From Beijerinckiaceae bacterium (lineage in GTDB: Bacteria; Pseudomonadota; Alphaproteobacteria; Rhizobiales; Beijerinckiaceae), in NCBI GenBank assembly GCA_025459195.1, contig JALORF010000008.1:1-38010 (forward strand): a stretch of 38,010 bases of DNA, given 5' to 3'. The position numbers and the translations under genes were made by a program. The notes under the pieces were generated by a model. The model was not told the DNA's origin. It ran no database searches and saw nothing but the letters and a program-made list of their open reading frames with translations. Of this stretch, positions 1 to 38,010 are shown in pieces (the first letter of the stretch is position 1; the number at the start of each line of letters is the position of its first letter).

Positions 1-1079
1 TGAACATCCGCTCTCTCCAGGTGCGCGCGGTGGATGTGCCGCTCGATCCACCGGTCAAGGCTTCCGCCGGAGCCGTGACCAGCGCGCCGCTCGTGCTCAT
101 CGACCTTCTCACGGAAGAAGGCATAACCGGCCGCGCCTATATCTTCACTTACACGAGACTGGCGCTCGGACCGACTGCCGCGCTGCTGGTCAGCCTCGAG
201 CCGCTCCTGAAGGGCCAGCGGCTCCATCCAACGGCGCTGTCCGACATGCTGCATGCCCGCTTCCGACTTTTGGGCACGGAGGGGCTTCTGGGGATGGCAC
301 TCGCCGGGATCGACATGGCGGCCTGGGACGCTCTGGCGCGGGCGCAGGATATGCCGCTATGCGCGCTCCTCGGTGCCGATCCGCAGCAAGGCACGCCTGC
401 CTATGCTTCCTTGCGCGGGTGGGAGGCGGCGGAGGTGGCCGCCGAGGCAGAGGCTGCCATGCGCCTCGGCTTTCGCGCTGTGAAGCTCAAGTTCGGGCAC
501 AAGACGCTGGCAGCCGAGCGCGCGGTGTTCGATGCGGTGCGCAAGGCGGTGGAGAACGACGTCGCCATCTTCGTTGATCCGAACCAGGCGTTCACCGTGC
601 CTGAAGCCATCGCCCGCGCCCAAGCCTATGCCGACTGGGGCGTGGCCTGGCTGGAGGAACCGATCCGTGCCGATGATCTGGAAGGCCATGCAGCCATCCG
701 CCGTGCCGTGCCGGGACTCGCGGTCCAGCGCGGCGAGAATGACTGGGGCCCGAACGGGCTGGCGCGGTCGATTTCAGCGGGGGCTTCAGGCCTCCTGATG
801 CCCGACGCCATGAAGATCGGCGGTGTGACAGGCTGGATGCGGGCTTCAGCCCTGGCGCAGGCGGCCGGCATTCCGGTCAGCAGTCATCTGTTCATTGAAG
901 CCAGCGCGCACCTGCTCGCCGCAACACCGCAACGCCACTATCTCGAATGGCTGGACATTGCTGCGATCGTGTTGGCTGACGGGGCCCCAAGTCTCGTTGA
1001 TGGTCTGGCGAAGCCATCGGCAGCACCGGGGATCGGTCTTGCCTGGAACGAGCAGGCCGTGACGCGATATGCGGCCTGA
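1..1079 (+). CDS. Mandelate racemase/muconate lactonizing enzyme family protein (start codon cut by window edge)
   Basis: Enolase-superfamily enzyme of the mandelate racemase subgroup, which abstracts the proton alpha to a carboxylate using Mg2+. The visible frame begins with TG then AAC ATC CGC, so the start codon (probably ATG) lies one base outside the window; an internal GTG at 21 is unlikely to be the start. The catalytic set is complete and in order: the KLK lysine motif (KxK), metal ligands in DPNQ, EEP and RGEND, then PDAMKIGG (Asp of the His-Asp dyad), SSHLF (catalytic His) and a late Glu in YLEW. Length of about 358 residues is normal. This points to a racemase or acid-sugar dehydratase; the substrate cannot be told. 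Its TGA directly abuts the reverse-strand stop of arsC (TGATCA at 1077-1082), so the two genes converge with no gap. Confidence 0.85.
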   Translation, partial: NIRSLQVRAVDVPLDPPVKASAGAVTSAPLVLIDLLTEEGITGRAYIFTYTRLALGPTAALLVSLEPLLKGQRLHPTALSDMLHARFRLLGTEGLLGMALAGIDMAAWDALARAQDMPLCALLGADPQQGTPAYASLRGWEAAEVAAEAEAAMRLGFRAVKLKFGHKTLAAERAVFDAVRKAVENDVAIFVDPNQAFTVPEAIARAQAYADWGVAWLEEPIRADDLEGHAAIRRAVPGLAVQRGENDWGPNGLARSISAGASGLLMPDAMKIGGVTGWMRASALAQAAGIPVSSHLFIEASAHLLAATPQRHYLEWLDIAAIVLADGAPSLVDGLAKPSAAPGIGLAWNEQAVTRYAA

Positions 1080-1592
1080 TCAGTCCTTGCGCCCCTCATC
1101 CTGGCCGATCGTATCGATCTTCGCCTGCAAGGTCACCTTGTCGAGTTCGTGAACCGGCAGTGACGCGAAGATCGAGATGCGGTTGTTGAGCATCCGGTAG
1201 GCATCAGCGAAGGCGAGGGCGCGTTGCGCTTCGTCGCCAACTGCCTTCACCGGGTCCGGCACTGGCCAGTGCGCGCTCAGCGGCTGTCCTGGCCAGGAGG
1301 GGCACTGTTCCTTTGCCGTCACGTCGCAAACCGTGAAGACGAAATCGAGATCGGGAGCCCCCTTTGCAGCGAACTCTTCCCAGCTCTTGGAGCGAAGGCC
1401 GGAAACATCGAAATTGAGCCGCGTCAGCAGGTTGAGCGCCATGGGCTCCACCGTTCCGCTCGGATGCCGGCCAGCGCTGAAGCCTCGGAAGGTGCCGGCG
1501 CCGATACGGTTGATGATGGCTTCCGCCATGATCGAACGGGCAGAATTGGCAACGCACAGGAACAGAACATTGTAAGGGCGATGGTCGAGCAT
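1080..1592 (-). CDS. arsC: Arsenate reductase, thioredoxin-type (low-molecular-weight phosphatase fold)
   Basis: 170-residue protein of the LMW tyrosine phosphatase/ArsC family, which reduces arsenate to arsenite through a cysteine relay. The phosphate-binding loop CVANSAR (Cys13 to Arg19) follows the first beta strand. The two further relay cysteines are visible at Cys89 and Cys97 (VCD...QCPSW), followed by the family motif HWPVPDP near residues 108-114. I chose the ATG at 1592 because GAGG lies 9 nt upstream; an in-frame ATG at 1607 is possible. The open frame runs much further upstream, but only as a shadow of arsJ. It is the third gene of the gapdh-arsJ-arsC set, 71 nt after arsJ, and that gap contains its own PhoB-box-like repeat. 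No arsenite efflux gene (arsB/acr3) is in the window. Confidence 0.88.
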   Translation of the reverse strand: MLDHRPYNVLFLCVANSARSIMAEAIINRIGAGTFRGFSAGRHPSGTVEPMALNLLTRLNFDVSGLRSKSWEEFAAKGAPDLDFVFTVCDVTAKEQCPSWPGQPLSAHWPVPDPVKAVGDEAQRALAFADAYRMLNNRISIFASLPVHELDKVTLQAKIDTIGQDEGRKD

Positions 1593-1639
1593 CTGACATG
1601 ACCTCATTTCGTCGATGCCGGTCGACGTAGAGCGCTTCC

Positions 1640-1657
1640 GTGACAGACCGGTGACAG
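1640..1657 (-). promoter_or_regulatory. Candidate Pho box (PhoB binding site) between arsJ and arsC
   Basis: On the minus strand this reads CTGTCAC-CGGT-CTGTCAC: two identical 7-mers separated by 4 nt, giving the 11-bp period of the PhoB consensus CTGTCAT-N4-CTGTCAY. It is oriented towards arsC, whose ATG is 47 nt downstream. A weak -10-like TACGTC follows at the usual distance of about 10 nt. The repeat and its spacing are seen directly; binding by PhoB is inference. Confidence 0.68.
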
Positions 1658-1663
1658 CCACGA

Positions 1664-2932
1664 TCAGTTGGCAGGCGAGGTCTTTGCCGTGGGCAGGGCC
1701 TGGGTGGCCAGCCAGCAGGTTGCCAGCATGAGCCCCGAGCCGATCAGGCAGGCGCTGATGCCGCCCCACTGAAACAGCAGGCCCGACAGCAGCGTGCCGG
1801 CAAACCGACCGGCGGCGTTTGCGGCGTAGTAGAAGCCGACATCCTCTGCCGCCTTCTCGGAGCCCGCATAGGCCAGGATCAGATAGGAATGAACCGACGA
1901 GTTGACCGCAAACATCACGCCAAACAGGCAAAGGCCGGCCACCAGAACAAGGTCCGGCCGGGGCGGGCCAAGCCCAAGCACGCCCGCCAGCGCGAACGGC
2001 ACCAGCATCAACATGAGTGACCACAGCCGTGCCGCCGGCACCTCGGCCGAAAGCCCGTCGACGCTGCGCCGGATGACGGCAGGTGCTGCCGCCTGCACCA
2101 GTCCATAACCGATGGTCCAGATGGCCAGGAAGGCACCCACCATGGGGAATGTCCAGCCGCCCGCATAGAGAAAGACCGGCACGCCAACCACGAACCAGAC
2201 ATCACGTGCGCCGAACAGGCCGATGCGCGCCAGCGCCAGAAGATTGACGCCGCGGCTTTTGCCGAACAGTTCCCTTGCGCTTCTGCTTGGCCTGGATTTG
2301 CCCTTGAGGGCCGGCAGCGACAGCACCACGCCGCACAGCACCAGCGCAAGAACGCCCGCCATCAGCCAGAGCGCGGGGGAAAACCCGAACGCTTCCAGCA
2401 GCACCCCGCCCAGAAAGAAGCCAAGGCCCTTCATGGCGTTCTTGGAGCCGGTGAACCAGGCAACCCAGCGGAAAAGCCGGCCTTCACCGCTTCCTTTGGC
2501 TTCCGCTTCGGTCAGCTTGATCGCGGATTTGGACGCGGTTTTGGTCAGGTCCTTGGCAACGCCGCAGATGCCTTGCGCCAGAACAACCCAGGTGACGAGA
2601 AAAGCTGCTTCCCAGCCAGGATTCATCGCCGACAGGATGAGAAAGCCGATGATCTGGGTGCTCAGGCCCACGATCAGCATGCGCTTGATGCCATGCCTGG
2701 CGGCCAGCCAGCCACCCACCATGTTGGCGAGAATGCCCGCCGCTTCATACAGCAGGAACAGGAAGGCGAGCGTGAAAGGCGAGTAGCCGAGCTTGAAGAA
2801 GGTGAACAGCACGAGCATGCGCAGGGCACCATCTGTCAGCGTGAAGCCCCAGTAAGCCGCCGTGACGATGCCATAGTTGCGCAAGCCGGCGCTTGATGCG
2901 GGTGGCGGTGATGCGCTCCCGGCCTGGGCCAT
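1664..2932 (-). CDS. arsJ: Organoarsenical efflux MFS permease ArsJ
   Basis: Major facilitator superfamily inner-membrane protein of about 422 residues with 10-12 hydrophobic segments. ArsJ exports 1-arseno-3-phosphoglycerate made by the partner GAPDH; outside the cell the product falls apart and releases arsenate. Diagnostic stretches for the ArsJ family are YWGFTLTDGALRMLVL near the N-terminus, NMVGGWLAARHG after TM2, a conserved cytoplasmic loop GVAKDLTKTASKSAIKL and GARDVWFVVGVPVFL. The ATG at 2932 has AGAGG 9 nt upstream; a TTG at 2938 overlapping the gapdh TGA by 4 nt is an alternative that adds two residues. Translational coupling to gapdh is expected either way. The gene pair gapdh-arsJ is the established functional unit for this resistance mechanism. 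Confidence 0.9.
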   Translation of the reverse strand: MAQAGSASPPPASSAGLRNYGIVTAAYWGFTLTDGALRMLVLFTFFKLGYSPFTLAFLFLLYEAAGILANMVGGWLAARHGIKRMLIVGLSTQIIGFLILSAMNPGWEAAFLVTWVVLAQGICGVAKDLTKTASKSAIKLTEAEAKGSGEGRLFRWVAWFTGSKNAMKGLGFFLGGVLLEAFGFSPALWLMAGVLALVLCGVVLSLPALKGKSRPSRSARELFGKSRGVNLLALARIGLFGARDVWFVVGVPVFLYAGGWTFPMVGAFLAIWTIGYGLVQAAAPAVIRRSVDGLSAEVPAARLWSLMLMLVPFALAGVLGLGPPRPDLVLVAGLCLFGVMFAVNSSVHSYLILAYAGSEKAAEDVGFYYAANAAGRFAGTLLSGLLFQWGGISACLIGSGLMLATCWLATQALPTAKTSPAN

Positions 2933-2934
2933 GC

Positions 2935-3978
2935 TCAAAGGCCTCTGGTCTCAAGGTGACAGGCTAGATCGACCATGCGGCAGGCATAACCCATCTCGTT
3001 GTCATACCAGGCATAGACCTTGAGCAGCGTGCCATCGGTGACCAGCGTGGACAACCCGTCGATGATGGCCGAGCGGGTATCGCCCTGAAAGTCGACGGAT
3101 ACCAGTGGACGGGGTTCGTAACCCAGGATGCCGGCGAGCGGGCCGGCAGCCGCCTCGGCGAACAGGCCGTTCACGTCCTCCGCCGTCACCGGGCGGCGCA
3201 TCTCGAACACGCAATCTGTCAGCGAGGCGTTGAGAACCGGCGCCCGCACGGCATGGCCATCGAGCTTGCCCTTGAGTTCGGGGTAGATCAGGCCGATGGC
3301 GGTGGCGCTGCCAGTCGTGGTCGGCTGCAAGGACAGCATCGCCGAGCGCGCACGGCGCAGATCCTTGTGGGGCGCATCGACCACGACGTTGGTGTTGGTC
3401 GGGTCATGGATCGTGGTGATCTGCCCGTGCCGGATGCCGACCGCCTCGTGCAGGACCTTGACCACCGGGGCCAGGCAATTGGTGGTGCAGGATGCGGCGG
3501 TGACGATGTCGTGCTTTGCCGGCTCGTAAAGCTGTTCATTCACGCCGACCACGATGTTCAACACGTCATCGACCTTGACCGGAGCCGCCACGATGACGCG
3601 TTTCGCGCCACGCGCCAGATGGCCCTCGATGGTGGCGCGGTTCAGGAACTTGCCGGTGCATTCCAGCACCAGATCGACGCCGAGATCGCCCCAGGGGATG
3701 TCGGCAGAGGCCTTGTGCTCGGAAAATCCGAGCCGCCTGCCATTGATGACGATGGCGTCGGCACCATCAGCCATGATCTGGCCGCGCCAGCGGCCCTGCA
3801 TCGAATCGAACTCAAGCAGATGGGCCGTCGCCGCCGCGCCGCCCTTGATCTCGTTCACATGCACCACCTCGAGCCGGTTGCCGGCGCGCGGATCGTCATC
3901 GGGCCGCTTCGCCGCGCCAAACGCAGCCCTCAGCGCCAGCCGCCCGATCCGGCCCATGCCGTTGATGCCAACTCTCAT
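2935..3978 (-). CDS. gap: ArsJ-associated glyceraldehyde-3-phosphate dehydrogenase
   Basis: 347-residue type I GAPDH. In this context it joins glyceraldehyde-3-phosphate and arsenate to give 1-arseno-3-phosphoglycerate, the substrate of ArsJ. The NAD-binding start [10 protein letters not shown], the catalytic AASCTTNC (Cys164) and TTIHD (His191) are present, as are the phosphate-site HKDLRRAR segment and the C-terminal WYDNEMGYA. The start is the ATG at 3978, which gives the canonical [14 protein letters not shown]-terminus and has GGAG 8 nt upstream; a longer open frame to 4038 adds a non-conserved leader. First gene of the operon: its stop overlaps or abuts arsJ. A Pho-box-like repeat lies 43 nt upstream. 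Without arsJ next door it would be called a housekeeping gap gene; the adjacency makes the arsenate role likely. Confidence 0.9.
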
Positions 3979-4003
3979 GACAATAGCTCCGCAGTGATCG
4001 CTG

Positions 4004-4009
4004 CCTATA
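4004..4009 (-). promoter_or_regulatory. Candidate -10 element of the gapdh-arsJ-arsC promoter
   Basis: Minus-strand TATAGG lies 11 nt downstream of the Pho-box-like repeat at 4021-4038 and 25 nt before the gapdh ATG. At PhoB-activated promoters the Pho box replaces the -35 element and sits about 10 bp before the -10, which fits. Four of six bases match TATAAT. Confidence 0.45.
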
Positions 4010-4020
4010 GGCTCCCTAAC

Positions 4021-4038
4021 ATGACAGATCGATGACAC
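4021..4038 (-). promoter_or_regulatory. Candidate Pho box (PhoB binding site) upstream of gapdh-arsJ-arsC
   Basis: Minus strand GTGTCAT-CGAT-CTGTCAT: two 7-mers with an 11-bp period that match the PhoB consensus CTGTCAT-N4-CTGTCAY at 13 of 14 defined positions. It is oriented towards gapdh, 43 nt before its ATG and 11 nt before a TATAGG hexamer. Orientation argues against control of the plus-strand glycosyltransferase at 4189. Sequence and spacing are seen; PhoB control is inference. Confidence 0.75.
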
Positions 4039-4188
4039 GGCGTGCGTCTTCAGCCGCCACGCGGCACCGGCCCGTTAGCGTTACCGAACGGCTTTGTTGG
4101 CATCGGCCAAGTCCCCGTGCGATCACGCGAGCGAAAGGCCGCAGGATCGGCCAGGGGCGTTGGCCAGTCGACAGGGCCAGGGGACGGC

Positions 4189-4977
4189 ATGGGAGCCATC
4201 GAGACAGATCGCATCTCCGGACAGGGCGACGCGCTGACCACGATCGGCGGCTTGCCCATCACCGCGCTGGACATGCAGGCATCGGCCCGTTGCCTGATCG
4301 AGGCGGCCTTGCGCCTGCGCGGTCACGGGCAGCGACCCTTCTACGCCACATCAGCCAATGGCCAGGTGATCGCGCTGGCACGAAACGATGCCGCATTCCG
4401 TCGGCTGATGCTCGATGCCGACCAGATCCATGCCGACGGCATGCCGATGGTGCTGCTGTCCTCCCTTGTCTCGCAGGTGCCTTTGCCTGAGCGCGTTGCC
4501 ACCACCGACCTTGTCCATGTGGTTGCCGCGATGGCCCAGACGAGCGGCGTCAGCTTCTACTTTCTGGGCGGCACGCCCGAGGTCAACCGGGCTGCCGTCG
4601 AGCGCATGCAGGCCAGCTATCCTCACCTCGTGTTCGCGGGCGCGCACTCCGGCTATTACGACGCCGCGCAGGAGCCCGACATTGTGGCCGAGATCGCCCG
4701 GCTCAAGCCGGACATTCTCTGGGTCGGCCTTGGCGTTCCGCTCGAACAGCAATTCGTTGCCCGCAACATCGACCGGCTCAGGGGCGTCGGCGTGATCAAG
4801 ACCTCCGGTGGCCTGTTCGATTTCCTGGCTGGCCGCAACTCCCGCGCACCCCGCCTGCTTCAGGCGGTCGGGCTGGAGTGGGCTTACCGCACCATGCTTG
4901 AGCCGCGCCGGCTTCTGGGGCGCTATCTCCGGACGAACCTCATCGCGGTGTGGCAGATCGTGATGCACTCCAAGTGA
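4189..4977 (+). CDS. WecG/TagA/CpsF family glycosyltransferase
   Basis: 262-residue member of glycosyltransferase family 26, which adds an N-acetylmannosamine-type or other sugar to a lipid-linked intermediate at the cytoplasmic face of the membrane during surface polysaccharide synthesis. Family features: YATSANGQVIALARND near residues 52-67, DADQIHADGMPMV (77-88), RVATTDL (102-108), FYFLGGTPEV (123-132), then PDILWVGLGVPLEQQF and a GGLFDFLAG loop. I placed the start at the ATG at 4189, with AGGGG 6 nt upstream; the frame stays open back to 4042 but the extra 49 residues look unlike the family. It is the left-most gene of the polysaccharide cluster. A strong hairpin overlaps and follows its stop codon. 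Confidence 0.85.
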   Translation: MGAIETDRISGQGDALTTIGGLPITALDMQASARCLIEAALRLRGHGQRPFYATSANGQVIALARNDAAFRRLMLDADQIHADGMPMVLLSSLVSQVPLPERVATTDLVHVVAAMAQTSGVSFYFLGGTPEVNRAAVERMQASYPHLVFAGAHSGYYDAAQEPDIVAEIARLKPDILWVGLGVPLEQQFVARNIDRLRGVGVIKTSGGLFDFLAGRNSRAPRLLQAVGLEWAYRTMLEPRRLLGRYLRTNLIAVWQIVMHSK

Positions 4978-5020
4978 TGCCAGTGGTGATGATCTGTGCC
5001 CCATCACAGATCATGGCATC
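4976..5020 (+). terminator. Interrupted long hairpin after the WecG-type gene
   Basis: A perfect 10-bp inverted repeat ATGATCTGTG (4989-4998) and CACAGATCAT (5005-5014) with a 6-nt loop is extended by GATGCC (4976-4981) pairing with GGCATC (5015-5020) across a 7-nt one-sided bulge. It begins within the stop codon and lies between convergent genes. There is no T-run on either strand, so it is not a classical intrinsic terminator; it may be a bidirectional stop or a 3'-end-protecting structure. Confidence 0.5.
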
Positions 5021-5124
5021 CCTCAGATAAGCGCGTGCGCGCCTGCGCGCTGGCCAATCCTCATCCGTTGCGGCCGGAGCGCCGCAATGAGAGCGATTGC
5101 GGCGAGGTCGTCTGCGAGAGGCGA

Positions 5125-6183
5125 TCAGGGACAGATCGTTTCCTGGACCGTTCGCCAGATTGCTCCGACCTCGGCTTCGACATCCATGCGTCCGGGCGGT
5201 GACGCCACCGCCTCCAGAACCGCATCGGCAACGGTGTCGACATCCGCTCCCGTGGGCACGAGGCGGATGGCCTGCCCCCCGATCAGCGCCCGATACAGGC
5301 CGTGGTGAGCCAGGGCATCTTCGGCGACAGGTGCATTGACGACCACGGGTCGGCCGAATAGCGCTGCGGCCAGCACGCTGGCCCGCCGGGATGTCAGACC
5401 TTCGGGAAAAAGATAGCAGAACACGTCGACCGGTTCGAACAGGCCGAACAGTTCCCGATCATCGCCCACATAGCCTGTCACCAGAACACGGTCCGTCAGT
5501 CCCGACCGCTCCACATGCCGCTGGAAGTCCTGTTCGACATCATCCAGGCCCTTGATGAAGGAGCCGATGAAGACGACAAACACGTCATGGCCGCGGGCAA
5601 TGAGCGTGCGGGCGACATCCAGCACCGCGGTGGATTGCTTCTTCGGATAGATCGAGCCGAATTGGCCGAGGATGATGCGCCCGCCGGCCCGCTCAGCGAC
5701 CAGCCTGGCGCTCATGGCCGTGGCTTGCAGTTCCGGTGGCGGCAGCAGATTGGGCGGGACAGGCACCACCTGCCTGTCTGGAGTAGCCGACAGTGACAGC
5801 GGGCTCCTCCCGAACTCGGCGGCGATTTCTGGTGCCGAGAAGACCAGCCTGGTGGCCAATGCCACGACCGGGGCCAGCACGATCCGCCGCTTCCAGTCGA
5901 GGGCCTGCCATTCGTGCAGCACGACGATCACGTCCTTGCGCCGCCGCCGCGCCGCCAAGGCTAGCCGTGAGGGCCAGACCAGCTTCGTCTTCCAGGCCAC
6001 GATCGGAAAATTGAGCACCACACCGTCGACGTCGCCGAGATGACGCGACAGGCCCGCTCCATCCTTGCCGAGGACCGAGGTCGTGCAGCGCGCGCCGAGG
6101 CGCAGCGCAAGCTGTCTGGCAAACTCCTCGACCCCGCAGGTTGCGGACGCGTCCGACAGGCAGATGAGATAGCGCTTGCTCAT
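5125..6183 (-). CDS. Glycosyltransferase, GT-B fold (group 1/GT4-like)
   Basis: 352-residue cytoplasmic glycosyltransferase of the GT-B type, expected to add one sugar to the repeat unit. The N-terminal domain begins MSKRYLICLSDAS with a VEEFARQLA helix. The nucleotide-sugar domain starts at LGQFGSIYPKKQ with the typical following helix and VFVVFIGSF strand, then RVLVTGYV and DVFCYLFPEGLTSR. The second glutamate of the usual E-x7-E motif is not present in the PEGLTSRRAS segment, so it is a divergent member. Start: the ATG at 6183 removes a 14-residue leader that begins at a TTG at 6225; the ribosome site is weak for both. Transcribed towards the WecG-type gene, divergent from the FkbM-like gene. 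Confidence 0.72.
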   Translation of the reverse strand: MSKRYLICLSDASATCGVEEFARQLALRLGARCTTSVLGKDGAGLSRHLGDVDGVVLNFPIVAWKTKLVWPSRLALAARRRRKDVIVVLHEWQALDWKRRIVLAPVVALATRLVFSAPEIAAEFGRSPLSLSATPDRQVVPVPPNLLPPPELQATAMSARLVAERAGGRIILGQFGSIYPKKQSTAVLDVARTLIARGHDVFVVFIGSFIKGLDDVEQDFQRHVERSGLTDRVLVTGYVGDDRELFGLFEPVDVFCYLFPEGLTSRRASVLAAALFGRPVVVNAPVAEDALAHHGLYRALIGGQAIRLVPTGADVDTVADAVLEAVASPPGRMDVEAEVGAIWRTVQETICP

Positions 6184-6219
6184 GGTCGCGGCGCGGTTCC
6201 AGTTCACGGAAGGATGCAA

Positions 6220-6238
6220 CGCCAAGTTAGGATTGGCG
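6220..6238. repeat. Inverted repeat CGCCAA-N7-TTGGCG in a divergent promoter region
   Basis: Perfect 6-bp arms at 6220-6225 and 6233-6238 with a 7-nt centre, 37-55 nt upstream of the GT4-type gene in the gap between divergent polysaccharide genes. Suitable as a dimeric regulator's operator, but no matching regulator is in the window. Confidence 0.35.
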
Positions 6239-6416
6239 CGTTAACGAATCAGCCTGCGAACGATGATGGTGCGCCCTTGAAGCGGCGGCAGCGTCACCTG
6301 CGGGGAAGCAAAAAATGACCGGTGAGCCTTGCCTCGAGAGGGCCCGGTCTGGCCCGTAATGGCACGGTTCTGCGCGGCATGGTTCGTGCTGAGAGGCATG
6401 GAACGGATTCAGGAAA

Positions 6417-7427
6417 ATGGCGGACGCAATGCAGGGCTCGGCTTTGTCACAGGATTACTCTCCAGCGCAGGCACAACCGCTGCAGACCGAACGGGTCTTG
6501 CCTCAGAAATCTGGTCCATTGGCTGTCATCAAGGACCGCCTTCGTGGCTTGACCCATCTGAGGCTGGCAAAGCGGATCGTCCGCAGCGCGCTCGCGGAAC
6601 CGCGCGTCGAGGGATTTGCCGCGCGTGACATCGGCCAGAAGCAACTGATTGCTACCTGGAAGGACTTGCACACCCGGGGCCTGGTGCTGGATTGGCCTGA
6701 TGTGGGCTTCCAGAACCACTCGGAATTCGAGGAAGACGGCCACCTTCTCTACATCTTTTCGCTCGCAGGCACCACGAACCGCACCCTGGTCGAGATCAGC
6801 GCGCAGGATGCGCGGGTCTGCATGGGAACCAATCTCGTGCTCCACCACCGCTGGCGCGGCTTCTTCTTCGATGGCGACCCGGTGTTTGTCGATGAGGGAC
6901 GCCGCTTCTTTGCGGCGCATCCAGCCACGCAGGCCGATCCTCCCGTGTTCGAGAGCCGTTGGTTCGACAAAGACAACATCAACGAGCATCTGCGCAAACT
7001 GGACGTGCCGCCGGAGATCGATCTGCTGTCACTCGACATTGATGGTGTCGACCTGCATCTGTGGCAGGCGCTCACGGTGACGCGGCCACGGGTGCTGGTT
7101 GCGGAGTTCAACAACGCCGTGCCGAGTGATCGTGCCATAACGGTACCGTATCGTGCCGATTTCGACTATCGCAAGCTGCCACCCGAGCATCATCTGTTCC
7201 GCTCCGCCAGCCTTGCAGCCTATGTGGCGGCATCGCGCGCGAAAGGATATCGCCTGGTTGCCGTCAACTCGTTGGGCTTCAACGCGATCTTCCTGCGCGA
7301 CGACGTCGGTGTCGGCATCTTCCCGGAGATTCCGGCGAGCGTGATCGATGCCAATCCGAGCGCCCAGCGCATGCGGGCCGTCCACTGGCCAGTTCTGGAG
7401 ACCCTTCCCTGGGTCGAGGTAGGTTGA
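6417..7427 (+). CDS. FkbM-like (SAM-methyltransferase-fold) protein of a polysaccharide cluster
   Basis: 336 residues with a Rossmann methyltransferase-like domain from about residue 105. TLVEISAQDARVCMG (123-137) is in the position of SAM-binding motif I, GFFFDGDP (148-155) is strand 2, and IDLLSLDIDGVDLHLW (201-216) is the FkbM-type acidic loop; RPRVLVAEFN and GFNAIFLRDD follow. The usual Gly-rich loop of motif I is altered, so catalysis is uncertain. Relatives occur in bacterial polysaccharide gene clusters, where they may methylate a sugar hydroxyl. The N-terminal 60 residues are low complexity. The ATG at 6417 has AGGA only 3 nt away; an ATG at 6429 is a possible alternative. It stands alone on the plus strand between minus-strand glycosyltransferase genes. 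Confidence 0.62.
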   Translation: MADAMQGSALSQDYSPAQAQPLQTERVLPQKSGPLAVIKDRLRGLTHLRLAKRIVRSALAEPRVEGFAARDIGQKQLIATWKDLHTRGLVLDWPDVGFQNHSEFEEDGHLLYIFSLAGTTNRTLVEISAQDARVCMGTNLVLHHRWRGFFFDGDPVFVDEGRRFFAAHPATQADPPVFESRWFDKDNINEHLRKLDVPPEIDLLSLDIDGVDLHLWQALTVTRPRVLVAEFNNAVPSDRAITVPYRADFDYRKLPPEHHLFRSASLAAYVAASRAKGYRLVAVNSLGFNAIFLRDDVGVGIFPEIPASVIDANPSAQRMRAVHWPVLETLPWVEVG

Positions 7428-7450
7428 TGTCGTGCTTGTGGAAGCGACAT
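7427..7450. terminator. Weak hairpin between convergent genes
   Basis: ATGTC...GACAT arms with an inner GCTT/AAGC stem and GTGG loop, beginning at the stop of the FkbM-like gene and lying before the reverse-strand stop of the GT2 gene. No T-run; possible convergent-end structure only. Confidence 0.28.
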
Positions 7451-7484
7451 GATGCGAGTGAGAGCCCGTAACGCCTAATGCCGC

Positions 7485-8432
7485 TCAGCCCGCCGACTTG
7501 TAGGGTTTGGGCAGCAGGCCGAGACTGGCCATGATCCTGCCGACCGGCATCAGCACCGGGTGGCTTGCCAGAAGCGGCGAGCCGGTGCGCACCAGAACGC
7601 CAAGCCCGCGCGCAAGGCCGAACACAAGGCTGGCCACATTCTTCAGCAGCATCGCCGCAAGCGGCTTGTGCGTCCGGTCAACCAGATAGTTGATGCTGCC
7701 GGTTCTCAGCGAACGCTTCGTCAGGAAAGCTGCCGTGGTCCGCTCGGGAGCGACGAATTCATGGGCGACAGCCTCGGCGCACCACCATGTGGTGCGGCCC
7801 GCCAGACGGCAGCGCGTGAAGAACTCCATGTCGCCGCCGCCGAGGAAATTGAATGCCACATCGAAGGGCGGCGAAGGCATGCTTTCGAAGACCCGGCGCT
7901 GGATCAGGCAATTGCCTGAGCCATGAAGCTGGTCGATCGCCCGCGTCTCGCCATCGATCGAGGCGAACAGCGGATGCTGCCTCACGTTCTGGCCCGGCTC
8001 AACCTCGAAGAGGCGCAGCACAGGCCCGCCGACCAGGTCGGCATCCGTCTTGCGGCACAGGCCGATCATGGCTTGCAGCCAGCCGGGCAAGGCGATTTCA
8101 TCATCGTCGATCATCAGGATGAAACGGGCATCCGGATAGATTTCGAGCGCCGTGCCAAAGGCCCGGTTGATGGCGTGGCAATTGCCCTGCCGTTGCTCGA
8201 CGAGCACCGTGTGCGGCAGACCGCTTCTGCCCAGAAGATCGGTTGCCAGCACAGCGCCGACGGGATTGCCGCCATCATTGTCCACCACGACAACCGCAAA
8301 GCGGGCGTCGCAGTGCTGGTCGATGACGGAGACCAAGGTCCGGCGCAGCCAGTCCGGACGCCGGAATGTCGGGATGCAGACGACCGCATCGATGGAAGCG
8401 GGAACCGGTTGCTGCCCAGCCATGGTCGGCAC
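7485..8432 (-). CDS. Glycosyltransferase family 2
   Basis: 315-residue GT-A fold glycosyltransferase. VVCIPTFRRPDWL (residues 17-29) and VVVVDNDGG (47-55) form the nucleotide-binding start, MIDDDE (107-112) is the DxD metal motif, and NFLGGGDMEFFTR carries the likely catalytic base. It should transfer a sugar from an NDP-sugar to a lipid-linked polysaccharide intermediate at the cytoplasmic membrane. The GTG at 8432 is preferred because AGGAG lies 8 nt upstream; an ATG at 8423 would shorten it by three residues. It begins directly at the stop codon of the polymerase gene (which ends at 8433), so the two are one transcript and probably co-translated. The C-terminal 60 residues contain one weakly hydrophobic stretch. 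Confidence 0.88.
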   Translation of the reverse strand: MPTMAGQQPVPASIDAVVCIPTFRRPDWLRRTLVSVIDQHCDARFAVVVVDNDGGNPVGAVLATDLLGRSGLPHTVLVEQRQGNCHAINRAFGTALEIYPDARFILMIDDDEIALPGWLQAMIGLCRKTDADLVGGPVLRLFEVEPGQNVRQHPLFASIDGETRAIDQLHGSGNCLIQRRVFESMPSPPFDVAFNFLGGGDMEFFTRCRLAGRTTWWCAEAVAHEFVAPERTTAAFLTKRSLRTGSINYLVDRTHKPLAAMLLKNVASLVFGLARGLGVLVRTGSPLLASHPVLMPVGRIMASLGLLPKPYKSAG

Positions 8433-9776
8433 TCAAGCCGCTCCTGCCGCGCGATCAGGCAAGGGGCCGATCCCGGCTGGCTGATCCGCCTGCCCGGTCC
8501 TCTTCAACGCGCCATGGGCCAGCATGCGCAAACCGAACACGGCGATCAGCATCGTGAACCAGACAGGGCCACGATTGTCGAAGAACGGACTTTCGAGGCA
8601 GGACAGGAACAGCAGGAACATCCAGCACCGCACGAACAGGCGCGTCAGTTCGGGGTTGAGACCCCGCCTGAACGCCAGTCCCGCATGGTGACAGGGGAGC
8701 AGCACCAGCCAGATGAGCATGAGCACGAGCAGCGGATAGCCGCCGCTGATGACCTGATCGAGATAGCCATTGTGGGCATTGGCCGCAGTCACGGCCCAGC
8801 TTGTGGTGGCCGCCTCGCCATAGACCAGCGTCTCCATCTGCCAGAACGCCTGGAAGCCGTGCCCGACCAGAGGCTCCTTGGCGACCGCATCCAGCGCCAG
8901 TTTCCAGATCGAGGCGCGGTCCGTGAAGGTGGGATCGACACCGAGCGAAACAAGCAGGTCCTGCATCTCTCGCGACACCGAAGCTGACAGGAGCACAAAG
9001 TTCACCAGTGTCAGACAGCCGACCAGAAACACGACCCTCAGCGCTCCGATCCGCTCGAACAGCCAGCTTGCCAGGATGATCGCCGGCAGCATTGCGGTTG
9101 CTGTCTTGCCGCCTGAGTTGAGCAGGAAAACCACTGCGCCAGCCACAATCACCGCGCCGACCCAGCGTGACCACGTCCTGATCACGAAGATGCCGAAGAA
9201 CACGGCAAGCACCATCGCGGCGGCGGCGACGTTCTTGTGCCCGAAATGGCCGCGCCAATCCCCCGCAAGCTGAAACTCCAGAAGATCGCCGCCCTGATGG
9301 ATGGCGCGCTGCGGGATGATCATGACACCGGCCAGCGCCAGCAGGACAGCGACAAGGACGCAGGTGCCGACCAGCCTGCCGAACTGGTCGCTGTCGCGGG
9401 GCAGGAGCAGCACCGTGCTGGCGCACAGGCAGACCAGCATGGCGTAGACGATCCGGCGCAAGGCCGTTTCCGGAAAATCGGAAAAGGCCGCCGTCACCAG
9501 AAGCCAGCAGAAGATCACCGCGAGCATCCCGTAGGAGCGCAGGACAAGCCCCCTCGCAGGATGGTTGACAAGGACCAGCAGCACCAGTGACGACAACGCC
9601 ACCACGATGAGCTGGTTGATCAGGTTCGAGGAATTGCCATAGGCCGTCAGCAGCCCCGGCGTATTGGCATCGGGGAAGGGCGTGAGCCCGATCCAGAAAA
9701 AACAGAACAGCACAACCAGCAGCAGCGCCGGGAACCAGCCGCCGTCAGCGCCGTGTGCAGGGTCTGTCGCCAGCAC
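8433..9776 (-). CDS. O-antigen ligase/polymerase family protein (Wzy/ExoQ-like)
   Basis: 447-residue integral membrane protein with about ten to twelve hydrophobic segments, of the Wzy_C family that polymerises lipid-linked oligosaccharide repeats in the periplasm or ligates them. The ExoQ-like segment GDWRGHFGHKNVAAAAM and the large periplasmic loop RASIWKLALDA...GHGFQAFW...NAHNGYLD are the family's hallmark. The GTG start has AGAGG 7 nt upstream. It is the first gene of a two-gene unit with the GT2 gene, read away from the GH10 gene across a 272-nt gap. No flippase (wzx) or export (wza/wzc) gene is in the window, so the rest of the assembly pathway must be elsewhere. Confidence 0.87.
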   Translation of the reverse strand: MLATDPAHGADGGWFPALLLVVLFCFFWIGLTPFPDANTPGLLTAYGNSSNLINQLIVVALSSLVLLVLVNHPARGLVLRSYGMLAVIFCWLLVTAAFSDFPETALRRIVYAMLVCLCASTVLLLPRDSDQFGRLVGTCVLVAVLLALAGVMIIPQRAIHQGGDLLEFQLAGDWRGHFGHKNVAAAAMVLAVFFGIFVIRTWSRWVGAVIVAGAVVFLLNSGGKTATAMLPAIILASWLFERIGALRVVFLVGCLTLVNFVLLSASVSREMQDLLVSLGVDPTFTDRASIWKLALDAVAKEPLVGHGFQAFWQMETLVYGEAATTSWAVTAANAHNGYLDQVISGGYPLLVLMLIWLVLLPCHHAGLAFRRGLNPELTRLFVRCWMFLLFLSCLESPFFDNRGPVWFTMLIAVFGLRMLAHGALKRTGQADQPAGIGPLPDRAAGAA

Positions 9777-10048
9777 GATGCTGCCTCTCGTGGTTCATGT
9801 TGCCCGGCCGGTTTGCAGCGGCTTGCCCCGCCGGGGCCAAGCTGCATCAGACGGCAAGCACGGCCCTGTTCCATCAGAAGGCCTAGCCGTTAAGTATGCC
9901 ATAACAAGTGCCGGCTTTTTGCGGGATCGGCGGCGTCCGTTGTGCTATTTCCAGACCTATCACGTCATGGCCTTCCGTTACGGCGGAGCCGCCAGATGGG
10001 CCAAGGTTCCACAGGCCGGAACCTTGCGGGCCAGGAGGGAGTGCGGCG
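9777..10048. other. Divergent intergenic region between polymerase and GH10 genes
   Basis: 272 nt without a supportable gene. It must contain promoters for both directions. I see an AGGAGG Shine-Dalgarno at 10033-10038 for the plus-strand gene and a GTTA...TAAC imperfect repeat near 9889-9905, but no convincing -35/-10 pair. Short open frames here lack coding character. Confidence 0.5.
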
Positions 10049-11119
10049 TTGCACAGGAGGCAGTTCGTCCTTGGCGCTCTGGGCGCCGGTGCCAGCGCCG
10101 GGTCGGCCCTCGCTTTTCCGCGCGCCGGCTCGCGGGCCTGCAGCACGGCCGCGATCCCCTTCGGCGCGGCGATCAGGGTTGATCTCCTGCGCGACGATCC
10201 GGACTATCGCCGGGCCGTTCTGGCGCATTGCCAGTTGCTGGTGGGCGAAGGCGGGCTCAAATGGTTCGATCTCAGGCCCGCTGCCGACAGGTTTGTCTTT
10301 GACCATCCCGACCGCCTGATCGCCTTTGCCGAGGCCAATGGCCTCAAGATGCGTGGGCATACGCTTGCCTGGTATGCCGGCATGCCGAAATGGACCGAGA
10401 CAATCACGACCCGGCAAGAAGCGGAGCGCGCGCTTTACGAGCACATCGACACCGTGGTGGGCCGCTACAAGGGGCGCATTCCAAGCTGGGATGTCGTCAA
10501 CGAGGCGATCAGCGACAATCCAGCCATCCAGAAGCCGATGCGCCCATCGCTCTGGCAGGACCTCATCGGCACGCGGCATGTCGAACTGGCCCTGCGCCGC
10601 ACGGCAGCCGTCGATCCGAAGGTGCAACTGGTCCTGAACGATTTCGGTTTCGAGAACCCGACCCTTCAATGCCGGGCAAAGCGGGCCGCGTTCCTCAGAC
10701 TGGTCAAGGACCTCAAGGACCGGGACGCGCCGCTGCATGCTATCGGCCTGCAAGGCCATCTGCCGGGCGAGCAGGAAATCGACCGGGAGGGCCTGTCACG
10801 CTTCGTGGCCGAACTGCATGGCATGGGGCTCGCGATCCTGGTGACGGAACTCGACGTCATCGATGACAAGCTGCCGGCTGACACGGTGATCCGCGACGAA
10901 ATCGTGGCGTCACGGGCGCGCTCGTTCCTGCAGGCGATTGGCGATGTCTGCCGCCCCGAAGCGGTTCTGACATGGGGCTTGTCCGACCGGCACACCTGGG
11001 TTCCGATCTGGTTCAGCCGCAAGGACAAGATGCCGAACAGGCCGCTGCCGCTTGATGCGAACTATCAGCCCAAGCCGTTCATGCAGGTGATCAAGGATTT
11101 CACGCGGGCGACCTCCTGA
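10049..11119 (+). CDS. Glycoside hydrolase family 10 protein (endo-1,4-beta-xylanase-like), Tat-like leader
   Basis: 356-residue GH10 (beta/alpha)8 hydrolase. The acid/base is Glu152 in WDVVNEA, the nucleophile is Glu267 in LVTELDV; MRGHTLAW (101-108), LVLNDFGFE and LTWGLSDRHTW are further GH10 signatures. The start is assigned to the TTG at 10049: it has AGGAGG 10 nt upstream and yields MHRRQFVLGALGAGASAGS, a twin-arginine-like signal peptide ending near ALAF, so export in folded form is likely. The frame is open upstream to 9908 but that stretch lacks a family match. GH10 proteins are known in rhizobial exopolysaccharide clusters, and the location suggests trimming or turnover of the polymer rather than plant xylan digestion, though both remain possible. 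Confidence 0.87.
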   Translation: MHRRQFVLGALGAGASAGSALAFPRAGSRACSTAAIPFGAAIRVDLLRDDPDYRRAVLAHCQLLVGEGGLKWFDLRPAADRFVFDHPDRLIAFAEANGLKMRGHTLAWYAGMPKWTETITTRQEAERALYEHIDTVVGRYKGRIPSWDVVNEAISDNPAIQKPMRPSLWQDLIGTRHVELALRRTAAVDPKVQLVLNDFGFENPTLQCRAKRAAFLRLVKDLKDRDAPLHAIGLQGHLPGEQEIDREGLSRFVAELHGMGLAILVTELDVIDDKLPADTVIRDEIVASRARSFLQAIGDVCRPEAVLTWGLSDRHTWVPIWFSRKDKMPNRPLPLDANYQPKPFMQVIKDFTRATS

Positions 11120-11137
11120 CCGGTGCATCGGGCAACG

Positions 11138-12859
11138 CTACCGCTCCCTGACATGCATGTCCCAGCAGGCTGACAACGCGATCCGGCGCCGGCCTTCCAG
11201 TGCCTTGGCATAGTGGGCGGCAAGCAGCGCGCGCGCCGGAGTGGGCGGGCATTTCGGCGACACGATGGCGTCAATGGCGGCAAGCTGGGCGAGCGTCCTT
11301 TCCGTCAGCGGCGGCAGGTTCCGGCCCGGCGTGATGCCGATGGGAACATGGCGCGGCGGGCTGCGATCGAGGAGCGCGTTGAACGGATCGACGAAATCAA
11401 GCGTGAAGACGCCGTTCAAGCGGCGTGCCTCGCGGGTCTCCCATGCGTTGAGGGCCAGCAAGCCCTGCCGGACCTCAAGCAGCCAGGTCGCCTGGTTGTC
11501 GATCTCGGCATGGAGGATGGAGGACGGCTCCTGACCGCGGCTGGCCATGGCCCGGAAAACCCCCGGATGGTCGGCATAGACTTCGAGCATCACGGCGGCG
11601 CGCTCGGCCAGCCCGCGCCGGAGACTGACCCGGGCCAAAGGTCCGACCTCGGCAGCCGGCAGCGCGACCGCGTCGCCCCTCGTGCCGGCCAGGGCGCGTG
11701 CGCCCCGTTCGAGACAGAACAGCACGCTGGGCAAGGCAACCGCCAGGGCCAGAACCAGCACAGCGGGCCTCGCGGGATCATCCGCCACGCGCCATGCCAG
11801 CAGCACGAGCAGCAGCACGGGCCAAAGGGCGATGAATTCGAGCGAACCGGTGTTCTGGGTCTCGAACAGGGCCAGGGCCAGAAGCGTGACCGCCAGCCAG
11901 CCGCCAGGGCCTGCGACAAGGCTCCGAATGCGCTGCAAAGCGGGGCCCTCGCCGGAACGCCAACCGGCCCATGCCAGCAGGACGATGAGCGCGGAAGCGG
12001 GAAGCACGACATCGAAATTCGCCGATGCCACCGTCAGCAGGCGCGGCAGCAGCGTGCCGGTGTTGAGGCGAAGCAGCGTGAACATGTCGGCCACATAGGC
12101 GCGCACCAGACCGGTCTGCCAATCGAGCAACGCCAGGGCCAGAATGCAGGCCAGGGCGGCGATCGCCGCATCCCGCACCCTCAGGCGTCCGGCCAGGCAG
12201 GCATGACCGACGAGGATCGCGCCGGCCACGGCGCCGGTGATCTTGGTCAGAAACAGCGCCAGCATGATCACGGCCACGAGCACGGTTTGGGCCAGCGAGC
12301 GCTCGACGAACAGCAAACTTGCCACAAGCCAGTAGAGCAGCAGGGCCGCATGGCGATTGTAGGCCCCGAAACCATCGAGGCCGGGGGCCGGGTAGAACAC
12401 GGACAGATTGATCGGCAAGGCCGAAAAGATCAGGAACGGAATCACCAGCGCCAGCGCATGCCGTCTTGCTGCGGGCTGGACCAGCACCAGAACCGCCACA
12501 GGCAGAAGGACCGGCATGATGGCCCAGTTGACGATGAGCATCGGCTGGGCCAGCGGGAACAGGCCGTGCAGCCAGGCCCCGAGATAATAGCCCAGAGGCC
12601 CGACGGGAGCGAAAAAATCGATGGCCGGCACCTGGCCCGTACGCATGCGCTGGAACGCATCGAGATAGACCGCGACATCCCAGTAAAAGGACCCGAGCGG
12701 GAGGCGAAGCGGCAGCGACAGGGCCAGACCAGCGCCCGCCGTGAACAGGGCAACCAGCAGCAGACAGACCGGCAGCGCCTGTGCGCCTCGCAAGCGGGGG
12801 CCCTGCCCACGCGGTGGCGGCAAGGCCCGTGAAGAAGGCGCGCTTGGCTGTGTCATCAT
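11138..12859 (-). CDS. Large GT-C-like polytopic membrane protein of the polysaccharide cluster
   Basis: 573 residues. An N-terminal cytoplasmic tail of about 25 residues is followed by roughly ten hydrophobic helices up to residue about 375, then a soluble C-terminal domain of about 195 residues. The first periplasmic loop, FYWDVAVYLDAFQRMRTGQ, followed by DFFAPVGPLGYYLGAW, carries the Asp residues and spacing expected of GT-C (GT39/PMT-like) enzymes that use polyprenyl-phosphate sugars. I do not recognise a named family. The C-terminal domain has motifs such as AIDAIVSPKCPP and could bind acceptor. The ATG at 12859 or the next ATG at 12856 follows GGTGG. Its 3' end converges on the GH10 gene with an 18-nt gap. 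Confidence 0.6.
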   Translation of the reverse strand: MMTQPSAPSSRALPPPRGQGPRLRGAQALPVCLLLVALFTAGAGLALSLPLRLPLGSFYWDVAVYLDAFQRMRTGQVPAIDFFAPVGPLGYYLGAWLHGLFPLAQPMLIVNWAIMPVLLPVAVLVLVQPAARRHALALVIPFLIFSALPINLSVFYPAPGLDGFGAYNRHAALLLYWLVASLLFVERSLAQTVLVAVIMLALFLTKITGAVAGAILVGHACLAGRLRVRDAAIAALACILALALLDWQTGLVRAYVADMFTLLRLNTGTLLPRLLTVASANFDVVLPASALIVLLAWAGWRSGEGPALQRIRSLVAGPGGWLAVTLLALALFETQNTGSLEFIALWPVLLLVLLAWRVADDPARPAVLVLALAVALPSVLFCLERGARALAGTRGDAVALPAAEVGPLARVSLRRGLAERAAVMLEVYADHPGVFRAMASRGQEPSSILHAEIDNQATWLLEVRQGLLALNAWETREARRLNGVFTLDFVDPFNALLDRSPPRHVPIGITPGRNLPPLTERTLAQLAAIDAIVSPKCPPTPARALLAAHYAKALEGRRRIALSACWDMHVRER

Positions 12860-13006
12860 TCCACCGGGCCGATCTGCCGGGCTGGTTCCATCAACGACCG
12901 TATCGCGCTGTCAGTCATGTTCGGCCACCTGGCAACGAGCCTTGTTGTTGTGACGCTTGCGCACGCCATGTCAACGATGCGCGGCCAGGTGCCGTTGTCG
13001 TGGCTG

Positions 13007-13666
13007 TCAATCTTGCGCCGACAGACGCTGCTTGAGCCAGGTATCGACCCTTGCGCCATAGTCCCCGATCTCGCCAGCCGTGCGCGGATCGTGCGCCATG
13101 GCGGCCATGGCGCGGGCTGCTCGCGGCCCGACGCGGCCAGTCAGCGCGAGTGGCTCCTGGAGCCGGATGAGCCAGCTTGCGCTGGCCATGAGGCCGCAAT
13201 CGGCCAGGCCAGGCACAGCACCAGTGGCGAAAGGGCCATCAGGATCAAGACCCTGTTCGAGCAGGGCAAGGCTCTGCTTGATCGCGGCATCGGCCTCGGC
13301 AACAGCGGCTGGCTGACGGCCCGCCGGAGCAATCTGGGCAAACAGCTTTCGCAGGTTTGCTTCCAGACGCAGATCGACCCAGCGCGACAACATCCTGTCC
13401 TGCGCCCGTTGGCGCAGGTCTGCCGGGCGCAGCGGCCGCCCGATCCCCAGATCATCGAGATGCTCGATGATGGCATCGCTCTCGGCCAGCCAGAACGCGC
13501 CGTCGACCAGCGTCGGGATCGTGCCGGCCGGGTTGATCAGCGCGAATTCGGCCGAACGGTAGCTGCCGCCAGGCGGCGGCTGCAGGGCGATGGTGGCTGC
13601 CTTGAGCCTGAGCGCGAGGCGGAGTTTGAAACTGTAAAGCGAGATCGGCAACTCGACGATATGCAT
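13007..13666 (-). CDS. Glutathione S-transferase family protein
   Basis: 219-residue soluble GST. The N-terminal thioredoxin-like domain contains LYSFKLRLALRLK (candidate Ser/Tyr glutathione-activating region near residues 10-14), NPAGTIPTLVDG with the cis-Pro, and the glutathione gamma-glutamyl site AESDAIIEHLDD. The all-helical C-terminal domain ends with the usual LADCGLMASASW segment. I chose the ATG at 13666, giving MHIVELPISLYSF; the longer open frame is upstream non-coding. The Shine-Dalgarno is weak. It is divergent from the creatininase-family gene, so the two share the 132-nt control region. Possible roles are detoxification or ring cleavage/isomerisation; the substrate is not visible. 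Confidence 0.82.
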   Translation of the reverse strand: MHIVELPISLYSFKLRLALRLKAATIALQPPPGGSYRSAEFALINPAGTIPTLVDGAFWLAESDAIIEHLDDLGIGRPLRPADLRQRAQDRMLSRWVDLRLEANLRKLFAQIAPAGRQPAAVAEADAAIKQSLALLEQGLDPDGPFATGAVPGLADCGLMASASWLIRLQEPLALTGRVGPRAARAMAAMAHDPRTAGEIGDYGARVDTWLKQRLSAQD

Positions 13667-13754
13667 GGGTGGGTCCGGATGTTGCGAAGAACGATGTGAA
13701 GGACGATGACGCTGCCGGGCCGTTCGACTTGCAAAGCAACCCGATCTAAGCTGG

Positions 13755-13778
13755 TGACACGGAACCTGACACGAAACC
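13755..13778 (+). repeat. Tandem 12-bp repeat in a divergent promoter region
   Basis: TGACACGGAACC is followed immediately by TGACACGAAACC, one mismatch in 12, ending 20 nt before the creatininase-family ATG and 89 nt before the GST start. The 12-bp period is not that of a Pho box. It may be a regulator site or a chance repeat. Confidence 0.4.
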
Positions 13779-13798
13779 CGCCCTGATTGCGAGCCAGC

Positions 13799-14569
13799 AT
13801 GCGCCTCGAACTGATGACGTCGCCCGCCGTCGCCGACTATCTGACGCGGAGCAAAGGGATCATCATCCCGGTCGGTGCCACCGAACAGCACGGACCCGAT
13901 GCGCTGATCGGCACCGACCATCTGTGTGCCGAGGTGATTGCCCGGCGCTGCGGGGAGGCCAACGGCATCATCGTGGCCCCGACCGTGGCCTATGGCATGT
14001 CGCAATTCCACCTGGGCTTTGCGGGCACATTGTCACTCCGGCCCTCGACGCTGAGCGCCCTGATGCACGATCTCGTCAATTCTCTCGCCGCGACGGGCTT
14101 TACCCGCATCTATCTGCTGAATGGCCATGGCGGCAATGTCGCGCCGCTGCGCAGCGCCGTGCAGGAATTCTACGCCGCGCGTTCGCTGGCTGGTGTGCGC
14201 GAGCCGTCACAGGTTCATTGCCGGATCCTGAGCTGGTGGGAGTTGCCGAAGGTCAATGCGCTGCGCCAACGCCTTTATGGGGCGCAGGAGGGCTATCACG
14301 CCACCCCGTCGGAAGTGGCGATCACACTGGCTGCGCATCCCGACGCGATCGCGCCATTCGAGCGACCGGCCCCGCCGGCCCCTGGCAAGGACGTGATCCT
14401 GCATGCCGGCGACAACTACTACGATGCCGCCGATTTCCGGCAGCGCTTCCAAGATGGGCGGGTGATGTCCCATTCGGCACTGGCCCGGCGTGAGGATGGC
14501 GAGGAGCTGATCCGGCTTGCCATCGACGATCTGGCGCAGGATTTCCGCGCCTTTTGCGCGGCGCAGTGA
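13799..14569 (+). CDS. Creatininase family amidohydrolase
   Basis: 256-residue member of the creatininase/formamide hydrolase family, metal-dependent enzymes that open cyclic or linear amides. GATEQHG (Glu29, His31), GTDH (Asp40) and NGHGGN (His110) give the metal site; YHATPSEVAITLA takes the place of the HAGE-ETS segment. True creatininase has NGHYEN with a ligand Glu where this protein has Gly112, so creatinine is not a safe guess. The ATG at 13799 is preferred over a TTG at 13787 because it gives the family-like N-terminus; neither has a strong ribosome site. It converges on the ABC permease gene. Relatives act on formamido compounds, so function is left open. Confidence 0.8.
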   Translation: MRLELMTSPAVADYLTRSKGIIIPVGATEQHGPDALIGTDHLCAEVIARRCGEANGIIVAPTVAYGMSQFHLGFAGTLSLRPSTLSALMHDLVNSLAATGFTRIYLLNGHGGNVAPLRSAVQEFYAARSLAGVREPSQVHCRILSWWELPKVNALRQRLYGAQEGYHATPSEVAITLAAHPDAIAPFERPAPPAPGKDVILHAGDNYYDAADFRQRFQDGRVMSHSALARREDGEELIRLAIDDLAQDFRAFCAAQ

Positions 14570-14583
14570 CCCGCTTCACGGGT
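14569..14583. terminator. Short hairpin between convergent genes
   Basis: ACCCG-CTTCA-CGGGT, a 5-bp stem and 5-nt loop starting at the stop of the creatininase-family gene and 30 nt before the reverse-strand stop of the permease gene. GC-rich with no T-run, so only a weak terminator candidate. Confidence 0.3.
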
Positions 14584-14612
14584 TGGGGCGGTGCGCCTTG
14601 CGGCGGCAGAGA

Positions 14613-15392
14613 TCAATGCCCGCGCTCGCCCGCACCCATGCGCTTTTCCAGCCGGCGCACCAGCCAGGAGACGATCAGGATCAGCGCCAGATATTCCAGC
14701 ACCAGCACTGTATAGATTTCCAGCGGGCGATACTCGACCAGCGTCAGTTCGTTGGCGCGGCGGGTCAGTTCCTGATAGCCGATGACCGAAATCAGCGACG
14801 ACATCTTCAGGACATAGACGAACTGGTTGCCCAGTGCCGGCAGGATGCGACGGATCGCCTGCGGCAGGACAACAAAGCGCATCACCTGCCACGGCGTCAG
14901 CCCGATGCTCTTGCCAGCCTCCCACTGACCCGCCGGCACGGACTGGATGCCGGCCCGGAAAATCTCGGCCTCGAAGGCTGAATCGGACAGGGCGAGGGAG
15001 AGCACGCCTGCCGCGAAAACACCGAACTGGATGCCTGCCACCACCGGCAGCCCATAGTAAACCCAGAGCAGCAGCACCAGCAGCGGAATCGAGCGGAAGG
15101 TCTCGACATAGACCCGGTTGAACCCGCGCAGGGAGCGGCGCTTCGATAACGCACACATCCCGACCACAAGTCCCACGGCCACGGCGGCCACGATGGCCAC
15201 CACGGAAATCAGCAGCGTGGCCCAGACCCCGGCCGTGAGGAAGGCGAGATTGTTCCAGCCCCGCTGATCGAAGGGCAGGACGACATGCCAGCCCCACGTG
15301 TAGCTGTTGCCGGACCCGGCACAGCCGGCGAGCAGGAGTGCGGCGGCGAGAACCCCCGCCGCCGTTGCATGTCGGAGACTGAATGGATTCAC
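14613..15392 (-). CDS. Amino acid ABC transporter permease (HisM/GlnP type)
   Basis: 259-residue inner-membrane permease of the polar amino acid uptake class. After an N-terminal hydrophobic leader come five to six helices and the class motifs: ETFRSIPLLVLLLWVYYGLP, SDSAFEAEIFRAGIQSVPAGQWEAGKSIGL (the EAA loop that contacts the ATPase) and VLPQAIRRILPALGNQFV. The GTG at 15392 is chosen because it lies 7 nt after the binding-protein stop; the frame is open 45 nt further up. The leader ends LLLAGCAGSG, which resembles a lipoprotein box and is odd for a permease. There is no cognate ATP-binding gene next door, so the system must borrow one or it lies elsewhere. Confidence 0.85.
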   Translation of the reverse strand: MNPFSLRHATAAGVLAAALLLAGCAGSGNSYTWGWHVVLPFDQRGWNNLAFLTAGVWATLLISVVAIVAAVAVGLVVGMCALSKRRSLRGFNRVYVETFRSIPLLVLLLWVYYGLPVVAGIQFGVFAAGVLSLALSDSAFEAEIFRAGIQSVPAGQWEAGKSIGLTPWQVMRFVVLPQAIRRILPALGNQFVYVLKMSSLISVIGYQELTRRANELTLVEYRPLEIYTVLVLEYLALILIVSWLVRRLEKRMGAGERGH

Positions 15393-15399
15393 GTCGCGA

Positions 15400-16221
15400 T
15401 CACGCTGACGGCAGCCATTTGCGCTCCAGCCCGTCAAAGAAGCCTTCGATCCGCCTGAGCGTGACCCAGGTGTTGACGTAGTTCAGCCAGGTCACGTCAT
15501 CTTGCGGCAGCACGTAGGCGAAGGGGCGCTTGTTGCGCATCTGTGCGCCTGGAACCGGCATGGCAAGCTGATCGAAGCGCTTGATCAGGGTCGAGGCCTC
15601 GACATTGCTGGTGATGGTGACATCGGCGCGGCCGGCGAGCACCTCCTGGAAGCCGGTGGCGGGCGTTTGCACGGCGGTGATCGTCGCAAGGGGGAAATGG
15701 GCCTTCGCCTGATCGTGGAACACCGTGCCCATGCTGACCGCCACACGCACGCCGGCGGCGTTGATCGCTTCCCAGCTTGCGAAACGGGCCGCGTTCGCCT
15801 TGCTCGACACCGGCACCGTGCCGGCCTCGAGATAGGGCACGCTGAAAGCCGCCGTACGGGCACGGCCCATGGCAACCGACGCGCCGGAGAAGATGTCGTA
15901 GCGGTTGGCGGCGATGCCGGCGACAAGCGTGGCCCATTCGGTCGGGACCCACTCGATCCGCACGCCGAGATCGGCAGCAAACTGGGTCATCGCCTCGATA
16001 TCGAACCCGACATACTCGTTCGAGCCGGGATTGCGGAACGACATCGGGTTGAAGTCACCCGTGGTGCCGACGCGGAGCACGCCCCGCCTGAGCACCTCCG
16101 ACAGCCGGTTGTTGCCGGCAGGCAGCGCCGCCGGGGCAGGCGCCTGCGCCTGCGCCACACGCGTGCCGGCCAGCATCGCGCCGGCCAGGACAAGGGACTT
16201 CGCCACGTCACGTCTTTTCAT
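15400..16221 (-). CDS. Amino-acid-type ABC substrate-binding protein (family 3; PheC-like)
   Basis: 273-residue periplasmic protein. MKRRDVAKSLVLAGAMLAG with a cleavage-like RVAQAQA is an export signal, possibly Tat (RRD). The mature protein has the family-3 pattern: EVLRRGVLRVGTTGDFNPMSF, YVGFDIEAMTQFAADLGV, WATLVAGIAANRYDIF and VPYLEAG. The same fold includes periplasmic cyclohexadienyl dehydratase, to which the GTTGDFNPMSF and VEWVPTEWATL-like stretches are similar, so an enzymatic role is an alternative. Start: ATG at 16221 with AGGTGG 5 nt upstream. It precedes the permease by 7 nt and follows the XRE-cupin gene by 157 nt on the same strand, which suggests that both deliver the substrate of the neighbouring catabolic genes. 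Confidence 0.84.
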   Translation of the reverse strand: MKRRDVAKSLVLAGAMLAGTRVAQAQAPAPAALPAGNNRLSEVLRRGVLRVGTTGDFNPMSFRNPGSNEYVGFDIEAMTQFAADLGVRIEWVPTEWATLVAGIAANRYDIFSGASVAMGRARTAAFSVPYLEAGTVPVSSKANAARFASWEAINAAGVRVAVSMGTVFHDQAKAHFPLATITAVQTPATGFQEVLAGRADVTITSNVEASTLIKRFDQLAMPVPGAQMRNKRPFAYVLPQDDVTWLNYVNTWVTLRRIEGFFDGLERKWLPSA

Positions 16222-16378
16222 TGTCACCACCTCTGGTTGTTGGTCATCGGACGTCTGATGCAAGGCCGGGGCCGGCCCTTCTCCTGCGCGTCTGGCCTGG
16301 CCTCGGCGAAGGGTCTCACCGCAGCGTCGGCCAAGGCAGGCATCGCTGTCAAATCGGATCTGTCGGAGGGCACCGGCA

Positions 16379-16990
16379 TCACCGCCTCTCCGCCTGCACC
16401 GAAAGGAAGCGCAGGCGCCGGGTCAGCACTTTCTGGACGCCATAGCGCAATTCCGCATCAAGGCAGATGGAATCGCCCTCTTTCAGATGGACCTCCTGCC
16501 GTCCATAGCGATACAGCGCTTCGCCTTCGAGCACATAGATGAAAACGCAGCCATGGCCCGTGTAGGTGGGTGGCGCGACCTCATCGTGCCGCTCAAGCGT
16601 GACCATGACCGCCTCGAACTGCATGTCGTGACGCCGGTGAAAGCCGAGTGCCGCGAAGTCGTGGACGTGGTCCCCCATCATCCGGCGCGATTTCAGCCCT
16701 TCGCCCTGGCGGACATGGGTGAAATCCGAGACGGCCGACCCGGTATCGCGGAACAACGCCGCGATTGGCGTCTCGAGTGCCGCCGCCAGCATCTCCAGCA
16801 TGCTGAGCGATGGCGAGACCTGCCCGCTTTCGATGCGCGAGATCATCGCGGACGACACGCCGGCCCGCGCCGCCAGATCGCGGGCCGTGATCCGCTTCAG
16901 ATCGCGCAGTTCCCTGATCACCCGCCCTACGGCGGCATTGACATTGCCGGGCGACGCGGCACGCCACGGCTCGTCAGCGTTGGCGTTCAC
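16379..16990 (-). CDS. XRE-family transcriptional regulator with C-terminal cupin domain
   Basis: 203-residue one-component regulator. The helix-turn-helix is RITARDLAARAGVSSAMISR followed by IESGQVSPSLSMLEMLAAAL (about residues 33-72). The C-terminal cupin barrel (about 115-200) contains YTGHGCVFIYVLEGEALYR and LKEGDSICLD, the sensing domain in PuuR/SutR-like regulators that bind small organic ligands. The GTG at 16990 overlaps the stop of the preceding M29-like gene (GTGA) and has GGAGG 7 nt upstream, so it is co-translated with that enzyme. It is the obvious candidate for control of the AT-rich divergent promoter at 18100-18267, and thus of the Rieske oxygenase pair and the M29-like gene. 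Confidence 0.86.
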   Translation of the reverse strand: MNANADEPWRAASPGNVNAAVGRVIRELRDLKRITARDLAARAGVSSAMISRIESGQVSPSLSMLEMLAAALETPIAALFRDTGSAVSDFTHVRQGEGLKSRRMMGDHVHDFAALGFHRRHDMQFEAVMVTLERHDEVAPPTYTGHGCVFIYVLEGEALYRYGRQEVHLKEGDSICLDAELRYGVQKVLTRRLRFLSVQAERR

Positions 16991-18099
16991 GGGGCGTCCT
17001 CCAGCCCGATGCGGGGATCGGGGGCCGCAAACAGCGCAGCGACATCCGGGCTGGCATCGAGAATGCTGCGCGCGCCGGGCACGGCATCGACGATGATACG
17101 GCCCCTGTCGAAGATGACCGAGCCATCGACCGTGATCGTGGGGTCCACCACGTTCCAGCAGATTTCGCCGGGCGCATAGGCGCCGCAGGTGTGGAAGTGC
17201 AGCAGCCGGGGATTGCCGAAGGCCGAGCCGCTCCAGCGCCCGTAGGCTTCGTGGGCCGACCCTGCGAAGGCGCAGCCCGGGTGGATGCCGGCATGCCACG
17301 AGTGCACGACACCGCCATCGATGCCGAACAGGCCCGCCACATGGGCATAGTGGGCCTCGGCGCGCGCAACCTCGCCGGCCTCGCCGGCCCAGCCGAGCAA
17401 CCGCCCGCCGCTGATCCGCGCTGACAGGGGGCTCGCCAATGGCAAGCCATAAGGCTCGTAGTAGCGGGAGCCTGTTCCCACCAGCAGGCGCGCCACCGCC
17501 ACCTGGCCCTCGAAGCCCTGCGCATCGAGCGGCGCAAAGACCGACATCGGAAAGCGCTTGACGCTGACATCGGCTGGCCCTGCCTTGCCTGCTTGTCGAG
17601 GCGCACGGCCCCTGATGTCGGTGCCGAGCGGGCAAGTGGCGCGGATCTCGCCGGCATCGGCGAACAGGGCATCGAAGCAGGTCTTGAGCGCGACGAAGGC
17701 CGCATAATCGGCGCGCCCGAACGCGGATGCCAATGTCTGCCGGTCCAGCACATAGGACACCACGGGCCGGCTGCCGGGCGGCATGGTCCGGAACCGCAAC
17801 TGGTCACCGGCGCGGGCCAGGAACAGGGCATGGTCATGTCCGGCAACGGCGGCGGCCTGCGCAGCATCAAGACTGGCAGCCTCGGCCTGGAAAGGGGCCG
17901 GCATCAGCGTTGTCCTGAGACCCAGTGCGCCGGCCACGTCGGCCACGGCACCGGCCAGACCCTCGCCGAAATAGCCGAGTTCCGGATCCTCGTGCAGGAT
18001 CAGAAGGCTCTCGCCCGGGCGCGCCCCGGCACAGCGAAGAAGCAGGTTCCTCGCGCCATCCCTCAGCGCATCGACATCCGCATCCACCTTCGGCTTCAT
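16987..18099 (-). CDS. M29 aminopeptidase/NicX-like metalloprotein, divergent
   Basis: 370-residue cytoplasmic protein resembling the M29 metallopeptidase fold family, which includes leucyl aminopeptidase and the iron enzyme 2,5-dihydroxypyridine 5,6-dioxygenase (NicX). ARNLLLRCAGARPGESLLILHEDP is the N-terminal signature. The C-terminal half has VVHSWHAGIHPGC, AFGNPRLLHFHTCG and CWNVVDPTITVDG. The H-x-D ligand pair that I recall in NicX and M29 peptidases is replaced by CWNVV, while two His-rich segments are present, so metal site and reaction may differ. The ATG at 18099 has GGGGGG upstream. It is co-translated with the XRE-cupin regulator and divergent from a Rieske oxygenase, which favours a ring- or amide-cleaving role over peptide turnover. 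Confidence 0.6.
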   Translation of the reverse strand: MKPKVDADVDALRDGARNLLLRCAGARPGESLLILHEDPELGYFGEGLAGAVADVAGALGLRTTLMPAPFQAEAASLDAAQAAAVAGHDHALFLARAGDQLRFRTMPPGSRPVVSYVLDRQTLASAFGRADYAAFVALKTCFDALFADAGEIRATCPLGTDIRGRAPRQAGKAGPADVSVKRFPMSVFAPLDAQGFEGQVAVARLLVGTGSRYYEPYGLPLASPLSARISGGRLLGWAGEAGEVARAEAHYAHVAGLFGIDGGVVHSWHAGIHPGCAFAGSAHEAYGRWSGSAFGNPRLLHFHTCGAYAPGEICWNVVDPTITVDGSVIFDRGRIIVDAVPGARSILDASPDVAALFAAPDPRIGLEDAP

Positions 18100-18267
18100 C
18101 CGGCCCCCCGGGTGCCAAAATCCTGTTTGACCTTGCAAAGCTATACATGTCACAATTTACTGTCGATCAAATATTATATGCTGGCTCAATTTTGGGCGCT
18201 GCTGCCGATCTTGCAGGCAGGCGTGCCGGGAATGGCCGGATCGACCTGACAAGAAGGAGATCGGGAC
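18100..18267. promoter_or_regulatory. AT-rich divergent promoter region
   Basis: 168 nt between the M29-like gene (minus) and the Rieske oxygenase gene (plus). From about 18115 to 18200 it is much more AT-rich than its surroundings, with ACATGT, TATTAT/TATATG hexamers and TTGACC. I cannot fix a -35/-10 pair with confidence. It is the probable site of control by the XRE-cupin regulator. A clear AAGGAG at 18254-18259 serves the plus-strand gene. Confidence 0.5.
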
Positions 18268-19299
18268 ATGTATCTGCGCGATTGCTGGTATGTGGCAGGA
18301 TGGTCGAAACAGATCGGCCAGCGCCTCACGCCCGTGCGCATGCTCGGCGAGGACATCGTGCTGTTCCGCACCTCCACCGGCGAGATCGGCGCGCTCGAGG
18401 ATGCCTGCCCGCACCGCAAGCTGCCCTTGTCGAAGGGCTCGCTCAGGGACGACACGGTTGTCTGCGGCTATCATGGTCTGACCTTCAACCACCACGGAGC
18501 CTGCGTGGCGGCTCCGACCCAGGAGCGGGTGCCCACCGGCGCTGCCGTCCGGCGCTATCCGGCCATCGAGCGCTACGGTTTTGTCTGGCTTTGGATGGGT
18601 GCGGCCGACCAGGCCGACGAAAGCAAGCTGATCAGCATCGAGAATTATGATGCGCCCGGCTGGGGGCGGACCGAAGGCGGCGACATGCCCATCGCCTGCA
18701 ACTATCTTTACATTGTCGACAACCTGCTCGACCCGGCGCATGTCGCCTGGGTGCATGTCGGTTCCTTTGCCGGGGCCAAGACCGAGAGCCAGCCTCTCAG
18801 GATCGACGTCAACAGCGATGGTGTGGTGGTCTGGCGCTGGATGATGGACACGCCGGCCCCGGCCTACTACGCGCCGCTGATCAAGTTCGAAGGGCTTGTG
18901 GACCGCAAGCAGCACTATGAGTGCGTGCTGCCGTCAATCGGGATCAACAAGTCGATCTTCTCACCCGCCGGCCATGGCGGGCCGGACAAGCCGCTTCACG
19001 ACAAGACCTACATCAACATCTCGTACAACTTCATGACGCCGGTGGATGAGGACAACAGCCGCTACTACTGGTTCCAGCACCGCAACACCGACCCGGATGA
19101 TGCGGCGATCTCGGAGCGGATGAACGCCGGGGCCGTGATGGCCTTCACCGAGGACCGCGAGGTGCTGGAAGCCGTGCATCTGGGCATGAAGCAGCGCAAG
19201 ACGCCCTATCTCGACCTGGCGCTCGATGCCGGGGCCTTGCGCTTCCGCAAGCTGCTCAAGGCGCGGATCGAAGCCGAGACGGCACAGGCGGCGGCCTGA
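18268..19299 (+). CDS. Rieske non-heme iron oxygenase, VanA-like (monooxygenase/demethylase component)
   Basis: 343-residue oxygenase subunit. The Rieske [2Fe-2S] centre is C47-P-H49 and C66-G-Y-H69. The mononuclear iron site is DNLLDPAHVAWVH (bridging Asp155, His158, His163), with the third ligand expected in FTEDREVLEA near residue 286. The length and the NLLDPAH form match the single-subunit VanA/dicamba/stachydrine demethylase class rather than ring-dihydroxylating alpha subunits. It oxidises O- or N-methyl groups or hydroxylates rings using electrons from its reductase. ATG with AAGGAG 8 nt upstream. The reductase gene starts 3 nt after its stop. Substrate unknown. Confidence 0.88.
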   Translation: MYLRDCWYVAGWSKQIGQRLTPVRMLGEDIVLFRTSTGEIGALEDACPHRKLPLSKGSLRDDTVVCGYHGLTFNHHGACVAAPTQERVPTGAAVRRYPAIERYGFVWLWMGAADQADESKLISIENYDAPGWGRTEGGDMPIACNYLYIVDNLLDPAHVAWVHVGSFAGAKTESQPLRIDVNSDGVVVWRWMMDTPAPAYYAPLIKFEGLVDRKQHYECVLPSIGINKSIFSPAGHGGPDKPLHDKTYINISYNFMTPVDEDNSRYYWFQHRNTDPDDAAISERMNAGAVMAFTEDREVLEAVHLGMKQRKTPYLDLALDAGALRFRKLLKARIEAETAQAAA

Positions 19300-19302
19300 C
19301 GG

Positions 19303-20391
19303 ATGCACGCTGCGGGTGGCAACTGGCGCAACTACAAGGTGGCCCGGCGGGTGCGCGAGAGCGAGACGGTGGTGTCGCTGCACCTCGTAGCCGCCGATGG
19401 CAGCCCGCTTGCGCCGTTCGAGCCGGGCCAGTTCCTGACCTTCAGGCTTGAAGGGGCCGATGGCCGGCCTGTTCCGCGCAACTACTCGATCTCGTCGGAC
19501 CCTGCCGAGCGCTCCCACTACCGCATCAGCGTCAGGCGCGAGCCGGGCGGGTTCGGCTCAGGCGTGATGCACGACCAGATGCCGGAAGGTGCCCTTGTCG
19601 AGGCGAGCGGACCGAAGGGCCGGTTCACGCCCGATCCGGCCTCGGGCCGCGCCGTCCTGCTCCTGGCCGGCGGCATCGGCATCACGCCACTGGCGGCCAT
19701 GGCGCACGCGCTGGCGCGCCAGGGCACGCGGCCCGTCTGGCTGATCCATGCCTGTGCCAAGGGACCGGCCATGCCGTTTGCGCGGGAACTGTCGGACCTT
19801 GCCGATCGCAACCCGTCCTTCCGGCGGATCGCGGTGCTGGGCAGCCCGACCGGGGCGGATCGCAAGGCCGGGCTCTATCAGCACGAAGGCCGCATCACCC
19901 GCGCCCTGCTGCGCTCGGTGCTGCCGCTCGATGACTATGAGGCCTATCTGTGCGGGCCGGCCCCGTTCATGCAGGCCATGTTCGATGCGCTGCTTCAGCT
20001 TGGTGTCAGGCAGGAGCGCATCGCCTATGAGTTCTTCGGGCCAGCCCGCGTGCTCGCTGCGACACACGAAGTGCCTGCCGAGACCATCCAGCCAAGCGAG
20101 GTGGTGCCAATCAACTCAGGGCGCGAAGCCGAAGGGCAGGACAGCATGGTGAGCTTCACCCTGTCCGGCCGCTCCGCCCTCTGGGATGGGGCGCAACCGA
20201 CCCTGCTGGACTTTGCAGAGGCGCAGGGGCTGTCCCCGCCCTTCTCGTGCCGCAACGGCATCTGCAACACCTGCCTGTGCGGAATCGAAGGCGAGGTCCG
20301 CTATCTCGAAGAGCCGCTGGAAATGCCCGAGGAGGGCCAGGCCCTGCTATGCTGCTCGGTGCCTGTTGGCCCGGTCAGGCTGCGGCTCTGA
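19303..20391 (+). CDS. Oxidoreductase with FAD, NAD and C-terminal [2Fe-2S] ferredoxin domains (Rieske partner)
   Basis: 362-residue electron-transfer protein that passes electrons from NAD(P)H to the upstream Rieske oxygenase. The FAD-binding motif RNYSIS is at residues 59-64, the NAD-binding LAGGIGITPL at 121-130, and YLCGPAPFM at 215-223. A plant-type ferredoxin domain occupies about 283-362 with CRNGICNTC (Cys316, Cys321, Cys324) and the fourth ligand Cys350. Domain order FAD-NAD-2Fe2S is that of VanB-like and Hmp-like reductases. The ATG is 3 nt behind the oxygenase stop, with no room for a separate promoter, so the two are one operon and likely made in step. Confidence 0.88.
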   Translation: MHAAGGNWRNYKVARRVRESETVVSLHLVAADGSPLAPFEPGQFLTFRLEGADGRPVPRNYSISSDPAERSHYRISVRREPGGFGSGVMHDQMPEGALVEASGPKGRFTPDPASGRAVLLLAGGIGITPLAAMAHALARQGTRPVWLIHACAKGPAMPFARELSDLADRNPSFRRIAVLGSPTGADRKAGLYQHEGRITRALLRSVLPLDDYEAYLCGPAPFMQAMFDALLQLGVRQERIAYEFFGPARVLAATHEVPAETIQPSEVVPINSGREAEGQDSMVSFTLSGRSALWDGAQPTLLDFAEAQGLSPPFSCRNGICNTCLCGIEGEVRYLEEPLEMPEEGQALLCCSVPVGPVRLRL

Positions 20392-20424
20392 GCAGGCGCG
20401 CCTGCAGCCGTCTCGCAAGCGCCG

Positions 20425-21408
20425 TCAGGAGAGCCTGTCCAGCACCCGTTCAGCGGTGCCGCGCAGGATCATGGCCTTGTCGGCCTCGCTCAGGTCGGCG
20501 GCCTCGAGCGTCTGCGTGACCTGATCTGGCGAGAAGATCGGATAGTCCGTGCCCAGCATCACCCGATCAGCACCGAACACCTTGACCGCCAGCTCCAGCG
20601 CGCGTGGCCCCAGAGAGGCGCAGTCATAGACCATGCCGCGCAGGCCCGCGCGCGGAAACGGCTCGTGTGGCGGGCGCGACAAGGCAACCGCCTCCAGCCG
20701 CTCCAGCACGAACGGGATGGTGCCACCCAGATTGACAAGCTGGAAAGTGACGCGGGGGTAGGCCTCGGCGAGCTTCGCCGACAGCACGGTCATGCCCATC
20801 TGGGCAAGGCTGGCCTGCAAGTTCAGCACCGAGGCGCGATAGACCGCCGCATCAGGATAGGGTTCCGGCGGCACGCCGCCTGGCATCAGGCCGGGATGGA
20901 TCATGATCAGCGCGCCGGTTTCATTGGCAGCTTCGAGCACCGGCACGAGCCGTTGGGCCGAGGCCGCCGACAAAAAATAATCGCCGGGCAAGATCACGCC
21001 CGGCAGGCCAAGGTCGCGGCGCACACGGATCATCTCGGCCCTGGCCAGCATCATCTCGGCCAGCGGCAGGCCAGCGAGACCGACGAAGCGGCCGCCCGAT
21101 CCGGCGCAGATCGTGGCCAGATGATCGTTGAAGGCGCGGATCGGACCGCTGACATCAGCCACCGGCATCACGTCAACCCCGAGCGCGCCGGGAAAGGTGA
21201 TGAGCTGCGTGGTGATCCGGTTGGCATCCATCCAGGCCAGACGTGCGGGCAGATGGGTATAGCCGTCCGACATCTCTGTGGATGCGGTCATGGCATGGAG
21301 CACCAGCCGGCCTCGCTCGTTGCGGGAGACGAAGGGCCGGGCCGTGCGCACCATCAGGTCATCGACGAGGCCGCCATAATAATGGGAATGCATGTCGATT
21401 GCGGTCAT
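20425..21408 (-). CDS. Amidohydrolase family 2 protein (ACMSD-like TIM barrel) with His-to-Asn change
   Basis: 327-residue metal-dependent hydrolase or decarboxylase related to aminocarboxymuconate-semialdehyde decarboxylase. The metal ligands are DMHSH (His7, His9), MIHPG (His171) and LGTDYP (Asp288). The position that is normally the catalytic His in HLGG or HGGG reads NLGGTIPF, i.e. Asn226, so activity may be altered. The ATG at 21408 follows AGGAG. It lies 74 nt after soxG on the same strand and could be the last gene of the sarcosine oxidase operon; it converges on the Rieske reductase. It may decarboxylate or hydrolyse a ring-cleavage product, but the substrate cannot be named. Confidence 0.8.
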   Translation of the reverse strand: MTAIDMHSHYYGGLVDDLMVRTARPFVSRNERGRLVLHAMTASTEMSDGYTHLPARLAWMDANRITTQLITFPGALGVDVMPVADVSGPIRAFNDHLATICAGSGGRFVGLAGLPLAEMMLARAEMIRVRRDLGLPGVILPGDYFLSAASAQRLVPVLEAANETGALIMIHPGLMPGGVPPEPYPDAAVYRASVLNLQASLAQMGMTVLSAKLAEAYPRVTFQLVNLGGTIPFVLERLEAVALSRPPHEPFPRAGLRGMVYDCASLGPRALELAVKVFGADRVMLGTDYPIFSPDQVTQTLEAADLSEADKAMILRGTAERVLDRLS

Positions 21409-21481
21409 GGCGCGCTCCTGTCCAGGGCAGCCTGCCTGATAGCAGAATCCTCGGCGGTTGCATGAGACCGGATGTGACCGC

Positions 21482-22060
21482 TCATGGTGTCAGCGCCGGC
21501 GGAGGGCTGGCCATCGTGCCGGGCTTCAGCACCGGGGGTGCGCCAGAAGCGACGGCCAGCCAGTCGGCAACATAACCGGCCAGCGACGTGTCGACGAACA
21601 GGGTGAAACCGGTCCCGGAGCCCGGATGGCGCAGGATGATGGCCGTCACCGACCACAGTTCCGTGCCGGCCACCGATCCGGGCGCAAAGACCTGCCCGGA
21701 CAGATCGAGCGGCGCACCCTGGCGCAGCACATCAAGCGCGCCGGCACCGCTGACCGAGAACACGGCATACATATCCGAGACCAGCTCGAAATCGGCCATC
21801 GCCTCACCATCAAAGGCGCGCCCGAGCGCCTCGGCAAGCGCGCTTTCCTGCGCGGCAGGTGCGATGACCAGCAGGCGGGCAGGCCCCAGCAGCACCGTGC
21901 CGGTGCCTGTCTCGTCCGGCTCGAAGCGGTGATGCGCCTGTGGCCAGCTCAGGCCAGCCGCAGCAAGGGCGTGCGCCAGCGCCGCCGCTTGGCCACGCGC
22001 CTCGAACAGGGCTGCCATGGGTCGCCGCTCAATTGCGACCTGATAGCGAAGCTGGCTCAT
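21482..22060 (-). CDS. soxG: Sarcosine oxidase gamma subunit
   Basis: 192-residue SoxG, the smaller structural subunit that contacts alpha in the heterotetrameric sarcosine oxidase. Recognised from its position after soxA and from segments such as DLSGQVFAPGSVAGTELWSVTAIILRH... (only the core APGSVAGTELW is diagnostic) and FTLFVDTSLAGYVADWL. Like other SoxG it resembles half of a GcvT-type domain. The ATG overlaps the soxA stop by 4 nt (ATGA), so translation is coupled. The Pro-rich C-terminus is not conserved. Confidence 0.87.
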   Translation of the reverse strand: MSQLRYQVAIERRPMAALFEARGQAAALAHALAAAGLSWPQAHHRFEPDETGTGTVLLGPARLLVIAPAAQESALAEALGRAFDGEAMADFELVSDMYAVFSVSGAGALDVLRQGAPLDLSGQVFAPGSVAGTELWSVTAIILRHPGSGTGFTLFVDTSLAGYVADWLAVASGAPPVLKPGTMASPPPALTP

Positions 22061-24984
22061 GAGCGCACCCTTGCCCGATCGGCATCATGGAAGACCGGTG
22101 CCACCACACGCAGCGGCACGATCTCGTTGCGCACCCGCGCATGCACGATCTCGCCCATGCGCGAGCGGCCCCTCCGCAACAACCCGAGCGCGATCACGCG
22201 GTCGAGCGCGACGCTGCGCACGCAAGCCGAGACGAAGCCCTCCTGACCGACCTTGTCCCCTCCCGGCGTGAGTGGCGCGCCTTCCGGCACGCTGCGCTCC
22301 GGGTCGCCCGGCAGAAGGCCGACGAGTTCGCAGCGTTCCGGATCGAGCGCCCGGCGCATCATCATGGCATGCTTGCCAAGGAAGTCCGGTTTGGTGGCTG
22401 AAACCAGCGCGCCGAGACCAAGATCGTAGGGGTCAGCCGTGCCGTCCACCTCATGGCCTGTCGAGATGTAGCCCGCCTCGACGCGCAGGATGTGGTTGGC
22501 TTCGGAGCCCACGGGCGTGATGGCGAAGGGCGCGCCGGCAGCCATCACCATTTCCCAAAGTGCCGTGGCATGGCGGGCCGGCGTGTTGAGCTCGAAGCTC
22601 ATCTCCCCGGTCCAACTGACCCGGAAGACCCGCACCGGGATGGTGCCGAGATGACCCTCGGCCATGCCCATGAATGGCAGGGCGGCGCGCGAGATGTCGA
22701 AGTCGGGCTTCAGGGCCGCCAGCAGATCGCGCGCGCGCGGACCGCACAAGGTGGCATTGGCCCACTGCGTGGTCACCGGAAGGATACTGACCTGCCAATC
22801 GGGCCGATGCACCTGCATGATCTGTTCGAGATGGGCATGGACCTTGTCGGCGGCACCGGTCGAGGAATGCAGCAGCCAGCGGTTCTCGGCAAGACGGAAG
22901 GCGACGCCGTCATCCATGATCAGCCCGTCATCCGACATCATCACGCCATACTTGCCGCGACCGACCGCAACCTTTCCGAAATCGCTGATGTAGACGAGAT
23001 CGAGGAGCCTGCCGGCATCAGGACCCTTGATCTGGAACTTGCCAAGCGGCGTGCCGTCATACACGCCGACGCCATTGCGCACCGCCCTGGCCTCGCGGCT
23101 GGCCGCAGCCTTGCCATCCTCGCCCGGCAACGGATAGTAGCCCGGCCTTTGCCAGCGCAGACCTGCCTCATACATCACCGCGCCGCGCGCCAGATGCCAG
23201 TCGGCGAGAGGGGTGTGACGCCACGGATACAGCCGTGCCTGTTGCCGCGCGCCGGCGATGGCTCCGAACTCGACCGGCACGAAGGGCGGACGGAAGGTGG
23301 TGGTGCCGACCAGATCGGTGGCTTGCCCCGTGAGGGCGCCGACGATACCGATGACATTGACATTGCCGGACTTGCCCTGGTCCACGCCCATGCCGGCGGT
23401 GGTGTAGCGCTTCACCAGCTCGATCGAATCGTAGCCTTCGCGCAGCGCCAGCCCGAGATCGGCGGTGGTGACATCGCCGGACAGGTCGACAAAAACCTTC
23501 TCGCCCGGCCGGCGCGGCGGCACGAACCAGAGTGGCGCGACAGACCGGGCGACGAACGGATCGTCAAGGTCGGGAGCCTCGATGGCAGGTCCGGTCCGCC
23601 CCAGCGTCCGAACGGCGGCTTGCCCGGCTTCCACGCCATCCCGGATGCAGGCCCCGGCCTCGAAGATGCCGCGGGCAGCCCCTGCCAGCCGGAAGCGGCC
23701 CTCGCCATGGCTGGCCACGAACGTGGCAAGGTCATCGTGCCAGACCGAGCGCGCCTCGCGGGTCTGGGAAGCCAGGTGGAAGGCCGGGTTCCAGCCGCCC
23801 GACACGGCCACAAGATCGCAAGGGAATGTGGAAAGGCGCCCGTCAGCCTGGCGCAGTTGCACCGCCTCCACCCGCTTGCGGCCAATGGCGCGCAGCACGC
23901 AGCCGCCGGCAACAAGGGTCACGCCGCGCCCGGCAAGCATGGCGGCCTGCGTGCCGCCGGGGTCAGGCCGGATGTCGACGAGGGTCACGGCGGCTCCGGC
24001 TGCGGCCAGATCCAGCGCTGCCCCGCGCGCAGAATCGTTGTTGGCAAAGACAACCGCACGCTCGCCGGCCAGCACGCCATGGCGGTGCAGGAAACTGCGC
24101 GCTGCGGAGGCCAGCATGATGCCGGGCCGGTCGCCATCGGCGAAGGGGATCGGTCGCTCGTGTGCGCCAGCGGCGATCACAACCTGCCCGGCCCTGATTT
24201 TCCAGTTGCGCAGGTCAAGATCAGGGGCATCGGCGGGCCTGCGCTCGATCACGGTCAGAAGGTTGTGCTCGTGATAGCCCCAGACGGTCGCGCGGCAGAG
24301 CAGACGCACACTCGCCATGGTGTGCAGTTCGGCAAAGGTGCGGCTGGCCCAGCCGCCATCGTCGATCCCGTCCGACACCAGCCGACCGCCGGGTCCTTCG
24401 CCATCGTCGACCAGCATGACGCTGGCTCCCGACCGCGCCGCCGTCAGCGCAGCGCCAAGGCCGGCAGGGCCGGCACCCACCACCAGCACATCGCAATCGC
24501 CATATCGGCTCTCCGAAACCGGCTGCCAGGCCGGATCAGGCACCCGCCCCAGACCGGCTGCGCCGCGGATGAACGGCTCGAAAAGATGCCAGTTCGGTGC
24601 CATGAAGGTCTTGTAGTAGAAGCCTGCCGGCAACAGGCGCGAGAACCATTGCGCCACGGCGCCGACGTCGCGGCGCGCATCGGGCCAGGTCGAGACGCTG
24701 ACATAGCTGGCATCCGCCTCCAGCGGCGTCACGGTGGCCAACTGGTTGGTCGCCGGCCTGGGGGCGAGACGGCTGACCATGATGCCATCCTCATGGCCGG
24801 CTCCGAAAAAGCCGCGCGGACGGTGCAACTTGAAGCTGCGCCCGACCAGCGCGACATTGTTCGCCATCAGCGCCGATGCCACCGTATCGCCGGCAAAGCC
24901 GCTTAAATCCATCCCGTCAAAGCGAAAGGCGAGCGGCACCGACCGGTCGACAAGGCCCCCGCGCGCGAGACGCCGGGCGGTCAT
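22057..24984 (-). CDS. soxA: Sarcosine oxidase alpha subunit
   Basis: 975-residue alpha subunit of heterotetrameric sarcosine oxidase, which oxidises N-methylglycine and passes the methylene group to tetrahydrofolate. Domains in order: a ferredoxin-like N-terminal fold (about 10-80; GFAGDTVASALMANN, FKLHRPRGFFGAG), the conserved FYYKTFMAPNWHLFEPFIR (122-140), a Rossmann dinucleotide domain starting DVLVVGAGPAGLG (165-177), and a C-terminal aminomethyltransferase (GcvT-like) region from about residue 600 with GVGVYDGTPLGKFQIKGPDA and SWTGEMSFELN. Length is normal. The ATG overlaps the soxD stop by 4 nt. The family also accepts other N-methyl amino acids, so the substrate may be wider than sarcosine. 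Confidence 0.93.
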   Translation of the reverse strand: MTARRLARGGLVDRSVPLAFRFDGMDLSGFAGDTVASALMANNVALVGRSFKLHRPRGFFGAGHEDGIMVSRLAPRPATNQLATVTPLEADASYVSVSTWPDARRDVGAVAQWFSRLLPAGFYYKTFMAPNWHLFEPFIRGAAGLGRVPDPAWQPVSESRYGDCDVLVVGAGPAGLGAALTAARSGASVMLVDDGEGPGGRLVSDGIDDGGWASRTFAELHTMASVRLLCRATVWGYHEHNLLTVIERRPADAPDLDLRNWKIRAGQVVIAAGAHERPIPFADGDRPGIMLASAARSFLHRHGVLAGERAVVFANNDSARGAALDLAAAGAAVTLVDIRPDPGGTQAAMLAGRGVTLVAGGCVLRAIGRKRVEAVQLRQADGRLSTFPCDLVAVSGGWNPAFHLASQTREARSVWHDDLATFVASHGEGRFRLAGAARGIFEAGACIRDGVEAGQAAVRTLGRTGPAIEAPDLDDPFVARSVAPLWFVPPRRPGEKVFVDLSGDVTTADLGLALREGYDSIELVKRYTTAGMGVDQGKSGNVNVIGIVGALTGQATDLVGTTTFRPPFVPVEFGAIAGARQQARLYPWRHTPLADWHLARGAVMYEAGLRWQRPGYYPLPGEDGKAAASREARAVRNGVGVYDGTPLGKFQIKGPDAGRLLDLVYISDFGKVAVGRGKYGVMMSDDGLIMDDGVAFRLAENRWLLHSSTGAADKVHAHLEQIMQVHRPDWQVSILPVTTQWANATLCGPRARDLLAALKPDFDISRAALPFMGMAEGHLGTIPVRVFRVSWTGEMSFELNTPARHATALWEMVMAAGAPFAITPVGSEANHILRVEAGYISTGHEVDGTADPYDLGLGALVSATKPDFLGKHAMMMRRALDPERCELVGLLPGDPERSVPEGAPLTPGGDKVGQEGFVSACVRSVALDRVIALGLLRRGRSRMGEIVHARVRNEIVPLRVVAPVFHDADRARVRS

Positions 24985-25256
24985 GGCTTGACCTCAAGGG
25001 CAGCCGTGCCATCCGGAGGCGGGACAATGGCGTGGCTCACGGTGTCACGCCAGATGGTGAGGATGCGCCCGCAACTCCGGACATGCCACCAGCGTTCGGC
25101 ATGGAGCCCGCGGATGTTGGCGCGGTTGGCAAGGGCGGCCGCCCATTCCGCTTCGCTGAGCGCGGCCGGGTCCGGGCGTGGCGGCACAGCCTCGCCGAGG
25201 CAGATGAATTCGCCTTCGGGACGCGTGCCGCACCAGGGACAGGAGATCTGCAACAT
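24981..25256 (-). CDS. soxD: Sarcosine oxidase delta subunit
   Basis: 91-residue SoxD, the small zinc-binding subunit. Cys6 and Cys9 (CPWCG) with His58 and Cys62 (RWWHVRSCGR) are the expected Zn2+ ligands. It sits between soxB and soxA as in other soxBDAG operons, 7 nt after soxB, and its stop overlaps the soxA start. Confidence 0.9.
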   Translation of the reverse strand: MLQISCPWCGTRPEGEFICLGEAVPPRPDPAALSEAEWAAALANRANIRGLHAERWWHVRSCGRILTIWRDTVSHAIVPPPDGTAALEVKP

Positions 25257-25263
25257 GGCCGGT

Positions 25264-26511
25264 CTACCTTTGCGCCACGGTGCCGGCTTCGAGCAGGAAG
25301 CGCAGCCCGGTGAAACGGTCGAGCCCGAAGGCTTCGGCCAGCGGATGAGGGGTGCCGGTCGCGATCAGGTGCGCATAGGTGAGCCCGCCGACCGGGATCG
25401 ACTTGAAGCCGCCATACCAGCCCGTGCTGACCAGAAGGCCCTCCACGCCGGTCTTCGAGATGATCGGGCTGGCATCATAGGCAAACTCGATCGCCCCGCC
25501 CCATTGCCGCATCATCCTCAGCGCCTTGAAGCGCGGAAACAGCTCGACCAGCGAGGCCACCACATCCTCGAACGTCGCGACGTGACAGCCTTGGCGGTAA
25601 GACGGGATCGGGTCCGTGCCGCCACCGATGACCAGTTCGCCCTTGTCCGATTGCATCACGTAGAGGCCCACATCCGGACAGTTGACGATCACGTCGATGA
25701 TCGGCTTGACCGGCTCCGAAACGAAGGCCTGGAGATTGCGCGTCACCAGCGGCAGCGACAGCCCTGCCTTGGCCGCGACGTGGCTGGTATTGCCCGCCGT
25801 GGCCAGTGCCACCTGCCCGGCCCGCACCGTGCCGCGGCTGGTCTCGACACCGGTGATGCGGCCGCGTGCATCGCGCAGGAAGCCGGTGACCTCCGTGTGC
25901 TGATGGATCTCGACGCCGCGTGCATCGGCCGCACGGGCATAGGACCAGGCCACCGCATCATGGCGCGCCATCGCCGCTTGCGGATGGGCCATGCCGGCAA
26001 GCGGCGGCAGGCGCACGCCTGACAGATCGCCCATGGCCGGAATGCGCCGGCGCAGCTCATCGACCGAAATGAGGTCATAGGCCGGGCCATGCAGCGCCAT
26101 CGCCAGCGAGCGGCGGCGCAGGTCACGCAGCTTGCCCCAGCTCTGGATCAGGTCGATCATGCTGCGCTGGCTGAACAGGATGTTGTAGTTCAGTTCGCGC
26201 GAGAGCTGTTCGTAGAGCTTCACCGAAACATCGTGAAAGCGGATCGAGACATCGCGCAGGAAATTGGCGCGGATGGTGTGGGTGTTGCGGGCCGTGTTGC
26301 CGCCGCCGAGCCAGCCCTTTTCGATCACCGCGACGTTGCTGATGCCATGCTCCTTGGCGAGGTGATAGGCGGTCGACAGGCCGTGCCCGCCTGCACCGAC
26401 GATCACCACGTCGTAAGCCTCCCTCAGCGGGGGGCTGCGCCATGCACGGCGCCAGCCCTCATGATGGGACAAGGCATTGCGGGCCAGGGACAGAAACGAA
26501 AAGCGCTGCAT
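25264..26511 (-). CDS. soxB: Sarcosine oxidase beta subunit
   Basis: 415-residue flavoprotein subunit that binds FAD at the active site and carries the covalent FMN shared with alpha. The Rossmann motif DVVIVGAGGHGLSTAYHLA is at residues 34-52. ARHDAVAW places His184 at the expected covalent FMN attachment site. TARNTHTIRANF, GGGTDPIPSY and the C-terminal GWYGGFKSIPVGG match the family. First gene of soxBDAG. A sigma-70-type promoter TTGGCA-N16-TATTAT lies just upstream. The divergent LysR gene 82 nt away is the likely regulator. Confidence 0.93.
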   Translation of the reverse strand: MQRFSFLSLARNALSHHEGWRRAWRSPPLREAYDVVIVGAGGHGLSTAYHLAKEHGISNVAVIEKGWLGGGNTARNTHTIRANFLRDVSIRFHDVSVKLYEQLSRELNYNILFSQRSMIDLIQSWGKLRDLRRRSLAMALHGPAYDLISVDELRRRIPAMGDLSGVRLPPLAGMAHPQAAMARHDAVAWSYARAADARGVEIHQHTEVTGFLRDARGRITGVETSRGTVRAGQVALATAGNTSHVAAKAGLSLPLVTRNLQAFVSEPVKPIIDVIVNCPDVGLYVMQSDKGELVIGGGTDPIPSYRQGCHVATFEDVVASLVELFPRFKALRMMRQWGGAIEFAYDASPIISKTGVEGLLVSTGWYGGFKSIPVGGLTYAHLIATGTPHPLAEAFGLDRFTGLRFLLEAGTVAQR

Positions 26512-26528
26512 CGGGCGACCTCACCTTC

Positions 26529-26556
26529 ATAATATCCTGACATCGATCTTTGCCAA
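26529..26556 (-). promoter_or_regulatory. Predicted soxBDAG promoter (TTGGCA-N16-TATTAT)
   Basis: On the minus strand TTGGCA (26556-26551) and TATTAT (26534-26529) are separated by 16 nt, ending 17 nt before the soxB ATG. The leader would therefore be very short. The opposite strand carries an overlapping TTGCCA-N16-TATCTT (26550-26577) towards the LysR gene, and TGACATC (26538-26544) pairs imperfectly with GATGTTA (26567-26573), a possible LysR site. Confidence 0.5.
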
Positions 26557-26593
26557 GACTCCTGCTGATGTTATCTTTTCTCAGGAGCGCGGC

Positions 26594-27526
26594 ATGGCCA
26601 TGACGTTCAAGCAACTCGAAGCCTTCCATGCGGTCATCGCCACCGGATCGGTGACGCGCGCCGCCGCGATGCTGCGCGTCTCGCAGCCGGCGATCAGCCG
26701 GATGCTGGCCGACCTTGAAGCCAGCGCGGGATTTCCCCTGTTCGTGCGCACCGCGCGCCAGCTCAACCCGACCGAGCGGGCGCGGGCCCTGCATGCGGAG
26801 GTCGAACGCTCGCTGGTGGGTCTTGCCCAGATCGAGGCCGTGGCGAAGGCCTTGCGCGAGCGCGGCGAGGGGCAACTGCGTCTTGCGGTCATCCCCAGCC
26901 TGTTGTCTGCGGTCACCACGCAGATGCTCGCTCCGTTTGCCGTCGCCCATCCGTCGGTCTCGGTCAGCATCGAGGTTGCGGCCACGCTCGACGCACTGGA
27001 CTGGCTGGGCGCGCGACAAAGCGATCTCGGCATCACCTACGAGCCCATGCGCCAGCCGGGCATCGAGGCGAGGAGCATCGGCACGACCGAGGCAGCCTGC
27101 GTGGTGCCGCGCGATCACCCGCTGGCCGGGCGCGTCGGTCCGGTCGGGCCTGCCGACCTTGGCGGCTGGCCGTTCATGTCATACCGCCTGGATTCGAGCT
27201 TCCGGGCCAGTGTCGACCGCCTGTTCGATGAGGCCGCCATCCGGCGCGATTTGCGTTTTGAAGCGCGCACCACCGCAGCGGTGTGCGAACTGGTCGCGGC
27301 AACGGGCGGTGTCGCGATCATTCCGTGCCCCGGCCCGGCCCTGGTCGCCGACATGCGGCTGGTCCTGCTGCCCTTCAGGCCGCAACTGTCGTCCGAAGTG
27401 CTGCTCATCAGGGCTTCAGGCCCGATCTCGCCGCCAGCAAGGGCCTTCATCGATTTCATCGGATCGCACCGGCTCGACTTCATCGGGGCGCTGCCCTCGA
27501 ACCCGGTCCTGAATGCCGGGTCTTGA
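26594..27526 (+). CDS. LysR-family transcriptional regulator, probably of soxBDAG
   Basis: 310-residue LysR-type regulator. The winged helix-turn-helix covers residues 3-62, with FKQLEAFHAVIATGSVTRAA and RVSQPAISRMLADLEA. The C-terminal inducer-binding domain runs from about 90 to 295 (LRLAVIPSLLS, DLGITYEP, YRLDSSFRASV). The ATG at 26594 is chosen because AGGAG lies 6 nt upstream and it gives the usual MTFKQLEAF start; the frame is open back to 26477 across the soxB start. Divergent orientation with an 82-nt gap is the classical arrangement for control of soxB and itself. Inducer unknown, perhaps an N-methyl amino acid. Confidence 0.9.
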   Translation: MAMTFKQLEAFHAVIATGSVTRAAAMLRVSQPAISRMLADLEASAGFPLFVRTARQLNPTERARALHAEVERSLVGLAQIEAVAKALRERGEGQLRLAVIPSLLSAVTTQMLAPFAVAHPSVSVSIEVAATLDALDWLGARQSDLGITYEPMRQPGIEARSIGTTEAACVVPRDHPLAGRVGPVGPADLGGWPFMSYRLDSSFRASVDRLFDEAAIRRDLRFEARTTAAVCELVAATGGVAIIPCPGPALVADMRLVLLPFRPQLSSEVLLIRASGPISPPARAFIDFIGSHRLDFIGALPSNPVLNAGS

Positions 27527-27596
27527 CGGCACTGCGCTGGCATCGGATCACGCCCCTGGGGCAAGCCTCACCACAAGCCCCGCGACCTGCAAGTGG

Positions 27597-28532
27597 ATGA
27601 TCATGACGCCCGTTCCCGACATTCTCGCTCTTGGCGAGCCGCTTGGCGAGTTCAGCCAGACAGCGCCCGGTGATCCCAACTACCTGTTCGGGCACGGTGG
27701 CGATACTTCCAATGCGATCATCGCGGCGGCGCGCTCCGGGGCAAGCACGGGATACATCAGCGCCGTCGGCGATGACAGTTTCGGGCGCTCTTTCCTCGCC
27801 TTGTGGGCGGCAGAAGGGGTGGACAGCGGCGCTGTCAAACTGGACCGTGCGGCGCACACGGGCATCTACTTCATCACGCATGGCAAGGATGGGCACGAAT
27901 TCTCCTATCTGCGCGCCGGTTCCGCAGCCTCGCGCATGACGGCAGCAGACCTGCCGCAGGCCATGATCCGGCAAGCGAAGGTGCTGCATGTCTCAGGCAT
28001 CAGCCAGGCGATCTCCGCTTCGGCCGCCGACATGGTGTTCGAAGCCATCCAGATGGCGCGCGAGGCCGGCGTCACGGTCTCTTACGACACCAACCTCAGG
28101 CTCCGTCTGTGGCCGCTGGCTCGGGCGCAGGCGGTGACCAACGCCGCCATGGCCATGGCCGACATCGCCCTGCCCGGACTGGACGATGCCCGCCAGTTGA
28201 CCGGGCTCGATGACCCTGACGCGATTGCCGATTTCTATCTCGGGCGCGGCTCGTCCATCGTGGCCATGACCCTTGGCAAGGATGGCGCACTGGTCGCCAC
28301 CCGGACGGAGCGGCGCAAGGTGCCGTCGATCACGGTCGCCGCCATCGACGCGACCGGAGCGGGCGACTGTTTTGACGGTGCCTTTCTGGCCGAATGGGTC
28401 AGGACGCGCGATCCGTTTGCCGCCGCCACTTATGCCTGCGCCGCTGCGGCGCTTTCGACAACCGGATATGGCGCGGTCGCGCCCCTGCCAAGGCGCGAGG
28501 CTGTTCTGGCCGCACTTGCAGCTTCGGCCTGA
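27597..28532 (+). CDS. kdgK: PfkB-family sugar kinase, 2-keto-3-deoxygluconate kinase-like
   Basis: 311-residue ribokinase-fold kinase that phosphorylates a sugar acid with ATP. The N-terminal GGDTSNAIIAAARSG is the substrate side; SYLRAGSAASR and SYDTNLRLRLWP (162-173) are typical of 2-dehydro-3-deoxygluconokinases; DATGAGDCFDGAF contains the catalytic base Asp257 and anion hole. Candidate ATG codons at 27597 and 27603 have weak ribosome sites. It lies 70 nt after the LysR gene on the same strand and converges on urtE. It would feed KDG into the Entner-Doudoroff pathway; no other gene of that pathway is adjacent. Confidence 0.8.
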   Translation: MIMTPVPDILALGEPLGEFSQTAPGDPNYLFGHGGDTSNAIIAAARSGASTGYISAVGDDSFGRSFLALWAAEGVDSGAVKLDRAAHTGIYFITHGKDGHEFSYLRAGSAASRMTAADLPQAMIRQAKVLHVSGISQAISASAADMVFEAIQMAREAGVTVSYDTNLRLRLWPLARAQAVTNAAMAMADIALPGLDDARQLTGLDDPDAIADFYLGRGSSIVAMTLGKDGALVATRTERRKVPSITVAAIDATGAGDCFDGAFLAEWVRTRDPFAAATYACAAAALSTTGYGAVAPLPRREAVLAALAASA

Positions 28533-28545
28533 GCCGGGCGCTCAG
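28529..28545. terminator. Hairpin containing both convergent stop codons
   Basis: CTGAGC (28529-28534), loop CGGGC, GCTCAG (28540-28545). The stem includes the TGA of the sugar kinase gene and, on the other strand, the TGA of urtE. It is a symmetrical end structure for the two transcripts; no T-run is present. Confidence 0.4.
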
Positions 28546-29243
28546 ACGCTCATGCGCGGGCGGATCTCGGCTTCGTTCATTTCGGCGCGGGTGCCTGACA
28601 GGACAACCTCGCCGCGGTCCATGACATACCAGTGATCGGCGAGTTCCTGCGCAAAATCGAAATATTGCTCGACCAGCACGATGGCCATGTCGCCGCGGTT
28701 GCGCAGCCAGGCGATGGTGCGGCCGATGTCCTTGATGATCGATGGCTGGATGCCTTCGGTCGGCTCGTCGAGGACGAGCAGTTTCGGGCGCGTCACCAGA
28801 GCGCGGGCAATGGCCAGTTGCTGCTGCTGGCCGCCGGACAGATCGCCGCCGCGCCGACCGAGCATCGACTGGAGCACGGGAAACAGCTCGAACAGCTCCG
28901 CCGGGATGTGCCGGTCGGCGCGCCTGAGCGGTGCGAAGCCGGTTTCGAGATTCTCCTTGACGGTCAGCAGTGGAAATATCTCGCGGCCCTGCGGCACATA
29001 GGCGATGCCGAGCCGGGCGCGCTCTTCCGGACGCTTGCCCTCCAGCGACGTGCCGCCAAGCGCGATCCGGCCATCCGAGATCGGCTGATGACCGACGATG
29101 GCGCGCAGCAGTGATGTCTTGCCCACGCCATTGCGCCCCAGGACGCAGGTGACCTTGCCGATCTCGGCGCTGATCGAGACCCGGCGCAGCGCATGGGCAG
29201 CGCCATAGTGCAGATCGATGGCATCGACGCTCAGCATGGTCAC
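28542..29243 (-). CDS. urtE: Urea ABC transporter ATP-binding subunit UrtE
   Basis: 233-residue ATPase of the branched-chain amino acid/urea ABC class. Walker A GRNGVGKTS, signature LSGGQQQQLAIARAL, Walker B LLVLDEPTEG and the H-loop replaced by VLVEQYFDFA as usual in this branch. Last gene of urtABCDE. A GTG at 29243 overlaps the urtD stop (GTGA); an ATG at 29237 is an alternative two codons in. The neighbouring plus-strand sugar kinase converges within 9 nt, so no urease genes follow in this operon. Confidence 0.92.
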   Translation of the reverse strand: MTMLSVDAIDLHYGAAHALRRVSISAEIGKVTCVLGRNGVGKTSLLRAIVGHQPISDGRIALGGTSLEGKRPEERARLGIAYVPQGREIFPLLTVKENLETGFAPLRRADRHIPAELFELFPVLQSMLGRRGGDLSGGQQQQLAIARALVTRPKLLVLDEPTEGIQPSIIKDIGRTIAWLRNRGDMAIVLVEQYFDFAQELADHWYVMDRGEVVLSGTRAEMNEAEIRPRMSV

Positions 29244-29992
29244 CGCCCCAGATAGACTTCGATGACACGTTCGTTGCCGGCCACGGCATCGATCGAGCCC
29301 TCGGCCAGCACCGAGCCTTCATGCAGGCAGGTGACGCGGCAGCCGAGCGCGCGCACGAAACCCATGTCGTGCTCGACGACGACGACCGAATGATCCCTGG
29401 CGATATCCTTCAGCAACTCGGCCGTGACGTCGGTTTCCGCATCCGTCATGCCGGCCACAGGCTCGTCGATCAGCAGGAGTTTCGGATCCTGTGCCAGCAG
29501 CATGGCGATTTCCAGCCACTGTTTCTGGCCATGGCTGAGCGCACCGGCCAGCCGGGCGCGGTGATCCAGCAAGTGGACAATGCCAAGATAGCGATCGATG
29601 GTTTCAGTGGCGATCCGGTTGCGCGCGCCAAACAGGGCAGAGAAAGGGCTGCGGTCCCCCTTCAGGGCCAGCAGCACGTTGTCGGCAACGCTGTGGCTCT
29701 CGAACACGGTCGGCTTCTGGAACTTGCGGCCGATGCCGAGTTCCGCGATGGCCGCCTCGTCGAAGCGACTGAGGTCGATCGAGCCCTTGTCGAACAGCAC
29801 GTCGCCTTCATCGGCCTTTGTCTTGCCGGTGATGACATCCATCATGGTGGTCTTGCCGGCACCATTCGGGCCGATGATGGCCCGCATCTCGCCCGGCTGG
29901 AGCGTCAGCGACAATGACCGCAGCGCCTTGAAGCCGTCGAAGGAGACGCTGACACCATCAAGATAAAGGATGGACTGGGTGACGGCACTCAT
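29240..29992 (-). CDS. urtD: Urea ABC transporter ATP-binding subunit UrtD
   Basis: 250-residue ATPase. Walker A GPNGAGKTT, the UrtD-type signature LSHGQKQWLEIAM, Walker B LLLIDEPVAGM and H-loop VVVEHDM are all present; GIGRKFQKPTVF is the LivG-like Q-loop. The ATG at 29992 (MSAVTQSILYL) has GAGG 8 nt upstream; the open frame further up belongs to the antisense of nothing real and overlaps urtC. Ten nt separate it from the urtC stop. Pairs with UrtE to energise urea uptake through UrtB and UrtC. Confidence 0.92.
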   Translation of the reverse strand: MSAVTQSILYLDGVSVSFDGFKALRSLSLTLQPGEMRAIIGPNGAGKTTMMDVITGKTKADEGDVLFDKGSIDLSRFDEAAIAELGIGRKFQKPTVFESHSVADNVLLALKGDRSPFSALFGARNRIATETIDRYLGIVHLLDHRARLAGALSHGQKQWLEIAMLLAQDPKLLLIDEPVAGMTDAETDVTAELLKDIARDHSVVVVEHDMGFVRALGCRVTCLHEGSVLAEGSIDAVAGNERVIEVYLGR

Positions 29993-30002
29993 TGGCCTGG
30001 CC

Positions 30003-31181
30003 TCATCGCGGCACCTGCGGATCGGGCGACCTGGCAACGGGGGATCCGCCACCGGACGCTTTCGCATCGGCGATGGCCTTGCGGTTGGCGAGGCGCGCGC
30101 GGATGTCCTCCCAGACACCGATCAACCCCTTGGGCATGGCGAGCGTGACCAGCACGAACAGCCCGCCAAGCGCAAACAGCCAGTAAGGGGCGAGCCAGCC
30201 GGTCGTGAACACCGTCTTGAGCCAGTTGACCACGACCGCGCCCAGCGCCGCCCCGACCAGCGTGCCCCGGCCCCCGAGGGCAACCCAGACCACCGCCTCG
30301 ATGGAGTTCGCCGGATGGAACTCCGATGGGTTGATGATGCCGACCTGCGGCACATACAGTGCGCCGGCGACGCCAGCCATCATGGCCGACACCACCCAGA
30401 CCAACAGCTTGTGATGCTCGACCCTGTATCCGAGAAAGCGTGTCCGGCTCTCGCCATCGCGGATCGCGACGAGCACCTTGCCATAGGTCGAGGCCACGAT
30501 CATGCGCGCGATGATGAAGGTCAGCGCCAGCGCGATGCAGGTGATGATGAACAAGCCGGCCCGGGTGCCCTGCGCCTGCACATTGTGCCCAAGGATGTCC
30601 TTGAAATCGGTCAGGCCATTGTTGCCGCCGAATCCCATGTCGTTTCGGAAAAAGGACAGCCACAACGCATAGGTCAGGGCCTGCGTCATGATCGACAGAT
30701 AGACGCCGGTGACGCGGCTGCGGAAGGCCAGCCAGCCGAACACGAAAGCCAGCAGGCCTGGCACCAGAACCACCATCAACATGGCATAGGGAAAGTGCTG
30801 GAAGCCCCACCAGGTCAGCGGCAATTCCTTGTAGTTCAGGAAGACCATGAAATCGGGCAGGACCGGGTGGGCATAGACGCCGCGCGTGCCGATCTGGCGC
30901 ATCAGATACATGCCCATGGCATAGCCGCCGAGCGCAAAGAAAGCTCCATGGCCAAGGCTCAGGATGCCGCAATAGCCCCAGACCAGATCCAGCGCGACGG
31001 CGAACATCGCGTAGCACAGGTATTTGCCGAGCAGCACGACCGTGCCGTTCGAGACATGGAACGGGTTGCCGGGTGCCAGATACAGGTTGCAGAACGGCAC
31101 CAGAAGCGCCACCAGCGCGATGATGCCAAGGAAGACCAGCCCCCTGCCTTCGATCATCCTGAAGAAGCGCATGGTCAGCAT
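30003..31181 (-). CDS. urtC: Urea ABC transporter permease UrtC
   Basis: 392-residue inner-membrane permease of the LivM type with about ten helices. LVWGYCGILSLGHGAFFALGGYAMG and GGNNGLTDFKDILG are UrtC hallmarks; IRDGESRTRFLGYRVEHHKLLVW is the ATPase-contact loop. The C-terminal 30 residues are a polar tail. ATG at 31181, or MRFFRM at 31172. It follows urtB by 55 nt. Confidence 0.92.
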   Translation of the reverse strand: MLTMRFFRMIEGRGLVFLGIIALVALLVPFCNLYLAPGNPFHVSNGTVVLLGKYLCYAMFAVALDLVWGYCGILSLGHGAFFALGGYAMGMYLMRQIGTRGVYAHPVLPDFMVFLNYKELPLTWWGFQHFPYAMLMVVLVPGLLAFVFGWLAFRSRVTGVYLSIMTQALTYALWLSFFRNDMGFGGNNGLTDFKDILGHNVQAQGTRAGLFIITCIALALTFIIARMIVASTYGKVLVAIRDGESRTRFLGYRVEHHKLLVWVVSAMMAGVAGALYVPQVGIINPSEFHPANSIEAVVWVALGGRGTLVGAALGAVVVNWLKTVFTTGWLAPYWLFALGGLFVLVTLAMPKGLIGVWEDIRARLANRKAIADAKASGGGSPVARSPDPQVPR

Positions 31182-31236
31182 GGCAGGTCGGGCCTGAACC
31201 TGGGCGCAGCGACGCCGATGAGGGATCTGCAGGTCA

Positions 31237-32883
31237 TCATTGCTCGATCGCCCTGCCCTTGAGCGCGAACAGCCCGCGCGGACGCTTCTGGATGAACAGG
31301 ATCAGCAGCACGAGGATGATGATCTTGCCGAGCACGGCACCGGCGAACGGCTCCAGCAGCTTGTTGGCAATGCCGAGCGTGAAGGCCGCCACCAGCGTGC
31401 CCCAAAGGTTGCCGACCCCGCCGAAGACCACGACCATGAAACTGTCGATGATGTAGCTTTGCCCGAGGTTGGGGGACACGTTGTCGATCTGGCTGAGTGC
31501 CACACCGGCAACGCCGGCGATGCCAGAGCCGAGCCCGAAGGTCATGGCATCAACGAAGCGGGTGCGAATGCCCATGGCGCTGGCCATCCGGCGATTCTGG
31601 GTGACCGCGCGCATCTGCAGGCCCAGCGGCGTCGCCTTGAGGACCAGCAGCAGGGCTGCGAACACGCACAGCGTGAAGACCACGATCCAGAGCCGGCCAT
31701 ATGTGATCTGAAGCCCGAGGAACTCGAACGAGCCCGCCATGTAACTCGGCGCACTGACCTCGCGGTTCGTTGGTCCGAACCATGTCCTTATGGCCTGCTG
31801 CAGGACGAGGCTGATGCCGAAGGTCGCCAGCAAGGTTTCCAGCGGGCGGCCATAGAGAAAACGGATCACGCCGCGCTCGATGGCAATGCCGACCAGTCCG
31901 GCCGTGCCGAAGGCCAGCGGAATGGCGAGCGGCAGCGACCAATCGAGCAGATGCGGCGCGTGGCTGCGGAAAAGCTCTTGCACCACGAAGGTGACATACG
32001 CGCCGATCATCACCATTTCGCCATGGGCCATGTTGATCACGCCCATCACGCCAAAGGTGATGGCCAACCCGATGGCTGCCAGCAGAAGCACCGAGCCAAG
32101 CGAGATGCCGAACCAGAGCGTCTGGCCCCAGGCTCGGATGCGCTGCGCCTGTTCGATTGACGCGATGCCCTGATCGATGACCGCCCTGAGCCCGCCGGTG
32201 GTCTGGCCGGAAAACTGTCGCAGGAGACTGATCGCGTCATTGTCGCTGGCTTCCGCGATGCGCCGGGCGGCTGCAATGCGCAATTCTTCGGGCGCATCGG
32301 CCGATGACAGAAGGATGGCGGCCCGCGCTTCCTCAAAAGCCCGCCTGACGCGCGGAACATTCTCGCCGGGCAAGGCAGCTTCGATGGTGGCCAACGCGCC
32401 GGCATCGCGCGAGCGGAACACCGCCTCCGCCGCGCGGACCCGCTGTGCCGGATCGGGTGACAGCAGCGTCATCGTGCCCAGGGCCGCCTGAACCACATTG
32501 CGCAGGCGGTTGTTGAGCCGGACCAGGCCGGCATCAGGCGGGATCGTCGCTGGCCGGCCGGTCACGGCGTCGAAGCCCTGCCCTGCCGCGTCGCGATAGA
32601 ATACACCCGCTGCCCCGGCGAACAGGCGGCGGTCGCCCAGGGCGGAGAGGATGGCGACGCCCTGCGCCGAGCCCGAGGCAGCAATCGCCGCGATGGCCGC
32701 TTCCGTGTCGGCAAAACTGTCAGCCTTGAATCGTTCGAGGCCCGCCGCCAGCCGTTCGCCCGGCACGGGCGAGGCTGCGGACACCTGTGCCTGGGCCTGC
32801 CCCCGGATCACAGCCGGCGCAAGCAAGCCCAGCATGACCAGACAGCACAGCATCATGGCCCGCAGGAGCGGTGCAAATGGCAT
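31237..32883 (-). CDS. urtB: Urea ABC transporter permease UrtB
   Basis: 548-residue permease. A signal-like N-terminal segment (LLRAMMLCCLVMLGLLAPAVIRG) leads into a periplasmic alpha-helical domain to about residue 255, rich in Ala and Arg with HEAT-like periodicity, as in long proteobacterial UrtB. The LivH-type membrane domain follows: GVMGVINMAHGEMVMIGAY, ETLLATFGISLVLQQAIR, NRRMASAMGIRT and VVVFGGVGNLWGTL. The ATG at 32883 has AAGG 7 nt upstream and removes 15 residues from the open frame. It lies 193 nt behind urtA. Confidence 0.92.
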   Translation of the reverse strand: MPFAPLLRAMMLCCLVMLGLLAPAVIRGQAQAQVSAASPVPGERLAAGLERFKADSFADTEAAIAAIAASGSAQGVAILSALGDRRLFAGAAGVFYRDAAGQGFDAVTGRPATIPPDAGLVRLNNRLRNVVQAALGTMTLLSPDPAQRVRAAEAVFRSRDAGALATIEAALPGENVPRVRRAFEEARAAILLSSADAPEELRIAAARRIAEASDNDAISLLRQFSGQTTGGLRAVIDQGIASIEQAQRIRAWGQTLWFGISLGSVLLLAAIGLAITFGVMGVINMAHGEMVMIGAYVTFVVQELFRSHAPHLLDWSLPLAIPLAFGTAGLVGIAIERGVIRFLYGRPLETLLATFGISLVLQQAIRTWFGPTNREVSAPSYMAGSFEFLGLQITYGRLWIVVFTLCVFAALLLVLKATPLGLQMRAVTQNRRMASAMGIRTRFVDAMTFGLGSGIAGVAGVALSQIDNVSPNLGQSYIIDSFMVVVFGGVGNLWGTLVAAFTLGIANKLLEPFAGAVLGKIIILVLLILFIQKRPRGLFALKGRAIEQ

Positions 32884-32998
32884 GGCGTGACCTTGAGGTG
32901 GCGGGAATGTGAAACCGAATGGCGTCATGGCACGGCGCTGGGCCTTGCCATGATGCGATGGTCGAAACCGGGTCCGTCACGGCGAGCCGAGGAGGCGA

Positions 32999-33028
32999 CC
33001 CGGATGACCGCAGATGCGGCCGCCCGGG
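32999..33028 (-). other. Nested hairpin in the urtA-urtB intergenic region
   Basis: Outer arms CCCGG (32999-33003) and CCGGG (33024-33028) enclose an inner stem CCGCA/TGCGG (33008-33012, 33015-33019). It lies within the 193-nt gap after urtA, which has no gene. Such structures often stabilise the binding-protein mRNA so that more UrtA than permease is made. There is no T-run. Confidence 0.42.
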
Positions 33029-33076
33029 TCCTGCGGCACAAGGCCGCCCCGCTGAGAAGGCAATCCCGGGCCTTGA

Positions 33077-34366
33077 TCAACCGCACTTCTTCAGGACGGT
33101 GTTGTAGTTGCCGCACTTGAGCGTGACCCAATCAGCTTCCAGATCCTTGGAACCGGGCAGGTGGTCGGTCCAGGCATCGCCGGGAACGAGGCCCGAGGTC
33201 TTCCAGACCACATCGAACTGGCCATCGGCGCGCACTTCACCGATCAGCACCGGCTTGGTGATGTGGTGATTGGCCAGCATGGTGGAGATGCCGCCCGTCA
33301 GATTGGGCGCGGTGATGCCTGGCAGGGCATCGATGACCTTGTCGATGTCGACGGTCCCGACCTTCTCGACGGCCTTGACCCACATGTTGAAGCCGATGAC
33401 ATGGGCTTCCATCGGATCGTTGGTCACGGCCTTGTCCGACTTCTTGTAGGCCTTCCAGGCCTTGATGAAGGCATCATTGGCCGGATCCTTGACGGACTGG
33501 AAATAGTTCCAGGCGGCCAGATGGCCGAGCAGGGGCTTGGTGTCGATACCGGCGAGTTCCTCCTCGCCAACCGAGAAGGCCACGACCGGGATGTCGGTCG
33601 CCTTGATGCCCTGGTTGCCGAGTTCCTTGTAGAAGGGCACGTTGGCGTCGCCGTTGATGGTGGAGACCACGGCGGTCTTCTTGCCGGCCGAGCCGAACTT
33701 CTTGATGTCGGAAACGATCGTCTGCCAGTCGGAGTGGCCGAAGGGCGTGTAGTTGATCATGATGTCGGCGGGCGCGACGCCCTTCGAGATCAGGTAGGCC
33801 TCGAGGATCTTGTTGGTGGTGCGCGGATAGACATAGTCCGTGCCGGCGAGCACCCAGCGCTTGGCTTCTCCGCCATCCTTCGACATCAGATAGTCAACGG
33901 CAGGAATGGCCTGCTGGTTCGGGGCAGCGCCAGTGTAGAACACATTGCGCTCGCTCTCCTCGCCCTCATACTGGACGGGGTAGAACAGGATGTTGTTGAG
34001 CTCCTTGAACACCGGCAGCACCGACTTGCGGCTCACCGAGGTCCAGCAGCCGAACACCGAGGAGACCTTCTCCTTGGAGATCAGTTCGCGCGCCTTCTCG
34101 GCGAAGAGCGGCCAGTTCGAGGCCGGGTCGACAACGACAGGCTCGAGCTTGCGGCCAAGCAATCCGCCCTTGGCGTTCTGCTGCTCGATGAGCATCAGCA
34201 TCACGTCCTTGAGCGTCGTTTCGGAAATGGCCATCGTTCCCGACAGCGAATGCAAAATTCCGACCTTGATCGGTGCGCCCTGCGCGAAGGCAGGCCGATA
34301 GCCAGTCGCCAGCGCGGTGGCACCGCCAAGTGCTGCGCTCAATACTCCACGTCGTGTCAATGCCAT
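33077..34366 (-). CDS. urtA: Urea ABC transporter substrate-binding protein UrtA
   Basis: 429-residue periplasmic binding protein of the LivK type. The N-terminus MALTRRGVLSAALGGATALA is a Tat-like signal with cleavage near AFAQG. Mature features typical of UrtA: VGILHSLSGTMAISE, GCWTSVSRKSVLPVFKE, LFYPVQYEGEE, TGAAPNQQAIPAVDYL and GTDYVYPRTTNKI. The ATG has GGAG 8 nt upstream. First gene of urtABCDE. A sigma-54 promoter sits about 57 nt upstream, which implies NtrC control by nitrogen limitation. The related amide-binding FmdD is the main alternative, but these motifs fit UrtA better. Confidence 0.93.
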   Translation of the reverse strand: MALTRRGVLSAALGGATALATGYRPAFAQGAPIKVGILHSLSGTMAISETTLKDVMLMLIEQQNAKGGLLGRKLEPVVVDPASNWPLFAEKARELISKEKVSSVFGCWTSVSRKSVLPVFKELNNILFYPVQYEGEESERNVFYTGAAPNQQAIPAVDYLMSKDGGEAKRWVLAGTDYVYPRTTNKILEAYLISKGVAPADIMINYTPFGHSDWQTIVSDIKKFGSAGKKTAVVSTINGDANVPFYKELGNQGIKATDIPVVAFSVGEEELAGIDTKPLLGHLAAWNYFQSVKDPANDAFIKAWKAYKKSDKAVTNDPMEAHVIGFNMWVKAVEKVGTVDIDKVIDALPGITAPNLTGGISTMLANHHITKPVLIGEVRADGQFDVVWKTSGLVPGDAWTDHLPGSKDLEADWVTLKCGNYNTVLKKCG

Positions 34367-34421
34367 GCGTCAATCTCCAGAGTTGGGACACCCGATCGAT
34401 GGCGGGTCCGCGATGGCGCTC

Positions 34422-34437
34422 CGCAAGTCACATGCCA
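34422..34437 (-). promoter_or_regulatory. Sigma-54 (RpoN) promoter of urtABCDE
   Basis: Minus strand TGGCATGTGACTTGCG: GG and GC are separated by exactly 10 nt, matching TGGCAC-G-N4-TTGCW at all but the sixth and last positions. Transcription should start near 34411, giving a leader of about 45 nt before the urtA ATG. NtrC-activated sigma-54 control is usual for urea uptake genes. Confidence 0.75.
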
Positions 34438-34538
34438 TGCGGATCATGGCGATGGTCGTAAGTAGTTCACCTGATCGGCGCAGCTTCTGCCGCGCCCCTC
34501 GGCCACCTTCTGCCCAAGCTGATCGGGGCATCCGGCAC

Positions 34539-34550
34539 CGGTCCGGACCG
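34539..34550. promoter_or_regulatory. Palindrome, possible enhancer site for urtA
   Basis: CGGTCCGGACCG is a perfect 12-bp palindrome about 105 bp upstream of the -24 element, and is preceded by GCA so that GCACC-N5-GGACC partly resembles the NtrC consensus GCACC-N5-GGTGC. Distance is right for an enhancer; the match is partial. Confidence 0.33.
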
Positions 34551-34573
34551 CTCGATCAACAAAACATCGCTCG

Positions 34574-34588
34574 TTAACAGTGCTTTAA
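34574..34588 (+). promoter_or_regulatory. CtrA-like motif TTAA-N7-TTAA
   Basis: TTAA-CAGTGCT-TTAA, followed by C, fits the alphaproteobacterial CtrA consensus TTAA-N7-TTAA(C). It is in the urtA/quinone reductase divergent region. Such a motif can arise by chance, so support is weak. Confidence 0.3.
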
Positions 34589-34770
34589 CCTCTGCTGTGC
34601 GCGAGAACGACCGTTCCCTGATCAGAGCGTGTGCTGCCGGCCCGCCCCTGCGCGACCCTGCCGATTTTCTAATCAAATCTACAGCTCATGCCTGTTTATC
34701 ATTCAGATCGTCGTCATGGCGGTGATGCCTTCCTATCTGCAGGGAGGGCGGGGGCCTGAAAGGCTGGATC

Positions 34771-35364
34771 ATGACCGACATCACGACAACAGACCGAAAG
34801 CGCGTTCTGGTCCTGAACGGGCATCCGTCGCGCGCTTCGTTGTGCGCGGCATTGGCCGAGGAGGCGGCCAAGGCAGCCGGCGAGGCCGGGGCTGAGGTCC
34901 GCATGAGGCATTTGCAGGACATGACATTCGACCCGGACCTGACGGACGGCTACAAGGCGCGCAAGGACCTGGAACCGGACCTGATCGCCTTCCAGGCGGA
35001 CCTGATCTGGTGCCAGACCCTGATTCTGGTTCATCCGCTCTGGTGGGGCGGTCCGCCGGCCAAGCTGAAAGGCCTGTTCGACCGGGCCTTGCTGCCCGGC
35101 TTCGCCTTTGCCTATGTCGAAGGCAAACCCTTGCCGGACAAGCTCCTGGCCGGCCGCACCGCCCGCGTGCTGGTGACCACGGACACACCGGTCTGGTTCC
35201 TGTGGCTGGTCTACCGCAATGCCTGGCTTGGTGCCCTGCGCCGCCAGATCCTCGACTTCACCGGACTTAAAGTGACGATGATGAAAGCCGTCGGCCCGAT
35301 TCGCGGGGCAAGTCCCGGTGCTGACAAGGGCTGGTTCGCGGCAGCGCGACGCCTTGCCAGGTAG
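34771..35364 (+). CDS. NAD(P)H-dependent oxidoreductase, flavodoxin-like fold (quinone reductase type)
   Basis: 197-residue FMN/FAD flavoprotein of the Flavodoxin_2 family (MdaB/KefF/NQO1-like), giving two-electron reduction of quinones. VLVLNGHPSRASLCAALAEE near residues 12-31 binds flavin phosphate; LVHPLWWGGPPAKLKGLFDR and the FAYVEGK segment are family motifs; TTDTPVWF follows. ATG with AAGG 7 nt upstream. It is divergent from urtA and lies 94 nt before the hydantoinase gene on the same strand, so the two may be cotranscribed. Link to nitrogen use is not evident. Confidence 0.87.
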   Translation: MTDITTTDRKRVLVLNGHPSRASLCAALAEEAAKAAGEAGAEVRMRHLQDMTFDPDLTDGYKARKDLEPDLIAFQADLIWCQTLILVHPLWWGGPPAKLKGLFDRALLPGFAFAYVEGKPLPDKLLAGRTARVLVTTDTPVWFLWLVYRNAWLGALRRQILDFTGLKVTMMKAVGPIRGASPGADKGWFAAARRLAR

Positions 35365-35458
35365 TGCGGCGGCGGGTTGACGCCGGCTTGCCATGCATCT
35401 TGCATGGGCCAGGTGGGCGAGGCTGCGGAACGGGGAACAGATCATGGAGGCCCGGAAC

Positions 35459-36895
35459 ATGGAACGACTCGATCTGGTGATCCGCGGCGGCACGGTGATC
35501 ACCGCCGGCGACACGATGCGCTGCGATGTCGGGGTTCGCGCTGGCCGGATTGTCGCGCTGGCCGAAAACCTCACCGATGCCACGAAGATCGTCGATGCCA
35601 GCGGCCTGCTTGTGCTTCCGGGCGGCATCGACAGCCATGTCCACCTCGATCAGCCTTCGGGAGAGGGCATCGTGATGGCGGATGGCTTCGAGAGCGGCAC
35701 GCGGTCGGCAGCCGCAGGTGGCACGACCACGGTCATTCCCTTCGCGCTGCAACAGAAAGGCTCGTCCCTGCGGGCCTGCGTCAGCGACTATCACGCCAAG
35801 GCGCGCGGCAAGGCCCACGTCGATTACGGCTTCCATCTCATTGTCTCGGACCCCACGCCGACCGTCCTCAACCAGGAACTGCCGGCCCTGTTCGCCGATG
35901 GCTGCACCTCGTTCAAGGTGTTCATGACCTATGACGACCTGGTGCTCTCGGACCGCCAGTTGCTCGATGTGTTCGCGGTGGCGCGGCGCGAGAGGGCGCT
36001 GGTCATGGTCCATGCCGAGGGCTACGACGCGATCCGGTTCCTAACGGACCGGCTGGAGCGCGAGGGCAAGACCGCTCCTTACTACCACGCCGTGTCGCGG
36101 CCCGAAGTCGTCGAGCGCGAGGCGACGCACAGGGCCATCAGCCATGCCGAACTCGTCGATGTGCCGATCATGATCGTCCATGTCTCCGGTCGCGAGGCGA
36201 TGGAGCAGATCCGCTGGGCGCGCTCGAGGGGCCTGAAGGTGCATGCCGAGACCTGCCCGCAATACATCACGTTGACGGCCGACGACCTGAAAGGCCTCAA
36301 CATGGACATCAGCGGCGCGAAGTATGTCTGTTCGCCACCGCCGCGCGACACGGCCAGCCAGGCCGCGATCTGGCAAGGGCTGCAGGACGGTCTGTTCGAG
36401 ACCTTCTCCTCGGACCATTGCCCATTCCGCTTCGATGATCCCATGGGCAAGCTCGTGCCCAAGGGGCGCACCTCATTCCGCTGGGTTCCGAACGGCATTC
36501 CCGGCGTCGAGACGCGGATGCCGATCCTGTGGTCGGAAGGTGTCGCCAAGGGCAGGATCAGCCCGAATGCGTTCGTGGCGCTGACCGCGACCAACCATGC
36601 CAGGATGTATGGTCTTTATCCGCGCAAGGGCACGATCGCGGTCGGCAGCGACGCCGACATCGTGCTGTGGGACCCGGAGCGCCACGAGACCATCCGGCAG
36701 GATCTGCTGCACCACGATTGCGATTACACGCCGTGGGAGGGTTTTGCCGTCAAGGGCTGGCCCGTGATGACCATCCTCAGGGGCAAGGTCATCGTCGAGG
36801 ATGGCCGCGTGGTCGGCACCCGGCCTGTGCCGATCAGCGGCGCAGGCCGGAAACCGCCGCTTCCTTGGGCGAGACATAGGCCGGATCGTCGATGA
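35459..36895 (+). CDS. Dihydropyrimidinase/D-hydantoinase
   Basis: 478-residue cyclic amidohydrolase that opens dihydropyrimidines or 5-substituted hydantoins. Binuclear metal site complete: DSHVH (His60, His62), carboxylated Lys153 in SFKVFMTY, His185 (VMVHAEG), His241 (IVHVSG) and Asp319 (SSDHCPF). CSPPPRD and the NGIPGVETR substrate loop are as in family enzymes. I chose the ATG at 35459, with GGAGG 8 nt upstream; ATG 35444 would add five residues. The last 15 residues are Arg/Pro-rich and overlap the convergent epimerase gene by 62 nt. No carbamoylase gene is next to it. Could serve pyrimidine reduction or hydantoin use. Confidence 0.9.
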   Translation: MERLDLVIRGGTVITAGDTMRCDVGVRAGRIVALAENLTDATKIVDASGLLVLPGGIDSHVHLDQPSGEGIVMADGFESGTRSAAAGGTTTVIPFALQQKGSSLRACVSDYHAKARGKAHVDYGFHLIVSDPTPTVLNQELPALFADGCTSFKVFMTYDDLVLSDRQLLDVFAVARRERALVMVHAEGYDAIRFLTDRLEREGKTAPYYHAVSRPEVVEREATHRAISHAELVDVPIMIVHVSGREAMEQIRWARSRGLKVHAETCPQYITLTADDLKGLNMDISGAKYVCSPPPRDTASQAAIWQGLQDGLFETFSSDHCPFRFDDPMGKLVPKGRTSFRWVPNGIPGVETRMPILWSEGVAKGRISPNAFVALTATNHARMYGLYPRKGTIAVGSDADIVLWDPERHETIRQDLLHHDCDYTPWEGFAVKGWPVMTILRGKVIVEDGRVVGTRPVPISGAGRKPPLPWARHRPDRR

Positions 36896-37805
36896 AGGGC
36901 AGGGCCATGCCGCTTCGCAAGGCATCGAGGATGGCCGCGAAATCAGTGCGGCAGCGAAAACCGAGTTCGCGCTCAGCGAGGCTGGCATCGTAGATGCGCC
37001 CGATCCCGACCGGCAACTGCCAGCCCTGCCCGGCATAGAGTGCCGCAGCATCGGGAAAAAGCCCGCCGATAACGGACGCCGCGTCGCGCTTCAGCGCTTC
37101 GGCATCCGAGCGCCGGAACGGCGTGGGCGCGGCAATGACATAGCAGCCGAAGCCGATAGCCGGGGCGCGCTCCAGTGCGGCGAGATGGGCCTCGGCGGCG
37201 TCCTCGACCGTCAGCCGCCGGTTGAGGAACTCGTTGGCCTTGAGGTTTGGGCCAGACAGGCCCTTGAGCGTGTCGTCCTCCTCCGGGAAAAACCGGCCCG
37301 TACGGAGCACGATCACGTTGAGGCCCTGCTCGGCATGAAACAGGCGGCACAGACCTTCCGCCGCCAGCTTGGTGACACCGTAGATGTTGCGCGGTGCCAG
37401 CGGTCCAGCCGTCTCGTCGAGCCAGATCGCTTCGGCGGCCCGCTCATCGCGGATGGCCTGCGAAATCATCAGGGAGGTGGTCGAGGTCATGACGAAGCGG
37501 TCATGGCCGGCGCGGGCCGCAGCGGCCAGCAGGTTGAGGGTGCCGGTGACATTGACATCGACGAAGTCCTGCATCGGATGGCGGACGATGTCCGGCTTGT
37601 GCAGGGCTCCGGCATGGATCACGGCTTCGATGCCGAAATCCGCAAAGGTGCGCTCGATCAGCCCCGGTTCGGCCACGCTGCCGATGACATCGGTGCATGC
37701 GCCCGGTGCCACATCGAGGCCGGTCACGACATGGCCCGCCTGATGCAGCCTGGGCGCGAGGAACCGGCCCAGCCAGCCGGACGAGCCTGTCAGCAATATC
37801 CGCAT
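36834..37805 (-). CDS. NAD-dependent epimerase/dehydratase (extended SDR)
   Basis: 323-residue extended short-chain dehydrogenase. The NAD-binding GSSGWLG is at residues 7-13, the catalytic triad consists of Ser/Thr in MTSTTSLM (106-113) and Tyr142/Lys146 in IYGVTK, and VLRTGRFFPEEDD is in the substrate region. Acts on a nucleotide sugar or similar hydroxyl compound; identity is not readable. ATG with GAGGG 10 nt upstream. Its 3' end overlaps the hydantoinase 3' end tail to tail by 62 nt. Confidence 0.85.
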   Translation of the reverse strand: MRILLTGSSGWLGRFLAPRLHQAGHVVTGLDVAPGACTDVIGSVAEPGLIERTFADFGIEAVIHAGALHKPDIVRHPMQDFVDVNVTGTLNLLAAAARAGHDRFVMTSTTSLMISQAIRDERAAEAIWLDETAGPLAPRNIYGVTKLAAEGLCRLFHAEQGLNVIVLRTGRFFPEEDDTLKGLSGPNLKANEFLNRRLTVEDAAEAHLAALERAPAIGFGCYVIAAPTPFRRSDAEALKRDAASVIGGLFPDAAALYAGQGWQLPVGIGRIYDASLAERELGFRCRTDFAAILDALRSGMALPFIDDPAYVSPKEAAVSGLRR

Positions 37806-37911
37806 CGACCCTGATCCCTCTTCAAGACGTCCGCGACCGAGTTGCAGGCAGCGCAGCTATCATGGCCCGAGCAACATTTGGAGAGGGTGCTCGCAGATGG
37901 GGTCCGGCATG

Positions 37912-38010
37912 TCAGCCCAGGCGGCGGATGCTGGTGACCTTGCCGCCGCCCTTGGCCTCGATCCGGTCGATGGCCGCCTGCAGGGGCTCGCTGGCCACCA
38001 GCATGTGGTG
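37912..38010 (-). CDS. Unidentified protein, C-terminal 32 residues only (cut by window edge)
   Basis: A minus-strand frame entering from the right edge ends HHMLVASEPLQAAIDRIEA then KGGGKVTSIRRLG and a TGA. Composition and third-position GC look coding, and it would be followed after 106 nt by the epimerase gene on the same strand. Too little is present to assign a family. Confidence 0.55.
   Translation of the reverse strand, partial: HHMLVASEPLQAAIDRIEAKGGGKVTSIRRLG

Follow-up and report, generated by a model that had tools for sequence, protein, structure and literature searches.

A Pho box in front of an alphaproteobacterial gapdh-arsJ-arsC operon suggests control of arsenate export by phosphate starvation

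A Pho box with a single mismatch to the consensus lies at promoter distance from the gapdh-arsJ-arsC arsenate export operon of the Beijerinckiaceae genome analysed here, and the same element recurs before related operons of alpha- and betaproteobacteria. Control of the operon by this box is well supported by the sequence comparisons described below. Phosphate transporters are the route by which arsenate enters and poisons cells, and they work hardest in water and soil that are poor in phosphate. The recurring box suggests that cells arm their arsenate defence when phosphate scavenging begins, which is when arsenate leaks in most. If true, direct sensing of phosphate starvation by the promoter would account for this preparation, arsenate tolerance would depend on environmental phosphate, and arsenic biosensors or surveys built on arsR alone would miss part of the regulation.

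The window, that is, the whole stretch of 38,010 nt that was analysed, is an entire contig (C11) of a 3.23-Mb genome in 253 contigs (G000). The operon and its candidate regulatory elements are all on the minus strand:

4021-4038, minus strand: Pho box 1, GTGTCAT-CGAT-CTGTCAT, 42 nt upstream of the gapdh ATG, with a single mismatch to CTGTCAYN4CTGTCAY
4004-4009, minus strand: −10-like hexamer TATAGG, 11 nt past Pho box 1 (in relatives mostly 10 nt, TAnnnT)
3991-4004, minus strand: GCAGCGATCACTGC, an imperfect dyad with 6 of 7 pairs formed, its centre 40.5 nt from the box start
2935-3978, minus strand: gapdh, ArsJ-associated glyceraldehyde-3-phosphate dehydrogenase (NF033735, 531.7 bits, cut-off 450)
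1664-2938, minus strand: arsJ, MFS exporter of 1-arseno-3-phosphoglycerate, function by family (NF033734, 508.2 bits, cut-off 400)
1640-1657, minus strand: Pho box 2, CTGTCAC-CGGT-CTGTCAC, no mismatch, in the gap between the arsJ stop and the arsC start, 47 nt before the arsC ATG
1611-1626, minus strand: weak dyad GTCGA-N6-TCGAC, after Pho box 2
1080-1592, minus strand: arsC-like gene, low-molecular-weight phosphatase family, 170 aa (PF01451, 44.7 bits, cut-off 23.2)

The genes for ArsJ and the ArsJ-associated GAPDH are adjacent and both products exceed the curated NCBIfam cut-offs, which identifies a GAPDH-ArsJ arsenate efflux system. The name arsC is a likely but weaker label, because the protein passes only the broad LMWPc family model and stays below the curated cut-off for thioredoxin-type arsenate reductase (TIGR02691, 56.1 versus 174.3 bits). 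The genome holds an arsC-like gene without a match at E ≤ 0.001 to the usual arsenite exits, Acr3 and ArsB (genome completeness 96.7%). The contig ends 1.08 kb past arsC, and the neighbourhood on that side is seen only in part. An earlier note made from the sequence alone had spoken of organoarsenical resistance; the system handles inorganic arsenate, which leaves the cell as an organoarsenical.

That note had also proposed the Pho box itself, and its description of the sequence and strand is accurate: read on the minus strand from 4038 to 4021, the box is GTGTCAT, CGAT, CTGTCAT, with the repeats 11 bp apart, and TATAGG (4009-4004) follows after 11 nt. Only the distance from the box to gapdh needs correcting, from 43 to 42 nt, with the ATG at 3978. 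The longest open frame of gapdh begins at a GTG within Pho box 1, but alignment to the family models sets in directly behind the ATG at 3978. Pho box 1 lies on the gapdh strand with a −10 hexamer at promoter distance, as in a PhoB-dependent promoter.

The rest of the genome places this site in a wider set. Two exact and 10 one-mismatch matches to CTGTCAYN4CTGTCAY were found, and two of these 12 sites are in the gapdh-arsJ-arsC operon, both on the sense strand; at up to two mismatches there are 90 sites, versus 27 for the reversed pattern. The earlier note had proposed a comparison with pst and pho genes. By mismatch count Pho box 1 is among the 12 best sites, and four others of these mark the beginning of phoX, of ugpB and of two genes for phosphonate-type binding proteins:

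C68 (L004): exact box at a binding-protein gene matching the phnS2 model below its cut-off
C247 (L124): box at another binding-protein gene matching the phnS2 model below its cut-off
C79 (L122): two overlapping boxes at ugpB
C136 (L134): box 63 nt before the phoX frame
C84 (L127): tandem Pho repeats at olsB, with 2 to 3 mismatches
C57, C60, C118, C117 and C141: putative sites at the one-mismatch level near or before a LacI-type gene, an ATP-grasp gene, corA, fabA and a histidine phosphatase-like gene, respectively
C54: putative site at the same level, inside a frame

The boxes on C247 and C79 overlap the first possible start codon, so that their position before the genes follows from where the family match starts. 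PhoB itself is encoded in the genome (335.8 bits, cut-off 296.2), and phoU adjoins its gene on the same contig (C81), in the first 9 kb of which no Pho site was found at up to two mismatches. Part of this organism's Pho regulon is outlined by the boxes at phoX, ugpB, olsB and the two phnS2-like genes. One of these genes (L004 1-860, C68) is split over two frames, by an assembly error or as a pseudogene.

Pho box 2, which the earlier note did not mention, is one of the two exact sites in the genome and a better match than Pho box 1, and TACGTC follows it after 10 nt. It is not conserved: all 20 other arsJ-arsC gaps checked lack it (3 to 6 mismatches). The dyad behind it, before arsC, differs at two positions from TTCNA-N6-TNGAA, the ArsR-like dyad of the relatives considered below.

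How often does the box stand before related operons? A first sample of 108 loci consisted of the window itself, 27 further loci from its family and the best 80 of 563 arsJ relatives in named genomes; 28 of 298 genomes in that family have arsJ, the window's own included, and a match at a contig end (G132) was left out. A complete gapdh start was available in 100 of the 108, and removal of six duplicates gave 94 alpha- and betaproteobacterial loci, which are mutually related and were picked by similarity to the window ArsJ, and hence are not independent. In the 300 nt before gapdh, on the sense strand, the box is present in 3, 9, 29 and 44 of the 94 loci at up to 0, 1, 2 and 3 mismatches, compared with means of 0.007, 0.05, 0.44 and 3.4 (maxima 1, 2, 9 and 29) for 300 permuted motifs. 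At two mismatches random windows gave a mean of 0.48 (maximum 3) and the antisense strand a single locus out of 94, and spacers of 2, 3, 5, 6 and 7 in place of 4 gave 1, 0, 1, 5 and 0 loci. Conservation before orthologous operons, which the earlier note had put forward as a check, is thus borne out by 29 of 94 loci against 0.44 expected, and also by a wider set. This second sample was drawn from 398 genomes of the phylum, 118 of them with arsJ, which yielded 121 matches besides that of the window; 89 were examined and seven dropped (gapdh cut or absent), leaving 82 mostly distant loci. Six of the 82 carry the box at up to two mismatches, versus 0.175 expected (maximum 2) and none on the antisense strand. 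All three loci whose ArsJ is at least 72% identical to that of the window have it, versus 3 of the 79 others, in which ArsJ is about half identical; in distant ArsJ operons the box is mostly absent, with 76 of the 82 loci at more than two mismatches. Extending the search to 1400 nt upstream gave 8 of 82 loci at up to two mismatches against a mean of 1.05 (maximum 4, 60 permutations), three of the eight being the close relatives L200-L202, and a modest excess at up to three (22 of 82 versus 9.9, maximum 19). The two samples are not fully independent, since L200 and L045, which agree in box and flank, probably represent a single genome.

On the point of close orthologues, whose lack of a box the earlier note would have counted against it, the result is divided: 29 of the 94 loci have the box, but five close gapdh-arsJ relatives with a divergent arsR (L032, L035, L039, L173 and L174) do not (5-6 mismatches). 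On a quick tree of the 94 loci, computed with two long rows, the box appears in separate alphaproteobacterial groups (the window; L040, L045 and L070; L194-L196) and is widespread in Burkholderiales, and gain and loss of the box cannot be told apart. In L178, near the window in this tree, the −60 position is likewise occupied by a repeat, TCGTCAT-N4-TCGTCAT, four mismatches from the consensus. In a genome of the window's genus (L177, G084, region 2512-3852), arsJ occurs and no gapdh was seen over the 7.3 kb that were read; CTGTCGT-CATA-ATGTCAT, 11 nt and TTAAGA can be seen by eye upstream of this arsJ. The two-mismatch box before gapdh in L106 may be false, as that stretch has inverted repeats of ArsR-operator type by eye.

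These data bear on three other explanations of Pho box 1. That it is a chance match could be argued from the window alone, which holds 4 sites at up to three mismatches versus 4.54 expected and hence shows no enrichment at that level; a loose match accordingly carries no weight and it is the one-mismatch level that counts. For this reason we judged significance at zero to two mismatches and by comparison with relatives, mismatch counts being a crude score. The one-mismatch level of Pho box 1, the second, exact site in the operon, the recurrence in relatives and the fixed register with the −10 and a dyad make coincidence extremely improbable. It is also very unlikely that the box serves the divergent neighbour, a WecG/TagA/CpsF-type glycosyltransferase gene of exopolysaccharide type that begins at about 4189. 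The intergenic region of about 210 nt which contains the box is common to this gene and gapdh, and exopolysaccharide genes are Pho-regulated in some rhizobia; Pho boxes are directional, however, and this one is oriented to gapdh and suitably spaced from a −10. The relatives likewise have their box on the strand of gapdh (29 of 94 loci, versus 1 of 94 antisense). We give similarly little credence to another OmpR-type regulator that would bind a like 11-bp direct repeat. Response-regulator-like proteins are plentiful in this genome, where the PhoB model finds 42 matches of which one is above the cut-off, but the same motif stands at its phoX, ugpB and phnS2-like genes.

The relatives reveal a second element. 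Among the 44 loci with a box at up to three mismatches, inverted symmetry peaks 40.5 nt from the box start, where at least 6 of 8 pairs are formed in 14 loci, compared with at most two loci at each of 49 other centres. Their alignment reads Pho box, 10 nt, TAnnnT and TTCAA-N6-TTGAA, an order that is rigid in Burkholderiales; in L194-L196 the dyad lies 47 nt from the box start, versus 33 nt elsewhere. In arsR-downstream loci with a box at up to three mismatches, the A and the T of box-N10-TAnnnT are each present in 23 of 23. Exact TTCNA-N6-TNGAA occurs before gapdh in 22 of 30 arsR-downstream loci (permuted dyads: mean 0.32, maximum 13) and, where no arsR was detected, in 5 of 12 (mean 0.07, maximum 1), and before arsR itself in 11 of 21 arsR-first operons (mean 0.18, maximum 3). 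ArsR proteins usually repress their own promoter, and since the dyad also precedes arsR genes, it is most likely an ArsR operator. An arsR is found in the examined stretch of 21 of the 29 box loci, the window included, downstream of gapdh in 14 of the 21; as the ArsR-like dyad often overlaps the −10, PhoB plus ArsR appears to be the common design. The earlier note had inferred that phosphate starvation rather than an arsenic sensor switches the operon on. As a rule this goes too far, given the 21 of 29 loci with arsR and the common dyad, but it may hold in the window, where the arsenic half is missing locally.

The distribution of the box might seem to suggest that local loss of arsR goes with gain of a Pho box. 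In the raw counts at up to two mismatches, the box is present in 8 of 12 loci without a detected arsR, 4 of 31 whose arsR lies upstream and in the same orientation, 3 of 19 whose arsR is divergent, 14 of 29 with a downstream arsR and none of three with arsR on two sides. We rejected this idea, since independent pairs on the quick tree gave no significant association (sign test of box versus upstream arsR, median p 0.625 at up to two and 0.25 at up to three mismatches). The raw contrast is partly an artefact, because arsR-first operons have their promoter before arsR. When loci without a box at gapdh and with a same-strand arsR start within 1.1 kb were scanned over the 300 nt before the ArsR domain (two too-short loci dropped), the box was found in 3 of 19 at up to two and 11 of 19 at up to three mismatches, against permuted means of 0.045 and 0.6 (maxima 2 and 7). 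Loci of the Acetobacteraceae type (such as L041, L050, L108 and L109) are arsR-arsC-gapdh-arsJ operons in which a variant box with three mismatches lies 63-65 nt before the ArsR domain and is followed by an ArsR-like dyad.

Is arsenic sensed at the window operon at all? A search of the 4 kb upstream of the gapdh start and of the 4.0 kb between it and the window end found no ArsR match, and the five HTH_5 matches of the genome are all on contigs other than C11. Over the 150 nt that precede gapdh, the closest approach to TTCNA-N6-TNGAA has 4 mismatches. That arsR is missing locally is not in itself proof that arsenic sensing has been lost, since five of the 12 loci in which no arsR was detected keep the exact dyad. 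Dual control may operate here too, with PhoB activating and an ArsR acting in trans as repressor through an unrecognised operator, for example GCAGCGATCACTGC (3991-4004). A candidate exists: on C34 (position 19901, L132) an ArsR-type protein with a C-terminal Cys pair is encoded next to an ArsP-type permease gene. Dual control also looks common in relatives, and GCAGCGATCACTGC, of another sequence, has the same centre as the Burkholderiales dyad. However, the inverted repeat seen by eye at the start of the C34 arsR, ATTTCT-N8-AGAAAT, has no counterpart before either gapdh or arsC, where even the best match misses 6 of 12 arm bases, and GCAGCGATCACTGC is four mismatches from the ArsR-like dyad and was not seen by eye in the relative L178. 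It may be due to chance, since 6 of 8 pairs are also formed in the window around a different centre (30.5). We consider dual control in the window unlikely, though worth keeping in mind, and regard a phosphate rather than an arsenic sensor as plausible for this genome.

The explanation that, taken as a whole, we hold to be probable is the following. Pho box 1 would be a functional PhoB site replacing the −35 element of the gapdh-arsJ-arsC promoter, and PhoB~P, made when phosphate is scarce, would turn on the operon together with phosphate and organophosphate uptake genes. Pho box 2 would offer PhoB a second entry and give arsC a separate boost. Entering arsenate would be converted, judging by family function, into 1-arseno-3-phosphoglycerate and exported, and because the uptake systems that carry arsenate peak under phosphate starvation, the exporter would be made in advance, to the presumed benefit of the cell. 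In many relatives, polymerase would be brought by PhoB to a promoter that lacks a −35, while the putative ArsR operator lies over the −10, so that ArsR would cover the −10 and the start and full expression would need both low phosphate and arsenic. In the window lineage, where neither a local arsR nor the ArsR operator was found, the PhoB half would act alone, the arsenic half having been either lost or never present. Against this explanation stand the spacing to the −10 of 11 instead of 10, the five close divergent-arsR loci without a box, the four mismatches of the L178 repeat, the lack of a significant link between box and upstream arsR over the tree, the rarity of the box in distant ArsJ operons and the absence of Pho box 2 from other arsJ-arsC gaps. 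We narrowly favour a more general reading, in which GAPDH-ArsJ export in alpha- and betaproteobacteria belongs to the Pho regulon through an ancestral or recurrent AND-gate promoter (Pho box, 10 nt, −10, ArsR operator) that would fire only when phosphate scavenging and arsenic coincide, some lineages, such as that of the window, using phosphate alone. With its fixed PhoB/ArsR geometry, this arrangement offers a ready system in which to study how a bacterial promoter combines two signals.

Pho regulon promoters are known from E. coli phoA and pstS and from the PhoB regulon of Sinorhizobium meliloti. Like them, the window promoter has a pair of 7-bp repeats with an 11-bp period that takes the place of the −35 and lies 10-11 nt before the −10, and its genome shares the companions phoX, ugpB, olsB and phosphonate-type binding proteins, whereas the target differs, being an arsenate exporter and not phosphate acquisition. 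Arsenate efflux by gapdh-arsJ has reportedly been described in Pseudomonas aeruginosa DK2. Two papers give the family function as conversion of arsenate to 1-arseno-3-phosphoglycerate, which is exported (PMC9601151, PMC5930303), and place the pair also in the Vibrio cholerae var operon (PMC9601151) and in Halomonas GFAJ-1 (PMC5930303). The var operon has one ArsR-repressed, arsenate-induced promoter before arsR (PMC9601151); the window has the same two protein families, but no local arsR, a Pho box and a terminal arsC-like gene.

PhoB control of other arsenic genes has already been published. In Halomonas HAL1, according to a report that also describes Pho box architecture, PhoB binds the arsenite oxidase genes aioBA in gel shifts, at a poor (56% identity to consensus), antisense box (PMC4563254), and a review states that PhoB1 acts on the aio genes of Agrobacterium (PMC7533571). 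The same phosphate-starvation regulator is involved there in arsenite oxidation, whereas the window concerns arsenate export. ArsR and Pho inputs also meet in Agrobacterium 5A, where ArsR1 represses pstS1 and phoB1 (PMC7965956), and another paper reports that aioBA is controlled by phosphate and pstS1 by ArsR (PMC3834237); in Agrobacterium 5A ArsR acts on phosphate genes, while in the window PhoB sites lie on arsenic genes. In phosphate-limited Nodularia spumigena, transcripts of ArsJ-associated GAPDH increase (log2 1.57 and 2.41), most arsenate-related genes lack a pronounced change, arsR is in the cluster, and the authors found no conserved box (PMC9846622). Nodularia by its transcripts and the window by its Pho box both link this GAPDH to low phosphate, the former being a cyanobacterium with arsR in the cluster. 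Our searches found no report of PhoB or Pho-box control of gapdh-arsJ, which is apparently unreported in the largely open-access literature covered; an earlier mention elsewhere is possible.

As to the origin of the operon, the locus of a genome placed in the window's own genus (G246) equals the Bosea sp. BH3 locus over the 960 nt compared, which puts the organism in the Bosea group. In the quick tree, however, the GAPDH-ArsJ of the window groups with loci from other genera and not with Bosea loci, a hint of horizontal transfer.
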